Below are positions 1 to 64,000 of a stretch of 64,000 bases of DNA, one piece after another. Source of the stretch: an uncultured Erysipelotrichaceae bacterium. Lineage in GTDB: Bacteria; Bacillota_I; Bacilli_A; Erysipelotrichales; Erysipelotrichaceae. The translations under genes and the position numbers were made by a program. How positions within the stretch are numbered: the stretch's first letter is position 1; each line of letters begins with the position of its first letter. A model generated the notes under the pieces. The model had not been told where the DNA came from. It did not search any database and worked only from the letters and a program-made list of their open reading frames with translations. The DNA lies in NCBI GenBank assembly GCA_902775735.1, contig CACYNH010000006.1, positions 1-64,000 on the forward strand, given 5' to 3'.

Positions 1-1
1 C

Positions 2-3000
2 ATGACGCTGGAAGCGAAGGAAACAGCGATCGGCGCCCTCAGCGAAGCGGATGTGTGCACATACATCAGCCTCAAGGGCGTGGAAGTCACCGAAGTCTAC
101 GACAATAACGGCGCTTACGCAAATCCCAACATCACCGTCACCGATGGCACCGACAGCATCCAGATCTACAAGGCTGTCATCTCCAAAACAGACGACGCCT
201 GGGATATCGCAGCTGGCGATAAAGTTGACATCAAAGCCGCGGTCGGCATCAACAACACAACCCTGCAGTTAAGAAACACACTGGCTGAGGAAATTGTCAA
301 AGCTTCTGACGAACCGGCACCGGAATACTCCGCGATCGCCGAAGCGCTTGCCGGTGAAAACGGAACAGAATTCACCGTCAGGGGCGTGGTCACCCTGGTG
401 GATGGCAGAAACATCTACATCCAGGATTCCACCGGCGGCATTGACCTGTATCTGGCCGCAGCGGATGACAGTGTCAAGCTCGGCGATACCCTGATCGGCA
501 CCGGCTCAAAAACTGTATACCGCGGACTGCCTGAACTTGCGGACGCTGTGATTGAAAAGTCCTCCGGCCTGACGCTGGAAGCCAAAGAGACGACAATCGG
601 CGCGCTGAGCACAGCGGATGTCTGCACATACATCAGCCTTAAGGGCGTGGAAGTCACTGAAGTCTATGACAACAACGGCGCTTACACAAATCCCAACATC
701 ACCGTGACCGACGGTACAAACACCATCCAGCTCTACAAAGCTGTCGTGAACAAGACAGACGGAAACTGGGATGTCAGCGTCGGCGACACACTCAATATCA
801 AAGCGGCTGTCGGCATTTACAACACGACCCTGCAGTTAAGAAACACACTGGCGGATGAAATCGAAATCGTCAGCAGCGAACCCGAAGACAAGGGCGACAT
901 GGTCACTGATCTTTCCCAGCTGACCGACGGCACAAACGTCGTCATTTACAGCCGCTCCCATAAGACGGTGATCTCCTCGAAACCCAACGGCGACTGGTAT
1001 CTCAAGGCTGAACCGGGATCAGTGGAAAACAACCGGGTAACCCGGTTCACGGAAGAGATGGTCTGGACCGTCAAAGTCAACGAGGACGGCACCTACAGCT
1101 TCTATGGCTACAATCATGACGACCGCTCCATCACTGTCTGGCCGAGCGGAAACTACGCGGAACTCAGCGTAAACTACGCATCCTATCCGGACAACACATG
1201 GACACTGACACCGGCAAAGACAGCTGACTGCTTCTATATGAACAGCCCGACCGTTTCCGGCACAAACGGCCCCGCCTATGTCGAGGCTTATCTGCGCAAC
1301 GGAACGGAAGTCTTCTCCGGCTACTTCACAAGTCCCTCCTCGAACAGATTCACCGAAAGCGAATTCGCCCTGACATTCTATCTGGTCAACGGCGAAGACG
1401 CGGTCCCGCCGTATGACGACGGCGAATGGGACGGCGTGCTGAACAAAGGTGAGCAGTACATGATCTACAATGCCAGCGCCGCTTCCACAATCGGTCTGCT
1501 TGACGAGGCGAATTTCTCCATGAAGGCGATTCCTTCCGAAGTCACAGACGGCGTCAGTGCCGGCGGCAACGGCACCTATGTCTTCACGGTTGACACAACC
1601 GGCCGCTATTACACATTCATGACCGGCGGAAAGTATCTTGCGACGAACAATTCCGAAGATCTCCTGCTGGAAGAACCGAAGGCAGACGGCTCGGCTCCCG
1701 AAAACGCCAAGTGGTTCCTGACCTATATGGAAGGAACGGATGAGGAAGGGGAGACAGTCAGCGGCTACATTCTTTACAACAAAGACGCCAACTACAACGG
1801 CACGCCTGTCTGTATTGAATACTATTCCTCCGTCTTCTCCGGCTGGACCTACAGCACTAGAAATCCGCTGGGCATCTATGTCTTTGAATTTGTGAAGCCC
1901 GCGGAGGATGTGATTACACGCAATGACATCGTCCAGGCTCCCTCGATCCTCATCGACAGCGGCGACTTCCGCTACGTCGGCCAGGACTATGAGGCGGAAC
2001 TGAGTCTCGATGACCTTGCCGAGTCGGTTGAGGAAATTGAAATCACCTTCGAAGCCGGTGAAAAAACAGGCACCGTCACAGACTATGAAGGCAATGACAG
2101 AACATTCAGCTTCACCATTCCGGCAGAAGAAATCGATGGCGATAATGCACCGGAATCCTTCACCCTCAGAGTCACTGTCACCAACAGCTATGGCATCACC
2201 TACAGCGCTGAAAAGGTGATTGAAATCCGTGACGAACCGTTTATTTCCGACATGAAGCCGGCTGCCAACAGCCAGACCGGAGATGATCTGAAACCCGTCA
2301 TTTCCGCGAAGGTCCTCAACGCCGGGGAGAATCCTGAAGTTTCCATGGAGATTAACGGCGAAAAGGCGGACGCGGTATTTGAAGACGGTGTGATCAGCTA
2401 TACGCCGGCCGTTGACCTTCCTGCCGGAAGAACCGAAGTCAGGGTCACCGCGGTTCGCGAAGACGGAAAGAGCGTCACGGCAGTCTGGACATTCACTGCC
2501 GGCTATTCCGATTACCAGCTGTACTTCGGCCAGCTCCACTCCCATACAACATATTCCGACGGCTCCGGTTCCCTGGACGCCGCCCTTGACTACATCGCAT
2601 CCCTGCCTGAGAGCGCCAATGTTGATTTTGTCGCTTTCACGGATCATTCCAACTATTTCGATTCCGCGACCGCAGCCAACCCGGCCGCGGCGATGAATGA
2701 CGCTTCGCTCATGACAGATGCTTCCCGCGCTCTCTGGAATGAGTACAAAGAAAAAGCGGCAGCGTTCAACGCAAAACAGAGCGATGTGATCGCCATCGCC
2801 GGCTATGAAATGACATGGTCCGGCGGACCCGGTCATATCAATTCCTACAACACCGACGGTCTCGTCTCAAGAAACAACGCCGAACTCAACAACAAGACAA
2901 ACGACGCCGGCATGAAGCTGTACTACCAGACCATGAATAATGATGACGGCGAAACACTGCATCAGTTCAACCATCCGGGCACAACGTTCGGCAACTTCAC

Positions 3001-5266
3001 TGATTTCTCCTACTGGGATGAGCAGACAGACGATCATATGTTCCTGGTTGAAGTCGGCAACGGCGAAGGACAGATCGGCGCCGGCGGCTACTATCCGAGC
3101 TATGAAGAGTACACACTGGCGCTTGATCAGGGCTGGCATGTGGCACCGACCAACAACCAGGACAACCACAAGGGCCGCTGGGGCAACGCCAACGACGCCC
3201 GCGACGTTATCCTGACAAATGATTTCAGCGAGCAGGGCATCTATGATGCGATCAGACAGAGACGTGTCTACGCGACCGAAGACAAGAACCTCTCGCTCAC
3301 CTACACCCTCAACGGGGAAGTCATGGGCACCATCATCGAGGATCTCGATCCGTCCGAAAAGATTCATCTCGCGGTAACGATCTATGATCCTGATGAGGCT
3401 GATTCCACAGCCAAAGTCGAAGTCATCGCCAACTCCGGCACCGTCGCGTATACATGGGACGATCCGGAAGCACTTGCGGAAGGCAGTCTGGAAGCAGACC
3501 TCGATCCGCAGTATACCTATTACTACATCCGTGTCACCCAGGCTGACGGCAACCTCGCGGTTACCGCCCCGGTTTGGACCGGCAAAGCGGCCCGCATCGG
3601 CATCTCCGGCATCACAGTTTCTCCTGAGCAGCTGATCGTCAATGAACCGGCAGTGCTGACAACAGAGCTCTATAATGAAGAGTATCCCGACGCCACAGTC
3701 ACATCCGTAACCTATACGGTTGACGGCGCGAAGATTCTCGGCACCGACACAGAAGTTCATACCCTGGAAGGCGAAGGAACTCTCGAAATTCCGTTCACCT
3801 TCACCCCCGACACCGCAAAGAGAATGACGATCACCGTCACCGCCGTGATCGACTACGAAGGAACCCAGCTGAAAGTATCCAAGGATATCACTGTTTCTGT
3901 CAGAGAGACAGCAGGGGATCTGCCGGTCACAGACATCGCCGATGTCATGAAAGTGACGGAAGCGGGCTATGAATTCGCGATCGAAGGCATTGTCGTCTCC
4001 AACGCGTCGGGCTATGACAAAGACACAGCGTTCTTCGACTGCATCTATGTCGAGGACGAAACCGGCGGTATCTGCTGCTTCCCTGTTTCCGGCGAATTCA
4101 AGATCGGCGACAAGGTGCATGTGGAAGGCTATACAGACTTCTATCAGGGCGAACCGGAACTGCAGGTTGAATCCATCGAAGTCATCGGCTCCGGCACTGT
4201 TGAACCGCAGGAGGTCACAGCAGAACAGATCAATGATCTCTCCGTCCTCGGAAAGCTCGTCACCATCAAGGGAACCGTCGAAAGCTTCGAAGCCGTCAAC
4301 GGCCTGATCCAGACAATCATGGTCAAAGACGAGGCGGGCAATACCGCAAGAGTCTTCATCGACGGCTATATCACAACCGGCTATGACGTTGAAAACTGCG
4401 CGGCAGGCGTACCGGTCACAGCGACAGGTCTTGCGTCCTATGACGACACATGGCCTGATACGGATCACTTCGCAAGAATCAGAATCCGCGACCGTAAGGA
4501 CGTCGTCTGCGGCGGTCCGCTGGAAATCAGCGAAACCGAAGCGGAGATTCCGACGAGAACTACACTCCTGCTGTCCGCTTCCAAACCTGTCACATGGACA
4601 AGCTCCGATGAAAAGATCGCGACAGTTGATGAAAACGGTCTTGTCACTGCGCTGAGATACGGCAGAGTCACCATCACAGCCACAGCTGAAGACGGCGAAA
4701 CAGCCACATGCGAAATCCAGACAAGATACTACGATGTCAACGATGACAGCAAGTATTACTGGAAGCCTGTCTACTGGGCAGCCGACAACGTCATCACAAA
4801 GGGATATGACAACGTTTACTTCGGTCCGCAGAACAACTGCACCAGAGAAGCGGTCGTCACATTCCTGTGGAGACTTGCAGGCCAGCCTGAGCCCAAGAGC
4901 ACAAAGAATCCGTTCAGCGATGTTAAGAGCGGCAAGTATTACTACAAAGCAGTTTTATGGGCAGCCGAAAACGGCATCACAAAGGGCTACAAAGACGGCA
5001 CATTCAGACCGGATGACACCTGCCTGAGAGAACATGTCGTGACATTTCTCTACAGATATGCGGGCTCACCGTCAATCAAGCCTGTTTCCAACCCGTTCAA
5101 TGATGTGAAGGTATCCGACTACTACTACAGAGCAGCGGTCTGGGCGAACCAGGAAGGCATTGCCAACGGATATTCCGAAGGCGAGCATGCCGGCGGATTC
5201 GGTCCCAAGCTTGACTGCCTGAGAGAGCATGTCGTCACGTTCCTTTACAGATACGCCGTGAAGTAA
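2..5266 (+). CDS. SLH-anchored surface protein with PHP metallohydrolase domain (5' end cut off)
   Basis: Extracellular multidomain protein, at least 1754 residues. The reading frame is open at the window edge, and the first ATG falls where the second copy of the repeat has an internal Leu, so the true start lies upstream. Order seen: two copies of a ~95-residue module (about residues 1-95 and 190-285) around an OB-fold-like module; mixed beta modules; a PHP/CehA-type domain at about 840-1200 (LHSHTTYSDG, AFTDHS, HQFNHPG, NNQDNHKG supply the His/Asp metal ligands); another OB-like part; a Big_2-like Ig domain near 1515-1570; and three SLH repeats at 1575-1754 that should hold it to the wall polymer. 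The family suggests a secreted phosphoesterase or nuclease-like activity, which is not proven. A bidirectional terminator follows. Confidence 0.85.
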   Translation: MTLEAKETAIGALSEADVCTYISLKGVEVTEVYDNNGAYANPNITVTDGTDSIQIYKAVISKTDDAWDIAAGDKVDIKAAVGINNTTLQLRNTLAEEIVKASDEPAPEYSAIAEALAGENGTEFTVRGVVTLVDGRNIYIQDSTGGIDLYLAAADDSVKLGDTLIGTGSKTVYRGLPELADAVIEKSSGLTLEAKETTIGALSTADVCTYISLKGVEVTEVYDNNGAYTNPNITVTDGTNTIQLYKAVVNKTDGNWDVSVGDTLNIKAAVGIYNTTLQLRNTLADEIEIVSSEPEDKGDMVTDLSQLTDGTNVVIYSRSHKTVISSKPNGDWYLKAEPGSVENNRVTRFTEEMVWTVKVNEDGTYSFYGYNHDDRSITVWPSGNYAELSVNYASYPDNTWTLTPAKTADCFYMNSPTVSGTNGPAYVEAYLRNGTEVFSGYFTSPSSNRFTESEFALTFYLVNGEDAVPPYDDGEWDGVLNKGEQYMIYNASAASTIGLLDEANFSMKAIPSEVTDGVSAGGNGTYVFTVDTTGRYYTFMTGGKYLATNNSEDLLLEEPKADGSAPENAKWFLTYMEGTDEEGETVSGYILYNKDANYNGTPVCIEYYSSVFSGWTYSTRNPLGIYVFEFVKPAEDVITRNDIVQAPSILIDSGDFRYVGQDYEAELSLDDLAESVEEIEITFEAGEKTGTVTDYEGNDRTFSFTIPAEEIDGDNAPESFTLRVTVTNSYGITYSAEKVIEIRDEPFISDMKPAANSQTGDDLKPVISAKVLNAGENPEVSMEINGEKADAVFEDGVISYTPAVDLPAGRTEVRVTAVREDGKSVTAVWTFTAGYSDYQLYFGQLHSHTTYSDGSGSLDAALDYIASLPESANVDFVAFTDHSNYFDSATAANPAAAMNDASLMTDASRALWNEYKEKAAAFNAKQSDVIAIAGYEMTWSGGPGHINSYNTDGLVSRNNAELNNKTNDAGMKLYYQTMNNDDGETLHQFNHPGTTFGNFTDFSYWDEQTDDHMFLVEVGNGEGQIGAGGYYPSYEEYTLALDQGWHVAPTNNQDNHKGRWGNANDARDVILTNDFSEQGIYDAIRQRRVYATEDKNLSLTYTLNGEVMGTIIEDLDPSEKIHLAVTIYDPDEADSTAKVEVIANSGTVAYTWDDPEALAEGSLEADLDPQYTYYYIRVTQADGNLAVTAPVWTGKAARIGISGITVSPEQLIVNEPAVLTTELYNEEYPDATVTSVTYTVDGAKILGTDTEVHTLEGEGTLEIPFTFTPDTAKRMTITVTAVIDYEGTQLKVSKDITVSVRETAGDLPVTDIADVMKVTEAGYEFAIEGIVVSNASGYDKDTAFFDCIYVEDETGGICCFPVSGEFKIGDKVHVEGYTDFYQGEPELQVESIEVIGSGTVEPQEVTAEQINDLSVLGKLVTIKGTVESFEAVNGLIQTIMVKDEAGNTARVFIDGYITTGYDVENCAAGVPVTATGLASYDDTWPDTDHFARIRIRDRKDVVCGGPLEISETEAEIPTRTTLLLSASKPVTWTSSDEKIATVDENGLVTALRYGRVTITATAEDGETATCEIQTRYYDVNDDSKYYWKPVYWAADNVITKGYDNVYFGPQNNCTREAVVTFLWRLAGQPEPKSTKNPFSDVKSGKYYYKAVLWAAENGITKGYKDGTFRPDDTCLREHVVTFLYRYAGSPSIKPVSNPFNDVKVSDYYYRAAVWANQEGIANGYSEGEHAGGFGPKLDCLREHVVTFLYRYAVK
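5..865 (+). repeat. Tandem intragenic module repeat (period about 567 bp)
   Basis: The coding segments starting near 5 and 572 encode almost the same ~95 residues (TLEAKET.IGALS through TLQLRNTLA.EI), separated by an OB-like module. The nucleotide sequences are also close, so the duplication is recent or kept similar by recombination. More copies may lie left of the window. Confidence 0.85.
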
Positions 5267-5286
5267 TTCACTTCAAAGGCACTATA

Positions 5287-5319
5287 AAAGGCAATGGTCA
5301 AGCGGCCATTGCCTTTTTT
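5287..5319. terminator. Bidirectional intrinsic terminator
   Basis: AAAGGCAATGG pairs with CCATTGCCTTT around an 8-nt loop. There is a T-run on the plus strand and TTTTA on the minus strand, so it can serve both convergent neighbours, the SLH protein and the YibE/F gene. Confidence 0.85.
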
Positions 5320-5328
5320 AAACGGATT

Positions 5329-6501
5329 CTATTTTTCCTTTTTCAGAAGAAGCGCGGACACGAAGGCGCCGACCGGAATGGCGAGAATCATGCCGGCGGA
5401 ACTGGCGATGCCGCTGATCACCTCGATCGCCGCGTAGGCGGAAGAGAACAGCTGGTAATGATTCAGCCCGAGTGAGAAGAGATAGAGGATCAGGGTGAAG
5501 CCGCTGCCCAGGAAGGCGAGGATCAGTGTGTTGGTCATGGTGCCGACCATGTCCGCGCCGATGTTCATGCCGGAGCTGAACAGCTGCTTTGCGCTCATTT
5601 CAGGATTTGCGGCGTGCACTTCTTCAAGCGATGAGGAAATCGACATCGCCACATCCATGACGGCACCCAGGGCGGAGATCATGATGCCGGCGCTGAGAAG
5701 TCCCCTGAGACCGACCGGGATCCCGGCCTGACGCATCTGCAGAAGCGGTTCGACATCGGCGATTCTGAGCCCGTCAATCCGGGCAAGTTTCTGTGCCGCG
5801 ATGGCAAACAATAACGCAAAGGCGGTTCCGGCGGCGGTGGCGATCATGGCGCATACCGTTTTGCGGTGCAGGCCTCCGAGAATCACAAACGAGACAGCCG
5901 TGATGTACAGGCAGCTCAGGAATACCGCCGGCAGGGTCGGGGCTCCTTTGAGCAGCCATGGAATCAGGATCATAAACAGAAACGCGACGGTCACCGCCAG
6001 GGAAACCAGTGATTTCAGACCTGTTTTTCCTCCGACAAGCACAGTGATGAGAACAAAGGCGAACACAGCAGCGAGCAAAGCGCCGGTGCGGTTGTATTCA
6101 TAGACGGTGGCTCTGACACTGCCGTCTCCGTAAGTGTTTATAATCAGGACGGCTTCGTCTCCTTCCTGAAGCGGTACGCCATAGAGCGGGCCGATATAAT
6201 TGTTTACGAGAATTGACTCCCCGCTGTAGCGGCCGCTGCTGACCGTCACCGCCAGCGTCTGTTCCCCGCGCCAGCCCCCGTCCGATGTCTCATCGCTGTA
6301 TGAGGTGTCGGAGAGGATTTCAGTGACCGTGCCTTTTTCATATTCGGCAATGTCGGTGCCGGTGCTGCTTTCCTGTCTTCCGGCTGAAAGCGCCGTGCGG
6401 GCTGCCAGGAAGATGATCAGAGCGCACACCAGGACAGCCAGTCCCCATTTTTCACGTTTTATATATTCCGTCAGTCTGTTCTGAGGGTTCGTCTTTTCCA
6501 T
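5329..6501 (-). CDS. YibE/F family membrane protein
   Basis: 390-residue polytopic membrane protein. An N-terminal membrane anchor (about residues 18-38) is followed by an extracytoplasmic beta-rich part (about 45-130), then seven or more hydrophobic segments (from LLAAVFAFVLITVLVGG to the C-terminus). Length and architecture match the YibE/F-like family, whose function is not established although transport has been proposed. The start is set by a strong GGAGG nine bases upstream. It is monocistronic, convergent with the SLH protein gene and divergent from the PfkB-like gene. Confidence 0.8.
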   Translation of the reverse strand: MEKTNPQNRLTEYIKREKWGLAVLVCALIIFLAARTALSAGRQESSTGTDIAEYEKGTVTEILSDTSYSDETSDGGWRGEQTLAVTVSSGRYSGESILVNNYIGPLYGVPLQEGDEAVLIINTYGDGSVRATVYEYNRTGALLAAVFAFVLITVLVGGKTGLKSLVSLAVTVAFLFMILIPWLLKGAPTLPAVFLSCLYITAVSFVILGGLHRKTVCAMIATAAGTAFALLFAIAAQKLARIDGLRIADVEPLLQMRQAGIPVGLRGLLSAGIMISALGAVMDVAMSISSSLEEVHAANPEMSAKQLFSSGMNIGADMVGTMTNTLILAFLGSGFTLILYLFSLGLNHYQLFSSAYAAIEVISGIASSAGMILAIPVGAFVSALLLKKEK

Positions 6502-6607
6502 TAGAGACCTCCTTAAACGGCAGTTTCATTCATTTTCTCATATTCTTTTAAGAATTGACAGAAACGGCTTTAATCGTCACCGGCGCTTCGTCGGGGGCGG
6601 GATTCAC

Positions 6608-6616
6608 TGCTATAAT
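6608..6616 (+). promoter_or_regulatory. Extended -10 promoter with almost no leader
   Basis: TGCTATAAT is a consensus extended -10 element with no good -35. It ends eight bases before the ATG at 6625, so the expected transcription start is at or next to the start codon. No Shine-Dalgarno sequence is visible. Confidence 0.6.
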
Positions 6617-6624
6617 GTTTCCGT

Positions 6625-7491
6625 ATGAAAAAACTGATGATTATAGGGTCCGTCCATACGGAACTGTTAACACATGTCAAAGCGCTGCCCAAAGGCAACG
6701 AGGAGGCCGAAATCCTCTCGGTGAGCCAGCAGGTCAGCGGCGGGGGATACCGCTCTGCGGCCGTATTTCAGTCGCTCGGCTTTCCCTGCGACGTGATCTG
6801 TGATCCCGGAGAAGGCGTCTATGGCGCTTACGCAAGACAGGAGGCACTTAAAATCAATCTTGAACTGCCTGAAGGCAGTGAGGAAACAGGCGGCTGCACC
6901 TACCGGATGATTGATCCCCGGGGCAATGACGCTGTTTTCTGCGTCGACGGCAGCGAATATCACTTCAGCCTGGCGCAGATCTATGATATTGATCCGGCCG
7001 ATTACGGTGCGATTGCCGTATACAGCGAAATGCTGGCAGGGGACTATGCCGACGAGCTGATCGAAGCGCTGCGTGAAATCGAACTGCCTCTCTATGTGAT
7101 CTGGGGAACCAGGGCGCAGGAAGTCTATAACGAAACGCTCGAGGCGCTCGCTGATCTTTCGCCGGTCATGATTCTTGACGAAAGGGATGCTGAAGAGCTT
7201 ACCGGCAGAAAGAAAAACGCCGAAGAGACAGCAGCCTCACTTGCGGAAATCACAAAAGAGGCTGTCCTTCTGCTTTCGGATGAAGGCGTGCTTTACAATG
7301 ACGGCGAAGACGCCTGGGTGGCCCCGTGCAAAGTGAAGCCGGAGCGGGAAGTCTACGCCGCTTACTACATCGCTTCGCAGATGGCGGGCGCCGATAAGAA
7401 AAACGGCATGATGTTTGCGGCGGAAGCAGGTGAGCATAAAGATCCTTCCCGCATGAAGGAGCGTCTTGCCGGAATGATCCTCCACAGGTAA
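6625..7491 (+). CDS. PfkB/ribokinase-like protein, catalytic motif missing
   Basis: 288 residues with a PfkB-fold layout: a central strand with GGGYRSAAVFQSLGF near residue 38 (the place of the GGxxxNxA signature) and a C-terminal alpha/beta part. Where active sugar kinases carry DTTGAGD with the catalytic Asp, this protein reads VKPEREVYAAYY (about residue 237). It may therefore be a non-catalytic or altered-substrate member. The start ATG has no ribosome binding site and sits just behind a -10 box, so it may be translated leaderless. It is followed five bases later by the P-type ATPase gene, probably co-transcribed. The fold assignment is reasonably firm; the substrate is unknown. Confidence 0.7.
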   Translation: MKKLMIIGSVHTELLTHVKALPKGNEEAEILSVSQQVSGGGYRSAAVFQSLGFPCDVICDPGEGVYGAYARQEALKINLELPEGSEETGGCTYRMIDPRGNDAVFCVDGSEYHFSLAQIYDIDPADYGAIAVYSEMLAGDYADELIEALREIELPLYVIWGTRAQEVYNETLEALADLSPVMILDERDAEELTGRKKNAEETAASLAEITKEAVLLLSDEGVLYNDGEDAWVAPCKVKPEREVYAAYYIASQMAGADKKNGMMFAAEAGEHKDPSRMKERLAGMILHR

Positions 7492-7496
7492 TACAC

Positions 7497-9845
7497 ATGT
7501 ACAGCAAAGGACTGAGTTCACAGGAAGTCACAGAGCGGAGAGAACAGGGTCTTGTCAATGTCAGACAGAAAGGCATGACCGAATCGACCGCTGACATCAT
7601 ACGTCACCACACGCTGACGTATTTTAACTGTGTCAACACGGTCCTTTTTATTATTGTCATTCTGACCGGAAAACATACCAACAGCCTTTTCTACATGACC
7701 GTCATCATCAATACCGTGATCGGCATCTGGCAGGAGATCAAGGCGAGAAGGCTGTTAAGGCAGATGGAAATCCTCAACGAGGAACCGGTGGCGGTCAAGC
7801 GCGACGGCAAGTGGATCAAGGTCCATCCGGAAGAGCTGGTCATGGATGATCTCATCATCCTTGACGCCGGTCTTGAGGTTCCCGCCGACGGCCGTATCAT
7901 TTCCGGAACGCTCGAGCTCAACGAGAGTCTTATGACCGGAGAATCCAAAACCGTTTCCAAAGCGGAAGGGGCCGCCGTCTATGCCGGCACCATCGTGACC
8001 GCCGGCAAGGCGGAAGTCATGATCGCAAGAGTCGGTGAAAACAGCCTGGCTTCCATCATCATGGAAGAGGGCCGCAAGTACCGCCGTGTCCGCTCCCAGC
8101 TGGCCGGTGAAATCGAAAGGCTGCTCAAAATCATCTCCGTCATGATTGTGCCGACCGGCATCATCATCTTCCTCACCCAGTGGCTGCGCACCGGCATGAC
8201 CTGGCAGGATTCCGCCCTGTCCACTGTCGCCGCTGTTGTCGGCATGATTCCCGAAGGACTGGTTGTTTTGACTTCGGCCGCTCTTGTCGTCAGCACGATC
8301 CGGCTGTCGAAAGCGCAGGTGCTTGTCCATGACCTTTATTCGATTGAGTCACTGGCCCGCATCGACACCCTGTGCCTGGATAAAACCGGCACCCTGACAA
8401 AAGGAACCATGAAGGCCGAGCAGTTCTTCCTTCTTAACGATACTGATGAGGAAACCGTCATGCGCGCAATCCGCACACTGCTCAAGGCGACTGCTGCCCA
8501 TAACGCGACCTCAAAAGCGCTTCTGGACGCTTATGGCACTGAGGGTGGTGAAGAATGCACAAGCTTTGTGCCGTTCTCTTCAGAACGCAAATACTCGGCG
8601 GCCAATGCCGTGAGCGGCACCACTTATCTTCTCGGAGCTCCCTCGGTTCTTCTGGATGAGCGGTATGGCGATACTCTTGAATTCTGCCTTGAAAAGTCGA
8701 AAGAAGGAAACCGTCTTGTCCTGCTGGCGGAAAGCGAGAGGGGAACAGAGGAGGCATTGAAGCCGCTGGCGGTCTTTATGATCTCGGATGAGCTGCGCGA
8801 CAATGTCACGGAAATCATGTCGTATTTTGAAGCACAGGATGTGACCCTCAAGGTTATTTCCGGCGACGATCCCGCCGCCGTCAGCGCCATCGCAAAGCGC
8901 GCCGGCATCAAAGGGGCGGAAAAGTATATCGACATGTTCGTACCCGATCCTGATTATGATTCGATCGTGGATGAATATACCGTCTTCGGCAGGGTGCAGC
9001 CTCTGCAGAAAAAGGAACTCATCGAAGCCCTGAAACGCAAAGGCCACAATGTGGCGATGACCGGGGATGGCGTCAATGACGTCCCGGCTCTTAAAAGCGC
9101 CGATGTCTCGGTGGCGATGGCCGCCGGCGCCCCGGCTGCCCGCGACAGTGCTTCATTTGTGCTTATGGACAATGACTTTTCCAGAATGCCCGGAATCGTG
9201 AATGAGGGCAGGCGTGTCATCAACAACATCACATGCGCCTCCTCGATGTATCTGGTCAAGACCGGCTTCTCGGTTCTGCTTTCGGTCTATGTCATCATCC
9301 TTGCCCACACATATCCCTTCGTGCCGATTCAGCTGACGCTCCTGTCCACCTGCGGGGTCGGAATCCCCACGGCGGTATTGCAGCTGGAGCCGAGTTTCAG
9401 GCGCTTTACGGGGAATTTCCTGCGTGACGCGATGCGGAAGGCACTGCCTTCAGCGGCGGCTGTCATGTGCGCTGTTTTCGCCTGTATCGCGGCCAGAAAT
9501 CTTCTGCATCTGAGCCCGGAAAGCTATTCCGGCATCCTGCTGGCGGTAACCGGAGCGATCTACGTCTGCACGCTTTTAAAGGTTTACAGGCCCTATACAA
9601 AGCTGCGTCTCAGTGTCATCGGGGCGATGGCAGCCATGCTTGTGAGTGCAATCCTGCTTGCAGGAAAATTCTTTGGTGCTACACTAAGAGGGCCGGACTT
9701 TATCACAGCCGCCGCACTGACAGCGGCCGTGCCGCCCGTCATCAGGCTGCTTTCAGCCCTGTATGAACGGACTGAAAAGCGGATCCTCCGGCAAGCGGAG
9801 AGAAGAAATGGAAACGACAAAGACAGAGGCCCAGTGGCTCGTTGA
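7497..9845 (+). CDS. CtpE-like cation-translocating P-type ATPase
   Basis: 782-residue P-type ATPase. Visible: TGES actuator motif (LMTGESK, about residue 145), transmembrane segment 4 with VGMIPEGLVVLTS, phosphorylation site DKTGTLTKG with Asp295, hinge motif MTGDGVNDVPALK, and six further C-terminal membrane segments. The PEGL sequence in segment 4 and the absence of a heavy-metal-binding N-domain or CPx motif place it with the CtpE-type group, for which calcium uptake has been reported in mycobacteria. The ion here is an inference. The upstream ribosome binding site is weak, and translation is probably coupled to the PfkB-like gene. The HAD gene downstream overlaps its last 38 bases. Confidence 0.9.
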   Translation: MYSKGLSSQEVTERREQGLVNVRQKGMTESTADIIRHHTLTYFNCVNTVLFIIVILTGKHTNSLFYMTVIINTVIGIWQEIKARRLLRQMEILNEEPVAVKRDGKWIKVHPEELVMDDLIILDAGLEVPADGRIISGTLELNESLMTGESKTVSKAEGAAVYAGTIVTAGKAEVMIARVGENSLASIIMEEGRKYRRVRSQLAGEIERLLKIISVMIVPTGIIIFLTQWLRTGMTWQDSALSTVAAVVGMIPEGLVVLTSAALVVSTIRLSKAQVLVHDLYSIESLARIDTLCLDKTGTLTKGTMKAEQFFLLNDTDEETVMRAIRTLLKATAAHNATSKALLDAYGTEGGEECTSFVPFSSERKYSAANAVSGTTYLLGAPSVLLDERYGDTLEFCLEKSKEGNRLVLLAESERGTEEALKPLAVFMISDELRDNVTEIMSYFEAQDVTLKVISGDDPAAVSAIAKRAGIKGAEKYIDMFVPDPDYDSIVDEYTVFGRVQPLQKKELIEALKRKGHNVAMTGDGVNDVPALKSADVSVAMAAGAPAARDSASFVLMDNDFSRMPGIVNEGRRVINNITCASSMYLVKTGFSVLLSVYVIILAHTYPFVPIQLTLLSTCGVGIPTAVLQLEPSFRRFTGNFLRDAMRKALPSAAAVMCAVFACIAARNLLHLSPESYSGILLAVTGAIYVCTLLKVYRPYTKLRLSVIGAMAAMLVSAILLAGKFFGATLRGPDFITAAALTAAVPPVIRLLSALYERTEKRILRQAERRNGNDKDRGPVAR

Positions 9846-10359
9846 TCACAAAAGAATCCGGAGTATCATCACCGCCAACCGCGATAATGAGGACAGCGTG
9901 ATTTACATGTTCCTGGATTTCGACGGCGTGATCAACATCTTCCTGCTGGAGGGCACTCCCGAGTATGAGAAGGCATTGGAAAAGCGGGAATTCGACTTTG
10001 CCAACCGCGATTGCGTCAAGCGTCTCAACCGGCTGTGCAGAGACTACCCGATGATCAAGGTCATCGTCTCCAGCTCGTGGCGCTATGCCGGACTGCCTTA
10101 CTGTCAGGATTATCTGGAGAAGGCGGGCATGGATCCGTCGATCCGTCTGGCTGATATGACCGACGCGGAAACGATGCTGCCGAGGGAGGAACATATCACC
10201 GACTTCCTGTTTGCCCACCCGGACTTCAGGGGGTTCATCATCTTCGACGACATGAGGATGAAACATCTCAACGATTATCTCGTGCAGACTGACTGTCTGA
10301 TCGGCTGGAACGATGAACGCGACGGCTACGCAAGAAAAATTCTTGAAAAATATGTCTAG
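9808..10359 (+). CDS. HAD-superfamily phosphatase (SAK-type HAD)
   Basis: 183 residues. HAD motif I is FLDFDGVIN with Asp37 and Asp39, motif II is SSSWR, and motif IV-like acidic residues sit in IIFDDMRMKHLNDY. There is no large cap domain. The shape matches the small HAD proteins related to the HAD domain of Swiss-army-knife RNA repair proteins, so a nucleic-acid phosphatase role is possible but unproven. An upstream in-frame ATG at 9763 exists; I chose 9808 because GGAG lies seven bases before it. It overlaps the ATPase gene by 38 bases, so the two are co-transcribed. Confidence 0.75.
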   Translation: METTKTEAQWLVDHKRIRSIITANRDNEDSVIYMFLDFDGVINIFLLEGTPEYEKALEKREFDFANRDCVKRLNRLCRDYPMIKVIVSSSWRYAGLPYCQDYLEKAGMDPSIRLADMTDAETMLPREEHITDFLFAHPDFRGFIIFDDMRMKHLNDYLVQTDCLIGWNDERDGYARKILEKYV

Positions 10360-10397
10360 ACAACAGTAGAAGTCTGTGATATATTCTTTCTTGCGAT

Positions 10398-10482
10398 GCG
10401 GATGTGGCGGAATTGGCAGACGCGCATGATTCAGGTTCATGTGGGGCGACCCGTGCAGGTTCAAGTCCTGTTATCCGCACCA
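10398..10482 (+). tRNA. tRNA-Leu (anticodon CAG)
   Basis: 85 nt with encoded CCA. The acceptor stem pairs GCGGATG with TATCCGC. The D-arm is GCGGAATTGGCAGACGC, the anticodon stem CATGA/TCATG encloses TTCAGGT (CAG), there is a long class II variable arm, and the T-arm is GCAGGTTCAAGTCCTGT. An extended -10 (TGATATATT, 10377-10385) stands just upstream. Confidence 0.95.
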
Positions 10483-10486
10483 TGGA

Positions 10487-10516
10487 AAAGCTTCCGGAAA
10501 CGGGAGCTTTTTTATT
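10487..10516 (+). terminator. Terminator of tRNA-Leu
   Basis: AAGCTTCC, a GGAAAC loop region and GGGAGCTTTTTT form a hairpin with a T-run right after the tRNA. Its core recurs almost exactly at 11446-11476. Confidence 0.8.
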
Positions 10517-10572
10517 GCCTCTGCGGCGGTATGCTGTGTTCAGCGTGCCGGCTGTATTGGATTATGATGCTG

Positions 10573-10581
10573 TGGTATAAT
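10573..10581 (+). promoter_or_regulatory. Extended -10 promoter upstream of orphan membrane protein
   Basis: TGGTATAAT. Transcription from here would give a leader of about 100 nt before the ATG at 10693. A possible 18-codon reading frame starts four bases after the box (ATG 10586) but has no ribosome binding site. Confidence 0.45.
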
Positions 10582-10692
10582 CCGCATGAAGAAAACGGAA
10601 ATGCCGGACCGTGAAGAAATCAGGCTGAAGAAACCCGGCTGACTTTGCGGTGAACGGCAGGATTCCTCTGCAGTAAACACAGGAGCCTACAG

Positions 10693-11421
10693 ATGAAAAC
10701 ACCGAAAAACTACAGTTTCCATGTACGCAGTACCCGAAAGGAGCTTCTCATGGAATATTTCCTTCCCTTACTGGCGGAATTCGCAATTCTTTTTCTCTGT
10801 ATTCTGCCTTTCCGCTTTGTAAAAGCTGCCGGTCCGCTGATTGAAGAACCGTCTATGGTCGGCAGAGAACTGACCAAACCCACCGCCGGAAGGCTGGGAT
10901 TCGGAATTCTTGCGATCCTGCTGTGGCTTGTATTCACACATCTGGCATCAAAGGCGGCAGAGAAAGAGAAACACTATACTTCCTCGTTCCTGGGCTTTGC
11001 GGCAGGGATTCTGCTGTGGCAGTTCATCGGTGAGATCTCATGGCATTATTCAGTCGGCGGCGTGCACTTTGTGCCTTTTGAAAGTGTCACAACCTTCCCG
11101 GTTGCCATCCTTTTCATCCTGCTGATGATCTATGGCAAAAAACATCACAGTTTTGACTGGGGCGTCTGGTGCATGCTGATGTCATTCGCGTTCAACTGGA
11201 TGGGGCATTATGTGATGGAAGGGACGTATCCGTTTGTCGCCTCTGTTTTTGATCAGCATACATGGTATATCGGCGCGTCCGCCGTTTCCGGCATACTCGG
11301 ATTCATCTACAGCATTATTTTCCTTCTGTTCCGCGTCAAAACGAGAAGGGGAAGAATCATGGCGTCGATGCTGACGTACATTTCGATCGGCGTTCTGATG
11401 TTCGGCCTGATGGAAGGATAA
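10693..11421 (+). CDS. Polytopic membrane protein of unknown function
   Basis: 242 residues with about six or seven hydrophobic segments: near residues 22-42, 60-78, 95-112, 125-145, 160-178, 198-215 and 225-240. Charged residues lie mostly in the loops. I recognise no family or catalytic motif. The start at 10693 has AGGAG seven bases upstream; a second in-frame ATG at 10750 also has GGAG seven bases upstream and would begin directly at the first membrane segment, so either may be used. The gene stands alone between two nearly identical terminators. Confidence 0.7.
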   Translation: MKTPKNYSFHVRSTRKELLMEYFLPLLAEFAILFLCILPFRFVKAAGPLIEEPSMVGRELTKPTAGRLGFGILAILLWLVFTHLASKAAEKEKHYTSSFLGFAAGILLWQFIGEISWHYSVGGVHFVPFESVTTFPVAILFILLMIYGKKHHSFDWGVWCMLMSFAFNWMGHYVMEGTYPFVASVFDQHTWYIGASAVSGILGFIYSIIFLLFRVKTRRGRIMASMLTYISIGVLMFGLMEG

Positions 11422-11445
11422 TCCGCAGCAGATACAATGAATTTC

Positions 11446-11471
11446 AGCTTCCGGAAACGGAAGCTTTTTTA
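11446..11471 (+). terminator. Terminator of membrane protein gene
   Basis: AGCTTCCG, GAAA tetraloop, CGGAAGCT, then six Ts. The stem is a perfect 8 bp. Confidence 0.9.
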
Positions 11472-11589
11472 TTGCCCGCGCCCGCATTGTTAAATTTGAG
11501 TAATAATTCAAACGATGCTTTGTGAAATTTGGTATGATATTGACAACAGGAGCACAGGCTCCTTGTAACATCAGAGGGAGTAAACAATT

Positions 11590-12231
11590 ATGGCAATTAC
11601 AATGATGGATTATCCCAATCCCAAGAATTCGCTGAAACTGCGTGTCGCCAAAGGCCATTTCGCCACAAGCCACAGCCACATCAACTACTATGTGGATCTG
11701 ACTTTCACGAAACACCGTCTTTCCGAGGCTAAGGAAGCCGCAAGACAGCTCGCTTCCCAGTACCGTCCCACCACGGTCATCGACTCGATTCTGTGCCTCG
11801 ACGGCACGGAAGTGGTAGGGGCCTGCATGGCTTCCGACCTGACCAAGAGCGGCTTCAGAAGCATCAATATCCATAACACGATTTATGTCGTCACCCCGGA
11901 ACATACCACCGGCAGCCAGCTGCTGTTCCGCGATAATGTCAAGCCGATGATCACCGGCAAGCATGTCCTGATCCTGGCTTCCTCGATCACCACCGGCTAT
12001 ACGGTCCAGGGCGGCATTGAAGCGGTTCAGTACTATGGCGGCAACGTCGCCGGCGTGGCTTCCATCTTCACCATGGTGGATGAATGCTGCGGCTATAAAG
12101 TGCAGTCCATCTTCAACGCGAAGAACATTCTCGACGACTATCAGTCAAAGCCTTCCCACGAGTGCCCGCTGTGCAAGGCAGGCGTCAAGCTCGACGCTCT
12201 GGTCAACACCTACGGCATCTCAAGCTTCTGA
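11590..12231 (+). CDS. Phosphoribosyltransferase, orotate-PRTase-like
   Basis: 213 residues with a type I PRTase fold. The PRPP-loop region reads LILASSITTGYTVQGG (about residues 126-141) followed by EAVQYYGGNVAGVAS, and the C-terminal CPLCKAG resembles the tail of clostridial PyrE proteins. In active enzymes two acidic residues precede the TTG loop; here they are Ser-Ser, so PRPP handling may be changed or lost. A paired cysteine (DECCGYK) plus CPLC could bind metal. It is preceded by GAGGGAG and a small hairpin (GGAGC/GCTCC at 11549-11562). No other pyrimidine genes lie nearby, so I would not call it pyrE outright. Confidence 0.7.
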   Translation: MAITMMDYPNPKNSLKLRVAKGHFATSHSHINYYVDLTFTKHRLSEAKEAARQLASQYRPTTVIDSILCLDGTEVVGACMASDLTKSGFRSINIHNTIYVVTPEHTTGSQLLFRDNVKPMITGKHVLILASSITTGYTVQGGIEAVQYYGGNVAGVASIFTMVDECCGYKVQSIFNAKNILDDYQSKPSHECPLCKAGVKLDALVNTYGISSF

Positions 12232-12251
12232 TCTGAAACACTCCGCATCCA

Positions 12252-12278
12252 AAGGACCGCGTCACGCGGTTCTTTTTT
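12252..12278 (+). terminator. Terminator after PRTase gene
   Basis: AGGACCGCG, TCA, CGCGGTTCT, then Ts. Confidence 0.85.
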
Positions 12279-12363
12279 ACGGCCGCTTAAAGAAATCTTA
12301 AGGCTGAAGCTTCTTTTTTCTTAAAGCCCGGCTTCATAGAATAGAAGTGACAGGAGGTAACAT

Positions 12364-13052
<689 letters not shown>

Positions 13053-13056
<4 letters not shown>

Positions 13057-14999
13057 AAAAGTTTTATCACAGCGCGGTATTCCGTATCGCTGCGGTTGTA
13101 ATGCTGCTGATGAGCGCGGTGTTCAGCGTATTCTGCCTGACCGGACTGGTCATGATCGACAACGGCTACTTCATTGATGATGAATCATATTTCAGCTCAC
13201 CGATGGCTTACAGTGAGGTTCACTCGCTTGCCTGGGAAACCGCTGTCGCTGTTGTGAGTGAAGACAGAGATCCGACGCAGTATGACAATACCGGCTGGCT
13301 CGTGCGGCAGTATGATTTATCAGCGGATTCCCTGAATGTGATCAAAAGAAAAAGCCTTTCCGGATATGAAACAATCGAAAGCTTTCTCTGGTATCTGGAC
13401 AGCTATGGCGGGATCAACGTCTGGTCCATGGATTCTGAATCCGACTATATCAATGAACTCAGGGAAACACTTGAACAGAATAAAGGCGGCAGCGCCGGCC
13501 GGGTGGACCTGTATTTCACAACACCCCGGAAAAGCAGCGATCTTGGATACAAGGAATACCAGACATATTACACGATTGCCGCATACAGAAATCTGTACGC
13601 TCCGGGCCTGGTGGCCGGCGGGTGTCTTACCGCTCTTCTTTTACTGCTCTGCGCGGCACTCAGCGGCACCGGCAGTGATGTATACGGAACAAAGCTTTAT
13701 TTCGTTGACCGGATTCCGCTTGAACTGCTTGCCGGAGTCTGCGGCGGCGCAGCACTTACCTGCGTGATCTGCGGGGCTGAACTGTGGTCAAATGTGTTCA
13801 GGAGTCTTGGTTTCGGGCTTGCCATTATCACTCTTACAACCATTGCGGCGATGGTGTTTGTGCTGATGTTTGTTCTTTCGCTCGGCAGGCGGATCAAAAC
13901 CCGCACGCTGCTCTCCACAACTCTTCTTTACATGCTGTACAGAACAGGGGAAAAAGCAATTTCCCTGATTCCGGAAATGCCGCTGACCGTGGGATGCGCC
14001 GTGGGACTGTGGCTGCTGAATGCCTATACCGCCTTCATGCAGAGACCGGGTCTCTTTATGACGGCGGTGATGATCCTGAACCTTGCCGCGGCTGTCTTTG
14101 TCCTCTATAAAACCTGGTGCTCCAACCAGGCGGCGACAGCGACCGGCCTTGTCGTCGGCGGGGATCTTAAATACCGCATGTCACCTGAGCAGATCGCGGC
14201 GTTAACCCCGGCCGAAAGACGGATCATGAACAATCTCGGTTCCATTTCCGAAGGTATGGCGAAAGCGGTGGATGAACAGATGAAATCGGAGCGGATGAAA
14301 ACCGAACTCATCACCAATGTCTCCCATGACATCAAAACGCCGCTGACCTCCATCATCAATTACACGGATCTTCTGCGCAAAGAAACGGATGAGGAAAAGA
14401 AAAAGGAATATCTTGAAGTACTTTCCCGCAATGCCGCAAGACTGAAAAAAATGACCGATGATCTGATCGACGCCTCCAAGGCCTCCACCGGCAATGTCAA
14501 TACCGAAATCGTCAGCGTCAATCTGCGGGAGATGGTTGAGCAGGCGGCCGCTGAATATGAAGAAAAGCTTGAGCAGGCAGAGCTGCATACTGTGATCAGC
14601 CATGAGGACCCGAACGTCTCGGTCATGGCCGACAGCAGACTGCTGTGGCGCGTTCTTTCCAACCTTCTTTCCAACTGCGTCAAATACGCCCATCCCGGCA
14701 CAAGAGTCTATATCGACACAAAGCTCAGGGATGAATACAATGTGATGATCAGCGTCAAAAACATCTCCCGCGAAATCCTCAACATCACCGAAGAGGAACT
14801 GCTTGAACGCTTCGTCAGGGGCGATCAGGCCCGCTCCAGCGAGGGAAGCGGCCTCGGCCTCAATATTGCCCGCAGCCTGACTGAGCTGATGGGCGGCACC
14901 TTCACCATTCACATCGACGGCGATCTCTTCCGGGCTGATGTGATTCTGCCAAAAGCAGAGGAATATTCAGAACCGCAGGAAGAGGAAATCACAGAATGA
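13053..14999 (+). CDS. Membrane sensor histidine kinase
   Basis: 648 residues. One N-terminal membrane segment (about 10-32), an extracytoplasmic sensor region (about 35-170) and a cluster of five or six membrane segments (about 180-355), then HisKA with His425 in NVSHDIKTPL, N-box (RVLSNLLSNCVKYA), and G-boxes ending in GSGLGLNIARSLTELMGG. A multi-span membrane domain after a single extracellular loop suggests envelope or intramembrane sensing, but no ligand is evident. It shares an ATGA overlap with the response regulator and ends at a hairpin terminator. Confidence 0.92.
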
Positions 15000-15006
15000 T
15001 CCACAG

Positions 15007-15037
15007 GGGACCGGACAATTGTTCCGGTTCTTTTTTC
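15007..15037 (+). terminator. Terminator of two-component operon
   Basis: GGACCGGA pairs with TTCCGGTTC across CAATTG, followed by six Ts. Confidence 0.85.
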
Positions 15038-15044
15038 TGTGCCG

Positions 15045-15073
15045 TTGACATGAAACAGTCAAGTTAGTATAAT
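15045..15073 (+). promoter_or_regulatory. Consensus vegetative promoter of DUF3793-flavodoxin operon
   Basis: TTGACA at 15045-15050, exactly 17 bases, TATAAT at 15068-15073. Both boxes are perfect. The -10 box is the spacer of an inverted repeat. Confidence 0.9.
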
Positions 15074-15103
15074 CTAACTAAAGAAGTTAGGCAAAACTAA
15101 CTT
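15062..15103. promoter_or_regulatory. Two DtxR-like operators
   Basis: AGTTAG-N6-CTAACT occurs twice: 15062-15079, where N6 is the -10 box itself, and 15085-15102, extended to AAGTTAG/CTAACTT. Centres are 23 bp apart, about two helical turns. The half-site resembles the TTAG/CTAA arms of DtxR/IdeR-type iron or manganese repressor sites. Occupancy would block RNA polymerase. Confidence 0.65.
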
Positions 15104-15118
15104 TGTAAAGGAGGAAGA

Positions 15119-15676
15119 ATGTCAGACACGGAGATCATCCGCTACTGTTCGCCGACTCTGGCCGGCCTGAAAACAGCCAGTCTGTTCACAACGCCATGCG
15201 ATGATTATGACTCTCTGCGTCAGCAGATCCTCAGGATCAACGCCAAACTGCGCAGGTGCGGTCTGCGTCTGATCCCGCTCTCACTCCGCAAAGGAAGGGC
15301 TCTGATCTACATCTACCGCGAGGCGGCCCTGGCAAAAGACATTCTGCGCACCGCATCAAGCCGCGTGCTTGAAACGCTGGGCTACACGCCTCAGGATGTC
15401 GCCCGCAGCGTCTGCCATCTGTCCAGAAGAATCCGGGAATGCGGGGATTTTCCCCACGAGATCGGCTTTTTTCTGGGCTATCCGGAAACAGATGTCATCT
15501 GCTTCATGGAAGGGCGGAAAGATTATGTCTGCGCGGATGTATGGAAGGCTTACTCGAATGAGGAGGAAGCGAAGAAGACATTCACTCTTTACAGAAGATG
15601 TACCGAACTATATACAAAACGGCTGGAAAGCGGGGAACCGATTGACCGGCTGATTGTAAAAACAGCTGAAAACTGA
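15119..15676 (+). CDS. DUF3793 family protein
   Basis: 185-residue soluble protein matching the DUF3793 family of anaerobic Firmicutes: LRRCGLRLIPL, LGYTPQDVARSVCHL, FPHEIGFFLGYPETDV, Y-rich C-terminal helix. No catalytic motif is known. These proteins are often found beside flavodoxin and iron transport genes. Here it is the first gene of a two-gene operon with flavodoxin (16-base gap) under a consensus promoter with tandem operators, which suggests a role in iron limitation or redox. GGAGG lies four bases before the ATG. Confidence 0.85.
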   Translation: MSDTEIIRYCSPTLAGLKTASLFTTPCDDYDSLRQQILRINAKLRRCGLRLIPLSLRKGRALIYIYREAALAKDILRTASSRVLETLGYTPQDVARSVCHLSRRIRECGDFPHEIGFFLGYPETDVICFMEGRKDYVCADVWKAYSNEEEAKKTFTLYRRCTELYTKRLESGEPIDRLIVKTAEN

Positions 15677-15692
15677 AAGGAAGAAAAAGAAA

Positions 15693-16112
15693 ATGAGCAA
15701 AACAGCAATCGTATTCTGGAGCGGCACAGGCAACACTGAGGCTATGGCCCAGACAGTCAGAGAAGGCATGGAAGCCAAAGGCGCGGAAGTCACCGTCATG
15801 GGACCTTCTGAATTCAACGCGGGTATGGTCAATGACTTTGACGCCATCGCGTTCGGATGCCCGGCAATGGGTGCCGAAGTTCTCGAGGAATCTGAATTTG
15901 AACCGATGTTCGCCAGCGTAGAATCCTCATTGGCAGGCAAGAAAGTCGGTCTGTTCGGCTCCTGGGGCTGGGGCAACGGCGCCTGGATGGAAGACTGGCA
16001 GGCCCGCACCGAGGCTGCCGGCGCTGACACAGTGCCTTATGCCATCTGCATGGAAGCTCCGGATGACGCGGCTCTGGCAGAATGCAGAGCGCTCGGCGAA
16101 GCACTGGCTTAA
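15693..16112 (+). CDS. Flavodoxin
   Basis: 139 residues, the usual short-chain flavodoxin size. The FMN phosphate loop is FWSGTGNTEAMA at about residues 9-20; the isoalloxazine-binding loops are FGCPAMGAE and FGSWGWGNGAWMEDW. It carries one or two electrons in the cytoplasm and commonly replaces ferredoxin under iron limitation. It follows DUF3793 directly and would share the putative iron-responsive promoter. The truncated pyruvate:ferredoxin oxidoreductase at the right edge is a plausible partner. Confidence 0.95.
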   Translation: MSKTAIVFWSGTGNTEAMAQTVREGMEAKGAEVTVMGPSEFNAGMVNDFDAIAFGCPAMGAEVLEESEFEPMFASVESSLAGKKVGLFGSWGWGNGAWMEDWQARTEAAGADTVPYAICMEAPDDAALAECRALGEALA

Positions 16113-16120
16113 AGAACTGA

Positions 16121-16151
16121 TGGAATCCGCAATCACAGCGGATTCCTTTTT
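16121..16151 (+). terminator. Terminator after flavodoxin
   Basis: GGAATCCGC pairs with GCGGATTCC, followed by a T-run. Confidence 0.85.
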
Positions 16152-16213
16152 TTCTTCTTCCAATCACAGAAACAGGTGCTATACTCTTGTTGTTTAAAAC
16201 GGAGGAAAAAAAG

Positions 16214-17083
16214 ATGAAGGAATACACACCTGTCAAAGAAGGCAAGGTCCGTGAAATCTACGATGCCGGCGATGAACTGATCATGGTCGCAACCGACAGA
16301 ATCAGCGCGTTTGATGTCATTCTCAAAAACAAGGTCACAGACAAGGGCAAAGTTCTGACCCAGCTGTCGAAGTTCTGGTTTGAGCTGACAAAGGATATTG
16401 TGAAAAACCATATGATCTCCACCGATGTCAATGACATGCCGGAATTCTTCCGCAATGAAAAATTCGAAGGCCGCTCCATGCTGTGCAGAAAGCTGAACAT
16501 GGTTCCGGTCGAGTGCATCGTTCGCGGCTATATCACCGGCAGCGGCTGGGCTTCCTACAAAAAGGACGGCACCGTCTGCGGTATTCAGCTGCCTGAAGGC
16601 CTGCAGGAATGCCAGCAGCTCCCCGAGCCGATCTACACGCCCAGCACCAAGGCCGAAATCGGCGACCACGACGAGAACATCTCCTTTGAACAGTCCGTCG
16701 AAGTGCTTGAAAAAGCGTTCCCGGGCAAAGGAAGAGAATATGCCGAACAGATCCGCGACTGCACCATTGCCCTCTATAAAAAGTGCGCCGACTACGCCCG
16801 CACAAGAGGCATCATCATCGCCGACACAAAGTTCGAGTTCGGCGTTGACGAAAACGGCGAAATCGTCCTGGGCGACGAAATGCTGACGCCGGATTCCAGC
16901 CGCTTCTGGCCGGAAGAAGGATATGAGCCGGGCAAATCCCAGCCTTCCTTCGACAAGCAGTATGTCCGCGACTGGCTCAAGGCCAATCCGGAAAGCGACT
17001 ACTGCCTGCCGGATGACGTCATCGAGGCAACCATCGCCAAGTACCGCGAAGCCTACAAGCTCATCACCGGAACCGAGCTCTGA
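16214..17083 (+). CDS. purC: SAICAR synthase (phosphoribosylaminoimidazole-succinocarboxamide synthase)
   Basis: 289 residues, in the long form of the family. It joins CAIR and aspartate with ATP in purine synthesis. Visible: KEGKVREIYD at the N-terminus (ATP loop), TDRISAFD, PVECIVRGYITGSGW, and the IADTKFEFG metal/ATP region. The start at 16214 is set by GGAGG eight bases upstream rather than the in-frame ATG at 16187. It stands apart from other pur genes, behind its own extended -10 (TGCTATACT, 16177-16185). Confidence 0.95.
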   Translation: MKEYTPVKEGKVREIYDAGDELIMVATDRISAFDVILKNKVTDKGKVLTQLSKFWFELTKDIVKNHMISTDVNDMPEFFRNEKFEGRSMLCRKLNMVPVECIVRGYITGSGWASYKKDGTVCGIQLPEGLQECQQLPEPIYTPSTKAEIGDHDENISFEQSVEVLEKAFPGKGREYAEQIRDCTIALYKKCADYARTRGIIIADTKFEFGVDENGEIVLGDEMLTPDSSRFWPEEGYEPGKSQPSFDKQYVRDWLKANPESDYCLPDDVIEATIAKYREAYKLITGTEL

Positions 17084-17096
17084 TCTCATGATTCTT

Positions 17097-17128
17097 AACA
17101 GCAGAAAGAAAAATTCTGCTGTTTTTTT
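17097..17128 (+). terminator. Terminator after purC
   Basis: AACAGCAGAA and TTCTGCTGTT form a 10-bp stem with a 7-base loop and a T-run. Confidence 0.9.
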
Positions 17129-17177
17129 GTGGAATCCGTGAACTTCACTGCCAATAAGAAAGGCAGGAGGTCAGAGA

Positions 17178-20100
17178 ATGAAACATCTACATCAGCGGCT
17201 TCTGCCGCTCACCGCTTCACTGGCGCTGCTATGCGGCAGCGTCATTCCTCTTTCTGCCGATTCCGTCACATTCAGCGGAAACGGCATGACATACTTCCTG
17301 CAGAATGACGCCCTCAATGAGGGCTGGTCCATCCATGAAGGCATCTTCACAGTAAACGGCACCGCCGCCTATTGCATTGAGCCTCAGGAGACCGTCGTCA
17401 TCGGCCAGGATCTCTATCAGACCGGCTCCTGGGAAACCTACAGCGCCTACAGCAGCGAACTCAAAAACAGAATCCTTGAATATTCTTACTTTGGCTACGG
17501 CTACGGCGGCTTTACCGATATGGAATACTGGTACGCCACCCAGATCCTGATCTGGCAGGCGATCAATCCGGCTTTTTCCGCCACCCGCGTCCACCGCGAT
17601 CCCGTCTATGCCGGCGACGGCTTCAGAAGCCCGCAGGCGGTGGACATCACAGATTCCATCAATGACAAAAAGAATCAGATCGAAGAAACCGTCCGTCTTT
17701 ACCATGGCGGTCTTTCCCCCAAAATCACCGGCTCCAATGGCAATGCTATCAGTGAAGACACGCCCGTTTACGCCGGGGAAACAATCACACTGAGCGATGA
17801 TCATCTTTCCCACTGGCAGCTGTCCGAAAAGCCGGACGGCTTCAGCCTCAAAGGAAACACGCTTACAGTCAGCGCGAAGAAAGCCGGCACTTACCGCTGT
17901 TCCTTCCGTTTCAAAGGGACCGATCAGACCATCGAGTCAGCCCCGCTTGTGCTCAGGGCCAGGGACGGCTCCAGAATCCAGACCCTGATCATCCGCGGCC
18001 ATGCCGAAACAAAAACATATGATTTCAGCTTCACGTTCAAAGACTGCGGCATGAAGATCGCCAAAAAACTTCATAATCCCAATCATGCCGTCTATACATC
18101 CGCTTCCCTGGAAGGCGCCCGCTATGAACTGTTCAATGAAACCGAGAACACTTCCGCCGGATTCTTTGTCACCGGCGCTTCAGGCGTTTCCGGAATCCTC
18201 ACAGGACTCAATAAAGCCGACATCTACACATTAAGGGAAGTCAGCGCGCCCAAAGGCTGCGTGCTTGATGAAACACTCAGAAGGTTCAGACTTGACGAAC
18301 TGGAAGGAAAGGACGGGCTATACAGCCTGGATACACAGGATGAAATCATCCATGGCCGCATCGCGGTCCACAAGGTCATCACGTCCCGCACCTCCTCCGG
18401 TCCCATGCAGGATGAAGAAGGAGCAGGCTTCACCATTCTTCCGGATCTGTTCATTGAAAAATATGGCTCCTTTGAAGAGGCTCTGAAACACATCAGTGAA
18501 CTCAAAGAAGAAGAGTACGATGTAATCACGACAGACAAAAGCGGCAGGGCGGAAAGCCGTGATCTGATCTATGGAACCTACACCGTCACCCAGACCGCCG
18601 CCGCAAGCGATGATCTTGAATACTGCAAACCGTTCCATGTCAGCGTCGATGGTTCTTCCTTCATCAGCACCTTCGAGCTTTCCAATATCCAGAATGAATA
18701 TGAACTGAAGATCATCAAGACCGACGCCCTCACCGGGAAGAAAGCGGCCATGCATTCAGCTTCCTTCCAGCTTTTCGATGAAACCGGGAAACCTGTCACC
18801 ATGAAGATCGGCGCTTCCGTTTACGACACCTTCATGACCCGCTCAAGAGAATCCCACGCTTCACTCCCCGCCAATGTTTATCTGGAAAAAGCAGGGGAAG
18901 AAGGCACCGTCACACTGCCTTCACCGCTTTCACCCGGCTCCTATACCGTCAAAGAGGTCAGCGCCCCGTCCGGCTATCAGCTCAATAAAAAACCCCTGAC
19001 TGCCGAGATCAGCGCCGCCTCACTCGCTTCCGAAGCAGGACAGCTGATCACTGTCACAATGGCGGATCAAAGACGCTATGGGTCGGTTTCACTTCAAAAG
19101 ACCATTGCGGAAACCCAAGGCGATGCTTCCTTAATTGACCGCAAAGATCTCTCCGGTTTTGTCTTTGCCCTGATTGCGCGTGAAGATATCCTGGCGCCGG
19201 ACACCGGTGAAGTCATGATCAAAGCGGGCACTGAATTCAAACGTCTGACAACAGAGTCAGACGGCACACTCATCTTCAATGACATCCCCCTTGGCTCCTG
19301 GGTTTTAAAGGAGGTCAGCGCTAAAGCGGGGGTTCTGATCAATGAAGAAGAGATCCCGTTTGAAATCAATGATGAGAAAACAGAACATTCTTTCACAGTT
19401 GAAGATCAGCCGGTCCGCACCGTCTTCTCCAAAAAGCAGGCATCCGGTTCAGAAGAACTGCCCGGCGCGAAGCTCAGCGTCAGAAAGGCAGACGGCACCC
19501 TGATTGATGAGTGGATCTCAGGCGCTCAGCCTCATGTGATCGAAGGCCTGAACGCAGAAGAAACATACATCATGCGCGAAGAAATCACGCCGCGTGACAG
19601 TGAAGGAAACGACGAAGGCTATGTGCAGGCGGAGGAAATCCGCTTCACCCCTTCACAGGGCACCCTGGTAACAATGAAGGACCAGAGGGTGCGGGTGGTG
19701 AAAACAGACGAAAACGGCAAACCTCTTCCCGGCGCTTCGATGCAGGTCATCGATCAGGAAGGGACAGTCGTCGACAGCTGGATTACAGAAGAAACGCCCC
19801 ATTATGTCAGGGGACTGAAACAGTCGGAAACCTATCTGCTGCGGGAAACTGAAGCGCCGGCCGGATATTACCGGGCGGACGATATCACATTTGAAGTAAA
19901 GCCGCAGGATGGCGATCTGACCCTCACCATGACGGATACCCTGATCCGCTTACGCATCCGCAAAATTGACGAAAAGAGCGGAAAGGATCTTGCCGGGGTT
20001 GTCCTGACACTGTTTGAAATCGGCGCTGAAGAAGAAACGAAGATCGCCTCATGGGTGACTGACGGCAGTGTGATCGAAGCTGACGGTCTGCTGAAAGCAG

Positions 20101-20912
20101 GCACGTCTTACCGGCTTGAGGAAACAGCCGGAACCCAGGGCGTCTATACCGCCGCCGATCTGTTCTTTCAGACAGATGCGTTCGATCCGGGCGATCCGCA
20201 GCCGCTTATGATCATGATGGTTGACTCGCCGGTGGAAACCGCAGCCGCCAAAACCGATCCTGCCGGCAATTACCTGGCCGGTGCGCACCTCTGCCTGCGT
20301 GACAGCGATGGCAATGTGCTTTATGAATGGACAAGTTCCAAAGACGGTCCTGAAGATCTTTCCCCCTATGTAAAAGGCGGCGAACGGTACATCATCGAAG
20401 AGATCAGCGCCCCGGAAGGCTGCGCTCTTATGGACCCGCTGTCCTTTACCGTCAGCGGCACCGCTGAGCGCCATCAGCTCATCCACGCTGTCGACAGACC
20501 TATCAGGGTCCGCCTGCAGATCATCAAAACCGACGCCGCCGACGGAAAGCCGCTCAAAGACGCGCACTTCCAGATATTCTGCGCCGATGGTTCAAAGGCC
20601 GCTTCTCTTTCCGGAGAAAACGCGGAAGTGATCACCGGCGAAGACGGAAGGGCGGAAGTGACTCTGCCCTATGATCCGGAAGGATACTATGTCCTTGAGA
20701 CAAAAGCGCCGTCCGGCTACCGTCTCAACCGATCCCGCTTTGAAATCTCACCGCAGCCGGAAGTATCCGCGCCTTTAATCAGCGTGAAGGTGGAGGTGAG
20801 CGATGAAAAGAAGACAGTCGAAACAGGCCTTTACGGCAGCCGTGGCAGGCTTATGATCCTGCTGGCCGGGGTTCTTGCGTGCGCCGCGCTGCTGCTGCAC
20901 AGGCGGCACTGA
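17178..20912 (+). CDS. Cell-wall-anchored adhesin or pilin: thioester domain plus nine Cna-B/VaFE-like modules
   Basis: 1244 residues. Signal peptide (about 1-28, cleavage near LSADS), then a thioester domain: Cys in AYCIEPQ and Gln in TQILIWQAI are the expected cross-linked pair used by Gram-positive adhesins to bind hosts covalently. Nine beta-sandwich modules follow, several ending in KEVSAPSGY-like strands whose Glu forms isopeptide bonds; modules 5-8 look like VaFE repeats. The C-terminus has TVETG, a hydrophobic helix and RRH, a sorting signal of x-V-x-T-G type rather than LPxTG. That type is used by class B pilus sortases, and such a sortase gene overlaps its end by 34 bases. Host or polymer target unknown. 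Confidence 0.88.
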   Translation: MKHLHQRLLPLTASLALLCGSVIPLSADSVTFSGNGMTYFLQNDALNEGWSIHEGIFTVNGTAAYCIEPQETVVIGQDLYQTGSWETYSAYSSELKNRILEYSYFGYGYGGFTDMEYWYATQILIWQAINPAFSATRVHRDPVYAGDGFRSPQAVDITDSINDKKNQIEETVRLYHGGLSPKITGSNGNAISEDTPVYAGETITLSDDHLSHWQLSEKPDGFSLKGNTLTVSAKKAGTYRCSFRFKGTDQTIESAPLVLRARDGSRIQTLIIRGHAETKTYDFSFTFKDCGMKIAKKLHNPNHAVYTSASLEGARYELFNETENTSAGFFVTGASGVSGILTGLNKADIYTLREVSAPKGCVLDETLRRFRLDELEGKDGLYSLDTQDEIIHGRIAVHKVITSRTSSGPMQDEEGAGFTILPDLFIEKYGSFEEALKHISELKEEEYDVITTDKSGRAESRDLIYGTYTVTQTAAASDDLEYCKPFHVSVDGSSFISTFELSNIQNEYELKIIKTDALTGKKAAMHSASFQLFDETGKPVTMKIGASVYDTFMTRSRESHASLPANVYLEKAGEEGTVTLPSPLSPGSYTVKEVSAPSGYQLNKKPLTAEISAASLASEAGQLITVTMADQRRYGSVSLQKTIAETQGDASLIDRKDLSGFVFALIAREDILAPDTGEVMIKAGTEFKRLTTESDGTLIFNDIPLGSWVLKEVSAKAGVLINEEEIPFEINDEKTEHSFTVEDQPVRTVFSKKQASGSEELPGAKLSVRKADGTLIDEWISGAQPHVIEGLNAEETYIMREEITPRDSEGNDEGYVQAEEIRFTPSQGTLVTMKDQRVRVVKTDENGKPLPGASMQVIDQEGTVVDSWITEETPHYVRGLKQSETYLLRETEAPAGYYRADDITFEVKPQDGDLTLTMTDTLIRLRIRKIDEKSGKDLAGVVLTLFEIGAEEETKIASWVTDGSVIEADGLLKAGTSYRLEETAGTQGVYTAADLFFQTDAFDPGDPQPLMIMMVDSPVETAAAKTDPAGNYLAGAHLCLRDSDGNVLYEWTSSKDGPEDLSPYVKGGERYIIEEISAPEGCALMDPLSFTVSGTAERHQLIHAVDRPIRVRLQIIKTDAADGKPLKDAHFQIFCADGSKAASLSGENAEVITGEDGRAEVTLPYDPEGYYVLETKAPSGYRLNRSRFEISPQPEVSAPLISVKVEVSDEKKTVETGLYGSRGRLMILLAGVLACAALLLHRRH

Positions 20913-21601
20913 TTCTTTCCGCCTCGCTGCTGTTTGTCTCAGGCGTGCAGAAAGAAGCCGGGGATTACAGGCAGGCGCAGAAACAGAGGCAGGTTCATGA
21001 ACAGACGCGTCTTTTCCTCCATGAAGAAGAGGGAAGGGTAAGTCCTGATTTCGCTTCACTGAAGGAAATCAATCCTGAATTTGTCTGCTGGCTGTCTTTT
21101 GAAAGCGGGCTGATCTCACTGCCATGCGTTCAGCACAGCGACAACAGCCGGTGGCTGACCCATCTTTTTGACGGCACTCCGGGCGATACCGGCACATTGT
21201 TTTTCGACACCCAGTGTGAAAGAGAGGATGAGGTCAGGATCCTCTATGGTCATTCCGTTTTTTACGAACCGTCTTTGATGTTCACGCCACTGCATACGCT
21301 AAAGACGGAAGAAGCTTTCTTCGCAAACCGGAAGTTCTCGCTTCTTTACGAGGATGAATCCGAAGAATATGAAATCTTTGCCGTAGCTGTTGTGGATGAA
21401 AGAGATGAAAGCTTTCCCATAAGATTCCGCGGCTTTGTCACAGAGGAAGAGCACTCAGGATGGCTGGGGCGTCTGAAATCATCGGCGCTTATTTACGATG
21501 AGGATCCGCCGGAAGACAGGAAACTGCTCATTCTGCAGACGTGCGAAGAACAGGAGTCGGCACTGCGGTTATGCGTCTTTGCGTATAATCTGAGAGCCTG
21601 A
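20879..21601 (+). CDS. Class B sortase
   Basis: 240 residues. N-terminal membrane anchor (about 5-23), then the sortase beta barrel with His125 in LYGHSVF, Cys222 in ILQTCEE and Arg230 in ALRLCVF, the full catalytic triad with class B spacing. It cleaves between Thr and Gly of the sorting motif and attaches the protein to peptidoglycan or polymerises it. The start is GTG with little Shine-Dalgarno and overlaps the substrate gene by 34 bases, so translation is probably coupled. Its pairing with a single substrate carrying TVETG suggests a dedicated one-substrate enzyme. Confidence 0.9.
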   Translation: MRRAAAAQAALILSASLLFVSGVQKEAGDYRQAQKQRQVHEQTRLFLHEEEGRVSPDFASLKEINPEFVCWLSFESGLISLPCVQHSDNSRWLTHLFDGTPGDTGTLFFDTQCEREDEVRILYGHSVFYEPSLMFTPLHTLKTEEAFFANRKFSLLYEDESEEYEIFAVAVVDERDESFPIRFRGFVTEEEHSGWLGRLKSSALIYDEDPPEDRKLLILQTCEEQESALRLCVFAYNLRA

Positions 21602-21653
21602 ATGGAACCGCGGGGTGTTTGGGTGTAGAATAGGGCAAAAGAAGGAAAAGTCC

Positions 21654-22979
21654 ATGAATCTGAACAATGAAAAACTGAATGCCCTGCGTGATGGCTACCT
21701 CGCCGATGAAAAAGCCAGAGTCGTCAGAAACGCGCTGACGAAAAATGACCTGGCTTCAATCAGCCGCCGCTTTGAAGCGGAAAACGCCAATCCCAACATC
21801 TTCACCATCGACATCAAAACCATGAGCGCCACCGCCCAGAACCAGTCCGGAAGGTGCTGGATTTTCTCAGCCATGAACGTGCTGCGCGAAGTGATCGCCC
21901 GCCGGTTCAAAATCAAGGAATTCGAGCTTTCCCAGAACTACGTCGCTTTCTATGACAAGCTTGAAAAGGCCAACTGGTTCATGGAATGCATCGTGAATGA
22001 AATCGATGAACCCCTCGGTTCCGAAAAGACCCGTTTTCTTCTGGAGAGCGCGGTTTCCGATGGCGGCCAGTGGAACATGCTGGTGAGTTTAGTGAAGAAA
22101 TACGGCATCTGCCCCAAAACCGCCATGGGCGAAACATATCAGTCAAGCCACACAAGAGCGATGAACGGCGTTCTGAACACAAGGCTCAGAAAATTCGCCA
22201 TCGACGCTCATAAGGCCCATGAAGAAGGACGTGACAGCGACATTCAGACACTGCGTGAAGAGACGATGAAGGAGATCTATTCCCTGATCGCTTCCTGCTT
22301 CGGCCTGCCGCCGCAGGAATTCACCTTTGAATATTACGATTCCGATAACAAAGCCCACGCCGAATACCATGTCACGCCGCAGGACTTCTATGAAAAATAC
22401 CTGGCCGTCGACATCGGACAGTATGTCAGCGTGATCAACGGTCCGACCGCCGACAAGCCGTACCACAAGACATTCACGGTCGAGTATCTGGGCAATGTGG
22501 TTGACGGGGAGAAGGTTGTTCTGCTCAACGTGCCGATGGAAGAGCTCAAGGCGGCCATTCTTGCGACCCTTAAAGACGGGGAACCAGTCTGGTTCGGCTG
22601 CGACTGCGGCAAGGACGGCGACCGCACCACCGGCTTATGGGATGATCAGCAGTTTGACTATGAACATACATTCGATATGAACCTTGCCATGACCAAGGCG
22701 GAAATGCTTGACAGCCGCCACAGCGCCATGAACCACGCGATGGTACTGACCGGCGTCAATCTTGTCGATGACAAGCCGGACAGATGGAAGATCGAAAACT
22801 CATGGGGCGACAAGGTTGCCAACAAGGGCTATTACATCGCCAGCGACACATGGTTTGACAAATATGTCTATGTCGCCGCGATCAATGTGAAGTATCTTTC
22901 CGAAGAGGCGAAAAAAGCCCTTGATGAAGAGCCTGTGCTCTTATCGCCATGGGATCCGTTCGGCACCCTGGCTGATTAA
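21654..22979 (+). CDS. pepC: Aminopeptidase C (bleomycin-hydrolase family, C1B)
   Basis: 441 residues, the usual PepC length. Cytoplasmic cysteine peptidase that removes N-terminal residues from peptides. Catalytic Cys68 in NQSGRCWIF, the His in MNHAMVLTG and the Asn in IENSWGD are all present. The start at 21654 has GAAGGA at a proper distance; the in-frame ATG at 21615 has no such site. It is read in the same direction as the sortase gene with a 52-base gap. Confidence 0.95.
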   Translation: MNLNNEKLNALRDGYLADEKARVVRNALTKNDLASISRRFEAENANPNIFTIDIKTMSATAQNQSGRCWIFSAMNVLREVIARRFKIKEFELSQNYVAFYDKLEKANWFMECIVNEIDEPLGSEKTRFLLESAVSDGGQWNMLVSLVKKYGICPKTAMGETYQSSHTRAMNGVLNTRLRKFAIDAHKAHEEGRDSDIQTLREETMKEIYSLIASCFGLPPQEFTFEYYDSDNKAHAEYHVTPQDFYEKYLAVDIGQYVSVINGPTADKPYHKTFTVEYLGNVVDGEKVVLLNVPMEELKAAILATLKDGEPVWFGCDCGKDGDRTTGLWDDQQFDYEHTFDMNLAMTKAEMLDSRHSAMNHAMVLTGVNLVDDKPDRWKIENSWGDKVANKGYYIASDTWFDKYVYVAAINVKYLSEEAKKALDEEPVLLSPWDPFGTLAD

Positions 22980-23028
22980 ACTAGTCAGACACAAACAAAG
23001 GAACACAGAAGGAAGAATGTGCCCCATT

Positions 23029-23058
23029 CTTCCTTTTTGCGGGGATTTGCTATAATAT
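23029..23058 (+). terminator. Terminator after pepC
   Basis: AAGGAAGAATG and CATTCTTCCTT with a short loop and Ts. The extended -10 of rimO (TGCTATAAT, 23048-23056) begins within the terminator tail. Confidence 0.85.
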
Positions 23059-23083
23059 AGCGTACGGTTGACGGAGGTCTTTT

Positions 23084-24391
23084 ATGAAAATCGGTGTTAT
23101 TTCGCTGGGCTGCGCAAAAAATCTGGTGGATACGGAAAACCTGCTCGGCATTCTCACTGCCAGCAATCAGGAAATTGTCCGCTCCTATGAGGAGGCGGAA
23201 GCCCTGATCATCAATACATGCGGCTTTATTGAAAGCGCGAAGACAGAAGCGATCGACACCATACTGAACGCTGCCGACCTGAAAGAAAATAATCTGAAGA
23301 AGCTGATCGTCATGGGCTGCCTTTCCACCCGCTACAAACCGCAGCTGGAAGAGGAAATGCCGGAAGTCGACCGCTTTATAGCCATCGAGGAATACGGGCA
23401 TCTCGGCGAAATCCTGACTGAAGTTTTAGGTGAAAGAATCGTTAACAGCTACGGCAAGTCACCGCGCGTGCTTTCCGGCAAGCCATGGATGGCGTATCTG
23501 AGAATTGCCGACGGCTGCGACAACAGATGCAGCTACTGCGCGATCCCGCTGATCCGCGGCGACATGCATTCCGTGCCTGAGGAAGCCGTGATTGAAGAGG
23601 CCAAGCGCCTGATCGCAGGAGGCGTCAAAGAGCTCAACCTCATCGCCCAGGATTCCTCCCGCTACGGCTATGACCTTGACGGACAGCTCCATCTTTCTCC
23701 CTTATTGAGAAAACTGAACGCCCTGGAAGGCGTCAAATGGATCAGGGTTCTCTATCTGTATCCGGATGAGATTCCCGACGACCTGATTGAAACGATGAAG
23801 GAATGCGAACATGTCCTTCCGTATTTCGATATTCCCGTCCAGCATGGCAATGACCGCATCCTCAAAGCCATGCACAGAAGGGGAAACCGCCGCCTCATCA
23901 TTGAGCGCTGCGCGAAAATCCGTGAGCAGCTGCCCGACGCGGTTCTCAGAACAACCCTGATCACCGGCTTCCCGACCGAAACCGAGGAAGAGCATCAGGA
24001 CACACTTTCTTTAATCGAAACCGTGCGCTTTGACCATCTCGGCGCCTTTACCTATTCAAGCGAAGAAGACACGCCCGCCTATGAAATGGAAGACGACATT
24101 CCGATGGAGACAAAGGAAAGAAGACTTGCCGAAATCATGGCTCTGCAGCAGACCGTATCCGAAAGCCTGCTGGAAAAGAGGATCGGCACAGAGGACGAGG
24201 TGATGGTCGAAAGCAGGGATGAGCTGACCGGCATGTATGTCGGCCGCAGCGCCCTGTTTGCGCCTGACAATGTCGACGGCTGCGTGCGTTTCCGCAGTGC
24301 GGAAGATCTTCAGGCAGGCGACTTCGTAACTGTCCGCTACAGAAAAGCAGCCGGTCACAACCTGATCGGCGATCTTGTCACTCCCCGGTGA
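23084..24391 (+). CDS. rimO: Ribosomal protein S12 methylthiotransferase
   Basis: 435 residues. Radical-SAM enzyme that adds a methylthio group to an Asp of ribosomal protein S12. The N-terminal MTTase domain has cysteines in SLGCAKNLVDTE, NTCGFIESAK and MGCLSTRY for the auxiliary cluster. The radical-SAM cluster is Cys145-x3-Cys149-x2-Cys152 (GCDNRCSYCAIP). The C-terminal TRAM domain covers about residues 370-435. SLGCAKNLVDTE separates RimO from MiaB. GGAGG precedes the ATG on a leader of about 20 nt. Confidence 0.95.
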   Translation: MKIGVISLGCAKNLVDTENLLGILTASNQEIVRSYEEAEALIINTCGFIESAKTEAIDTILNAADLKENNLKKLIVMGCLSTRYKPQLEEEMPEVDRFIAIEEYGHLGEILTEVLGERIVNSYGKSPRVLSGKPWMAYLRIADGCDNRCSYCAIPLIRGDMHSVPEEAVIEEAKRLIAGGVKELNLIAQDSSRYGYDLDGQLHLSPLLRKLNALEGVKWIRVLYLYPDEIPDDLIETMKECEHVLPYFDIPVQHGNDRILKAMHRRGNRRLIIERCAKIREQLPDAVLRTTLITGFPTETEEEHQDTLSLIETVRFDHLGAFTYSSEEDTPAYEMEDDIPMETKERRLAEIMALQQTVSESLLEKRIGTEDEVMVESRDELTGMYVGRSALFAPDNVDGCVRFRSAEDLQAGDFVTVRYRKAAGHNLIGDLVTPR

Positions 24392-24401
24392 AAGGAACTC
24401 T

Positions 24402-25886
24402 ATGTACCATATTTCTGACTGTAAAAAATACAACCGCTGTCCGCGCCTGTTTGTGCTGGAAACCGAGGCCGAAAAGGCCGAATTCCATCCCTATGTGCGC
24501 CTGGATGAGGAAATCACGGATCTGGCTGCTGAAAAGCTCGGCGTCACCGGGAAGGTTTTCCTTGGCGCAAGAGGCGATGAAGCACAGAAGGCGATGGAAG
24601 CGGCGGAAACATATGACTGGCTGATCAAGGCCCGCTTTGAATACGGCGGCCTCAGGATCAAAGTCCCTTTCCTGCACCGCAATGAGACAGGATGGGATCT
24701 TTATTTCCTGTTTGCCGGTCTGTATCCCCACTCTGACGACATGCAGTTCTACTGCGATACCGCCTGGGTGCTGGAAGGCTGCGGCATCCATGTCACGTCC
24801 TGGCAGGTGATTCACCTCAACGGCAGCTATGTCCGCGGCGATTCACTCGACCCACAGCAGCTCTTCATCGTCAGCAGCTGTTTCTACAATAACCGCAACA
24901 ATCCGGGAATCTCCGTCGAAGAGGCGATCAGAAACGGCATGAACTCGATCATTCCTCCAATTGAGGAAATGGACAGCTGCCTGGCCTCGAAAATCCCCCA
25001 GCCCGTGCGCACGCCCGCCTGCACCGGCCGCTCCAAATGCCGCTGGTACAGTGAGTGTTTCCCGCATGAAAAGCAGGAGGACGACAATTCCATTGTGACC
25101 CTGATCGGATCCCAGCACCGCTTCGCGATGAAAAGGGAAGGGCTGACACGCCTGCGCGACGCCGATGAAAAACGCATCGAAGGCACCCGCCAGCAGTACG
25201 CCCAGATCATGGCCGACGGAAACGGCACCGGCATGTTTGTCGACCGGACAGCCCTGCACGCCTGGCTTGAGGATATCAGGTGGCCGATCACGTTCATCGA
25301 TTTTGAATGGGAGCGCTTCGCGGTTCCTCCTTATAAAGGAATGAAGCCCTATGACGTTCTTCCGTTTGAATATTCCATCGATATTCTTTATGAAGACGGT
25401 CACCGCGACCACAACGTCTGGCTTTCGACCGGCGACGACCGGGAAGATCTGGCCCGCAGTATGATCCATGACATTCCATCCGAAGGAACGATCATGGCCT
25501 ATAACGCGGAAGGGGCGGAGAAGATCCGCATCCGCGAGCTGGCCGAGCTTCTGCCCGAATACCGGGAAACGCTGCTTTCCTTCAATGAAAGAATGGAGGA
25601 TCTGCAGCTGCCGTTTGAAAGCGGCACCGTCTATGACATACGCATGAGGGGCCAGTGGTCGCTCAAGGTGATCATGGCAATGATGGACGACCCCGGCTAT
25701 CATGACCTCGATATCCAGCAGGGCATGGACGCTGTCTTTGAATGGCGCCATCTCGATCTTTCCGAGGATGTGAACAACCGCCAGGAGATCATCGACAATC
25801 TCAAAGCCTATTGCGGTATGGACTCCTACGCGATGACGGTCGTGTTCCGCTGGCTCATGGAAATCGACAGCAGTCCCCTCAGCTGA
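24402..25886 (+). CDS. DUF2779 protein: Cas4-like Fe-S region joined to a DEDD-type exonuclease domain
   Basis: 494 residues. Cysteines at 7 and 13 (SDCKKYNRCPRLF) and at 207, 213 and 219 (ACTGRSKC, SECF) resemble the split Fe-S cluster cysteines of Cas4/AddB-type nucleases. The C-terminal domain opens with FIDFEWE (Asp300, Glu302) and ends with YCGMDSYAM, a DEDD/RNase H-like exonuclease pattern. DUF2779 proteins are uncharacterised; a DNA or RNA processing nuclease is an inference. AAAGGA sets the start, ten bases after rimO, so the two are co-transcribed. The terminator hairpin begins inside the last codons. Confidence 0.8.
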   Translation: MYHISDCKKYNRCPRLFVLETEAEKAEFHPYVRLDEEITDLAAEKLGVTGKVFLGARGDEAQKAMEAAETYDWLIKARFEYGGLRIKVPFLHRNETGWDLYFLFAGLYPHSDDMQFYCDTAWVLEGCGIHVTSWQVIHLNGSYVRGDSLDPQQLFIVSSCFYNNRNNPGISVEEAIRNGMNSIIPPIEEMDSCLASKIPQPVRTPACTGRSKCRWYSECFPHEKQEDDNSIVTLIGSQHRFAMKREGLTRLRDADEKRIEGTRQQYAQIMADGNGTGMFVDRTALHAWLEDIRWPITFIDFEWERFAVPPYKGMKPYDVLPFEYSIDILYEDGHRDHNVWLSTGDDREDLARSMIHDIPSEGTIMAYNAEGAEKIRIRELAELLPEYRETLLSFNERMEDLQLPFESGTVYDIRMRGQWSLKVIMAMMDDPGYHDLDIQQGMDAVFEWRHLDLSEDVNNRQEIIDNLKAYCGMDSYAMTVVFRWLMEIDSSPLS

Positions 25887-25901
25887 GGAGACTGTTTTTT
25901 T
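25871..25901 (+). terminator. Terminator overlapping the stop codon of the DUF2779 gene
   Basis: CAGTCCCCTCAG and CTGAGGAGACTG are complementary with one mismatch and are followed by seven Ts. The stop codon lies within the hairpin. Confidence 0.85.
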
Positions 25902-26049
25902 AAATTGTGAAAATTTGAAATCTCTATATGTTTTTGAAGGCAATTACGCTAAAATAAAGACAGAGGAAGAAGTATACCAAAATAATAATTTAAGCGGGGA
26001 AAAATCCTTTTCCCTTTGCCGCAATATGCAGTAGAAATGGAGGCAGAAT

Positions 26050-26589
26050 ATGCGGTTTGAAATTGTTGGAAAAAACATCGAAGTATCTGACGCAATGAAG
26101 GAAAGCATTGAAAGGAAGCTGTCCAATCTGGACAAATACCTTCTGATCAATTCTGACACCATTGCCCGGGTGGTCGCGAGGATCTATCCGGATTCCGAGA
26201 AAGTCGAGGTGACAATTCCCACCAAAGTAGGCATATTAAGAGCGGAAGTCGTCGACAGAGACTTCTACGCTGCCCTCGATGGCGCCATCGACAAGCTTGA
26301 AGACCAGATCCGCAGACAGAAGACCAGACTTTCCAAAAAACACCGCGAACATCTGGCGAAGGCATTCATTGAGGAAGCGGCGATCGCCGAAAATCCCGAA
26401 AATGACATCCCGGTCAGAACCAAGACAATCACGGCTGACGAAATGACACTGGACGACGCCATCATGCAGATGGAGCTCAGCGGTCACACCTTCTACATCT
26501 ATACGGATGAGGAGAGCGGAAGAATTTCCGTTGTCTACAGAAGAAGCAGCCAGGGCTACGGCCTGATTGAGGTTGAACCGGAAGAATAA
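26050..26589 (+). CDS. hpf: Ribosome hibernation promoting factor, long form
   Basis: 179 residues, the long HPF that makes 100S ribosome dimers. The N-terminal RaiA/YfiA domain (about 1-100: MRFEIVGKNIEVSDAMKESI) binds the 30S decoding site; the C-terminal dimerisation domain (about 120-179) contains MQLELSGHTFYIYTDEESG-like strands and YGLIEVEPEE. Clear ribosome binding site (TGGAGGC). The 160 bases upstream are AT-rich and probably hold the promoter, but no box pair is convincing. Confidence 0.95.
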   Translation: MRFEIVGKNIEVSDAMKESIERKLSNLDKYLLINSDTIARVVARIYPDSEKVEVTIPTKVGILRAEVVDRDFYAALDGAIDKLEDQIRRQKTRLSKKHREHLAKAFIEEAAIAENPENDIPVRTKTITADEMTLDDAIMQMELSGHTFYIYTDEESGRISVVYRRSSQGYGLIEVEPEE

Positions 26590-26600
26590 TGCTTCACCTG

Positions 26601-26629
26601 AAAGGCGGCCCGCACGGGCTGCCTTTTTT
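26601..26629 (+). terminator. Terminator after hpf
   Basis: AAAGGCGGCCCG, short loop, CGGGCTGCC, then Ts. Confidence 0.85.
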
Positions 26630-26635
26630 GTATGC

Positions 26636-26662
26636 AAAAAGGCGGCCGTCTGACCGCCTTTA
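26636..26662 (-). terminator. Terminator of the minus-strand membrane protein gene
   Basis: Read on the minus strand: AAAGGCGG, loop, CCGCCTTTTT. It abuts the hpf terminator with no shared stem, so each convergent gene has its own. Confidence 0.85.
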
Positions 26663-26665
26663 TAT

Positions 26666-27325
26666 TCAGATGATTGACAGGATCATCACCGCCAGATGCA
26701 CCAGGGTGACTGCCGTGATACCGGGGATGATCGAATGCGACTGGTTGTAGAGATAAGAGAGGATTCCGACCGCGATCATCCAGTAGAGATAGGTGCTCAG
26801 CATCAGCAGGGGACGGGGTTCGGTGAATAACAGTGTCATCAGCAGCCCGAATAGCACCGCCGAGAACAGGATTGCCTGCAGTTCCCTGTTTCTGACATTG
26901 AGATGGTCGGTCAGGTTTTTGAAGCCGATGTTCACCATGCACGCCTCCATGATGGAGAAGGCCGCCAGCATGCCCGGCCGGGCGTAGCCGATGCCGATTA
27001 AGGCAAGCGGTTCCGGCAGCAGCAGATCCGCCTTGAGGAAATCCTTCGAGATCCACGTCCATAAGCCGAAAACCGCCGTGCCGATCACCGTGAACAGCAG
27101 GGTGTCAGGCAGGTTGTCGCGGATCCTGCCGCAGTGTCTGTCGATGAGCTGCCAGTTGTATACGATCAGCGCCGCCGTGCAGACATTGACCGCGAACATC
27201 AGGGCAATCGCGTTCTGGGAAACAAAGCGGTCGCACAGAACGGCAATCAGCCGGACCGAAATGATCAGCGCGGTTGAAATCACGATATGCTTCGTTGATA
27301 AGGTGGATACTGTTTTTTCTGACAT
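26666..27325 (-). CDS. Membrane protein, possibly a degenerate CPBP-like member
   Basis: 219 residues with about seven or eight membrane segments. The C-terminal LYNQSHSIIPGITAVTLVHL recalls the last conserved part of CPBP/Abi intramembrane proteases (a small-residue turn followed by a helix with His), but the EExxxR motif that supplies the catalytic glutamates is absent. I take it as a probably non-proteolytic membrane protein of unknown role. The start at 27325 has GGAG five bases upstream; the longer frame to 27370 lacks one. It is divergent from the small gene at 27469. Confidence 0.65.
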   Translation of the reverse strand: MSEKTVSTLSTKHIVISTALIISVRLIAVLCDRFVSQNAIALMFAVNVCTAALIVYNWQLIDRHCGRIRDNLPDTLLFTVIGTAVFGLWTWISKDFLKADLLLPEPLALIGIGYARPGMLAAFSIMEACMVNIGFKNLTDHLNVRNRELQAILFSAVLFGLLMTLLFTEPRPLLMLSTYLYWMIAVGILSYLYNQSHSIIPGITAVTLVHLAVMILSII

Positions 27326-27401
27326 GACATCTCCGTGAAAACTCTTTAAGCATAATATCATACTGCCCATATAGCGGGCAAATATAAGATTTTCCTCAAA
27401 G

Positions 27402-27420
27402 TGTTACGCAAAAAGTAACA
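27402..27420. promoter_or_regulatory. Inverted repeat in divergent intergenic region
   Basis: TGTTAC-N7-GTAACA, followed at once by another GTTAC. It lies midway between two divergent small genes and may be an operator acting on either. Confidence 0.45.
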
Positions 27421-27468
27421 GTTACCCGCTTGATTCCGCTGTAAGGTTTGCCCGGAGGCATACCGACA

Positions 27469-27795
27469 ATGAAAAACGAACTGACTTATCACCAGAAACT
27501 CAACCTTATGACGCGCCTTGGCGATCTGTACCGCTGCTGCGTCCGCCGACTTGACGTGGCTGAAGCCAGCGGCAGAGACCTGCGCTCTCCCTCGATCCGC
27601 GACGATTATGAAATGAAAGTGCTCATGGAAAGAACCCTGGCCGACTGCAGCCGCGAGACCAGACTCATCACCACCCGCGACTTTCTTGAAGTCTCCAGCC
27701 GCGACTGGTACCGCGTCTATTTCTCCCGGTCGCAATACTACCGGCTCAGACGCAAAGCGGTGGATGAGTTCCTCCGCTGCCTGGACAACAGCTGA
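27469..27795 (+). CDS. Small basic helical protein, MG284/MPN403- or ArpU-like
   Basis: 108 residues, mostly helical. The C-terminal SRSQYYRLRRKAVDEFLRCL resembles the sigma-70-region-4-like helix-turn-helix of ArpU/RinA regulators and the small MG284/MPN403 proteins of Mollicutes and Erysipelotrichia, so DNA binding is likely but its targets are unknown. The start at ATG 27469 has GGAGG ten bases before it; an upstream TTG (27448) is less likely. It is divergent from the membrane protein gene, with a 6-bp inverted repeat between them. Confidence 0.6.
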   Translation: MKNELTYHQKLNLMTRLGDLYRCCVRRLDVAEASGRDLRSPSIRDDYEMKVLMERTLADCSRETRLITTRDFLEVSSRDWYRVYFSRSQYYRLRRKAVDEFLRCLDNS

Positions 27796-27845
27796 TCCGC
27801 CTGAAAAACAGTTCAATGAAGACCTTCCGCGACAATTTCAGATAG

Positions 27846-27874
27846 TTGAGACATTGACCTGTCTGTGCTAAAAT
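27846..27874 (+). promoter_or_regulatory. Promoter of ptsI
   Basis: TTGAGA, 17 bases, TAAAAT with an extended TG (TGCTAAAAT). Transcription would start near 27881, leaving a leader of about 200 nt. Confidence 0.65.
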
Positions 27875-27880
27875 TAACAC

Positions 27881-28082
27881 AAGGAGTGTCCCTTTAAGGC
27901 TGACACGTAATCACGAAACCCGGAATCATTGGAAAGGAAAGAGAGCACAGCCCCGCACAATTGGACTCATATGTCGAAGAAGTAGGCTGTGTCTGTTTTC
28001 TGAAGAATCATCCGGAATCTAAGCGCTTACAGATCATCCGCGCGGGACATTGTGAAGAATGCATTGAGGAGGTTATAAAAGA
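27881..28082 (+). promoter_or_regulatory. Long structured 5' leader of ptsI
   Basis: About 200 nt without a convincing reading frame. GTGTC/GACAC (27887-27906) and CACAGCC/GGCTGTG (about 27947-27991) can pair. I recognise no known riboswitch. No ptsH is present in it, although ptsH usually precedes ptsI. Confidence 0.4.
28018..28031. promoter_or_regulatory. Near-consensus cre site (CcpA) in ptsI leader
   Basis: TCTAAGCGCTTACA differs from the palindromic cre TGTAAGCGCTTACA at one position. It lies about 140 bases downstream of the predicted transcription start, where CcpA could act as a roadblock. Confidence 0.5.
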
Positions 28083-29789
28083 ATGCTGAAAGGTATTGCT
28101 GCTTCACAGGGTATTGCTGTTGCAAAAGTCTACAAACTCGAACAGCCGGTTCTTGACATCGTAATGAAGAATGCCAATCCGGAAGAAGAGCTCGCCAAGC
28201 TTGATGCTGCTTTCGTCAAGACAGTCGCTGACATTGAAAAGATCAAGGAAGTCGCTTCCAAGTCTCTGGCTGCTGAAGAACTCGCAGTATTCGACGCACA
28301 TCTGATGATGGCCAACGACCCGGAACTCCGTTCCCAGATCGAAGACATGATCAAGAATGACAGTGTCAACGCTGAATACGCAACTGAACAGGTTGCCAAC
28401 ATGATGGTTACAATCTTCGAATCCATGGAAGATGCCTACATGAGAGAAAGAGCGGCTGACATTAAGGACGTCACATTCCGTCTGAAGTGCAACCTCTGCG
28501 GTAAGGTCATCCCGAACCTGGCTACCATCGACACACCGGTTGTCATCGTTGCCAAGGACCTCACACCTTCCGACACAGGTTCCCTGAACAAGGAATTCGC
28601 AAAAGGCTTCGCTACCGAAATCGGCGGCCGCACAAGCCACAGCGCCATCATGGCACGTTCCCTTGAAATTCCGGCAGTCGTCGGCGTTACAGGAATTCTC
28701 GATGCTGCAAACGAAGGCGACGAAGTCATCCTCGACGCCATCAGCGGCGAAGTCATCCTGAATCCGACAGCTGAGCAGGTTGCTGAATACACAAAGAAGG
28801 CAGAAGAATTCAAGGCTCAGAAAGAAGCTCTCAAGGCTCTCAAGGACAAGGAATCCGTTTCCACAGACGGTCACAAAGTCCTGCTCGTCGGCAACATCGG
28901 TTCCCCGAAGGATGCTGAAGGCGTTGTCGAAAACGGCGGCGAAGGCGTTGGTCTGTTCCGTACAGAATTCCTCTACATGAAGAGTGAAGACTGGCCCGAT
29001 GAAGATACACAGTATGAAGCTTACAAGGCAGTCCTCGAGACAATGAAGGGCAAGCCTGTCGTCATCCGTACACTCGACATCGGCGGCGACAAGAAGCTGA
29101 AGTACTATGAATTCGAAGAAGAAATGAACCCGTTCCTGGGCGTCAGAGCTGTCCGTTTCTGCCTCATGAGAAAGGACATCTTCCGCACTCAGCTCAGAGC
29201 CCTGCTCAGAGCTTCCGCATACGGCAAACTCTGCATCATGTTCCCGATGATCGCCACTGTTCAGGAATTCAAGGATGCCAAGGCATGCTACGAAGCAGCC
29301 CGCGCTGAACTGATCGCTGAAGGCGTCAAGGTCGGTGACGACGTTGAAGTCGGCTGCATGATCGAAATCCCGGCTGCAGCTGTTCTGGCTGACAAGCTCT
29401 CCAAGTACGCAGACTTCTTCTCCATCGGTACAAACGACCTGATCCAGTACTCCATGGCTGCTGACCGTATGAGCCAGCCTGTCTCCTATCTGTATCAGCC
29501 GCTCAACCCGTCCATTCTCCGCCTTGTCAAGATGACAATCGACGGCGCTCACAAGAATGGCAAGTGGTGCGGTATGTGCGGTGAGATGGCCGGCGACGAA
29601 ACAGCTGCTCCGCTGCTGCTCGGTCTCGGACTTGATGAATTCTCCATGTCCGCAACTTCCATCCTGAAGGCACGCCAGATCATCACAGGCCTCAGCTATG
29701 AGGAAATGAAGGATCTCGCTGCCAAGGCAGTTGAATGCGACACAATGGAAGAAGTTTCTGCTCTCTGCGCTGAAACACTCGGCAAATAA
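28083..29789 (+). CDS. ptsI: PTS enzyme I (phosphoenolpyruvate-protein phosphotransferase)
   Basis: 568 residues, full length. It takes phosphate from PEP onto His186 (GGRTSHSAIMARSLEIP) and passes it to HPr. The C-terminal PEP-binding barrel has GVGLFRTEFLYM, DIGGDKKLKY and GMCGEMAGD with Cys499. The ribosome binding site is GAGGAGG. ptsH is not adjacent. Its codon use is strongly biased, like the pyruvate oxidoreductase gene, which suggests high expression. A bidirectional terminator follows. Confidence 0.97.
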   Translation: MLKGIAASQGIAVAKVYKLEQPVLDIVMKNANPEEELAKLDAAFVKTVADIEKIKEVASKSLAAEELAVFDAHLMMANDPELRSQIEDMIKNDSVNAEYATEQVANMMVTIFESMEDAYMRERAADIKDVTFRLKCNLCGKVIPNLATIDTPVVIVAKDLTPSDTGSLNKEFAKGFATEIGGRTSHSAIMARSLEIPAVVGVTGILDAANEGDEVILDAISGEVILNPTAEQVAEYTKKAEEFKAQKEALKALKDKESVSTDGHKVLLVGNIGSPKDAEGVVENGGEGVGLFRTEFLYMKSEDWPDEDTQYEAYKAVLETMKGKPVVIRTLDIGGDKKLKYYEFEEEMNPFLGVRAVRFCLMRKDIFRTQLRALLRASAYGKLCIMFPMIATVQEFKDAKACYEAARAELIAEGVKVGDDVEVGCMIEIPAAAVLADKLSKYADFFSIGTNDLIQYSMAADRMSQPVSYLYQPLNPSILRLVKMTIDGAHKNGKWCGMCGEMAGDETAAPLLLGLGLDEFSMSATSILKARQIITGLSYEEMKDLAAKAVECDTMEEVSALCAETLGK

Positions 29790-29801
29790 GCATTCCCACT
29801 C

Positions 29802-29854
29802 AAAAAGGCTTTCCGTCTGTGAATCATCACTCACAGGCTGAAAAGCCTTTTTTT
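29802..29854. terminator. Long bidirectional terminator
   Basis: AAAAAGGCTTT...CTGTGA pairs with TCACAG...AAAAGCCTTTTTTT. It ends ptsI on the plus strand and the six-gene operon on the minus strand. Confidence 0.85.
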
Positions 29855-29859
29855 GTTTG

Positions 29860-30087
29860 TCAGGACAGCAGGGAGGAGCCGCTTTCCTCCTGCTCCCTGG
29901 TGAATACCATGACAGCGCGCAGTTCGTTTCCTTTCCGCGGCATGACTGTCTCGAAATGCCAGCCCTGCGCTTCCATCTGCTTTGCGATCTCTGCCGCCTT
30001 GCGGTCAAGAATTGCCAGTCTTTCCTTCAGTGTTTTACCGGAATTTTCGGTTTTGTTCTCAACCGTCACAAAAGTCATTTCCTTCAT
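29860..30087 (-). CDS. Small protein, last gene of six-gene operon (weak DUF4177 likeness)
   Basis: 75 residues: an N-terminal strand (MTFVTVENKT), a long helix (KTLKERLAILDRKAAEIAKQMEAQ), then GWHFETVMP and RAVMVFTRE strands. The strand-helix-GW-strand layout recalls DUF4177 proteins but the match is weak. Its ATG overlaps the stop of the 517-residue gene (ATGA), so translation is coupled. Function unknown. Confidence 0.6.
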   Translation of the reverse strand: MKEMTFVTVENKTENSGKTLKERLAILDRKAAEIAKQMEAQGWHFETVMPRKGNELRAVMVFTREQEESGSSLLS

Positions 30088-31637
30088 GCCTCATACCTCT
30101 GTTCTTTTACGGTGAAGGCAAGACGGCGGTAGGGTTCCTCCCCGTGCCCCGCGCGCAGAACGCGGTTGAGTTCCTCCTCAAGCGCCGGCAGGCAGCTGAA
30201 CAGCTTCGGCAGCATGTATCCCGGGCAGGAGACTTCAAAGACGATCATCTCATCAGTGACGGACACCGGGAAGCAGCCGTCCTGCAGGATTTCTTTGCCG
30301 ATGCTGTCCTCTTCGTCCATGACGATATGGTACTGCGCAGAGATCACTCTCTGCATCGGCGTCGGGGACTTCGGTCTGACAAGGCAGGTGTGCTCTTCAT
30401 CATACAGTTCAAGCAGTTCATCCTTCTCTTCAGGGCTGAAATCTTTCATGTCCATTCCGGCTTTGTTGAAACGGGCCAGCAGGTCTTCGGTATCCTGTGA
30501 CTGCATCAGGCCGCTGACATCGTCAAATCCGCGGGCGACCACCGCCGCCATAACGGCAGGATTGTCAATTCTGTTGATGCAGACAAACCGGCCGCGGTCT
30601 TCATCATAGGCAAGAAGAAGGCTGTCATCAAACTTTTCAAGAGCCTCTGCCGGACTGACCGTCAGTGTTTCCTCCGCGATCCCGTCTTCCAGCAGCGCGG
30701 CAATGGCGCCTTTGAGAGTCGGGGCGGTATAGATCTGTTCATAATGGTGAAGACCGACGCCGCAGATCACATGCAGGAAACATGCCTCGAGCCTGCGTTC
30801 CGTCGCCTGCTCATCCTTTCCATCTTCATTGCCGTCTCTGACACAGGCGGGATCGGCGTCAAGAAGAAGCGTGAAGGGCTCTTGGGATGTCTCCACATCA
30901 AACATGTAGATGTGATGGCACATGATGGATGGGTCGTTAATTTCCCTGAAGTCATCGCGGCGGATGATGACCGGTCCGCCTTCGGCGTGGATCGTGATCT
31001 GATCCTCCTCTGTTTCGATGGCGGTGATCAGGCCTTCTGTATCGCATGCGTCGGGATCGATCATATCATCGGTTGTGCAGAGTCCCGCGCAGCTGCGGTG
31101 GGTGATCTGCTGCAGAAGGGCGATGTCCGCCATGAAATCCCTGAGACCGTCAAAGTCATTGATCCCATAGAATTTCCGGTTGAGTCCGGTATTGAGCGGC
31201 GGGTTTTCCTCACACTCATCAATATCAGATGTGTTCATATACAGCATGGCGTTCTCGTTTTCCAGCTGCAGCCTGAAGGCCATGACGCCGGCGAAGAAGG
31301 AAACCGGCTCGACTTTGAGAATCTCCTCCTCATGAATGAAATACACGTCCTCTTCCGGGGAGGAAAGGGCGAAGCCGTTGCTCTTCGTGGCGTCAGCCGC
31401 GAAGTCATTAAAAACAAATACGGTGGAATCTTCATGGACAAGGAGTCCGGAGCAGCTGTCTGTCTCCGTTAATGCGGTCATCAGGCAGGCAAGCAGGTCA
31501 GGCCGCCGGATTCTTCTGAAGAGTCTGCTGACAAGGGCTCTTCTGGTTACATACTCTTCGCTCAGGTCCGCAAGGTCTCTGGGACGGCATCCGATCGATT
31601 CGGCGGTTTTGGCGATATTCATTTTTTCGGGATTCAT
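30084..31637 (-). CDS. Large acidic protein of unknown function, gene 5 of the six-gene operon
   Basis: 517 residues, soluble and acidic, no signal peptide or membrane segment. A basic helical N-terminus (RRALVSRLFRRIRRPDLLACLM, about residues 32-52) is followed by alternating strand-rich parts, including ITIHAEGGPVIIRRDDF (about 220-236) and a segment near 290-370 with a GAIAALLEDGIAEE helix. I recognise no family or catalytic motif. Four bases separate it from the 135-residue gene upstream, and it overlaps the 75-residue gene by ATGA, so it belongs to one transcript. Start ATG 31637; a second in-frame ATG follows five codons later. Confidence 0.7.
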   Translation of the reverse strand: MNPEKMNIAKTAESIGCRPRDLADLSEEYVTRRALVSRLFRRIRRPDLLACLMTALTETDSCSGLLVHEDSTVFVFNDFAADATKSNGFALSSPEEDVYFIHEEEILKVEPVSFFAGVMAFRLQLENENAMLYMNTSDIDECEENPPLNTGLNRKFYGINDFDGLRDFMADIALLQQITHRSCAGLCTTDDMIDPDACDTEGLITAIETEEDQITIHAEGGPVIIRRDDFREINDPSIMCHHIYMFDVETSQEPFTLLLDADPACVRDGNEDGKDEQATERRLEACFLHVICGVGLHHYEQIYTAPTLKGAIAALLEDGIAEETLTVSPAEALEKFDDSLLLAYDEDRGRFVCINRIDNPAVMAAVVARGFDDVSGLMQSQDTEDLLARFNKAGMDMKDFSPEEKDELLELYDEEHTCLVRPKSPTPMQRVISAQYHIVMDEEDSIGKEILQDGCFPVSVTDEMIVFEVSCPGYMLPKLFSCLPALEEELNRVLRAGHGEEPYRRLAFTVKEQRYEA

Positions 31638-31641
31638 TTCT

Positions 31642-32049
31642 TCACTCTCTCTTTCTGTTCTTTAACGGGATCCGTCTGTTGAAACAAAGACGGATTTTGA
31701 TGTGATGCGCTTCTGCTTCTTCGCAAAGATCAGAAAGAGAGGCCGTTTCACTGATATCAGCCATGAAAAGAATCACGCAGATCCTTTCTTCAGCCGCCTT
31801 GTCCTTTAACCGCTCTTCCCCGATGAGGGTTTCCAGCAGCGTCCGGCAGCTGATCAGCGGGGTAAGGGAAGGGTCGAAAGCCGTGTTTCTGAAATCATCC
31901 CTGTGAATCAGGGAAAGACCGTAGCGGACTTCCCTGATCGCGGGATACCTGTCAAAGAGCAGACGGACCGCCTGACAAAGCTCATCTTCATGAGCGGTAT
32001 AAAAGGGGTCCGGTTGGATGCAGATGATAAAGATCATGCCATCAGCCAC
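31642..32049 (-). CDS. VWA-like small protein, gene 4 of the six-gene operon
   Basis: 135 residues. A first strand MIFIICIQPDPF, a helix (DELCQAVRLLFDRYP), VRYGLSLIHRDDF, a helix, then ICVILFMADIS and a helix before IKIRLCFN. This alternation resembles a von Willebrand factor A fold, but the DxSxS metal-site motif is not present. It overlaps the upstream gene by 16 bases. The fold idea is an inference from pattern only. Confidence 0.6.
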   Translation of the reverse strand: MADGMIFIICIQPDPFYTAHEDELCQAVRLLFDRYPAIREVRYGLSLIHRDDFRNTAFDPSLTPLISCRTLLETLIGEERLKDKAAEERICVILFMADISETASLSDLCEEAEAHHIKIRLCFNRRIPLKNRKRE

Positions 32050-32684
32050 CGCTCGCCGCTGCTGTCTGCGCAGCGCAGCGGGTTTTTCTCAAAGCGGCTG
32101 ATCAGGAACTCCACGGTTCCAAAGATTTCCTCGAAGCAGGCCCGGATGTCGTCGGGTTCTTCCTGCCACGCGGCAAAGGGGAGGCTTCTGCGGGTCAGAC
32201 TTTTGGCGGCGCTGCTGAGGCCGATCGCGGAAAGATGCACGCTGTTTTCAAAGCGGATGGCCGCGAGTTTTCTGCTGTCTTCGCTGTCGGCACAGAGCCC
32301 GGAGCCGCTGACCCAGAAATAATGGGTTTCATAGCTGGTTTCGGGATCTTTTCTGTGCTTTTCACGCATCACTTTTTCCTCGGTGAAAAGAGGGGTGAAT
32401 GTGCAGCATTTGGAAAGGTCCGCCTGCAGCGTCATTTCCAGAAACTCCTCCTGGGTCAGGCACCATTCGGTTTCATGATGGCCTGCACGATGGTCCTTGT
32501 GGTCATGCATGGTACTGCCGCTGTAGAAAACAAAGCGGATGTCCGCCTGTGAGCTCTTCGTGCCAAGACGGTGAAGCAGCACATTGACGCTGCGCAGGTA
32601 CGTGATCCCGGCTTCAGGAAAGCGTTCACCTGTCCAGGGATACAGGTCGATCAGAAAACAGAATTCAAGTTTCTTACTGAACAT
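32034..32684 (-). CDS. Possible VWA-like protein, gene 3 of the six-gene operon
   Basis: 216 residues. The N-terminal strand EFCFLIDLYPWTGERF (Asp13), a helix, DIRFVFYSGSTM, then HYFWVSGSGLC would suit a VWA or Rossmann-like fold in which the metal-site residues have changed. His-rich loop near residue 60 (HDHKDHRAGHHE) could bind metal. No close family is recognised. It overlaps the guanylate-kinase-like gene by 11 bases and the 135-residue gene by 16, so it is in the same transcript. Confidence 0.6.
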   Translation of the reverse strand: MFSKKLEFCFLIDLYPWTGERFPEAGITYLRSVNVLLHRLGTKSSQADIRFVFYSGSTMHDHKDHRAGHHETEWCLTQEEFLEMTLQADLSKCCTFTPLFTEEKVMREKHRKDPETSYETHYFWVSGSGLCADSEDSRKLAAIRFENSVHLSAIGLSSAAKSLTRRSLPFAAWQEEPDDIRACFEEIFGTVEFLISRFEKNPLRCADSSGERWLMA

Positions 32685-33315
32685 GGCGCGCCTCCATTTC
32701 TTCGATCAGCGCACTGAGCTCTTCACGGAAAGAGTCAGGATCGAATGGATCGCCTTCCGCTTTTCCTTCAAGGATTGCTTCCATCCGCTGCTCAATCCGC
32801 TCCGTGTCGTCATTGACGAGCACGGCGTCGTAGAGCCCTGCCGCCTCCAGTTCCCGGCATGAGGCCTTCAGCCTTGCCAGCAGTGTCGCTTCGCTTTCGC
32901 TGCCCCGTCCTTCAAGACGTAATACAAGTTCTTTGGGGCTCGGTACTGCGACGAAGAAACTGACGGTTTCATGATGGGCGAAGAGGGGATGTTCCTTCAT
33001 CTGCCTGAAACCGGCTGCGTCCACTTCCAGCAGCGGTCTTTCCCCGCGCTTTTCAATGCGCCGGATTTCCTCTTTTGAAGTGCCGTAATAATGGCCGGCG
33101 AAGCGTGTATATTCGATAAATTCATCCGAAGCGATCATCTGCGAAATCGCCGCGGTATTGACAAAGTAATAGTTTTCTTCCGGATTGCGCATCGGTCTGT
33201 CGGTATACGAACAGGCCAGCCTGGTATCTCTGTTCCGTGTGAGAAACCGTTTCACCAGGGTGCCTTTGCCGGCTCCGGAAAGGCCGGAAACGAAAATGAT
33301 TCTGCTGTCCTTCAT
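32674..33315 (-). CDS. Guanylate-kinase-like protein, gene 2 of the six-gene operon
   Basis: 213 residues. P-loop GLSGAGKGT with Lys17; SYTDRPMR stands where guanylate kinases have the GMP-binding SxTTRxxR; IEYTRFAGHYYGT, LLEVDAAG and RLEGRGSES follow the family closely, and VNDD ends the core. It could be a true GMP kinase or a paralogue that modifies another nucleotide. Its place in a cassette of unknown genes, not beside rpoZ or priA as is common for gmk, favours a specialised role. ATG 33315 overlaps the stop of the 56-residue ORF. Confidence 0.85.
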   Translation of the reverse strand: MKDSRIIFVSGLSGAGKGTLVKRFLTRNRDTRLACSYTDRPMRNPEENYYFVNTAAISQMIASDEFIEYTRFAGHYYGTSKEEIRRIEKRGERPLLEVDAAGFRQMKEHPLFAHHETVSFFVAVPSPKELVLRLEGRGSESEATLLARLKASCRELEAAGLYDAVLVNDDTERIEQRMEAILEGKAEGDPFDPDSFREELSALIEEMEARHVQ

Positions 33316-33482
33316 CCCCGTAAATCCTCCGTGAATGAAAGGGCATCAGCGGATTTCAGCGGTGAAAGGTCTGTTGAAAAAGAGCAGTCTGTCCATAAGA
33401 CACATTTCCCGCGGAAGGCTGTGAGATTCACCCCGCTTTCTGTGCCGATGAAAACAGCTGCTGTCATGAAATTGTTCTTCAT
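33312..33482 (-). CDS. 56-residue ORF, first gene of the six-gene operon
   Basis: MKNNFMTAAVFIGTESGVNL begins the product; two cysteines (KCVLWTDC) follow, and it ends SFTEDLRG. GGAG stands seven bases before the ATG, and its TGA overlaps the ATG of the guanylate-kinase-like gene (ATGA), the same coupling as at the far end of the operon. It is too short for most gene callers. AVFIGTESGVNLTAFRGKCVLW reads like two strands and a turn. It matches no family I know. Ribosome binding site and coupling are the evidence that it is real. Confidence 0.6.
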   Translation of the reverse strand: MKNNFMTAAVFIGTESGVNLTAFRGKCVLWTDCSFSTDLSPLKSADALSFTEDLRG

Positions 33483-33742
33483 GGGCTGTCTCCTTTTGTT
33501 TATTGATTGTATTTAAGAATTAAGAAAAGAACTCTGTCTGAAAAGAATATAATGATCGCTTTTTCAGAAGGAACATCAGCATCTGTTCCGGTTACAGAAT
33601 CCGGATGCGCGCGCGGACTGAGAGATTCGTGTGCATCGTAGTTGACATTATAAGAATGAGGGGGTGCTCTTTCAATAAGGGAAAATATAAAATTCACAGG
33701 AATTTCACACTTCTTCAAAAAAACCGCAATTATTTTCAGAAA
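33483..33742. other. Intergenic region upstream of the six-gene operon
   Basis: About 260 AT-rich bases between the operon start and the terminator of the phosphatase gene. A TACAAT at about 33507-33512 (minus strand) could be a -10, without a clear -35. The plus strand has an isolated TTGACA. A 90-codon minus-strand frame here (33500-33772) runs through the terminator and has no ribosome binding site; I do not count it. Confidence 0.4.
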
Positions 33743-33768
33743 CAAAAAAAGGCCTCCCTGAGGAGACC
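33743..33768 (-). terminator. Terminator of metallophosphatase gene
   Basis: Minus strand: GGTCTCC, TCA loop, GGGAGGCC, then seven Ts. Confidence 0.85.
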
Positions 33769-33780
33769 GCAATGATTGAC

Positions 33781-34521
33781 TCAGCGCCTTCTGTTCATGC
33801 CCGGGATCGGGTAGGTGGAAGGAACGTAGAACTCCGCCATGTCATCCAGACGCAGACAGCCCAGCGCCCTTCCGAAGACACAGCCGCAGTCGATATGGAG
33901 GATCGTGTCATCCTTGCCGTGGATGATCTTTCCTTCATATTCAGGACCGTACAGGAAGGTCGGCGAATGGCCGACGATCAGGGTTGCGTTTTCGACCGGG
34001 TTGTCGTCGATGCCGATATGGGCCCAGACAAGAATCTGTTCCGGAATCTGGGAGACGCGGATTTTCGGACCGGCGAACTCTTCGGTGATTCCGGCGTGGA
34101 CCAGCAGGAACTTTCTGCCGTTGACCTTCAGGTACTTGTAGAGAAGCTTGTCTTCAAGATAGAGCTTGATGTCATAGCACTCGGGGAAATCGAGATCCAT
34201 GAACTGGTCCATGGTCGAATAGCCGCCGTTGTAATGAAGCCAGCACATCAGGTCGTCGGTCATATCGATGGAGTTGTTGTCCTTTTTGGCGTCAATCAGT
34301 TCCTGGCAATAGCGGGCCAGCCAGACATCGTGGTTGCCGAAAATGAGATGCATATTGTCATACGACATGATTTCCTGCAGCAGGGGAATGGAATACTTTC
34401 CTCTGTCGCAGACATCGCCGACAATCCACAGCTCGTCATATTCATTGAATTCGATCTGTTTCATCATGGCGTCAAATTCTTCCTTGCAGCCATGGAGATC
34501 GCTGATTACATATGTTGACAT
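33781..34521 (-). CDS. Calcineurin-like metallophosphatase (Ser/Thr phosphatase / ApaH-like)
   Basis: 246 residues. All PPP-family motifs are present: SDLHG with Asp8 and His10, GDVCDRG, GNHDVW, and later His residues in LLVHAG and GHSPTF. The enzyme uses two metal ions to hydrolyse phosphoesters. Bacterial members act on phosphoproteins or on Ap4A-like dinucleotides, and sequence alone does not tell which. Its promoter region is covered by a 55-base imperfect palindrome. Confidence 0.88.
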   Translation of the reverse strand: MSTYVISDLHGCKEEFDAMMKQIEFNEYDELWIVGDVCDRGKYSIPLLQEIMSYDNMHLIFGNHDVWLARYCQELIDAKKDNNSIDMTDDLMCWLHYNGGYSTMDQFMDLDFPECYDIKLYLEDKLLYKYLKVNGRKFLLVHAGITEEFAGPKIRVSQIPEQILVWAHIGIDDNPVENATLIVGHSPTFLYGPEYEGKIIHGKDDTILHIDCGCVFGRALGCLRLDDMAEFYVPSTYPIPGMNRRR

Positions 34522-34540
34522 GATTGTTCTCTCTTGAAAG

Positions 34541-34595
34541 ATTCACTGTTATTGTAGCACATCGTCAAAGGTCTTTGGTGCACAATACAGTGAAT
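34541..34595. repeat. 55-bp imperfect palindrome over the phosphatase promoter
   Basis: Left arm 34541-34560 (ATTCACTGTTATTGTAGCAC), right arm 34578-34595 (GTGCACAATACAGTGAAT); CAAAG/CTTTG forms an inner pair. The minus-strand extended -10 TGCTACAAT lies inside the left arm. Confidence 0.7.
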
Positions 34596-34613
34596 TTAGT
34601 GAGACTCTCTTTT

Positions 34614-34961
34614 TTAATGCATGCATTCAGACTGCGTGATTTCCTCCTCGTCCATCCTGTGCATGACGGTCTTGCGGCCTCTCAGTGTGATCATGACACG
34701 GTCGTCTTTTTCCAGCCGGTCAATGTCAGCGGGCTCATCCCCGTCAAACAGGATCAGATCGCTTCCTTCCTTCACTTCAATTCTTCTGCCGCTTTCCCAT
34801 TCATTTTCACCGGAAGAAAGGGATTCCTCGACTTCGATCACAGCGCTGTCTTCATCGCACTCCACCACAACGCCGCTCAGTATTTCCGGCTCCTCTTCGG
34901 CGTGGACCGCGCAGCCGCTCAGTATAACCAGGCACGCAAGTGCCGCTAAAAGTTTTTTCAT
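34614..34961 (-). CDS. Small lipoprotein of unknown function
   Basis: 115 residues. Lipoprotein signal with lipobox LSGC (Cys17), then an acidic mature part of about 98 residues with a small beta-barrel pattern (SGVVVECDEDSAVIEVEE, RRIEVKEGSDLILFDGD, DRVMITLRG) like the short OB/SH3-like lipoproteins of Firmicutes. It would sit on the outer face of the membrane. The ATG at 34961 has AGAGG eight bases before it; an in-frame GTG three codons upstream is possible. Confidence 0.75.
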   Translation of the reverse strand: MKKLLAALACLVILSGCAVHAEEEPEILSGVVVECDEDSAVIEVEESLSSGENEWESGRRIEVKEGSDLILFDGDEPADIDRLEKDDRVMITLRGRKTVMHRMDEEEITQSECMH

Positions 34962-35080
34962 GGCTTTCACCTCTTACATTGTTCATGGTAAGTGTCCGTT
35001 CTGTTTTTCAGGTGGAAGAAAACTGAACAATATGTGAAAAGGGCAGGAACCATGCGTTCAGGCAGGCAGAGTAAAACCAG

Positions 35081-35109
35081 TTCACAATCAGCACAGGATT
35101 TGATATAAT
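35081..35109 (+). promoter_or_regulatory. Promoter of yebC
   Basis: TTCACA, 17 bases, TATAAT with an extended TG. The yebC ATG follows 30 bases later. Confidence 0.75.
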
Positions 35110-35138
35110 GTTCGCGTTAAAAATGAAGGGAGTATCTT

Positions 35139-35876
35139 ATGGGAAGAGCACATGAAGTCCGCGCTGCCTCCATGGCAAAGACCGCGGCAATCAAATCCAA
35201 GCTTTATTCAAGATTTGGAAAAGAGCTGTATATCGCAGCCAAGAGCGGTGTCCCTGATCCGGATATGAACCTCGCATTAAAGAGAAAGATCGCCGAGGCA
35301 AAGTCGAACCAGATCCCTGCTGACGTCATCAAGAGAGCGATTGACAAGGCGAAGGGCGGTTCCAATGAAACATATGATGAAGCCCGTTACGAAGGCTTCG
35401 GTCCCGGCGGCAGCACAGTGATCGTGGACTGCCTGACTGACAATACAAACCGTTCCCTGACCGGTGTCAAGACAGCCTTCAACAAGAGCCGCGGCGCGAA
35501 GATCGCCAATGCCGGTGCTGTCTCATTCAATTATGAGAATGTCGGTCTGTTTGTTTTCCCTTACGAAGACGAAGAGGCTATGCTTGATGCGATGATGGAA
35601 GCTGAAGTTGATGTCCAGGACATCACAGTCGAAGACGGCGAAATGACTGTCAAGACAACCTTCCAGGATTTCGGCAAAGCTCAGGAAGCCATTGAAGCGC
35701 TGATTCCGAATGTTGAATTCGACACATGCGAAGCGACAATGCTGCCGAACGAATATGTCGATCTGACGGATCCTGAAGACATCGAAGCATTCCATAAACT
35801 CATGGACATGCTCAACGAAGTCGACGACGTCAACAAGATTTACCACAACGCAAGAATTCCGTCCGAAGAAGAGTAA
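35139..35876 (+). CDS. yebC: YebC/PmpR (TACO1) family protein
   Basis: 245 residues, typical length. N-terminus MGRAHEVRAASMAKTAAIKSK, then GGSNETYDEARYEGFGPGG and the three-domain pattern of the family. Members help ribosomes through proline-rich stretches and were earlier described as transcription regulators. It stands alone under its own promoter and ends in a hairpin shared with tmcAL. Confidence 0.95.
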   Translation: MGRAHEVRAASMAKTAAIKSKLYSRFGKELYIAAKSGVPDPDMNLALKRKIAEAKSNQIPADVIKRAIDKAKGGSNETYDEARYEGFGPGGSTVIVDCLTDNTNRSLTGVKTAFNKSRGAKIANAGAVSFNYENVGLFVFPYEDEEAMLDAMMEAEVDVQDITVEDGEMTVKTTFQDFGKAQEAIEALIPNVEFDTCEATMLPNEYVDLTDPEDIEAFHKLMDMLNEVDDVNKIYHNARIPSEEE

Positions 35877-35892
35877 GACATAAGACACAAGA

Positions 35893-35918
35893 AAAGCCGG
35901 GTCAGACGATCCGGCTTT
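35893..35918. terminator. Terminator between yebC and tmcAL
   Basis: AAAGCCGG and CCGGCTTT with a 10-base loop. The T-run is better on the minus strand (TTTTCTT), so it mainly serves tmcAL. Confidence 0.7.
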
Positions 35919-35924
35919 GAACAT

Positions 35925-37034
35925 TTAGCGGATATAGCGGGCTCCTGTGATTTCCTCCTGCAGGAGTCTTTTTCTTTCGCTTTCCTCAAACGCCGAGGCA
36001 TAGATGAGGGTGGAGCGGTATTCCATCTCCCGCTGCCGCTCACTGATCTGCGTGAACTTTGAGGCAAAGGGGATTTCCTTTTTCTTCAGTTCTTTAAGAT
36101 ACGTGCGGCCGGTGTCATTGAACGCAAGCACGCGCAGGTCTGCTTTGCCAAGGGCTTTGACCTCTTCCTTTGTGACCTGACACATTGCCTGCAGGCATGT
36201 TCTTCTGATCCGTCCTGCCGTATAGCGGTGGGTGACGGCGGCTCTGAGAAACCCTTTCCATGTGTCTTCTTCAAGAGCGCATTTCTTCAGATGCACTTCA
36301 ATCCCTTCGGAAAACAGGAACATTTCATTCAGGCGCTTTCTGTCCGTTGTTAACAGCAGGGTGCGCAGATAGGGATAATAAGCGGGCCAGAAGGCAAGGG
36401 GACCTTCTTCAAGAGTGTCTGCCATCGGGGTTGCCTCATGCACATCCTCATGGTCAAGCAAAGCTTTGCGGATCGCCATCGCGCTGGCGTTAACACCCAT
36501 TTCCTCATCCAGATAGCCGCCGGTTCTCTGCACGATCAGAGGTTCAATGCATGTGCCTGCCATCGCTTTGAGATAGCAGACAGCCAGGATATCATTGGGC
36601 TCCATAGCGCTTGTTAAAAGACTGTAGGCTTTTGGAAACGACATGCCCGAGCTCATCGTTTCCCTTAAGTGATCCGGGTTGACCGGCGCTTCGGCAATAT
36701 CCATGAGATTTTCAAGATTGCCGCATTCCGAACCGAAACAGATCTGATTCACGCCGGCTCTGTTCAATAAAGAGACGCCGCCCGCCGCAAATCTTGAAGC
36801 GCTTTGCACCGCGTAAATATAAGGAAGTTCAATGACAAGATCCACGCCGTTTCTGACCGCCGCCTCAGCCCGCTTCCATTTATCAATGACCGCCGGCTCG
36901 CCGCGCTGCACAAAATTGCCTGACATGACCGCGATCAATACATCGCAGCCGCTGAGCTTTCTGGCCTGTTCAATATGATGGATGTGTCCGTTATGAAGCG
37001 GATTGTATTCCGCAATGATTCCGCAAACCTTCAT
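35925..37034 (-). CDS. tmcAL: tRNA(Met) cytidine acetate ligase
   Basis: 369 residues. It makes N4-acetylcytidine at the wobble base of elongator tRNA-Met from acetate and ATP. The nucleotidyltransferase motif GIIAEYNPLHNGHIHHI is at the N-terminus, with SGNFVQRGEPA and FGSECG after it, as in the YlbM family. The open frame runs up to 37268, but the conserved N-terminus begins at the ATG at 37034, where AAAGGA precedes it. Confidence 0.92.
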   Translation of the reverse strand: MKVCGIIAEYNPLHNGHIHHIEQARKLSGCDVLIAVMSGNFVQRGEPAVIDKWKRAEAAVRNGVDLVIELPYIYAVQSASRFAAGGVSLLNRAGVNQICFGSECGNLENLMDIAEAPVNPDHLRETMSSGMSFPKAYSLLTSAMEPNDILAVCYLKAMAGTCIEPLIVQRTGGYLDEEMGVNASAMAIRKALLDHEDVHEATPMADTLEEGPLAFWPAYYPYLRTLLLTTDRKRLNEMFLFSEGIEVHLKKCALEEDTWKGFLRAAVTHRYTAGRIRRTCLQAMCQVTKEEVKALGKADLRVLAFNDTGRTYLKELKKKEIPFASKFTQISERQREMEYRSTLIYASAFEESERKRLLQEEITGARYIR

Positions 37035-37103
37035 CTGTTTCCTTTCATCGTGACGATGAGATAATGATACAATATTTGCAAAGAGACAGGAGTACAAAAT
37101 CAT

Positions 37104-37997
37104 ATGAACAGAAATCTGGCTTACACGGTCTACCGCCCGGAAGGGGAAGTGAAGGCAGCTGTGTTTATTGTGCATGGAATGCAGGAACACCAAAGGCGCT
37201 ATAAAGGATTCGCGGAATATCTCAACACCCGCGGAATCGGCGTGGTCACCTATGACCTGCCAGGTCACGGCGAAACGTCAAAAGGGGAAACAAGAGGCTG
37301 GTTCGGCGATGAAAACGGCTGGCGGAACCTTGTCTCAAGCGTGACTGAAATCTGCCTGCTGACAAAGAAGGAATTCCCGGATGTGCCGGTGGTATGCTAT
37401 GGCCATTCGATGGGAACGATGCTGGCAAGAACATTCATCCAGCTTCATGATGCGATGATCGACGCTTTGATGCTGTCGGGGGCACCCAACTATAATCCCG
37501 GCGCCGCGCTTGGCCGCACCATCGCCAATCAGAGAATCCGTGCCAGAGGGCCCAGAGGCGAATCCACACTGCTGGCTTCGCTTGCGACCGGTTCCTTCAA
37601 TTCGGGAATCAAAAATCCCAGAACCCCGCTTGACTGGCTCAGCTACAATGAAGAAAACGTCGACCGTTACATTGCTGATGAGGACTGCGGCTTCCCGTTT
37701 AAAAACAGCGGCTACCGCGACCTGTTCGAAGGCATGATCCAGATGGCGGACGTCAAGGCGTTCAGACGTCTCAACAAGAACCTGCCGATTAAATTCTTCT
37801 CCGGCGAGGATGATCCCTGCACCGGCGGATCCAAAGGCATCTCCGACAGCATTGCCCGACTTTCCAGAGCCGGCTATATCGACATCACCTACAAGACCTA
37901 TCCGCACATGCGCCATGAGATCCTCCAGGAGAAGGATAAGGAAACAGTCTATAAGGATATGGCGGACTGGATCCTTGAAAAAACAGCGGTGAAATAA
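37104..37997 (+). CDS. Alpha/beta hydrolase (monoacylglycerol-lipase-like, Hydrolase_4)
   Basis: 297 residues, no signal peptide. Nucleophile elbow GHSMGT with Ser102, oxyanion region VHGMQEHQRRY, acid region FSGEDDPC, and a C-terminal His in YPHMRHEIL. This is the layout of the serine aminopeptidase S33 / monoglyceride lipase group, so a lysophospholipase or monoacylglycerol lipase role is likely. It is divergent from tmcAL across a 69-base gap. The upstream AGGAG is eight bases from the ATG. Confidence 0.85.
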   Translation: MNRNLAYTVYRPEGEVKAAVFIVHGMQEHQRRYKGFAEYLNTRGIGVVTYDLPGHGETSKGETRGWFGDENGWRNLVSSVTEICLLTKKEFPDVPVVCYGHSMGTMLARTFIQLHDAMIDALMLSGAPNYNPGAALGRTIANQRIRARGPRGESTLLASLATGSFNSGIKNPRTPLDWLSYNEENVDRYIADEDCGFPFKNSGYRDLFEGMIQMADVKAFRRLNKNLPIKFFSGEDDPCTGGSKGISDSIARLSRAGYIDITYKTYPHMRHEILQEKDKETVYKDMADWILEKTAVK

Positions 37998-38034
37998 GGC
38001 ATTTCCGATTTTTTCAGGTGAATGCGGTATTTCG

Positions 38035-38062
38035 TTGACTTTGAAAAACACTTTGCTATAAT
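38035..38062 (+). promoter_or_regulatory. Promoter of yceD-rpmF
   Basis: TTGACT, 16 bases, TATAAT with extended TG (TGCTATAAT). Confidence 0.75.
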
Positions 38063-38092
38063 TTATAAGCGTTAACGAGCGAGGAGACTGTC

Positions 38093-38599
38093 GTGAAGTG
38101 GACAAGATCAGAACTGCTGCGTCAATCGCAGAAGGTTACATTCGATGAAGATGTGAATATCGATGCTTCAGCGTTTGAAGGCAACAGCCGGATTAACTCC
38201 GTGAAAGACGTCCGCGTCGACGGCAGCGGCTGGCTGGATGATGAAGCCGACTGCTTCTATGCCGAGATCCACGTGACCGGAATTATGCTGTGTCCGGACG
38301 CGATCACCGGCGAAGAGATTGAAGTGCCGTTTGAGACAGACAGTGATGAAGTCTATGTCTTCGAAGATACCGATGAAGACGGTGCGCGCATCGTTAAGGA
38401 CGAAGTCATCGAGCTTCTTCCGGCAGTGATAGATGATATCCTGCTGGAGGTTCCGCTTCAGGTGACGGAAGCGGCCGAAGGGGAATATCCCGAAGGAGAC
38501 GGCTGGAAGATTTACAGCGAAGCTGAGTACCAGGAACTCCAGAAGGAAAAGATCGACCCGCGGCTGGAAATTCTGAAGAAATTCGATAGTGAACGGTAG
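38093..38599 (+). CDS. yceD: YceD/DUF177 family protein
   Basis: 168 residues. DUF177 proteins sit before rpmF in most bacteria and are linked to 23S rRNA or large-subunit assembly. The family cysteine region is reduced here to a single LCPDAITGE. The start is GTG with GAGGAG seven bases before it. There are 12 bases to rpmF, so they form one transcript. Confidence 0.88.
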   Translation: MKWTRSELLRQSQKVTFDEDVNIDASAFEGNSRINSVKDVRVDGSGWLDDEADCFYAEIHVTGIMLCPDAITGEEIEVPFETDSDEVYVFEDTDEDGARIVKDEVIELLPAVIDDILLEVPLQVTEAAEGEYPEGDGWKIYSEAEYQELQKEKIDPRLEILKKFDSER

Positions 38600-38611
38600 G
38601 AGGTGCAAGAC

Positions 38612-38782
38612 ATGGCTGTACAGCAGAGAAGAAATTCCAAGACAAGAAGAGATAAGAGAAGAACTCATTATAAGCTGGTAGCTCCGACACTGGTAAAGTG
38701 CCCGAACTGCGGTGCGATGAAGAAGCCTCATCACGCTTGTCCGGAATGCGGCAACGTTGGTCCTGCAAAGGGAACAAACTGA
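38612..38782 (+). CDS. rpmF: 50S ribosomal protein L32
   Basis: 56 residues, below the size of many gene callers: MAVQQRRNSKTRRDKRRTH followed by a zinc ribbon with CPNC and CPEC, so this is the four-cysteine, zinc-binding paralogue type. GTAGGAGGTG precedes the ATG. Partner gene yceD is directly upstream. Confidence 0.97.
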   Translation: MAVQQRRNSKTRRDKRRTHYKLVAPTLVKCPNCGAMKKPHHACPECGNVGPAKGTN

Positions 38783-38804
38783 GCTGACTGAAACATCAGA
38801 AAAG

Positions 38805-38838
38805 AAAGAGAAGATCGAAATGGTCTTCTCTTTTTTTG
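38805..38838 (+). terminator. Terminator after rpmF
   Basis: AGAGAAGATC, GAAAT loop, GGTCTTCTCT, then seven Ts. The convergent LysR gene ends two bases further on. Confidence 0.85.
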
Positions 38839-38839
38839 T

Positions 38840-39787
38840 CTATTCATCTTCTCTGTAATATGCCGTGAAGGTATCGGCGAACGCCTTCATCGCGTGCGAG
38901 ATATACCGCCTTTCCGACATGATCAGATCAAAGTTCCTGTCAAACAGCGGGGAGCCAATCCGGAAAAACCACACCGATTCGCTTCCTTTCGTGACAAGAC
39001 GGTCACTGATGAACGTTGCCGCGAGCCCTTCGCAGGCCAGATGCCAGGCGGTGGCCAGCTGGCTGATCGTCATCACAACCTGCGGTTCCATCTTTTCTCT
39101 TTCAAACAATTTCATGCAGCGGTCATAAAGATTGTTGCCGCGGCTTAAAAGAATGAACGGAAGAGAGCTGAACAGCGAAACCGGCAGGGCTTCCGTCTCT
39201 TTTTCAAGATGCTTTCCGGCAAGCACATCAAGATTGGTGAGTGCCGCTTTTTTTATTCGCTCATCCAGCGGAAATGACTTCGGCATGCATAACAGCACCG
39301 TGTCCCTGAAGCAGGGGATGCGGATATAGGGATCCTTCGCGCTCAAGCCGCTCAGGAATGTCAGATCAATCCGGTTTTCCTTTAACAGCGCCGGCAGTTC
39401 ATAGCTGCCCGCCTCGCTCAGTTCCAGCTGAATGCCGGGATAAGCGGCATGAAAGGCGGTAATGACCGGCGGCAGGATATAAGAATTGAAATAGTTCGTT
39501 CCGCCGATATGAACCGTGCCCGTCAAAAGGCCCGAAAGGTCGCTGACCTGCCGGTTCAGTTCGTTTTCCAGATCGCGGATTTCATAATACTTCCGGATGT
39601 AGAGCTCTCCCGCCTGCGTCAGGGTCAGCGAACGGGCCGAACGGTCGAAGATCTGGGCGCCGAGCGCCTCCTCCGCGCGTCTGACCGCAAGGCTCAGTGC
39701 GGGCTGTGTGATGTACAGCTGTCTGGCCGCTTCCGAGAAGCTTTTGCACTTATAAACCGTGTATACATATTTCATTTCCAGGTCCAT
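38840..39787 (-). CDS. LysR-family transcription regulator
   Basis: 315 residues. Winged helix at the N-terminus (FSEAARQLYITQPALSLAVRRAEEALGAQIFDR), then the periplasmic-binding-protein-like effector domain (about 90-300). Being divergent from the altronate-dehydratase operon, it most likely controls it and senses one of its metabolites. ATG 39787 is chosen because GAGG is five bases before it; GTG 39793 would place that site inside the gene. Confidence 0.92.
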   Translation of the reverse strand: MDLEMKYVYTVYKCKSFSEAARQLYITQPALSLAVRRAEEALGAQIFDRSARSLTLTQAGELYIRKYYEIRDLENELNRQVSDLSGLLTGTVHIGGTNYFNSYILPPVITAFHAAYPGIQLELSEAGSYELPALLKENRIDLTFLSGLSAKDPYIRIPCFRDTVLLCMPKSFPLDERIKKAALTNLDVLAGKHLEKETEALPVSLFSSLPFILLSRGNNLYDRCMKLFEREKMEPQVVMTISQLATAWHLACEGLAATFISDRLVTKGSESVWFFRIGSPLFDRNFDLIMSERRYISHAMKAFADTFTAYYREDE

Positions 39788-39817
39788 AGCCACCTCATAA
39801 ATAATATTAATAGTTTC

Positions 39818-39832
39818 ATTTATTTTATAAAT
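39818..39832. promoter_or_regulatory. Candidate LysR box
   Basis: ATTTAT-TTT-ATAAAT, a palindrome with the T-N11-A form, in the AT-rich spacer between the LysR gene and its divergent operon. In such AT-rich DNA, chance is not excluded. Confidence 0.35.
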
Positions 39833-39875
39833 TTCATTTTAATATCAGCCTCTGCTATTTTCAAAGTGTAAAGAG

Positions 39876-39897
39876 AAAGATTTCCGTAAAAATCTTT
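39876..39897 (+). promoter_or_regulatory. Leader hairpin before the altronate dehydratase gene
   Basis: AAAGATTT, CCGTAA, AAATCTTT: a perfect 8-bp stem ending six bases before the GAGGAGG ribosome binding site. No T-run, so it may protect the transcript or affect translation. Confidence 0.4.
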
Positions 39898-39912
39898 GGA
39901 AGAGGAGGACAT

Positions 39913-41424
39913 ATGCGGATCAATGCGCTGATGATGGACATCACCGATAATGTCGTGACAACCATCACCGAAATCCACAAAGGCGAACAGATTATCTTCA
40001 GAAAAGGGGATGAGCTGGTCAGCCTGGAAGCGGCAGAAGAGATTCCTTACTGCCACAAAGCGGCTGTACGGCCGATCGCAAAAGGGGAGGCGGTCATCAA
40101 GTATGGCGAAAGCCTTGGCGAAACATCGGAAGAAATCCCTCAGGGCGGATGGGTTGCCCACCACAACCTGTTCAGTGTGCCCAGGGATTACGACAGCGAA
40201 CTGGCTGACGAAAACTTCGTCATGTGCGCAAAGCAGTCGGCCGGCGACCCTGAGAAAAAACCGTTTCAGTTCTGGGGCTACCGCCGGAAAGAAGGAAGAC
40301 CGGGCATCCGGAACCATATCCTGATCCTGCCGACATGCGCCTGCGGTTCGGAAAGCTGCAGAATCGTCGCGTCCCAGGTCAGAGGGGCGGTCAACATCAT
40401 TTTCAACACCGGCTGCTCGGACGTTCAGGCCAACACCGACATGAGCCAGAAGGTGCTCACCGGCTTTGCCTGCAATCCCAACGTCTACGGCGTCGTGATC
40501 ATCGGCCTGGGCTGTGAGACGGTCGGCCATGAACAGCTGAAGAAGAAAATTCAGGCGATGACATCCAAGCCGGTTGTCTCCTTCGGCATCCAGGATGAGG
40601 GCGGCACCCTCAAAACAATTGAAAAAGCAGTCCGCGCGGCCAGGGACATGGCGATGGAAGCGGGCATGCAGCAGAAGGAGCTGTTCGATGTGTCCGAGCT
40701 GTTCATCGGCATCGAATGCGGCGGCTCCGACGCGACAAGCGGCATCGCTTCCAATCCTTCCGTCGGTGAAATGAGCGATATCCTGGTTGACCTTGGGGCG
40801 ACCGTGATGATCAGCGAATCCATCGAATGGATCGGCGGCGAGCATGTGCTGGCAAAAAGAGCGGCGAACAGGGAAATCCATGATCAGATCATTGAAGTCT
40901 GCCGCGCCTATGAGGAACATCTCAAAGCGGCAGGCCAGGACTGCCGGGCCGGCCAGCCCACTCCCGGCAACAAGGCAGGCGGTCTGTCCACCCTTGATGA
41001 AAAGAGCCTCGGCTGCATCCGCAAAGGCGGCACCAGACCGGTTAACGAAGTTCTTGAACAGGCGGCCCGTCCGACAAAGAAGGGCGCCATCGTCATGGAC
41101 ACAGCCGGCTATGACATCTCTTCAGTGACTTCCATGGTGGCTTCCGGCTGCCAGGCGGTAGTCTTTACAACCGGCAGGGGAACCCCGACCGGCAACGCCA
41201 TCGCTCCGGTGCTCAAAGTCACAGCCAACGAAAGAACCTACCGGAAAATGGAAGACAACATGGACGTCGATCTCAGCGCGGTTGTGCGCGGCGAGAAAAC
41301 CTACATGGAAATGGGCTCTCAGCTTGTCGATACCGTTGAACAGATCGCAAACGGAAGAATGACCAAAGCGGAAGCGTTCGGCTTCAGCGACATCGCCGTC
41401 GACCATGTCTGCCGCTATGTATAA
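39913..41424 (+). CDS. Altronate dehydratase / UxaA-family hydrolyase
   Basis: 503 residues, full-length with an N-terminal SAF-like part (about 1-90) fused to the catalytic UxaA domain: GYRRKEGRPGIRNHILILPTCACGSE, NTGCSDVQANT, GLGCETVGHEQ, GIECGGSDATSGIASNPS, and MDTAGYDISSVTSMVASG. The family removes water from altronate, galactarate or related sugar acids, using iron or manganese. Which sugar acid is used cannot be told. It is the first gene of an operon with an esterase and an SLC13 transporter. Confidence 0.88.
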   Translation: MRINALMMDITDNVVTTITEIHKGEQIIFRKGDELVSLEAAEEIPYCHKAAVRPIAKGEAVIKYGESLGETSEEIPQGGWVAHHNLFSVPRDYDSELADENFVMCAKQSAGDPEKKPFQFWGYRRKEGRPGIRNHILILPTCACGSESCRIVASQVRGAVNIIFNTGCSDVQANTDMSQKVLTGFACNPNVYGVVIIGLGCETVGHEQLKKKIQAMTSKPVVSFGIQDEGGTLKTIEKAVRAARDMAMEAGMQQKELFDVSELFIGIECGGSDATSGIASNPSVGEMSDILVDLGATVMISESIEWIGGEHVLAKRAANREIHDQIIEVCRAYEEHLKAAGQDCRAGQPTPGNKAGGLSTLDEKSLGCIRKGGTRPVNEVLEQAARPTKKGAIVMDTAGYDISSVTSMVASGCQAVVFTTGRGTPTGNAIAPVLKVTANERTYRKMEDNMDVDLSAVVRGEKTYMEMGSQLVDTVEQIANGRMTKAEAFGFSDIAVDHVCRYV

Positions 41425-41448
41425 AAAGTGAAGAGTGAGGAAGAGAAA

Positions 41449-43173
41449 ATGATGGAACTCAGACAGCTGCCGCAGAACGCGGGTGATCTTGAAATCGACT
41501 TCAGAAATCCCAACCGTGCTTTGATTGCCGGTCTCTATGAAGAAACACTGACCGTAAACGGAACCGTAAGACACTTCTATACTTATATCCCTGAAAATAC
41601 AGAATACTGCAGCCCGTGCCTGGTATGCGCCATGCCTTCAGGAAAGAATCCTCTGGAATGGATTGAAGAATCCGGCATGAAGGAATTCGCTGAGGAAAAC
41701 AGCCTGTTCCTCCATACCGCAGTCCCGGCGGAAGGCGGCTGGAAGAATGACGGCAGCGACGCCGACTATCTCAACGGCGTCTATGTGAAGATCCAGGCCC
41801 GCGACTGGTATATCACGATGCAGGACAACATTTATCTCTGCGCGTTCGGCGACGCTTCCTTTGCGGCCCATCAGGCGGCCAGAAGAATGGCGAGCGAATG
41901 GAGCGGCCTGATGACCTTTGGCGATCTTTCCGCTGATCTGAAGAATGAAAAGAACATCGTCAGGGGCGAAGAGGACCAGGGACAGGTCGAGCTCAAGATC
42001 CAGGGCTCCGCGGCCCAGCTGCCGGTCTGGATGCTTGTCAGCAATCTTGAAGGAAACAATCTCTCTGCCGCTGAATACTGGAAAGAACAGAACCATGTTC
42101 TTGATGAACCTTACAGCGGACACGGCTGCGATTATATCTGGGTGCCTTCACCCGTCAGATACACAAATGAAATCAACGAGGAAAAGATTTCACAGGTCAG
42201 GGTGGCGCTCGGCGGAACCTTCACCGCGGAAAAGCTCGAAAACGCCTGGGGTTACATCTCTTTGGCAAGAAGACACCGCGGCCAGGGCGGCAAGTGCCTG
42301 CGCTATTACAAAGATCCCATCGCATCCGGCGCTGTGAAAAAGACCATGGATGTCGACGGCATGACAAGAACCTGGTTCGAATATGTTCCTTCCTCCTGCA
42401 CGGAAGGTCAGAAATATCCGCTGGTTGTGTGCATGCACGGACGCGGCGGCAGCGCGGAAACATTCTTCGATCTTTCCGGCATGTCTGTTGTGGCGCAGGA
42501 GAGAAAATTCATCGCCGTCTTCCCCCAGGCAGGCATTCACCAGCAGAAAAAGAACGGTCTGCGCAATGTCCTGTTATGGTGTGGGGAATACAAAGGCGAA
42601 CCGGTCGATGATGTGAAGTTCATCCGGGAAATGGTGGCGGACATTGAAAAGCGCCTGCCTGTCGATCACACCCGCATCTATGCCTGCGGCCAGAGCAGCG
42701 GCGGCATGATGAGCGACCTGCTCGGCTATACGGCTGCCGATCTCTTTGCGGCAGTGGCGCCCTGGAGCGCTCTGCGCTCCCCCAGCCGCATGTACGCGGA
42801 TTTCCCGCAGAGTGAACATTGCGCCCCGACCATGTGGATCTATGGCGACAAAGATTTCCTGTGTGCCGCAAAGGGCGAAGATCCCGAACTGCCGTTCGCG
42901 CTGGACGGGGAGCTGCGTCAGACCCTGGCGGAAAAACTGGATCACTTCCATCTTGATATCCGCTCCCAGATGCATCACGAAACCTTCCCCATCACATGGT
43001 GCACATTCGCGGACAGCGAAGGCACTCCGCTTGTTGTGATCGGACGGGTTGCCGACATGATTCACGCCAACTATCCGGAACTCAGCTGGATCAGCTACGA
43101 TCAGTTCTTAAGCCGTTACACAAAGGATGAAAACGGTCAGTTATACTACTGCGGCAGAAAAGTCAGCCGCTGA
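41449..43173 (+). CDS. Two-domain CE1/PHB-depolymerase-like esterase
   Basis: 574 residues in two alpha/beta-hydrolase-like halves, no signal peptide. The C-terminal half is complete: VVCMHGRGGS (oxyanion), CGQSSGGM with nucleophile Ser416, IYGDKDFL (acid) and IHANYPELSW (His). The N-terminal half has the same order of parts (LVCAMPSGKNP, AFGDASFAAH), but Ala136 stands where the nucleophile belongs, so it is probably non-catalytic. Similar enzymes cleave feruloyl, acetyl or hydroxy-acid esters. ATG 41449 follows GAGG by eight bases; an ATG three bases later is equally possible. In the operon it may release the acid used by the dehydratase. Confidence 0.8.
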   Translation: MMELRQLPQNAGDLEIDFRNPNRALIAGLYEETLTVNGTVRHFYTYIPENTEYCSPCLVCAMPSGKNPLEWIEESGMKEFAEENSLFLHTAVPAEGGWKNDGSDADYLNGVYVKIQARDWYITMQDNIYLCAFGDASFAAHQAARRMASEWSGLMTFGDLSADLKNEKNIVRGEEDQGQVELKIQGSAAQLPVWMLVSNLEGNNLSAAEYWKEQNHVLDEPYSGHGCDYIWVPSPVRYTNEINEEKISQVRVALGGTFTAEKLENAWGYISLARRHRGQGGKCLRYYKDPIASGAVKKTMDVDGMTRTWFEYVPSSCTEGQKYPLVVCMHGRGGSAETFFDLSGMSVVAQERKFIAVFPQAGIHQQKKNGLRNVLLWCGEYKGEPVDDVKFIREMVADIEKRLPVDHTRIYACGQSSGGMMSDLLGYTAADLFAAVAPWSALRSPSRMYADFPQSEHCAPTMWIYGDKDFLCAAKGEDPELPFALDGELRQTLAEKLDHFHLDIRSQMHHETFPITWCTFADSEGTPLVVIGRVADMIHANYPELSWISYDQFLSRYTKDENGQLYYCGRKVSR

Positions 43174-43193
43174 AGAAAGGAAATAGGGATAAT

Positions 43194-44519
43194 ATGAATA
43201 CACAGCTCATCATCTGTCTTGCCATCTGTGTTCTTGTCATCGCCGGCTATGTCTGGAACAAGCTGTCGGTCGGCACAGTCGGCTGCCTCGGCATCGTTCT
43301 CTTCCTGATCACCGGCTGCATCGCTCCCAAGGATGTTCTCGGCAACATCGGCAACGCCAACCTGATCATGATCTCCTCCATGTTCATTATTTCCGAAGGC
43401 TTCAAGCGCACCCAGGCGATCCGCCTTGTCGCTGATACGGTCCGCAGAATTTCCAAAGGCTCAATGACGATGGTCATGCTGGGCTTCACCCTGGCTTCCG
43501 TCATCGCCGCCACATTCACCGGCAGCGCCGTCGCCGCTTTCTGTATCGTCGCTCCGATCGTCACCGCGACATGCGAGGAAATGAACATCTCCGTCTCCAG
43601 AACAATCTTCAGCGTCGGTCTTGTCTGCATCGCCGCCTGCGGAATCATCCCGGTCGGCGGATCGCTGAGCATGCTGGCGGAGCTGAACGGCTATATCGCC
43701 GCCAACGAATATGAACAGTTCACTCTCGGCGTCATGGATCTCTTCAAGAGCCGCGGTCTCTCGCTGGTTGCTCTGATCATCTTCTCAACATTCATCGGCT
43801 GGCGCTTCTCCCCTGAAAAACCGGTCGTTGCGACAACCGGCTCCGAAGATCTTTCCAAACGTGTCGCAAAACACGAAAAGCTCACAAAGGGCAGGGAAAA
43901 CACAGCCATCGCCGTCTTCTGCCTCGTCACACTGCTGCTGGTCTTCAACACCCAGCTCAATGAGCTTCTGACCAAAACCGGCGTCCAGCCGCTTGTCTCC
44001 TGGGAAATCGCCTTCATCGGCGCTGTCATTCTGGTCGCGACAGGCGTCTTAAGTTCAAAAGAAGCCTGCGGCTCCATCCCGATCGATCTCTGTCTGATGG
44101 TTGTCGGCGGCTTATGCATGGGCACAGCCCTGGCCAATACCGGGGCGGGCGATCTCATCGGCAATGCCATCGCGGGTGTCGCCGGAAAACTCGGCAACGC
44201 CTATCTCATCGGCGCCGTCTTCTATCTGATCCCGTTCTTCCTGACCCAGATCATGCAGAACAGAACCGTCATGGCTGTCTTCGCGCCGATCGCCATCCTT
44301 GCCTGCAAGAGCATGGGCGTCGACTGCACAGGTCCACTCATGCTGGTGGCAAGCGCCTGCTGCACAGCCTTCATGACGCCGATGGCAACTCCGACCGTAC
44401 CGCTTGTCATGGGAATCGGCGGCTATGACCTGAGCTCCAACATCAGACAGTCACTGCTTCCGGCCCTGATTCTTTCGGTCGCCAACATCCTGTGGATCAT
44501 GACGGTTTACCCGCTCTGA
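43194..44519 (+). CDS. SLC13/DASS-family carboxylate transporter
   Basis: 441 residues with about eleven or twelve membrane segments in two inverted halves. The first binding hairpin contains ATFTGSAVAAF and the second AFMTPMATPTVPLVMG, in the position of the SNT/TP substrate and sodium motifs of the family. A cytoplasmic loop of charged residues lies at about 205-240. It would import a carboxylate with sodium or exchange it. The operon context points to a sugar acid or hydroxy-acid ester rather than succinate. Confidence 0.85.
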   Translation: MNTQLIICLAICVLVIAGYVWNKLSVGTVGCLGIVLFLITGCIAPKDVLGNIGNANLIMISSMFIISEGFKRTQAIRLVADTVRRISKGSMTMVMLGFTLASVIAATFTGSAVAAFCIVAPIVTATCEEMNISVSRTIFSVGLVCIAACGIIPVGGSLSMLAELNGYIAANEYEQFTLGVMDLFKSRGLSLVALIIFSTFIGWRFSPEKPVVATTGSEDLSKRVAKHEKLTKGRENTAIAVFCLVTLLLVFNTQLNELLTKTGVQPLVSWEIAFIGAVILVATGVLSSKEACGSIPIDLCLMVVGGLCMGTALANTGAGDLIGNAIAGVAGKLGNAYLIGAVFYLIPFFLTQIMQNRTVMAVFAPIAILACKSMGVDCTGPLMLVASACCTAFMTPMATPTVPLVMGIGGYDLSSNIRQSLLPALILSVANILWIMTVYPL

Positions 44520-44547
44520 ATGTGCTGAAAATCACAATGTAAAAAAC

Positions 44548-44580
44548 AGAGAAGATCAGTATAATCTGGTCTTCTTTTTT
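44548..44580 (+). terminator. Terminator of the sugar-acid operon
   Basis: AGAAGATCAG, TATAAT loop, CTGGTCTTCT, then Ts. Confidence 0.85.
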
Positions 44581-44601
44581 ACTGTTTCGCACTAAAAAAA
44601 C

Positions 44602-44629
44602 TTGATATATGGCACTCTGGTGGTAAAAT
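44602..44629 (+). promoter_or_regulatory. Promoter of the mraZ operon
   Basis: TTGATA, 16 bases, TAAAAT. The -10 overlaps the first MraZ box. Confidence 0.65.
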
Positions 44630-44655
44630 TGTGGTAGAAAGTGGGGAATAGTGGG
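44620..44655 (+). promoter_or_regulatory. MraZ operator: four GTGG repeats
   Basis: GTGGT at 44620 and 44631, GTGGG at 44641 and 44651, spaced 10-11 bp, on one face of the helix. MraZ binds such repeats in other bacteria and represses its own operon. The last repeat (GTGGGG) also serves as the only ribosome binding site of mraZ, four bases from the ATG. Confidence 0.8.
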
Positions 44656-44660
44656 GACTC

Positions 44661-45089
44661 ATGATACTTACAGGACAGTTCAGGCACAACCTGGACTCAA
44701 AAAACAGACTGATTATTCCTGTTAAGTTCCGTGAACCACTGGGTGAAGTGTTTATGATCACACAGGGCCTCGACGGCTGCCTGGCTGCCTATACGATGGA
44801 AAAGTATGAGGCAATGATCGCAAAGCTCACAACGATTCCTTCGACAAAGAAGGAAGCACGTATGTATCTGCGCGCACTCACCGCCAACGCGAATGAATGC
44901 ACCCTGGACAGCCAGGGGAGAGTTCAGCTGCCCCAGTTTCTCATGACACATTTCAAAAAGAGCTGTGTCATTGTCGGCGTCGCCGACCATATCGAGATCT
45001 GGCCGGAAGAGCAATGGAATTCCTACAGCGATCTCGCGTCCGAGTCGCTGGAAACTGTTGCTGAAACACTGACGGAGTTTATCGCATGA
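44661..45089 (+). CDS. mraZ: Transcriptional regulator MraZ
   Basis: 142 residues, two SpoVT/AbrB-like halves each with the DxxxR motif (NLDSKNRLIIPVKFR and TLDSQGRVQLPQFL). It represses the division and cell-wall cluster by binding the GTGG repeats just upstream. Its stop overlaps the rsmH start (ATGA). Confidence 0.96.
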   Translation: MILTGQFRHNLDSKNRLIIPVKFREPLGEVFMITQGLDGCLAAYTMEKYEAMIAKLTTIPSTKKEARMYLRALTANANECTLDSQGRVQLPQFLMTHFKKSCVIVGVADHIEIWPEEQWNSYSDLASESLETVAETLTEFIA

Positions 45090-46036
45090 TGCAGCATACA
45101 AGCGTGCTGCTCGAAGAAACTATCGATCTGCTCAACGTGAAGCCGGAGGGTATCTACGTTGACGGAACGCTGGGAAGGGGCGGCCACGCAAAACTGCTGA
45201 TCTCGAAACTCACAACCGGACACCTGTATGCATTCGATAAGGATTTACAGGCATTGCGCGAATCGGAAGTAAACCTTTCCGGTGTCGCCGACAGGGTCAC
45301 TCTTATTCATAACGACTTCCGGTCCGCGGAGGAGGAACTCCGCAAACGCGGGATCGAAGGTGTCGATGGATTCATGATGGACCTTGGTGTCAGCTCGCCG
45401 CAGTTCGACGATCCCGAACGCGGGTTCAGCTACCGCTTCGAGGCGAGGCTGGACATGCGCATGAACCGTGAGCAGGCGCTGGACGCATACCAGGTTGTCA
45501 ACACTTATCCTGCTGCCCAGCTGACCAGGATACTCAGGGATTATGGCGAAGAACGCTATGCTTCACTGATTGCGGGAGCGATCGTGAAGAACCGGGCAAT
45601 CAGACCGATTGAGACAACCTTTGAGCTGGTGAATGTGATCAAAGAAGCGCTTCCCGAAAGAGAGCTGCGCAAGAAGGGCCATCCGGCCAAGAAAACCTTC
45701 CAGGCCATCCGCATTGAAGTCAACGATGAGCTTGGCGCCCTGAAGCAGGGGCTTGCGCAGGCGCTCAATATGCTGAACGAAGGCGGAAGATGCGCTGTGA
45801 TCACTTTTCATTCACTCGAGGACCGAATCGTTAAAAATACTTTTAAAGAATATTCCTCTGCTCCATTTGTTGAGCCCAAGCTGCCGCTGACGGAACAGCA
45901 AATGGAGCAGGCCTCCTTCCACCTGATCACAAAGAAACCGGTCATCGCTGGCGAGGAGGAAATCGAAAACAATAACAGATCTCACAGCGCAAAGCTGAGA
46001 GTCATAGAACGCATAAGGGGAGAATCACATGGCTAA
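45086..46036 (+). CDS. rsmH: 16S rRNA (cytosine1402-N4)-methyltransferase
   Basis: 316 residues. SAM-binding VDGTLGRGGHAKLL near residue 22, FMMDLGVSSPQFDDPERGFSY, and the C-terminal VITFHSLEDRIVK. It methylates C1402 of 16S rRNA at the decoding site. ATGA overlap with mraZ; eight-base overlap with ftsL. Confidence 0.96.
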   Translation: MMQHTSVLLEETIDLLNVKPEGIYVDGTLGRGGHAKLLISKLTTGHLYAFDKDLQALRESEVNLSGVADRVTLIHNDFRSAEEELRKRGIEGVDGFMMDLGVSSPQFDDPERGFSYRFEARLDMRMNREQALDAYQVVNTYPAAQLTRILRDYGEERYASLIAGAIVKNRAIRPIETTFELVNVIKEALPERELRKKGHPAKKTFQAIRIEVNDELGALKQGLAQALNMLNEGGRCAVITFHSLEDRIVKNTFKEYSSAPFVEPKLPLTEQQMEQASFHLITKKPVIAGEEEIENNNRSHSAKLRVIERIRGESHG

Positions 46037-46346
46037 GGGGACAAAGAAGAGAAAGATCAGAAGATCTGTCGCACTGCTGAATTTATCAGTTTCAATGTTA
46101 ATACTTTCATCATTCCTGTATCTTTGCAGCGCGCTTTTCCTGCGCTCCTACAACAATTCACTGAGCACCCAGGCTCAGGAGATCTCCCGCCAGATCGCCG
46201 TTCTCGAACTGCAGAACGACGCTGTTTCCGTGGAAATTGCCAAGCTCGCTTCGGCTGACCGTGTCGATGAGATCGCTGCCAACAACGGCCTGAGCAGAAA
46301 CTCATCCAACGTGATTTCCATTACAAACGGGGAGAATGGAGACTGA
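46029..46346 (+). CDS. ftsL: FtsL-like division protein
   Basis: 105 residues: short basic cytoplasmic tail, one membrane segment (about 14-34), then a coiled-coil region (SLSTQAQEISRQIAVLELQNDAVSVEIAKL). Size, topology and position between rsmH and the PBP gene identify FtsL although its sequence is poorly conserved. It would link FtsB/DivIC to the septal PBP. Confidence 0.85.
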   Translation: MAKGTKKRKIRRSVALLNLSVSMLILSSFLYLCSALFLRSYNNSLSTQAQEISRQIAVLELQNDAVSVEIAKLASADRVDEIAANNGLSRNSSNVISITNGENGD

Positions 46347-46349
46347 TCC

Positions 46350-48515
46350 ATGAAGCCGAGGAACACTCATCACTCGGTGCGCGAAATCTTTCTTGTAACA
46401 TTGGCGGCAATTGCTTTACTTGCGTCCAATGTTTTTTTCGTGACGATCGCCAAGGTGCATATCCGTTCCGGCCAGGATCTTTCGACCTATGCCGACAACG
46501 CCAACTATGTCCATGAGGTGACCAAGGCAATGCGCGGGAATATCTACGACCGCTCCGGCAACGTCATTGCCCAGGACAGCCGCACCTACAATATTGTCTG
46601 TATCCTCGATTCAAGCCGCAAAGGCATCGGCGATGAAATCGCCTATGTCCAGGACAAGGAAGGAACAGCGGAAGTTTTATCCAAAATCCTCCGTATGGAT
46701 TACGGCAAGATCCTCGATTTCCTGAACCAGGATCTCTACCAGACAGAGCTTGGCTACGGGGGAAGAAAACTCTCCAAAGCCGTCAAGGACGAAATCGAGT
46801 CCTATGACCTGCCCGGCATTGAATTCACCGACAGCGTCCAGCGCGTATACCCGATGGGCCAGTTCGCTTCCAACCTGATCGGCTACGCCCAGTCGGACGA
46901 AAGCGGCAGCACCGTCGGCCAGATGGGCATCGAGCTGTTCATGAACGACTATCTCTCCGGAACCGACGGATCAAGAACCTACCAGGCTGATGAGCACGGC
47001 TACGTGCTGCCCGGCATGAAGGAGACAACCGTCAGCGCCATCAACGGGGATAATGTCTATCTTACACTCGACGGACCCATACAGGAAACCCTTGAAGACT
47101 CTTTCCGTCTGACAAATTCAACTTTCGACACCCAGAGAGTGTGGGGCGGGGCCATGGAGATCGCCACCGGCAAGGTGATTGCCTGGGGCCAGACGCCTTC
47201 CTTCGATCCCAACACCCTTGAAGATATCACCGACTACACAAACACCGGCGCCCAGATGCCTTATGAACCGGGCTCCACAATGAAGTCATTTGTCTGGGCC
47301 GCCACCATCAACGAAAACAAATATGACGAAAGCCTCACCACCGACGGCAACGAGTTCTGTTTTATCGGCGATGAGAACAACAACCCGGTCAGATCCTACA
47401 GCGACAATGTCTACGGCTGCATCTACAACGCCGGCGAAAAGAAATACGGCGCGGTCGATCTCGACCATGGCATGATCTACTCACTTAACACCGTCGCGGC
47501 AACTCTTGAAAATGAACTGATCACCCCGGACATCTATCTGGATTATCTGAAGAAGTTCGGCTTCTGGCAGCCGGTCGACACCGACGGCTTACCGGAAAGC
47601 ACAGGCATTCTCAACTTCACATGGGCCTACGATAAAATGAACCTCTCATTCGGCCAGGGCTCCACCGTGACAATGCTGCAGCTGTTCCAGGCCTACAGCG
47701 CCATCTTCTCCGACGGCACAATGGTCAAACCTTACTTCATCGAATCGATCCGCGATTCCTACGACAACCAGATCATCTACCAGGCCGAAACGCAGCAGAC
47801 CGGCAAGCCGATCACCGAGCAGACAGCCAAACACATGCAGAAGATCATGTACCGCGTTGTCAATGAGGACGACGGTACCGCCAAATACTACCGTATTCCT
47901 GAATGCGACCTGATCGCCAAAACCGGAACTTCCGAAATCGCGATCGACGGTTCCTATGAAAACCAGAGAACCATCACCTCCGTCATGGTGGCGATGCCGG
48001 CGGAAAACCCGCAGGTTCTTGCCTATTACGCGTTTGAAGCGGATAACGCAAAGGATTCTCATTACTATACAGAGGCCCAGACAAACTTCTTCCGCAAGAT
48101 CGCCGTCTCCTACGGCTTCTCGCAGGGCAGCTCCCAAAGCGGGCAGACAGTCTATGATCATGTGACTGTCAGCGACATGCCGAACCTGGTCAACCACAGC
48201 ATTGACTACGCGAAGGCAAAGCTTGAGCCGGCTGAAGCCAATGTCATGGTGCTCGGAGAAGGCGGCACAGTCATCCGCCAGTATCCGGAAGCAGGCGAGA
48301 CCGTCACAACCGGCCAGCATGTCTTCCTGATCGCCGACACCCAGACTTTCACCATGCCGGATATGACCGGCTGGACAAGAAAGGATGTCGCCGGCTTATG
48401 GGCCGCAAGCGGCTTCGGATTCCAGCTCTCGGGAACCGGAAAAGTGGTTTCCCAGAGTGTTCCGCCGGGGACCGCTGTAACCAAAGGAACAGAAATAAAG
48501 GTTGTTTTTGAATGA
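46350..48515 (+). CDS. pbpB: Class B penicillin-binding protein with PASTA domains (FtsI/Pbp2x type)
   Basis: 721 residues. Membrane anchor (about 12-33), dimerisation domain (RGNIYDRSGNVIAQDSRTY), transpeptidase domain with Ser309-x-x-Lys312 (GSTMK), SLN at 378-380 and Lys524-Thr-Gly (KTGTSE), then two PASTA domains (about 590-655 and 656-721). Septal peptidoglycan cross-linking; PASTA domains bind muropeptides. Three bases after ftsL. It has the DivIB/FtsQ-independent short gene order. Confidence 0.94.
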   Translation: MKPRNTHHSVREIFLVTLAAIALLASNVFFVTIAKVHIRSGQDLSTYADNANYVHEVTKAMRGNIYDRSGNVIAQDSRTYNIVCILDSSRKGIGDEIAYVQDKEGTAEVLSKILRMDYGKILDFLNQDLYQTELGYGGRKLSKAVKDEIESYDLPGIEFTDSVQRVYPMGQFASNLIGYAQSDESGSTVGQMGIELFMNDYLSGTDGSRTYQADEHGYVLPGMKETTVSAINGDNVYLTLDGPIQETLEDSFRLTNSTFDTQRVWGGAMEIATGKVIAWGQTPSFDPNTLEDITDYTNTGAQMPYEPGSTMKSFVWAATINENKYDESLTTDGNEFCFIGDENNNPVRSYSDNVYGCIYNAGEKKYGAVDLDHGMIYSLNTVAATLENELITPDIYLDYLKKFGFWQPVDTDGLPESTGILNFTWAYDKMNLSFGQGSTVTMLQLFQAYSAIFSDGTMVKPYFIESIRDSYDNQIIYQAETQQTGKPITEQTAKHMQKIMYRVVNEDDGTAKYYRIPECDLIAKTGTSEIAIDGSYENQRTITSVMVAMPAENPQVLAYYAFEADNAKDSHYYTEAQTNFFRKIAVSYGFSQGSSQSGQTVYDHVTVSDMPNLVNHSIDYAKAKLEPAEANVMVLGEGGTVIRQYPEAGETVTTGQHVFLIADTQTFTMPDMTGWTRKDVAGLWAASGFGFQLSGTGKVVSQSVPPGTAVTKGTEIKVVFE

Positions 48516-48551
48516 TGATTGTGTATCATAATTCAGGTATCGGAGGTATTT

Positions 48552-49523
48552 ATGCCCTTTAAACTGATATTGAGCCTGCTGGTCAGCTGTGCCATCGTCA
48601 TGGTGACCATGCCGGCGTTCATAAAATTTCTGAAGAAGCTCAGCTTCCGGCAGTCCATCAGCGAATATTCGCTGGAGGAGGACCAGAAGAAGGCGGGCAC
48701 GCCGATCATGGGCGGCATTCTCTTCATTCTCGTTCCCCTGATCGTCACGCCGGTGATTGTGCCGGAGGTGTTTCATCAGATTGACACTCTTATTGTCATG
48801 CTGGCGTTTGCCGGCTATGGCGTCATCGGCTTTATCGATGATTACCTGATCGCGGTCAAGAAAAACAACGAAGGCCTCTCACCCAGAGCGAAGCTCATCA
48901 TGCAGGTGGTGCTGGCGGTTGTCTTCTTCTTCCTTTACAGAGGACACGGCTCCACGGACCTCTTCCTGCCCTTAACCGGCGTAACGCTGCATCTTGGCTT
49001 CATGTATTTCTTCCTTGTCTTATTCATGTTCGCGGGAGCTTCCAACGCGGTGAATCTGACCGATGGCATGGACGGCTTATGCGCGGGCGTGACAATCATC
49101 GCCCTGATTCCGTTCCTGGCGGTCACACTGATCCAGAAAACAGGCGAAGAGTATACGCTTTCCGTATTCATTATGGCTTTGATCGGCGCATTGCTCGGCT
49201 ATCTTTATTACAATAAGAAGCCGGCCCGTGTCTTTATGGGCGATACCGGCGCACTGGCCCTTGGCGGCGTGCTGGCGGCAATCGCGATGGTCACCAAAAA
49301 AGAAATGAGCCTGATCCTGATCGCGGGCGTTCCGGTCATCGAAACACTGAGCGTCATCCTGCAGGTGGCGGCGGTCAAGACAATCCACAGGAGAATCTTC
49401 CCTTATACGCCGATCCATTATTCATTCCGTCTGAAGGGAATGCCGGAGAAATCCGTTGTTTATCTGTTCTGGATGGCGGAAGCGGTGTTCGCGCTGCTCG
49501 GCTTCTTCCTGGCGATGAAATAA
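48552..49523 (+). CDS. mraY: Phospho-N-acetylmuramoyl-pentapeptide transferase
   Basis: 323 residues, ten membrane segments. Makes lipid I from UDP-MurNAc-pentapeptide and undecaprenyl phosphate. Motifs: KKAGTPIMGGI, GFIDDYLI (Mg-binding Asp pair), NLTDGMDGLCAG, GDTGALALGG, and IHYSFRLKG. ATG 48552 has GGAGG seven bases before it; the frame extends further up without one. Last gene of the cluster here. Confidence 0.96.
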   Translation: MPFKLILSLLVSCAIVMVTMPAFIKFLKKLSFRQSISEYSLEEDQKKAGTPIMGGILFILVPLIVTPVIVPEVFHQIDTLIVMLAFAGYGVIGFIDDYLIAVKKNNEGLSPRAKLIMQVVLAVVFFFLYRGHGSTDLFLPLTGVTLHLGFMYFFLVLFMFAGASNAVNLTDGMDGLCAGVTIIALIPFLAVTLIQKTGEEYTLSVFIMALIGALLGYLYYNKKPARVFMGDTGALALGGVLAAIAMVTKKEMSLILIAGVPVIETLSVILQVAAVKTIHRRIFPYTPIHYSFRLKGMPEKSVVYLFWMAEAVFALLGFFLAMK

Positions 49524-49538
49524 CATGAATCAGCACCT

Positions 49539-49570
49539 GAGGTATCCGCATAACTGCGGATGCCTTTTTC
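49539..49570 (+). terminator. Terminator after mraY
   Basis: GTATCCGCA, TAAC, TGCGGATGCC, then Ts. It closes the cluster before murD, ftsW, murG or ftsZ would be expected. Confidence 0.8.
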
Positions 49571-49762
49571 ATTCCTGTCCTTTTGGCCACCTTTTTGAAA
49601 ATGAACGGCAGGGGAAGCGGTCAGCCCGTTCGGAAATCGTGTACGTGGTTCTTTTCATGCCTGAATTCAGGTGATTTTTTGTGGACTGAAAAGGCAAAAA
49701 GACAGATAATTGTAAGGTGTACGCGGGACAAAAGAATATTTATATCCGAAAGAAAAGATTTT
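49571..49762. other. Gene-free region between mraY and comN
   Basis: About 190 bases without a credible gene. A 12-bp perfect palindrome (CCTGAATTCAGG, 49660-49671) followed by TGATTTTTT could be a weak terminator or an operator. I see nothing else. Confidence 0.5.
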
Positions 49763-49771
49763 TGATATAAT
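49763..49771 (+). promoter_or_regulatory. Extended -10 promoter of comN-secDF
   Basis: TGATATAAT. The comN ATG follows 23 bases later with AGGAGGA in between. Confidence 0.65.
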
Positions 49772-49794
49772 ACTTTAACTGTCAGGAGGAAGGC

Positions 49795-50082
49795 ATGTCT
49801 TCGGAAAAAATAGGGATAGAAAATACGCTGATTCAGCTGACTATGGTCCTCAAGCTTCAGCAGCTGAAACGCGGCGGATTGCCTTCGCTCACGTATGACA
49901 ATCTTGAGGACTATATCAGCGGGAAGCTCTGGCTGAAACAGGCGCCGGACTCATTGCACACGGCGGCTGATGAGATCCTTTCCATTGAGCCCGAGGAAAT
50001 CATCCGGTTTCTCTCGCGGCAGGCGATTGTGGAAGGATCGGCGAAAAAGCTTGAGGATTTCTCAGACATTATAGGAGGGTAA
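49795..50082 (+). CDS. ComN-like post-transcriptional regulator
   Basis: 95 residues, helical, without catalytic motif. Size and pattern (LKLQQLKRGGLPSLTYDNLEDYI, LSIEPEEIIRFLSRQA) match the small ComN/YrzD family, which in Bacillus lies by secDF and affects comE mRNA. Nine-base spacing to secDF indicates co-transcription. Its RNA target here is unknown. Confidence 0.75.
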   Translation: MSSEKIGIENTLIQLTMVLKLQQLKRGGLPSLTYDNLEDYISGKLWLKQAPDSLHTAADEILSIEPEEIIRFLSRQAIVEGSAKKLEDFSDIIGG

Positions 50083-50090
50083 GCAGTTTT

Positions 50091-52394
50091 ATGGCAGGCA
50101 GCAAGCAGCAGAACAAAAAGGGGAATATCGCCATATTCCTTGCGGTCGTCGCCGCAATCGCGATTCTTGTGGGAACCACATTCAACGCGATCAAGAACAG
50201 TCTGAACCTGGGCCTTGACCTGCGCGGCGGCTTCGAAATTCTTTACGAAGTCACTCCGCTCAGCGAAGGCGCGGACATGGACATGACGGCCGTTACAAAC
50301 AGTATTTCCAAACGTATCAACGTACTGGGTGTCAGTGAACCCGAAATCATCGTTGAAGGCGAAAACAGAGTCCGCGTACAGCTGGCAGGTATCGAGGACC
50401 AGGAAAGCGCCCGTGCGATGATCGGCACAACAGCCAACCTGACATTCCGTGACGTCGACGACAACGAACTCGCGGATTCTTCGATCCTGGTCGAAGGCGG
50501 CGCCTCCCTGGCGTATCAGGACGGCACCCCGATCGTATCCCTGCAGATCGCGGACCAGACAAAGTTCGGTGAAATCACAAAGAACATCTCAGGCAAGGCA
50601 AGCGGATCCAACATCATGATCATCTGGCTCGACTGGGAAGAGGGAGATACTTATAAAGAGGAAGCAGCCAAGGCAAACGCCGGCGAGGAACCCAAGTACA
50701 TTTCCGCCGCGACTGTCAGAAGCCAGATCAGCGGCAACTGCATTATTGAAGGCAACTTCACTGAAGAGGAAGCCAGAACCCTGGCAAACCTGATCAATTC
50801 AGGTTCCCTGCCGGTCAAACTGACTGAAATCAGTTCCAATGTTGTCTCCGCCGAATACGGCGCCGACGCTCTTGCCAAGACCGCCATAGCCGGCATGATC
50901 GGCATCGGCCTTGTCATTCTCTTCATGATCTTCATGTACCGCCTGCCGGGCATCGTTTCGGCAATCATGCTGGTGTTATATATCTGGGCAGTCTTCGGAC
51001 TCTACAGCCTGATGGGCGCAGTCTTCACACTGAGCGGCATCGGCGCTCTGGTTCTCGGTATCGGTATGACCGTTGACGCCAACATCATCAGCTACGAAAG
51101 AATCAAGCAGGAACTCTATAAGGGCAGAAGCGTAAGAGCTTCCGTCATGGAAGGCCAGAAGCAGTCCTTCTCGGCTGTCTTCGACGCCCAGTTCACAACC
51201 CTCATCGCAGCTCTGATTATGTATATCTGGGGCAACGGCGCGGTCAAGGGCTTTGCGACAATGCTGATTATCACAGTCGTCATGACTCTGGTTCTCAACG
51301 TCGCTTTCTCCAGATGGATGCTCAGACTGCTTGTTGGCGCCGGCATCGCCGACGGCAAGCCGCAGCTCTTCAACGTCAAAGCTGACCAGGTTCCCGATGT
51401 CACAAAGGGCCAGTCACAGTTCTATACAGGCACTCACCAGTTCGACTACGCCGGCAATGCCAAGTGGAATATCCGCGCTTCTCTTGTGATCGCGGCACTG
51501 GCTTTAATCCTCGGCTTCGTCAACCTGGGCGGCGGCAAAGGCTTCTTCAACCTCGGCATCGACTTCTCCTCCGGTACACGTCTGACTGTCTCCTCTGAAG
51601 AAACAGTCACCGTTGAGGATGTTGAAGCGATCATCGCTGAAGAAGGCTTCACCGGCTTCACATGCCAGGCGTCCGGCGAAAACACAGTCTACGCCACAAC
51701 CAAGGAAGCCCTGGCCAAGGAAGACCTGACAAACCTTAAAGACGCCCTGAAGGAAAGATACGGCGAAGAGCCGGGCGACAACGTCGTCACACCGGTCGTC
51801 GGCAAGGAACTCGTCAGAAACGCGATCATCCTGACCATCGTTGCCTGGATCGCCATGATGCTGTATGTCACATTCCGCTATGAATGGGATTACGCTCTTG
51901 GCTGTATCGTCGCTCTGATCCATGACGTCGGCATCGTTCTCGCAGTCTTTGCGATCGCGAGAATGGAAGTCAACACTGAAGTTATCTCAGTCCTGCTCAC
52001 CATCATCGGTTACTCGATCAACAACTCAATCGTCGTCTTCGACAGAGTCCGTGAACTGATGGCCGAAAAGAGCGGCAGACTTACAGAACAGGGCTACCAG
52101 GATATCATCAACAAGGCTCTCGACGCCACAATCAAGATGTCCCTGAACAGTTCCGTGACAACAATGCTGCCGGTCGTTATGCTGCTGATCATGGGTTCCA
52201 AGGCAATCTTCACATTCATCTTCGCGATGTTCATCGGTCTGATCGCCGGTACATTCTCCTCCATCTTCATCGCTCCGACAGTCTGGAGATGGGCACGCAC
52301 AAAGCTGCGCAAGGATGACGGCACTAAGAAGGCCAGGAAGGCGGATAAGAAAGAAGCCCTCGACGAATACACATTCAAGGGAATCAACGCTTAA
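50091..52394 (+). CDS. secDF: Protein translocase SecDF (fused SecD and SecF)
   Basis: 767 residues with twelve membrane segments. SecD half: LGLDLRGGFEI near residue 40 (D1 motif), a large extracellular P1 domain, and the membrane helices after residue 265 with GIGMTVDANIISYERIKQEL (D4). SecF half from about 455: FNLGIDFSSGTRLTV and GYSINNSIVVFDRVRE. It uses the proton or sodium gradient to pull exported proteins from the Sec channel. Fusion is usual in Bacillota. Confidence 0.96.
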   Translation: MAGSKQQNKKGNIAIFLAVVAAIAILVGTTFNAIKNSLNLGLDLRGGFEILYEVTPLSEGADMDMTAVTNSISKRINVLGVSEPEIIVEGENRVRVQLAGIEDQESARAMIGTTANLTFRDVDDNELADSSILVEGGASLAYQDGTPIVSLQIADQTKFGEITKNISGKASGSNIMIIWLDWEEGDTYKEEAAKANAGEEPKYISAATVRSQISGNCIIEGNFTEEEARTLANLINSGSLPVKLTEISSNVVSAEYGADALAKTAIAGMIGIGLVILFMIFMYRLPGIVSAIMLVLYIWAVFGLYSLMGAVFTLSGIGALVLGIGMTVDANIISYERIKQELYKGRSVRASVMEGQKQSFSAVFDAQFTTLIAALIMYIWGNGAVKGFATMLIITVVMTLVLNVAFSRWMLRLLVGAGIADGKPQLFNVKADQVPDVTKGQSQFYTGTHQFDYAGNAKWNIRASLVIAALALILGFVNLGGGKGFFNLGIDFSSGTRLTVSSEETVTVEDVEAIIAEEGFTGFTCQASGENTVYATTKEALAKEDLTNLKDALKERYGEEPGDNVVTPVVGKELVRNAIILTIVAWIAMMLYVTFRYEWDYALGCIVALIHDVGIVLAVFAIARMEVNTEVISVLLTIIGYSINNSIVVFDRVRELMAEKSGRLTEQGYQDIINKALDATIKMSLNSSVTTMLPVVMLLIMGSKAIFTFIFAMFIGLIAGTFSSIFIAPTVWRWARTKLRKDDGTKKARKADKKEALDEYTFKGINA

Positions 52395-52402
52395 TCTCTT
52401 AT

Positions 52403-52433
52403 GACAGACGGCAGCCGCCGTCTGTCTTTGTTT
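52403..52433 (+). terminator. Terminator after secDF
   Basis: GACAGACGGC, AGCC, GCCGTCTGTC (perfect 10 bp) and TTTGTTT. Confidence 0.85.
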
Positions 52434-52444
52434 AAGGAGGCTAT

Positions 52445-53110
52445 ATGGAAATCAAAGCTGTACTGTTCGACTGCGACGGACTGATGTTCGACACCGAAAT
52501 AATCGCCCAGCAGATCTGGCGCGACGGGGCCCGCGAATACGGCGTCACGCTTCCGCCCGATTTCTTTGAACACATTACCGGAGCGGGGGGACAGGACCTG
52601 CTCGACTATATCGGCGGGATCCCGGGTGCTGCCGAGCTGCTCAAAGTCAACCGGAAAAAAAGATTTGATCTTGATTTCTGGTCATCCATCCACACCGACT
52701 GCCTGAACCGTCCGGGACTGCCGGAACTGTTTGTCTGGCTCAATCAGAACGGCTATAAAATCGCCGTCTGCTCCTCCAGCGCCCTTGCCTATGTCAAAGC
52801 CCTGATCGCGACCTGCTCGACAAAGCTGGAATATGACGTGATCATCTGCGGCGATATGGTGAAACATGCCAAACCGGATCCGGAAATCTTCCTGCGCGGG
52901 GCTGAAGAGCTTGGCGTTGATCCGGAAAACTGCATGGTGCTGGAAGACTCCAAGCAGGGTATCCTTGCGGCCAGGGCGGCCGGCATGCACAGATGCTTTA
53001 TTCCCGACACCATCACGCCCGATGAAGTCATGAAGGAAGCTCTTGAGTTTGAGACGCCTTCCTTGTTCGAAGTGATCACGCTTCTTGAGAGTCTGCAGGT
53101 GAAAGAATGA
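52445..53110 (+). CDS. HAD hydrolase, beta-phosphoglucomutase-like subfamily
   Basis: 221 residues. Motif I FDCDGLMFD (Asp9, Asp11), helical C1 cap (about 15-90), motif II CSSSALAY, motif III Lys in KHAKPDPEIF and motif IV LEDSKQG. The family contains small phosphatases and phosphoglucomutases; the substrate cannot be given. Start with AAGGAGG seven bases upstream. Its end overlaps the recJ-like gene (ATGA), so translation is coupled. Confidence 0.88.
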   Translation: MEIKAVLFDCDGLMFDTEIIAQQIWRDGAREYGVTLPPDFFEHITGAGGQDLLDYIGGIPGAAELLKVNRKKRFDLDFWSSIHTDCLNRPGLPELFVWLNQNGYKIAVCSSSALAYVKALIATCSTKLEYDVIICGDMVKHAKPDPEIFLRGAEELGVDPENCMVLEDSKQGILAARAAGMHRCFIPDTITPDEVMKEALEFETPSLFEVITLLESLQVKE

Positions 53111-54696
53111 AACGGAACATCCTGGAAGCGGATGAAACCGCGGTCAATGAAAAATACCATACCGGAAAACTCCTTGGCCGCCTGATCGCCGTTTCTGATC
53201 TCAGCGATGAGCAGACCGCCTCTCTTCTCAGCTGCGACAGCACCCTGCATACTTCCTCCTGCGAGTGTGTGCGCCGCTGCTGTGACAGAATCATTCAGGC
53301 CAGAAACAATCACGAAAAGGTGTTTGTCGGAGGCGATTATGACGCCGACGGCATTTCCGCCACCGCGATCATGAAGCGGACACTCGATGTGCTCGGAATT
53401 CAAAACGGCTACTACATTCCCGACCGTTTCAAAGAAGGCTATGGCCTTTCGCCGGCAACGGTCTCGATGGTGAAGGAAAAGGGCTATTCCCTGATCATCA
53501 CGGTCGATAACGGCGTCAAGGCCCATGAGGCTCTTGCCAAAGCGCGTGAGCTCGGTCTGGAAGTGATCGTCACCGACCACCACCGGATCGAGGAAGACAT
53601 AGACGCGGACATCGTCGTCCATCCTGATTACATGGAGCCGGAATATGAATATTTATGCGGCGCCGGCGTCGCTCTTGAAATCAGCAGAAACCTGATCGGA
53701 AACCGGGATGAGCTGACCGCGATCGCCGCGGTCGCTTCCATCGGCGATGTCATGCCGCTGTGGAAAGAGACAAGACGCATCGTTCTTGCCGGCATGGAAA
53801 TACTGAGAAGAAGGATTCCCCGCTCCCTTGACGCGATGCTGAGACCGGGCACGCCCGTCAGCTGGACTTCGATCGCTTTTCAGATCGTGCCCAAATTAAA
53901 CAGTGTCGGCCGGATGAACGACATCTCCAATGTCAACACGCTCGTGCCGTATCTGTTAAGCACCGACGAAAGGGTGATCAGCACCTACGCGGCCCAGCTT
54001 GACCATGTCAACGAAGTGCGCAAGGAACTCTCGGAAGCGCAGACGAAGACAGCCGAAAAGATGGTCGATGACAGTGATATCCTGCTGCTGTACAATGAGT
54101 CCTTCCATGAGGGAATCTGCGGCCTGATCGCCGGCCGGATCGCTAACAGCCTGCAGAAGCCGGTCCTTGTGTTTGCGAAAAGCGGCAGTCTGATCAAAGG
54201 CAGCGGCAGAAGCGTGAGCGGTTTTGACATGTTCAGCTTCTTCTCGGACTTTGATGAGCCCTGTGCCTTCGGCGGCCATGAACAGGCGGTCGGCATCTCG
54301 GTAAACGCAGAGGACTTTGAGCGGTTCTGCGCTCATGTGAAAACAAAGTTCGCGGCAGAAAACTATACATACGAAGAGCCTTCGCTGACCGCCGTCAGCG
54401 TCAAAGCGGATGAGATCACGATGGACGAGATCATGGCGTTAAGCAGGGCGGAGCCGGTGCCGAAGGAACTGATTTCCAATTTCGCGCTCACCGATCCGGT
54501 TGTGCTTTCCGTCAAAGAAACGCCGAAGGTGACCCGCTACACGCTTGCCTGCGCGTCCGGACCGCTGGAAGCGGTGCTGTTCAAAAGGAAAGGAATCGTT
54601 CCGCCTGAGGAACCATCATGCATGATCGGAAAACTCACTCTGAACCGGTGGCGCTCAAATGTGACAATGACACTGGAAATTGAAGACATTTTCTAG
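53107..54696 (+). CDS. RecJ-like DHH exonuclease
   Basis: 529 residues. DHH domain: GGDYDADGISATAIM, ITVDNGVKAHEA, VTDHHRIEED with the DHH triad; DHHA1 domain with GGHEQAVGISV; a C-terminal OB-like part. It would degrade single-stranded DNA 5' to 3' in repair. It is shorter than usual RecJ proteins, lacking the long C-terminal extension, so it may be a RecJ paralogue. Coupled to the HAD gene. Confidence 0.88.
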   Translation: MKRNILEADETAVNEKYHTGKLLGRLIAVSDLSDEQTASLLSCDSTLHTSSCECVRRCCDRIIQARNNHEKVFVGGDYDADGISATAIMKRTLDVLGIQNGYYIPDRFKEGYGLSPATVSMVKEKGYSLIITVDNGVKAHEALAKARELGLEVIVTDHHRIEEDIDADIVVHPDYMEPEYEYLCGAGVALEISRNLIGNRDELTAIAAVASIGDVMPLWKETRRIVLAGMEILRRRIPRSLDAMLRPGTPVSWTSIAFQIVPKLNSVGRMNDISNVNTLVPYLLSTDERVISTYAAQLDHVNEVRKELSEAQTKTAEKMVDDSDILLLYNESFHEGICGLIAGRIANSLQKPVLVFAKSGSLIKGSGRSVSGFDMFSFFSDFDEPCAFGGHEQAVGISVNAEDFERFCAHVKTKFAAENYTYEEPSLTAVSVKADEITMDEIMALSRAEPVPKELISNFALTDPVVLSVKETPKVTRYTLACASGPLEAVLFKRKGIVPPEEPSCMIGKLTLNRWRSNVTMTLEIEDIF

Positions 54697-54751
54697 TCTG
54701 TACGGAGTATAATAAAATTGTTATTTTAATCAGAAAACAGGAGAAATCATT

Positions 54752-55285
54752 ATGTCAGTCAATCTTGAAGACTATATCGCTTCCATTCCCGGCTTTCCCA
54801 TTGAAGGCATTCTTTTCCGTGACGTCACTCCGATCATGACAAATCCTGAAGCTTACCAGCAGACCATTGATCTGATTGCCGAATACGGCAGAAAGGTCAA
54901 GGCCGACCTGGTTGTCGGTCCGGAAAGCAGAGGCTTCTGGTTCGGCTGCCCGGCTGCGCTGCAGATGGGCGTCGGCTTTGCCCCGGTCAGAAAACCCGGC
55001 AAACTGCCCAGAGAAACCGTCAGCTGCAAATATGATCTGGAATACGGTTCCAATGAAGTCCACATGCATAAGGACGCCATCAAGCCCGGCCAGAGAGTCC
55101 TGATCGTCGATGACCTGCTCGCAACCGGCGGAACCGCCAAAGCGACAGCGCAGATGGTCGAGGAACTCGGCGGCACCGTCGCCGGTATCGCCTTCGTCAT
55201 CGAACTCTTCGGCAACGGCATGGAAGGCCGCAAAGTTCTTGAAGGATATGACGTTTACAATATCCTGAAGCTCAGCGATCAGTAA
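54752..55285 (+). CDS. apt: Adenine phosphoribosyltransferase
   Basis: 177 residues. Converts adenine and PRPP to AMP. N-terminal [32 protein letters not shown], and PRPP loop [16 protein letters not shown] with the acidic pair intact, which contrasts with the PRTase at 11590. It lies upstream of relA, as apt does in Bacillus, with a terminator between. Confidence 0.95.
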
Positions 55286-55299
55286 GAAAAACACTTTTC

Positions 55300-55324
55300 A
55301 GTCCGCACTGCGCGGACTTTTTTG
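55300..55324 (+). terminator. Terminator after apt
   Basis: AGTCCGC, ACTGC, GCGGACT, then Ts. Confidence 0.85.
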
Positions 55325-55402
55325 ACTTTAAGGGTAACTTTGACCTTGAGAAATGATTATTTTGTTTTATTATAGTTGCATTAACAAAGGAAAGGAGACG
55401 CA

Positions 55403-57613
55403 ATGGGGAACAGCGACCGGATCAATCCCACAGTTGACGATGTCATCGATGAGGCGCGCAAGTACATCCACGACCCGATCTCACTCACACTGATCGAGCG
55501 GGCTGCGAATTACGCGTCTGTTCATCATGCCGGCCAGTTCCGCCGCTCCGGCGAACCGTATACGGTCCATCTGATCAACGTCGCCTATATCCTGGCCACC
55601 TTAAGGGTGGGGCCCCAGACCATCGCCGCCGGTTTCCTGCATGACTGCATCGAGGACTGCGGCATCTCAAGGGACGAGCTGGCAAACGAGTTTGATGAGG
55701 AGATCGCCGACCTGGTTGAAGCGGTCACCAAAATCGGCACCCTCAAATACAAGGGCAAGGACGATCCGGAATATCAGGCCGCCAACCACCGCAAGATTTT
55801 CATCGCGATGGCAAGGGATGTGCGCGTCATCATCATCAAGCTGGTCGACCGTCTCCATAACATGCGCACCCTGCAGTACCAGCCGGAAGCTTCCCAGAAG
55901 CGCATTTCCGCCGAAACCCTCGACGTTTACGCACCGATTGCACACAGGCTCGGTATCAGCTCCATCAAAAACGAACTTGAAGACCTCTGTTTCTACTATC
56001 TCAACAGGGATGAATACTACCACATCGCCAAACTGGTCGAAACCAAAAAGGCGGAGCGCGACGCCGCGGTCACAAGGATGATTTCCGAAATCTCTGAAAT
56101 GCTTGGCGAACATAACATCCAGTTCCGCATTTTCGGCCGCTCCAAGCACCTCTATTCCATCTACAAAAAGATGACCACAAAGCATAAGCGCTTTGATGAA
56201 ATCCTTGACCTTCTCGCGATCCGCATCGTCACCAGGACCGAGCTCAGCTGCTATGAGACCCTTGGCTACATCCATGCCAAATACCGTCCGATTCCCGGCC
56301 GCCTGAAGGATTATATCGCGGTTCCCAAGCCCAACATGTACCAGTCGCTGCACACCACGATCATCGGTGAAGACGGCAAGATTTTCGAAGTGCAGATCCG
56401 CACCGAGGAAATGGACGCCATCGCCGAGCGGGGCGTCGCGGCCCACTGGCGCTACAAGGAAGGCGTCAAGTATGACGCAAGGGCCGAACAGAAGGAAATC
56501 GAATCCAAGCTCTCCTGGTTCAAGAACCTGACCACCTATTCCGAAGGCGAAAACGAAAACACCAGCGCTTCCGAATACATGGAAGCCCTCCAGCATGACG
56601 TCTTCTCCGCCTCCGTCTATGTCATGACCCCCAAGGGAAGGGTCATCGACCTGCCCAACGGCGCCACCCCGATCGACTTTGCCTACCGCATCCATACCGA
56701 CGTCGGCCATACGGCAGTCGGGGCGATCGTCAATGACGCCATGGTGCCGCTCAACACCGAGCTCCATACCGGCGACGTCGTGCAGATCAAGACGATGAAA
56801 GGCACCGGACCGTCGGAAGACTGGCTCAAATTCGTCAAGACCAATCAAGCCAGAAACAAGATCCGCAATTACCTGACAAAGAAGGAAACCGAACAGCATG
56901 AATCCCGTGTCCCCGAAGGCGAGAAGATGCTGGCGGATGAACTCAGAAAGCGCGGCTTCAATCCCAAGGATTACATGGAGAGAAAGAAAATCGAAAGTAT
57001 CTGTAAGGATTTCCGCGTCAACAACCATACCGAACTGATGTACGGCATCGCCGTCAAATCGATCAACGTCACCAGCGTGTGCGAAAGGCTCACCAACCAG
57101 AAAGCCCACATTTCCGAAGAGGCGGCTCTTTCCAGGGTCCTCGGCAAGGAAGTCCAGCACCGCTCAACCAAATCAGGTCTGATCATCCCGGGCATCGAGT
57201 CGATGAAGATGTCGCTTGCGCATTGCTGTCTGCCGGTCTATGGCGATCCGATCAAGGGCTACATCACCAAGACCGAAGGAGTCAAGGTCCACCGCCTTGA
57301 CTGTCCGAACATCGCCGACGCCAAAACAAGGCTCATCGATGTGCAGTGGGACGAAGGCGACTCCGAGCGCTATTATGACGCCGACCTCAACGTCATCGCC
57401 AGGGACAGAAGCTTCCTGCTCACCGACGTCGTCACCGTCGTCAGCCAGTGCAAAGCCACCCTTGAAAGCATCAACGCGGCCGTCAACCACGACACTCTGC
57501 TTTCCACCCTCAAGATGGTGATCCGTGTCCATAACATCGATCATCTTAACAACGTCATCGCCAACATGCGCAAGGTGGAATCAGTCATCACCGTTGAGCG
57601 CACCGCCCATTGA
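55403..57613 (+). CDS. relA: Bifunctional (p)ppGpp synthetase/hydrolase (RSH)
   Basis: 736 residues. HD hydrolase domain with His41-His42, His56, His80-Asp81 and Glu84-Asp85 (manganese ligands present, so hydrolysis should work); synthetase domain with YQSLHTTIIGEDG and EVQIRTEEMD; TGS domain (VIDLPNGATPIDFAYRIHTD); zinc-finger-like region (MSLAHCCLPVYGD); C-terminal ACT domain. Stringent response enzyme. AAAGGAG before the ATG. Confidence 0.96.
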   Translation: MGNSDRINPTVDDVIDEARKYIHDPISLTLIERAANYASVHHAGQFRRSGEPYTVHLINVAYILATLRVGPQTIAAGFLHDCIEDCGISRDELANEFDEEIADLVEAVTKIGTLKYKGKDDPEYQAANHRKIFIAMARDVRVIIIKLVDRLHNMRTLQYQPEASQKRISAETLDVYAPIAHRLGISSIKNELEDLCFYYLNRDEYYHIAKLVETKKAERDAAVTRMISEISEMLGEHNIQFRIFGRSKHLYSIYKKMTTKHKRFDEILDLLAIRIVTRTELSCYETLGYIHAKYRPIPGRLKDYIAVPKPNMYQSLHTTIIGEDGKIFEVQIRTEEMDAIAERGVAAHWRYKEGVKYDARAEQKEIESKLSWFKNLTTYSEGENENTSASEYMEALQHDVFSASVYVMTPKGRVIDLPNGATPIDFAYRIHTDVGHTAVGAIVNDAMVPLNTELHTGDVVQIKTMKGTGPSEDWLKFVKTNQARNKIRNYLTKKETEQHESRVPEGEKMLADELRKRGFNPKDYMERKKIESICKDFRVNNHTELMYGIAVKSINVTSVCERLTNQKAHISEEAALSRVLGKEVQHRSTKSGLIIPGIESMKMSLAHCCLPVYGDPIKGYITKTEGVKVHRLDCPNIADAKTRLIDVQWDEGDSERYYDADLNVIARDRSFLLTDVVTVVSQCKATLESINAAVNHDTLLSTLKMVIRVHNIDHLNNVIANMRKVESVITVERTAH

Positions 57614-57624
57614 TATTCATATCT

Positions 57625-57655
57625 GCGGAGTCTTCATCAGATTCCGCTTTTCTTT
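57625..57655 (+). terminator. Terminator after relA
   Basis: GCGGAGTC, TTCATCA, GATTCCGC, then TTTTCTTT. Confidence 0.75.
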
Positions 57656-57689
57656 GCGTATAATGATCCTGACAGTAAAAGGTTCTCTT

Positions 57690-58181
57690 ATGAAGAAAAT
57701 GTATTCAGATATGGACAATCCCGATGTGCAGATGCTGATGAAGCTGATTGAAAAGCGGGATCTGCAGACAGTGATACGGTGGATCGCCGCCTGCAGCGAA
57801 GCTTTTCTGTGCCCGTCTGTCGGTGATGTCAGGGAACTTGCGGATCTTCTGAAAAAAACAGATCTTTCCAAAGAAGACAAAGCGGTAATCAAATCCATGC
57901 TCACCGCCATGCGCAAAAGGGCGGCAGCTGAAAAGGATCCTGCTCTTCAGGCGTCCTTAAGAGCCGTTTCCACCGGCGCCGCCGTGATTTCAACCCCGTC
58001 AAGCGCCCTTGGCTTTGTTCTGTACCTTTCTGTGGCCGCAGCGTATCATGCCTGTGATCCCAAAGATGAGGAAACATGCATGCGTGAAGCGGAGGCGGTT
58101 ATACACCGGTGCAGGGTCATGCTGGAGGAAACGCCGGAAGCTGAAGAGGGGAAAGCTCTGAAGGTGAAGTGGAACTGTTAA
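57690..58181 (+). CDS. Small helical protein of unknown function
   Basis: 163 residues, mainly alpha-helical, no signal peptide. RRVxR-like helices and a central hydrophobic, Ala/Ser-rich stretch (AVISTPSSALGFVLYLSVAAAYHAC) recall HEAT-like or immunity-type helical proteins, such as putative Imm proteins, but I recognise no family. I chose ATG 57690 since AAAAGG lies seven bases before it; TATAAT at 57659-57664 lies upstream and overlaps the alternative ATG at 57663. It stands alone between relA and the T-box. Confidence 0.6.
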   Translation: MKKMYSDMDNPDVQMLMKLIEKRDLQTVIRWIAACSEAFLCPSVGDVRELADLLKKTDLSKEDKAVIKSMLTAMRKRAAAEKDPALQASLRAVSTGAAVISTPSSALGFVLYLSVAAAYHACDPKDEETCMREAEAVIHRCRVMLEETPEAEEGKALKVKWNC

Positions 58182-58201
58182 GGACAGAAAATGATTCCGT
58201 C

Positions 58202-58230
58202 TTGTGCACATTCACAAAAACGGCTATAAT
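58202..58230 (+). promoter_or_regulatory. Promoter of hisS-aspS
   Basis: TATAAT at 58225-58230, with a poor -35 (TTGTGC) 17 bases upstream. Confidence 0.55.
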
Positions 58231-58236
58231 CCTTAG

Positions 58237-58468
58237 GTATACAAATTCGATGAGCGGGAAGCGCTGCTGAAGGACTGTGAAAGAAGCGACAATGGTATGG
58301 TGAAAGCATTGGGCAGCCACAACAGCCGGACACCCGTGAGAAGACCTCCTGAAATGACAGTAGGGAGGTACGTGATCCGCGTTAAGGAATCAAGCGTACA
58401 GCTGATTCAGCTGTAAAACAAGGTGGTACCGCGCATAGATGCGTCCTTGAGAAAGGATGCTTTTTTTA
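58237..58468 (+). promoter_or_regulatory. T-box riboswitch controlling hisS-aspS
   Basis: About 230 nt. The T-box AAGGTGGTACCGCG is at 58420-58433 and can form the antiterminator. Stem I base: GCGGG (58254-58258) with CCCGT (58333-58337), next helix GCTG/CAGC. The specifier loop strand CGGACA holds GAC (58329-58331, Asp) followed by the usual purine A, and overlaps CAC (58331-58333, His). Terminator GCGTCCTT-GAGA-AAGGATGC plus Ts at 58441-58468. Uncharged tRNA binding allows read-through. Confidence 0.92.
58441..58468 (+). terminator. Conditional terminator of the T-box
   Basis: GCGTCCTT, GAGA, AAGGATGC (one G-U pair) and seven Ts, alternative to the antiterminator. Confidence 0.9.
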
Positions 58469-58485
58469 TTTAAGGAGGAGGGCAT

Positions 58486-59751
58486 ATGAGCTATCAGACA
58501 CCCCGCGGAACCTACGACATCCTGCCGTCAGATATCAACAAATGGCATGATGTGGAAAGGGTCATCCGGGAAAAAACATCACTTTACCGCTACCGTGAAA
58601 TCAGAACACCGTATTTTGAGGATACATCCGTTTTCAAACGGGAAAACGACTCCTCCGACATGGTCAACAAGGAAATGTACACCTTCACCATGGGCTCCGA
58701 GTCCTACACGCTCAGACCCGAAGGCACAGCCGGCGTCATCCGCGCCTTTGACCAGCACAAGCTTTACGGCTCCATGGAAATGCCGGCCAGATTCTATTAC
58801 GTCGGCGCCATGTTCCGTCACGAAAGACCGCAGAAGGGCAGACAGCGCCAGTTCACCCAGTTCGGTGTGGAAAATATCGGCGCCAAGACGCCCGAGATCG
58901 ACGCTGAGACAATCGCCCTTGGCTATGACATCGTCAAGGCGATGGGAATTTCCTCAATCAAGGTTTTAATCAACACACTGGGCGACGATGAATCCAGAGC
59001 CGCCTACCGTGAGGCGCTCAAAAAGCACTTCGCACCGCACCTGGATGATCTGTGCGGTGACTGCAAGAGGCGCTATGAACAGAACCCGCTGCGCATTCTC
59101 GACTGCAAGGTCGACCATGACAAGGAATGCATGGCAAGCGCCCCGAAGCTTTCCGAATACCTCAATGAGGAATCCAGAAACTATTTCAGTCAGGTTCTTG
59201 CCTGTCTGGACGCCCTGGGCATTCCCTATGAAATCGACGAAAGGCTCGTCAGAGGCCTTGACTACTACACCCACACCGTCTTTGAAGTTGTTTCCACAAG
59301 ACCTGATTCAGGCGCCCAGGCGACCATCTTCGCCGGCGGCAGATACGATCACTTCGTGGAATACTACGGCGGACCGGAAATGAGCGGCATCGGCTTTGCG
59401 ATCGGTCTGGAAAGACTGATCTCCCTTGCGACCGAGGAAGGGTACCCGTTCCCTGAAGAGAATCAGTGCGACGTCTATGTCATCGGCCTTGGCAATGTGG
59501 GCGACAGTGTTCTTAAAACACTCGCGATGCTCAGAAACGCGGGCTACCGGGCGGAAGGCAATCTTGTCAAAAGATCCCTCAAGGCGCAATTCAAGAGCGC
59601 CGACAGGGCAATGGCGAAGTACATCGTCATCCTTGGGGAGGATGAAGTGGCTGCCGGCACGCTGAATGTCAAAAACGCGGCTGACAAGACACAGCTGACC
59701 CTGAAGAACGAAGAGCTTCTCGGACAGCTTGAAAAATGGGAGGAAGAATAA
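58486..59751 (+). CDS. hisS: Histidyl-tRNA synthetase
   Basis: 421 residues, class II enzyme. N-terminal TPRGTYDILP, motif 2 region MFRHERPQKGRQRQF, the histidine-binding RGLDYYTHTVFE, motif 3 GIGFAIGLERL, and a C-terminal anticodon-binding domain (about 325-421). GGAGGAG precedes the ATG. Under T-box control together with aspS. Confidence 0.97.
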   Translation: MSYQTPRGTYDILPSDINKWHDVERVIREKTSLYRYREIRTPYFEDTSVFKRENDSSDMVNKEMYTFTMGSESYTLRPEGTAGVIRAFDQHKLYGSMEMPARFYYVGAMFRHERPQKGRQRQFTQFGVENIGAKTPEIDAETIALGYDIVKAMGISSIKVLINTLGDDESRAAYREALKKHFAPHLDDLCGDCKRRYEQNPLRILDCKVDHDKECMASAPKLSEYLNEESRNYFSQVLACLDALGIPYEIDERLVRGLDYYTHTVFEVVSTRPDSGAQATIFAGGRYDHFVEYYGGPEMSGIGFAIGLERLISLATEEGYPFPEENQCDVYVIGLGNVGDSVLKTLAMLRNAGYRAEGNLVKRSLKAQFKSADRAMAKYIVILGEDEVAAGTLNVKNAADKTQLTLKNEELLGQLEKWEEE

Positions 59752-59752
59752 A

Positions 59753-61510
59753 ATGGAACGCACATGCGGAAACGGCACCCTGCGCAAAAGTGACGCCGGA
59801 AAGAAAGTCACACTGATCGGCTGGGTCGCCAAAAGAAGAAATCTCGGTTCGCTCGTCTTTATCGACCTGCGCGACCGCAGCGGCATTGTCCAGGTCACAT
59901 TCGATGAGACAATGGCGGAAAAGGTGAAGGATGTCCGCAATGAATACATCCTGCAGGTAAAGGGAACCGTCACCGAAAGAGGCCAGGCGAATCCGAAGCT
60001 GGAGACCGGCGAAATCGAAGTCCTGGCTGAGGAAGTCACCATCGTCAACCGCGCCGAAACAGCGCCGATCGACATCAGCGACGACACCGCCACAAACGAA
60101 GACACAAGACTGAAGTACCGCTATCTCGACTTAAGAAGGCCGTCCCTTCAGAAGATCATGATGCTCAGACACAGAGTGTGCATGACAGCGAGAAGGGTTC
60201 TCGATGAAAAGGGCTTTGTCGAAATCGAAACCCCGATCCTGGCCAGAAGCACGCCCGAGGGCGCAAGAGACTACCTTGTTCCTTCCAGAATCTACAACGG
60301 CCGTTTCTGGGCGCTTCCCCAGTCGCCGCAGATCTACAAGCAGCTGCTCATGATCGCCGGCATGGAAAAGTACTTCCAGATCGCAAGATGTTTCCGTGAC
60401 GAAGACCTCAGAGCTGACAGACAGCCTGAATTCACCCAGATCGATATCGAAATGAGCTTCGGCGATGAAGACACCATCTTCGGCGTTGTCGAAGACCTGA
60501 TGAAGGCCATCTTCAAAGACACCATCGGGTATGATCTTGAAGACCGTTTCGTCCGCATTCCTTACGCTGAGTGCATCAGAAGATTCGGCTCCGACAAGCC
60601 TGACCTGCGCTTCGGAAACGAGATCCAGGATCTGACTCCGCTGTTTGAAAACACTGAATTCCAGGTCTTCCGCTCCGTGATCGACAACGGCGGTCTCATC
60701 AGTGCCCTGCACTTTGAAAACTGCGCCGACAAGTACAGCAGAAAGACCATCGACAAGCTTCAGGACTTCGTCAAGCACGGCTTCAAGGCAAAGGCTCTGG
60801 CATGGCTGAAGATGGAAAACGGCGCTCTCGCCGGCTCCGTCGCCAAGCCTCTTTCCGAGACTGAAAAGCAGGCCGTCATTGAAAAGCTGAACATGAAGGA
60901 CAACGACATCGTCTTCATCATCGCCGACTCCATGAAAGTCGCTAACGCCGCCCTCGGCGCCTTAAGAGTCAGACTGGCGAAGGAACTCGGCCTTGTGGAA
61001 GAGGGCGTCTACAAGTTCCTGTGGGTCACCGACTTCCCGATGTTTGAATACAGCGAGGAAGAGGACAGATGGGTCGCCGCCCACCATCCTTTCACCGCAA
61101 TCAAAGAAGAAGATCTCGACAAGCTCTTCAGCGATCCCGAACATGTTTCCTCAAGAGCCTATGACCTTGTGCTCAACGGCTACGAGCTGCTCTCCGGCTC
61201 GATCCGTATCCATGATCAGGACCTGCAGGAAAAGGTCTTCGAGGCAATCGGTCTCACCATGGAAAAGGCGAAGGAAAGATTCGGCTTCTTCCTTGACGCC
61301 TTCCGCTACGGCACACCGCCTCATGGCGGCGTCGGCATCGGACTGGAAAGACTGGTCATGGTATTGGCGGGAACAGACAACATCAGAGATGTCGTCGCAT
61401 TCCCGACAACCAACAGTTCGCTTGATCTGATGAGCGAAGCGCCAAACGTGGTGGATCAGGCCCAGCTCGACATCCTCGGCATTAAACTGGCAGAAGATAA
61501 TAAAGAGTAA
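59753..61510 (+). CDS. aspS: Aspartyl-tRNA synthetase
   Basis: 585 residues, the bacterial long form. OB anticodon domain (about 1-110: IGWVAKRRNLGSLVFIDLRDRSG), class II core with FRDEDLRADRQPEFTQ, the GAD insertion domain (about 280-420) and motif 3 GVGIGLERLVM. Start ATG 59753 lies one base after the hisS stop and uses GGAGGAAG inside hisS. The 24-base longer frame lacks a site. Confidence 0.97.
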   Translation: MERTCGNGTLRKSDAGKKVTLIGWVAKRRNLGSLVFIDLRDRSGIVQVTFDETMAEKVKDVRNEYILQVKGTVTERGQANPKLETGEIEVLAEEVTIVNRAETAPIDISDDTATNEDTRLKYRYLDLRRPSLQKIMMLRHRVCMTARRVLDEKGFVEIETPILARSTPEGARDYLVPSRIYNGRFWALPQSPQIYKQLLMIAGMEKYFQIARCFRDEDLRADRQPEFTQIDIEMSFGDEDTIFGVVEDLMKAIFKDTIGYDLEDRFVRIPYAECIRRFGSDKPDLRFGNEIQDLTPLFENTEFQVFRSVIDNGGLISALHFENCADKYSRKTIDKLQDFVKHGFKAKALAWLKMENGALAGSVAKPLSETEKQAVIEKLNMKDNDIVFIIADSMKVANAALGALRVRLAKELGLVEEGVYKFLWVTDFPMFEYSEEEDRWVAAHHPFTAIKEEDLDKLFSDPEHVSSRAYDLVLNGYELLSGSIRIHDQDLQEKVFEAIGLTMEKAKERFGFFLDAFRYGTPPHGGVGIGLERLVMVLAGTDNIRDVVAFPTTNSSLDLMSEAPNVVDQAQLDILGIKLAEDNKE

Positions 61511-61562
61511 TTTCTGTACTGTCAAGACTGTTATTGATATTCCCGGCGGATATATAATGTGT

Positions 61563-61718
61563 TTGCCGGAGGACCACATATTTTTCCTACATTTTGATAT
61601 AAGGGAATTCTGACTGGCGATTTCTGTTGTGAACGCCCGGTACGGCCGGGAATCCTGAGGAATGACCAAGAATACCCACCTCTACATAAGAGGGAACATA
61701 TCAACCCTTCGGCCTTTA
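61563..61718 (+). ncRNA. Structured RNA, probable 6S RNA
   Basis: In the aspS-yneF gap, without a coding frame. TATAAT at 61553-61558 is upstream. Closing stem GCCGGAGG (61565-61572) with CCTTCGGC (61706-61713); inner TTGATAT/ATATCAA; strong apical hairpin CCCGG-TACGG-CCGGG; small hairpin CCTCT-ACATA-AGAGG on the 3' side of the central region. The rod with an asymmetric central bubble and 3' side hairpin fits 6S RNA, and B. subtilis 6S-1 also lies next to aspS. Sequence conservation is too low for certainty. Confidence 0.5.
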
Positions 61719-61729
61719 TTAAATTCATG

Positions 61730-61757
61730 ACTGCTCCGTTTGCGGGGCAGTTTTCTT
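61730..61757 (+). terminator. Terminator after the 6S-like RNA
   Basis: ACTGCTCC, GTTTGC, GGGGCAGT, then TTTTCTT. Confidence 0.8.
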
Positions 61758-61819
61758 ATTGCGAACGGATATGAAACAGGGTAAAATACCCCTTGTATAA
61801 GACAGGCAGGTGATTGATT

Positions 61820-62032
61820 ATGAATGAATTCTGGGCCTCATTGTTATGGTTCCTGGCTGGCGCTGTCGTCGCCGCAGTCGTCACATTCTTCGTGACAAAG
61901 AAGTACTTTGAGAAGCAGCTCAAGGAAAATCCGCCGATCAACGAAAAGATGATCCGCGCAATGTTCATGCAGATGGGCAGAAAACCTTCCGAAGCACAGA
62001 TCCGGCAGGTTATGAAGAATCTTCAGAAATAG
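61820..62032 (+). CDS. yneF: YneF/UPF0154 family membrane protein
   Basis: 70 residues: one N-terminal membrane segment (about 5-27), then a basic cytoplasmic part with NPPINEKMIRAMFMQMGRKP and QIRQVMKNL, the family signature. Function unknown but widely kept in Bacillota and Mollicutes. ATG 61820 is preferred over an in-frame TTG at 61814. Confidence 0.93.
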   Translation: MNEFWASLLWFLAGAVVAAVVTFFVTKKYFEKQLKENPPINEKMIRAMFMQMGRKPSEAQIRQVMKNLQK

Positions 62033-62044
62033 CATTCCTGAACA

Positions 62045-62073
62045 GGGCTCACAATGTGGGTCCTTTTAATTTG
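62045..62073 (+). terminator. Possible terminator after yneF
   Basis: GGGCTCAC pairs with GTGGGTCC (two G-U pairs) before TTTTAATTT. Weak. Confidence 0.5.
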
Positions 62074-62188
62074 CATTCTGCGGAAAGTTGTTGAAACATG
62101 TAGCTATTTTCCATGTTTTTCAATGGGACCTCTATGTAAATTTTTTTCAAGTGCGAGTATAATAAAAAAGGTTAAAACAGGAGGACTT

Positions 62189-64000
62189 ATGACTACTGAA
62201 AACAAAAAGGTTTTCGATGCAATGGATGGCAATACCGCAACTGCCCATTCCGCGTATGCTTTCACGGAAGTAGCCGGTATCTATCCGATCACACCGTCTT
62301 CACCGATGGCAGAGCACACCGATGACTGGGCGACAGCCGGAAGAACAAACGTATTCGGCGACAAGGTCAAGGTTGTTGAAATGCAGGCTGAAGGCGGCGC
62401 CGCCGGTACAATTCACGGCGCGCTGCAGGCAGGCTCCCTGGCTGCTACATTCACAGCTTCCCAGGGCTTACTGCTGATGATTCCCAATCTCTACAAGCTG
62501 AAGGGCGAAATGCTGCCTGGCGTTATCCACGTCGCAGCCCGTTCACTCGCTACTCACACACTGAGTATCTTCGGCGACCATCAGGACGTTTACGCATGCC
62601 GTCAGACCGGTATCGTAATGATGTGCTCCCACTCCGTTCAGGACTGTATGGACCTGGCCGGCGCCGCACACCTGATCGCAATTGACGGTTCCGTTCCTGT
62701 CATGCACTTCTTCGACGGTTTCCGTACATCCCACGAAGTGGACAAGATCGAAGTCATGGACTATGACTTCCTCAAGAGCCTGCTGCCGATGGACAAGCTC
62801 GAAGCATTCCGCGCCCACGCTCTCAACCCGCACGGAAACGCAGTCACAAGAGGCGGCTCCCAGAACGACGACATCTACTTCCAGGCTGCTGAAGCACAGA
62901 ACAAGCATTACGAAGCAGTTCCTGACATCGCTGCCAAGTACTTCAAGGCAATCAGCGAACATACAGGACGCGACTACAAGCCGTTCGTATATGTCGGCGC
63001 ACCGGATGCGGAAAGAGTCATCATCGCCATGGGTTCTGTCACAGACACAATCACAGAAACCATCAACACTCTCGTCAAGAGAGGCGAGAAGGTCGGTCTC
63101 ATCAAGGTTTATCTCTACAGACCGTTCTCCCAGAAGTATCTCGAAGCAGTCCTGCCCGAAACAGTCAAGAAGATCGCTGTTCTCGACCGTGCGAAGGAAC
63201 AGGGCGCAAGAGAACCTCTCTTCCTCGATGTCTGCTATGCACTGAGAAAGCACACAGATCTGACAATCACAGGCGGCCGCTATGGTCTCTCCTCCAAGGA
63301 CACCAACCCGTCCCATATCAATGCTGTTTATGAAGAACTCAAGAAGGACGATCCTAAAGAAGAATTCACAATCGGTATTGAAGACGATGTCACAAATCTG
63401 TCCCTCGCTCCGGTTGACATCCATGTTGACGCGGATTATACAAGCTGCCTGTTCTATGGTCTCGGTTCCGACGGTACAGTCGGCGCCAACAAGAGCACCG
63501 TCAAGATCATCGGCAACAACACAGATCTCTATTCCCAGGCTTACTTCGCATACGACTCCAGAAAGGCCGGCGGCGTTACCCGCTCCCATCTGAGATTCGG
63601 CAAGAGCCCGATCCACAGCCCTTACTATATCGACAAGGCTGACTTCATTTCCTGCTCACTGGATTCCTACTGCTTCAAGTTCGACATGGTCCGCGACCTC
63701 AAGGAAGGCGGAACATTCCTGCTGAACACAACAATCCCGGCTGAGGAAATCGCAGACAGACTGCCGAACAGAATGCTGGCTGCCCTGGCTGACAAGAAGG
63801 CTAACTTCTATATCATCAACGCGACAAAGCTGGCTCAGGAAACACACATGGGCCGTCATACAAACACAATTCTGCAGTCCGCGTTCTTCGCGCTCAACGA
63901 GCAGATCATGCCGTATGACACATCCGTTGAACTGATGAAGGATTCCGCCCGTCACACATATGCCCGTAAGGGTGAAGACGTTGTCAACAACAACTGCAAC
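62189..64000 (+). CDS. nifJ: Pyruvate:ferredoxin/flavodoxin oxidoreductase, N-terminal part (runs off right edge)
   Basis: 604 codons in the window without a stop. The enzyme oxidises pyruvate to acetyl-CoA and CO2 and reduces ferredoxin or flavodoxin in anaerobes. Domain I: DGNTATAHSAYAFTEVAGIYPITPSSPMAE-like start, MQAEGGAAGTIHGALQAGSLA, TFTASQGLLLMIPN, VAARSLATHTLSIFGDHQDV; domain II from about residue 260 with AMGSVTDTITETI and IKVYLYRPFS; then the gamma-like domain. The Fe-S and TPP domains would lie beyond the window. Strong codon bias suggests high expression. GGAGGACTT before the ATG. Confidence 0.95.
   Translation, partial: MTTENKKVFDAMDGNTATAHSAYAFTEVAGIYPITPSSPMAEHTDDWATAGRTNVFGDKVKVVEMQAEGGAAGTIHGALQAGSLAATFTASQGLLLMIPNLYKLKGEMLPGVIHVAARSLATHTLSIFGDHQDVYACRQTGIVMMCSHSVQDCMDLAGAAHLIAIDGSVPVMHFFDGFRTSHEVDKIEVMDYDFLKSLLPMDKLEAFRAHALNPHGNAVTRGGSQNDDIYFQAAEAQNKHYEAVPDIAAKYFKAISEHTGRDYKPFVYVGAPDAERVIIAMGSVTDTITETINTLVKRGEKVGLIKVYLYRPFSQKYLEAVLPETVKKIAVLDRAKEQGAREPLFLDVCYALRKHTDLTITGGRYGLSSKDTNPSHINAVYEELKKDDPKEEFTIGIEDDVTNLSLAPVDIHVDADYTSCLFYGLGSDGTVGANKSTVKIIGNNTDLYSQAYFAYDSRKAGGVTRSHLRFGKSPIHSPYYIDKADFISCSLDSYCFKFDMVRDLKEGGTFLLNTTIPAEEIADRLPNRMLAALADKKANFYIINATKLAQETHMGRHTNTILQSAFFALNEQIMPYDTSVELMKDSARHTYARKGEDVVNNNCN

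Follow-up and report, generated by a model that had tools for sequence, protein, structure and literature searches.

The element at positions 15045–15102 of the window, which is the whole 64-kb stretch of DNA that was analysed, is very probably a double iron box of a short DtxR-family repressor without an SH3 domain, laid over the core promoter of a DUF3793-flavodoxin operon, and low iron would release transcription from it. It is proposed that, when iron is plentiful, a dimer loaded with Fe2+ would bind RGTTAG-Y-N4-R-CTAACY, a single-dimer site of the form TTAG-N6-CTAA. Bound at O1 it would cover the –10 box and at O2 the first transcribed bases, so that RNA polymerase would be kept off the consensus promoter. 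With falling iron the repressor would leave, and flavodoxin and the DUF3793 protein would be made strongly, the flavodoxin replacing ferredoxin under low iron. The genes feoAAB, those for FeoB-associated proteins and gpmA, which encodes a metal-independent phosphoglycerate mutase, would be derepressed together with the DUF3793-flavodoxin genes. The features of the region are collected in Table 1.

Table 1. Promoter, operators and genes of the DUF3793-flavodoxin region (positions in the window)
Feature	Position	Strand	Basis
Intrinsic-terminator-like hairpin of preceding histidine kinase gene	15005..15033	+	Consensus scan
–35 box TTGACA	15045..15050	+	Sequence and promoter scan
Operator O1, AGTTAG-TATAAT-CTAACT	15062..15079	+	Sequence; conserved in relatives
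–10 box TATAAT	15068..15073	+	Sequence; scan 12/12 matches, spacer 17
Operator O2, AGTTAG-GCAAAA-CTAACT	15085..15102	+	Sequence
Shine-Dalgarno AAAGGAGG	15107..15114	+	Sequence
DUF3793 protein, 185 aa	15119..15676	+	PF12672, E 2.2e-47
Short-chain flavodoxin, 139 aa	15693..16112	+	PF00258; TIGR01753 above cut-off
Intrinsic-terminator-like hairpin with T-run, operon end	16122..16146	+	Consensus scan

A direct reading gave TTGACA-N17-TATAAT, the sigma-70 consensus, at 15045–15073, ahead of the DUF3793-flavodoxin operon. The exact promoter, the AGTTAG-N6-CTAACT palindrome around the –10 box and its second copy 23 bp on were as the initial annotation had described them; the sequence of the element was also given correctly there, but it ends at 15102, one base before the 15103 then assigned. 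The N6 of O1 is exactly the –10 hexamer, and O1 ends just before, and O2 begins just after, a start point predicted at ~15080. At up to two mismatches the exact boxes O1 and O2 were the only matches in the window, with 0.54 matches obtained on average from shuffled sequence. Among 300 simulated windows of matching dinucleotide content the exact box never occurred, and a perfect promoter occurred 0.007 times per window. The placement of both sites on the same helical face, as annotated initially, held only roughly, because the centre-to-centre distance of 23 bp corresponds to 2.19 turns at 10.5 bp, about 70 degrees off. Helical phasing of paired boxes was weak (R 0.28 at 10.5 bp, with a nominal p of 0.005 uncorrected for relatedness), and tight repression with joint use of one face by O1 and O2 may be expected from the arrangement. 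The upstream terminator-like hairpin isolates the promoter from the histidine kinase gene; since a second such hairpin follows position 16112, DUF3793 and flavodoxin most likely form a two-gene operon, the terminator scan (2 found versus 1.6 expected) being weak evidence by itself.

The box was conserved upstream of DUF3793 far beyond the window. Among 120 relatives, 58 carried DUF3793, and in all 30 loci that were read a box was present within 850 bp upstream, in 23 of them within ~100 bp. A second set, the named loci, was made up of the 80 best among 589 DUF3793 loci from a scan of genome contigs, titled mostly Clostridia and in a few cases only Bacillota or bacterium. In these best 80 of 589, a box was found within 400 bp upstream in 72 loci (reversed control 1/80), GTTAG-N6-CTAAC ranked first in a de novo search for 5-bp dyads (67/80), and a flavodoxin gene lay within 3 kb of DUF3793 in 50. 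Over the window, the 30 relatives and the best 80 of 589, a box was present in 103 of 111 DUF3793 regions, and it overlapped the predicted promoter in 72 of the 90 regions with a good promoter, against 17.9 expected by circular shift. The consensus of 183 sites was RGTTAG-Y-N4-R-CTAACY, with positions outside the 18-bp core hardly conserved. There is next to no chance that the palindromes are incidental AT-rich repeats without a regulatory role: loose genome-wide counts in the relatives were not above control, which would fit such repeats, whereas the position-specific conservation was far above control, and the boxes at the mostly clostridial loci of the named set make incidental repeats very unlikely. 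With up to one mismatch, 1044 boxes were counted over the 120 relatives versus 1290 for the reversed control, the forward count being higher in 51 relatives and lower in 65; such loose counts alone prove little and were uninformative in the relatives.

It was found that the same box was linked to feo genes. A box was present within 1.1 kb upstream in 26 of the 40 feoB loci fetched (control 5/40) and absent from the other 14; many genomes carried two feoB genes, and the second one of relative G000 (L227) had no box. In related families, boxes were located between dtxR and the feoAB or DUF3793 genes. Among 20 dtxR loci of the related family, picked by match rank and blind to sites, 6 had boxes no more than 210 bp ahead of dtxR, which was often divergent from feoAB. 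No box was observed within ~1.5 kb of dtxR in the 29 own-genus loci read (0/29), and autoregulation is therefore not general. In five named loci (L249, L270, L291, L292 and L327, among the best 80 of 589), a full short dtxR adjoined DUF3793 with boxes between them, and L249 and L292 also adjoined feo genes.

The sites tracked the short-DtxR type across a phylum sample of 195 genomes, in which a strict site pattern was counted and a match of E 1e-28 or better was regarded as a strong short-DtxR match. The 50 genomes with such a match contained 133 strict sites versus 34 for the control, and the 145 without it 39 versus 80; at least two strict sites were present in 30/50 and 6/145 genomes, respectively, a comparison between related, non-independent genomes for which the computed p-value overstates the association. 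Within the 120 relatives the presence or absence of dtxR was not decisive: 10 had no dtxR match (7 in the own genus, mostly incomplete), some of which kept boxes, and in relative G055 (96% complete) boxes were present while no DtxR or Fur protein was detected.

The initial annotation had expected further AGTTAG-N6-CTAACT sites at feo or metal transporter genes, and a search of the source genome (2.26 Mb, 86% complete) found them at feoA-feoA-feoB, FeoB_associated and ZIP genes. Exact boxes occurred at four places, two of them O1 and O2, and sites with up to one mismatch numbered 17, compared with 3 when the pattern was reversed. With two mismatches allowed, the control was higher (30 sites versus 71 reversed), and therefore mainly the better sites were interpreted. 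Two boxes lay over the TTGACA-N17-TAAACT promoter of feoA-feoA-feoB, another preceded a methyltransferase-ZIP operon, and another a FeoB_associated gene scoring 24.7 bits, slightly under the Pfam cut-off of 27; a second FeoB_associated gene (38.2 bits) stood behind a two-mismatch site. Two boxes (L007:6125-6163) were also located before gpmA, divergent from gpmI, and this pair is possibly a metal-sparing swap of phosphoglycerate mutases. Other genes linked to boxes were ABC exporter pairs, a TetR gene, ATC_hydrolase genes, a methyltransferase gene and one for a secreted repeat protein, and the exact box at C9:2744 (L006:2744-2761) lay in a gap without a clear downstream gene. At L026:3291-5808 and L027:3156-4593, boxes stood ahead of ATC_hydrolase genes, an ABC exporter pair and a TetR gene, which suggests an iron-linked export or salvage cluster. 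At L034:2238-5307, a two-mismatch box was followed by genes for DUF6110, a P-type metal ATPase and an MntP-like protein; iron repression of an exporter is odd.

One protein with a DtxR metal-binding domain, of 135 aa, was encoded in the source genome, and both its Fe_dep_repress winged helix (51.5 bits) and its Fe_dep_repr_C domain (54.6 bits) exceeded their cut-offs of 26 and 27, confirming the DtxR-family regulator that had been anticipated. The match ended at residue 127 of 135 with no further domain, so the SH3 domain is lacking. When aligned to MntR, the regulator retained Asp at position 8 and had Cys in place of Glu99. Asp was present in all 29 own-genus rows, where it falls at the position of a Met in DtxR, as in MntR, and 27 of them had Cys where DtxR has Cys102, the pattern leaving two without a call. 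The 24 rows of the related family and G000 contained 20 Met and 4 Asp, one Asp row being that of G000, and Cys102 was matched in 24/24; Clostridia regulators had Met in 4/4 and Cys in 4/4. Met and Cys form the iron-selective ligand pair of DtxR/IdeR, according to the accessible text of a review (PMC10317159), and the own regulator carries Asp and Cys rather than Met10 and Cys102.

These ligands bear on the metal. If the same regulator and operators sensed manganese, as in MntR, feo and flavodoxin would follow manganese status, which is unlikely. Like the MntR of Bacillus and Escherichia in length, domain content and the Asp at D8, with MntR chains as the closest solved structures and with a ZIP transporter, an MntP-like gene and gpmA near sites, the regulator nevertheless differs from it in the Cys for Glu99 and in having feo and flavodoxin as targets. 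It also scored far under the cut-offs of the MntR equivalog models (84.4 of 153 and 81.5 of 138), and the related family, mostly with Met and Cys like DtxR, uses the same box. Iron rather than manganese would thus be the metal, sensed in the own genus by a protein with hybrid Asp/Cys ligands. MntR proper was rejected as the regulator on the ligands (Cys for Glu99) and the model scores.

Two other binders of the box were considered. Binding by a member of the Fur family, which usually senses iron in low-GC Gram-positives, is highly improbable. The box motif is unlike the Fur box, and the one Fur-family protein of the source genome, which might otherwise be a candidate, adjoins a ZnuA-family binding protein and an ABC ATPase; it reached none of the NCBIfam equivalog cut-offs and was taken as Zur-like by context. 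Of the 120 relatives, 14 yielded no Fur-family protein, and among these G060 (100% complete), G035 (98%) and G016 (95%) keep boxes at DUF3793 or feo (L110, L125 and L216); Fur as the binder was rejected on the basis of such relatives. Binding by a paralogous DtxR-like winged helix, either a 76-aa protein encoded after feoB or longer cousins beside DUF3793, is extremely improbable: although the short form matches PF01325 over the cut-off and weak DtxR matches lie just upstream of DUF3793 in three relatives, no metal-binding or dimerisation domain was matched in the 76-aa form, and it is the full-length dtxR that adjoins boxes in the related family and five Clostridia. The three weakly DtxR-like genes stand behind the boxes (G006:C6:6932-7135, G020:C66:16536-16751 and G061:C18:4425-4640). 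The 76-aa protein (L024:217-447, – strand) is a stand-alone DtxR-type winged helix with PF01325 only that ends the feo operon of the source genome, and it may be a FeoC-like or anti-repressor protein.

The short DtxR-family regulator was compared with known members of the family. EqbA of Streptococcus equi ICESe2 was described, in the accessible text of its report, as a DtxR-like repressor without the SH3-like fold and with Cys at the DtxR Cys102 position, as here; its operator upstream of eqbB has the centre GTTAG-ATGTAT-CTAAC, and its core GTTAG-N6-CTAAC is the core of the present box (PMC3672683). EqbA bound DNA with Fe2+ and Zn2+, less with Mn2+, and was regarded by its authors as a likely new subclass (PMC3672683). 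The regulator shares the lacking SH3 domain, the Cys at 102 and the operator core with that subclass, EqbA having been compared through its published description. In contrast, EqbA has Asn at the residue that is Asp in the own genus and mostly Met in the related family, and acts through one 36-bp palindrome on siderophore genes of a mobile element (PMC3672683), whereas the present boxes are of 18 bp, often paired, and located at feo and flavodoxin genes. With IdeR/DtxR of Actinobacteria the regulator has the two-domain core and the metal-binding Cys in common, and the TTAG-N6-CTAA spacing of the IdeR single-dimer site and its position over the –10 box or start point also agree (PMC10317159, accessible text). 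The IdeR/DtxR proteins differ by a C-terminal SH3-like domain, and their box reads TTAGG..CCTAA, while the present one has RG outside and Y/R inside the arms (PMC10317159); the full 19-bp IdeR/DtxR iron box TTAGGTTAGSCTAACCTAA was not matched, its double site not being used here. By these comparisons the regulator would act in the manner of IdeR; it fits the EqbA-like subclass and is neither a true IdeR nor a true MntR. The DtxR-type sensor suggested initially was therefore supported by sites at metal genes, an encoded regulator, the adjacency to dtxR in relatives and the EqbA core. A literature search for the box or regulon, in which few subscription papers and no regulon databases were covered, returned nothing beyond EqbA.

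The partner gene was characterised by structure models, as a literature search for DUF3793 by name returned no relevant paper. AlphaFold models of two DUF3793 homologues were confident (pLDDT 88.9 and 90.2). Foldseek gave no match at E 0.001 or better with these models, and the sequence gave nothing useful against solved structures. A second fold comparison ranked 2guk_A first for both models (Z 6.2 and 6.4; 3.7 Å over 103 and 104 of 111 residues), both values being lower than the Z of 8 under which the tool cautions that the arrangement may be a common one. The modelled likeness is below the level proving a shared fold. The protein 2guk_A is a P. gingivalis protein of unknown function, which we take to be PG1857, a DUF2023 protein; a literature search for the structure entry returned nothing helpful. 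When 44 DUF3793 proteins were compared with Pfam at E up to 10, PF09633 (DUF2023) was absent from the 25 families listed out of 28, and DUF2023 and DUF3793 are distinct Pfam families between which no sequence match was detected. The Bacteroidetes DUF2023-flavodoxin operon resembles the present one in that a gene of unknown function adjoins flavodoxin (PMC10434189). It was strongly induced in low iron, 48- and 133-fold for P. gingivalis PG1857 and flavodoxin PG1858 and 598- and 326-fold for the B. thetaiotaomicron pair, under a regulator unnamed in the accessible text (PMC10434189), whereas induction of the DUF3793 operon is a prediction.

More tentatively, a large part of the gut Bacillota, comprising this order and many Clostridia, might use a Fur-free iron-starvation response, in which one SH3-less DtxR protein acts through an iron box at feo, often at its own gene, and at DUF3793-flavodoxin, and DUF3793 might be the Bacillota counterpart of DUF2023 and a flavodoxin partner. 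What is new is the breadth, in that a single box and a single type of regulator occur with feo and DUF3793-flavodoxin throughout this order and in many Clostridia. The review assigned iron to Fur and manganese to DtxR proteins in low-GC Gram-positives, in its accessible text (PMC10317159); if the proposal is true, gut anaerobes of many kinds depart from this rule, their iron regulons can be predicted by searching for a single 18-bp box, and two phyla would share the same two-gene response under unrelated control. DUF3793 is thereby given a regulatory role and can be tested as a flavodoxin partner in iron starvation, and a metal-sparing swap is predicted, with the metal-independent gpmA derepressed beside gpmI.

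Elsewhere in the window, positions 17178–21601 contain the gene for a SpaA-repeat surface protein that carries a thioester domain and, after it, a sortase-like gene. Rfam detected nothing in the window apart from a T-box leader and a tRNA; the T-box leader (RF00230, 97.8 bits) is located at 58241–58451, upstream of the ORF at 58486.

What the first reader, a model, noticed from the sequence alone, without database searches (positions are those of the whole stretch)
29860..33482. Compact six-gene operon of mostly unknown genes with a guanylate-kinase-like enzyme
Six minus-strand genes overlap or nearly abut: ATGA, 11 bp, 16 bp, 4-base gap, ATGA. One is guanylate-kinase-like, one is a 517-residue acidic protein without recognisable domains, two look like VWA folds without metal site, and a small ORF lies at each end. 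Such tight coupling means the products are made in fixed ratio and likely act together. A nucleotide kinase with VWA-like partners could be a signalling or stress module. No function can be given, which makes it the best candidate here for an undescribed system.
Basis: partly seen in the sequence, partly recalled or inferred. Interest (0 to 1): 0.7.

Follow-up and report, generated by a model that had tools for sequence, protein, structure and literature searches.

The report
Rare accessory operon with spare guanylate kinase
A gut-type bacterium carries an extra, rarely shared set of tightly packed genes, built around a second, diverged but probably working guanylate kinase and several proteins of unknown kind, inserted between two ordinary genes; it looks like an optional stress or defence module, but what it does is not known.

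Summary
Six minus-strand ORFs (29860-33482) form one tight transcription unit behind a near-consensus promoter. The kinase is a real, catalytically intact guanylate-kinase homologue, and the genome has a separate housekeeping gmk. No other protein matches Pfam or NCBIfam above cut-off, and PHROGs and PADLOC explain none of them. AlphaFold supports a VWA fold lacking the metal-site serines for the 216-aa protein; nothing supports it for the 135-aa one. The first 56-aa ORF is weakly coding and better read as a translated leader.

The operon is accessory. In seven relatives the flanking genes (ptsI, metallophosphatase) lie side by side without it. Only one other genome of 316 in the order (2 of 70 in the genus) has it, at another locus. 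There kinase, VWA protein and the 517-aa family keep order and strand behind a homologous ~160-nt leader. Operon proteins are 27-40% identical between these two genomes, against 90-95% for most housekeeping proteins compared. The two kinases form their own clade.

Best reading: a rare, fast-diverging accessory module in which a GMP/dGMP kinase acts with a MIDAS-less VWA scaffold and an acidic 517-aa partner, probably in stress or phage defence. Biochemistry is inferred, function unproven.

The parts
33647..33675 (-). promoter-like site TTGAAA-17-TATAAT
   Evidence: 11 of 12 consensus; the G250 operon has TTGATC-17-TATATT at the matching place (read by eye)
33483..33646 (-). 5' leader of about 160 nt, possible hairpin near its 5' end (GATGC...GCATC)
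   Evidence: colinear with the leader of the G250 operon: global score 40.5 against shuffle mean -22.7, sd 9.4, 0 of 1000; best of 128 other upstream regions 11.5; local score alone not convincing (9 of 1000 shuffles reach it). The hairpin is clear in G250 (z -3.2) but not better than shuffles here (z 0.1). No Rfam family
33312..33482 (-). 56-aa leader ORF with AAGGAG site, stop overlapping the kinase start (ATGA)
   Evidence: weak coding score; in G250 a 37-aa ORF with AGGAGG also ends inside the kinase start codon; the two small proteins are not recognisably similar
32674..33315 (-). accessory guanylate-kinase homologue (P0005)
   Evidence: PF00625 E 8e-32, TIGR03263 151.8 bits, just under its 160.45 cut-off; P-loop, GMP-site and lid arginines kept against yeast Gmk; clade with the G250 kinase 99/94
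32034..32684 (-). 216-aa VWA-fold protein without MIDAS serines (P0004)
   Evidence: AlphaFold2 pLDDT 57, pTM 0.62; VIA-align Z about 10-11 to VWA domains; homologue in G250, 27% identity
31642..32049 (-). 135-aa (131-aa from ATG) protein of unknown fold (P0003)
   Evidence: coding; no significant relative in 70 genomes of the genus; not relatable to P0004
30084..31637 (-). 517-aa acidic protein, undescribed family (P0002)
   Evidence: coding z 14.9; homologue G250:C17:1-1434, 28-30% identity, E 5.6e-43; no Pfam match; model unusable, pLDDT 39
29860..30087 (-). 75-aa protein (P0001), ATGA-coupled to the 517-aa gene
   Evidence: coding z 5.9; no family above cut-off
29803..29848 (.). terminator-like hairpin shared with the convergent ptsI gene
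   Evidence: (part of it) and sequence; a similar hairpin stands at the empty site of G231
33751..33768 (-). terminator of the metallophosphatase gene, upstream edge of the extra block
   Evidence: at the empty sites a similar hairpin follows the same gene

Best explanation
A rare accessory operon of about 3.8 kb sits between the terminators of the convergent genes ptsI and metallophosphatase. From a strong promoter and a conserved leader with a small upstream ORF, it makes a second, diverged guanylate kinase together with a VWA-fold protein lacking the metal site and an acidic 517-aa protein (the core seen in both known copies), plus two small or medium proteins seen only here. SHOWN: operon structure, absence from the same site in relatives, a second copy at another locus, core gene order, leader homology, kinase active-site residues, separation from the housekeeping gmk. 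INFERRED: the kinase phosphorylates GMP, dGMP or a modified guanylate; the VWA protein serves as a protein-binding scaffold that joins it to the 517-aa partner; the module works under stress or during phage attack by changing the guanine-nucleotide pool or making a nucleotide signal. The inferred part rests on patchy presence, rapid divergence and gene content, and is the weak part.
For: Operon and spacing. Separate housekeeping gmk. Flanking genes adjacent without the operon in G250, G231, G197, G236, G230, G222 and G031. Only 2 of 316 genomes of the order have the 517-aa family; in a draw of 392 genomes of the phylum the only hits besides the window were short matches inside mycoplasma-type guanylate kinases. 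The G250 copy has kinase-VWA-517 in the same order and strand at another locus. Operon proteins 27-40% identical against 90-95% for ptsI, metallophosphatase, yebC, hpf and housekeeping gmk in the same genome pair. Leader homology. Kinase clade with support 99/94 outside the housekeeping Gmks. Catalytic residues kept.
Against: No enzyme activity, complex or phenotype is known. No PADLOC family is hit except a weak match (23 bits) of the G250 kinase to VakA and weaker ATPase models, as expected between P-loop proteins. No integrase, transposase or flanking repeat was recognised at the junctions. G+C matches the host, so recent foreign origin is not supported. Some ordinary syntenic genes here diverge as much (the lipoprotein at 34614-34970 is 27-33% identical between close species), so divergence alone does not show conflict. 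Only two copies are known.
Confidence: 0.4

Rival explanations
1. A dedicated anti-phage defence system: the kinase alters or signals through guanine nucleotides on infection and the 517-aa protein is sensor or effector.
For: Patchy presence, extra block at a site that is empty in relatives, strong divergence between close species; nucleotide enzymes are common in defence systems (general knowledge).
Against: No PADLOC family explains any window protein; no neighbouring defence genes or recombinase were recognised; no known effector domain found.
Confidence: 0.25
2. Metabolic accessory: an extra GMP/dGMP kinase that raises purine salvage capacity, with partners that tune or localise it.
For: Complete active site, near-cut-off match to the guanylate-kinase equivalog.
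Against: Does not explain the acidic 517-aa protein and the VWA protein kept with it; the genome already has a Gmk; no nucleotide transporter or salvage gene adjacent.
Confidence: 0.2
3. The kinase domain is a binding module, like the guanylate-kinase domains of MAGUK scaffold proteins, and the operon makes a structural complex.
For: VWA domains are usually protein-binding (general knowledge); strong divergence fits a binding surface; MAGUK proteins appear in the match list.
Against: P-loop GxxGxGKGT, GMP-site residues and lid arginines are all kept; MAGUK domains score much lower than true kinases.
Confidence: 0.12
4. Neutral or decaying accessory DNA without organised function.
For: Rare in the genus; only two copies known.
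Against: Open frames, coding signal and conserved order with a conserved leader across deep divergence point to selection.
Confidence: 0.06

Closest known systems
Bacterial guanylate kinase, Gmk (PF00625, TIGR03263)
   Same: Fold family, P-loop, GMP-site and lid residues
   Different: Second copy, 151.8 bits under the 160.45 equivalog cut-off, short deletion between R43 and Y49, C-terminal GDPFD extension of about 25 aa, own long-branched clade
Accessory gmk beside a YbaK/ProX-like gene in G237 and G222 of the same genus (YbaK reading is by eye)
   Same: Same C-terminal GDPxD extension and the same deletion; next best matches after G250
   Different: 32% identity; next to a 173-aa gene of another kind, no VWA or 517-aa gene; not in the same clade in the tree
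TerY-type VWA proteins of Ter stress systems (from general knowledge)
   Same: Free-standing cytoplasmic-type VWA protein in an operon with a kinase and unknown partners
   Different: MIDAS serines missing; no TerD, TerC, PP2C or protein kinase; no sequence match to a Pfam VWA model
VakA (PADLOC PDLC02911)
   Same: P-loop nucleotide kinase; weak match of the G250 kinase, E 1.7e-5
   Different: The window kinase has no match to it; none of the other proteins matches a defence family

Membership tests
Guanylate kinase (PF00625 fold family) | Pfam gathering score | tested here: met
   110.9 bits against 25.2
Guanylate kinase (PF00625 fold family) | Walker A and GMP-binding residues | tested here: met
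   S36, R40, R43, Y49, E68, Y77, T79, D99, lid R133/R137/R148 align with yeast Gmk (roles of the yeast residues from general knowledge)
Housekeeping Gmk equivalog (TIGR03263) | equivalog score cut-off | tested here: not met
   151.8 against 160.45 bits; outside the housekeeping clade
Housekeeping Gmk equivalog (TIGR03263) | only gmk of the genome | tested here: not met
   second match 170.4 bits on C12
VWA domain (216-aa protein) | VWA fold | tested here: met
   Z about 10-11 to many VWA domains, roughly 150-185 residues at 3.5-4.5 A, but model pLDDT only 57
VWA domain (216-aa protein) | MIDAS DxSxS | tested here: not met
   DLYPW in the window, DLTPA in G250
VWA domain (135-aa protein) | VWA fold or sequence relation to the 216-aa protein | tested here: inconclusive
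   no sequence relation; not modelled
Known anti-phage defence system | match of its proteins to PADLOC models | tested here: not met
   no hit for any window protein up to E 1
Ter / TerY-P stress system | TerD/TerC or PP2C plus protein kinase partners | tested here: not met
   none of the operon proteins matches such families
Insertion of a mobile element | own recombinase or terminal repeats | tested here: inconclusive
   no recombinase among the six ORFs; junctions read only by eye

The most novel reading that the evidence does not exclude
An undescribed conflict or stress system in which a specialised guanylate kinase, a metal-free VWA scaffold and an acidic 517-aa protein form a complex that makes or controls a guanine-nucleotide signal, under control of a conserved RNA leader with an upstream ORF.
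Probability: 0.2. Interest if true: 0.75.

Novelty: new variant of a known kind. Interest (0 to 1): 0.45.

Why it matters
Nucleotide kinases outside housekeeping metabolism are few. An accessory module pairing an intact second guanylate kinase with two undescribed protein families is a defined, small target for testing nucleotide-based stress or defence in a little-studied gut lineage. It also supplies two new protein families (517-aa, MIDAS-less VWA) with a second, deeply diverged example for profile building.

Tried and rejected
Structure of the 517-aa protein: model pLDDT 39 and best Foldseek E-value 0.03, so no fold can be stated; PH-like and DUF4177-like readings by eye (517-aa and 75-aa proteins) found no profile support. 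Profile searches of solved structures with the 517-aa and VWA alignments gave only chance hits. Leader motif searched in the genus: only the two operons carry the full form; the one viral-contig match lies inside a GMP-reductase-like gene and is chance. Weak 517-aa hits in G155 and G031 fall in a tRNA-modification GTPase and in ptsI. Weak phylum hits G327/G403 are 37-residue matches inside mycoplasma-type guanylate kinases. The phage and plasmid matches of the kinase that were opened are housekeeping-like gmk genes on bacterial contigs. Genome contigs and viral-contig scans found no relatives. Literature search found no matching operon.

Full report
Observation. The six ORFs and their spacing are as described. 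The 135-aa ORF can start at an in-frame ATG (32037), which turns the 16-bp overlap into ATGA. Codon use, trained on fifteen other genes of the window, supports five ORFs; the 56-aa ORF is weak. A promoter TTGAAA-17-TATAAT lies 164 nt before that ORF, and terminator-like hairpins close both sides.

Families. Only the kinase has a Pfam match above cut-off, and its best NCBIfam match (guanyl_kin) is just below its cut-off; PHROGs finds a phage guanylate-kinase family for the kinases and PADLOC nothing for the window proteins. Against yeast guanylate kinase all P-loop, GMP-site and lid residues are kept, with a short deletion before Y49 and a C-terminal extension GDPFDPDSF. The 216-aa protein models as a VWA fold (pLDDT 57; Z about 10-11), with the MIDAS serines missing in both homologues. 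The 135-aa protein shows no relation to it. The 517-aa protein could not be folded.

Genome context. The genome (2.26 Mb, 52 contigs, 86% complete) has a housekeeping gmk on another contig. In seven relatives ptsI and the metallophosphatase gene are direct neighbours without the operon. In the five closest relatives the gap is about 70-120 bp; in G031 it is longer (about 370 bp). The extra block in the window begins and ends between the two convergent terminators.

Distribution. In 70 genomes of the genus the 517-aa protein has one real relative, in G250 (30% identity, E 5.6e-43); the profile finds only these two in 316 genomes of the order and no further real one in 392 genomes drawn from the phylum. 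G250 carries leader ORF, kinase, VWA gene and 517-aa gene in the same order at the end of contig C17. Its neighbours there match scattered contigs of the window's genome and close relatives, so the locus is a different one. No gene like the 135-aa one lies between the VWA and 517-aa genes in G250; the contig ends before the 3' small gene could be seen.

Divergence. Between the two genomes ptsI, metallophosphatase, yebC, hpf and housekeeping gmk are 90-95% identical; the operon proteins 27-40%. A lipoprotein gene in conserved position is as divergent (27%), so rapid evolution and separate acquisition from diverged sources are both possible. In a tree of 49 kinases the two accessory ones pair (99/94) on long branches away from housekeeping copies. 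The kinases of G237 and G222, which share the C-terminal extension, lie beside a different gene.

Leader. From the start region to the leader ORF the two operons align end to end better than any of 1000 shuffles and better than 128 other upstream regions. A 5' hairpin is clear in G250 and only suggested in the window. No Rfam family fits. Both leader ORFs have strong ribosome sites and end within the kinase start codon, which suggests translational coupling.

Mechanism. The parts fit an accessory nucleotide-kinase module with a scaffold and an undescribed partner. That the kinase is active, that the proteins bind each other, and that the module answers stress or phage are inferences. A metabolic booster and a pure scaffold remain possible.

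Noticed in passing
L043 9037-10190 and L044 503-1656 (G237, G222): A second gmk with the same C-terminal GDPxD extension, overlapping a 173-aa gene that looks like YbaK/ProX by eye, beside a uracil-permease-like gene: another undescribed accessory gmk pair.
   Followed up: partly
window 34614-34970: A small lipoprotein-like gene in conserved position between the metallophosphatase gene and yebC is only 27-33% identical between species whose flanking proteins are 90-97% identical: unusually fast divergence.
   Followed up: partly
L098 5663-10464 (G250): Three genes, including one that looks like a peptidase-type ABC transporter by eye, lie beside hpf in G250 and are not seen at the corresponding place in the window: a second accessory block in this neighbourhood.
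   Followed up: no
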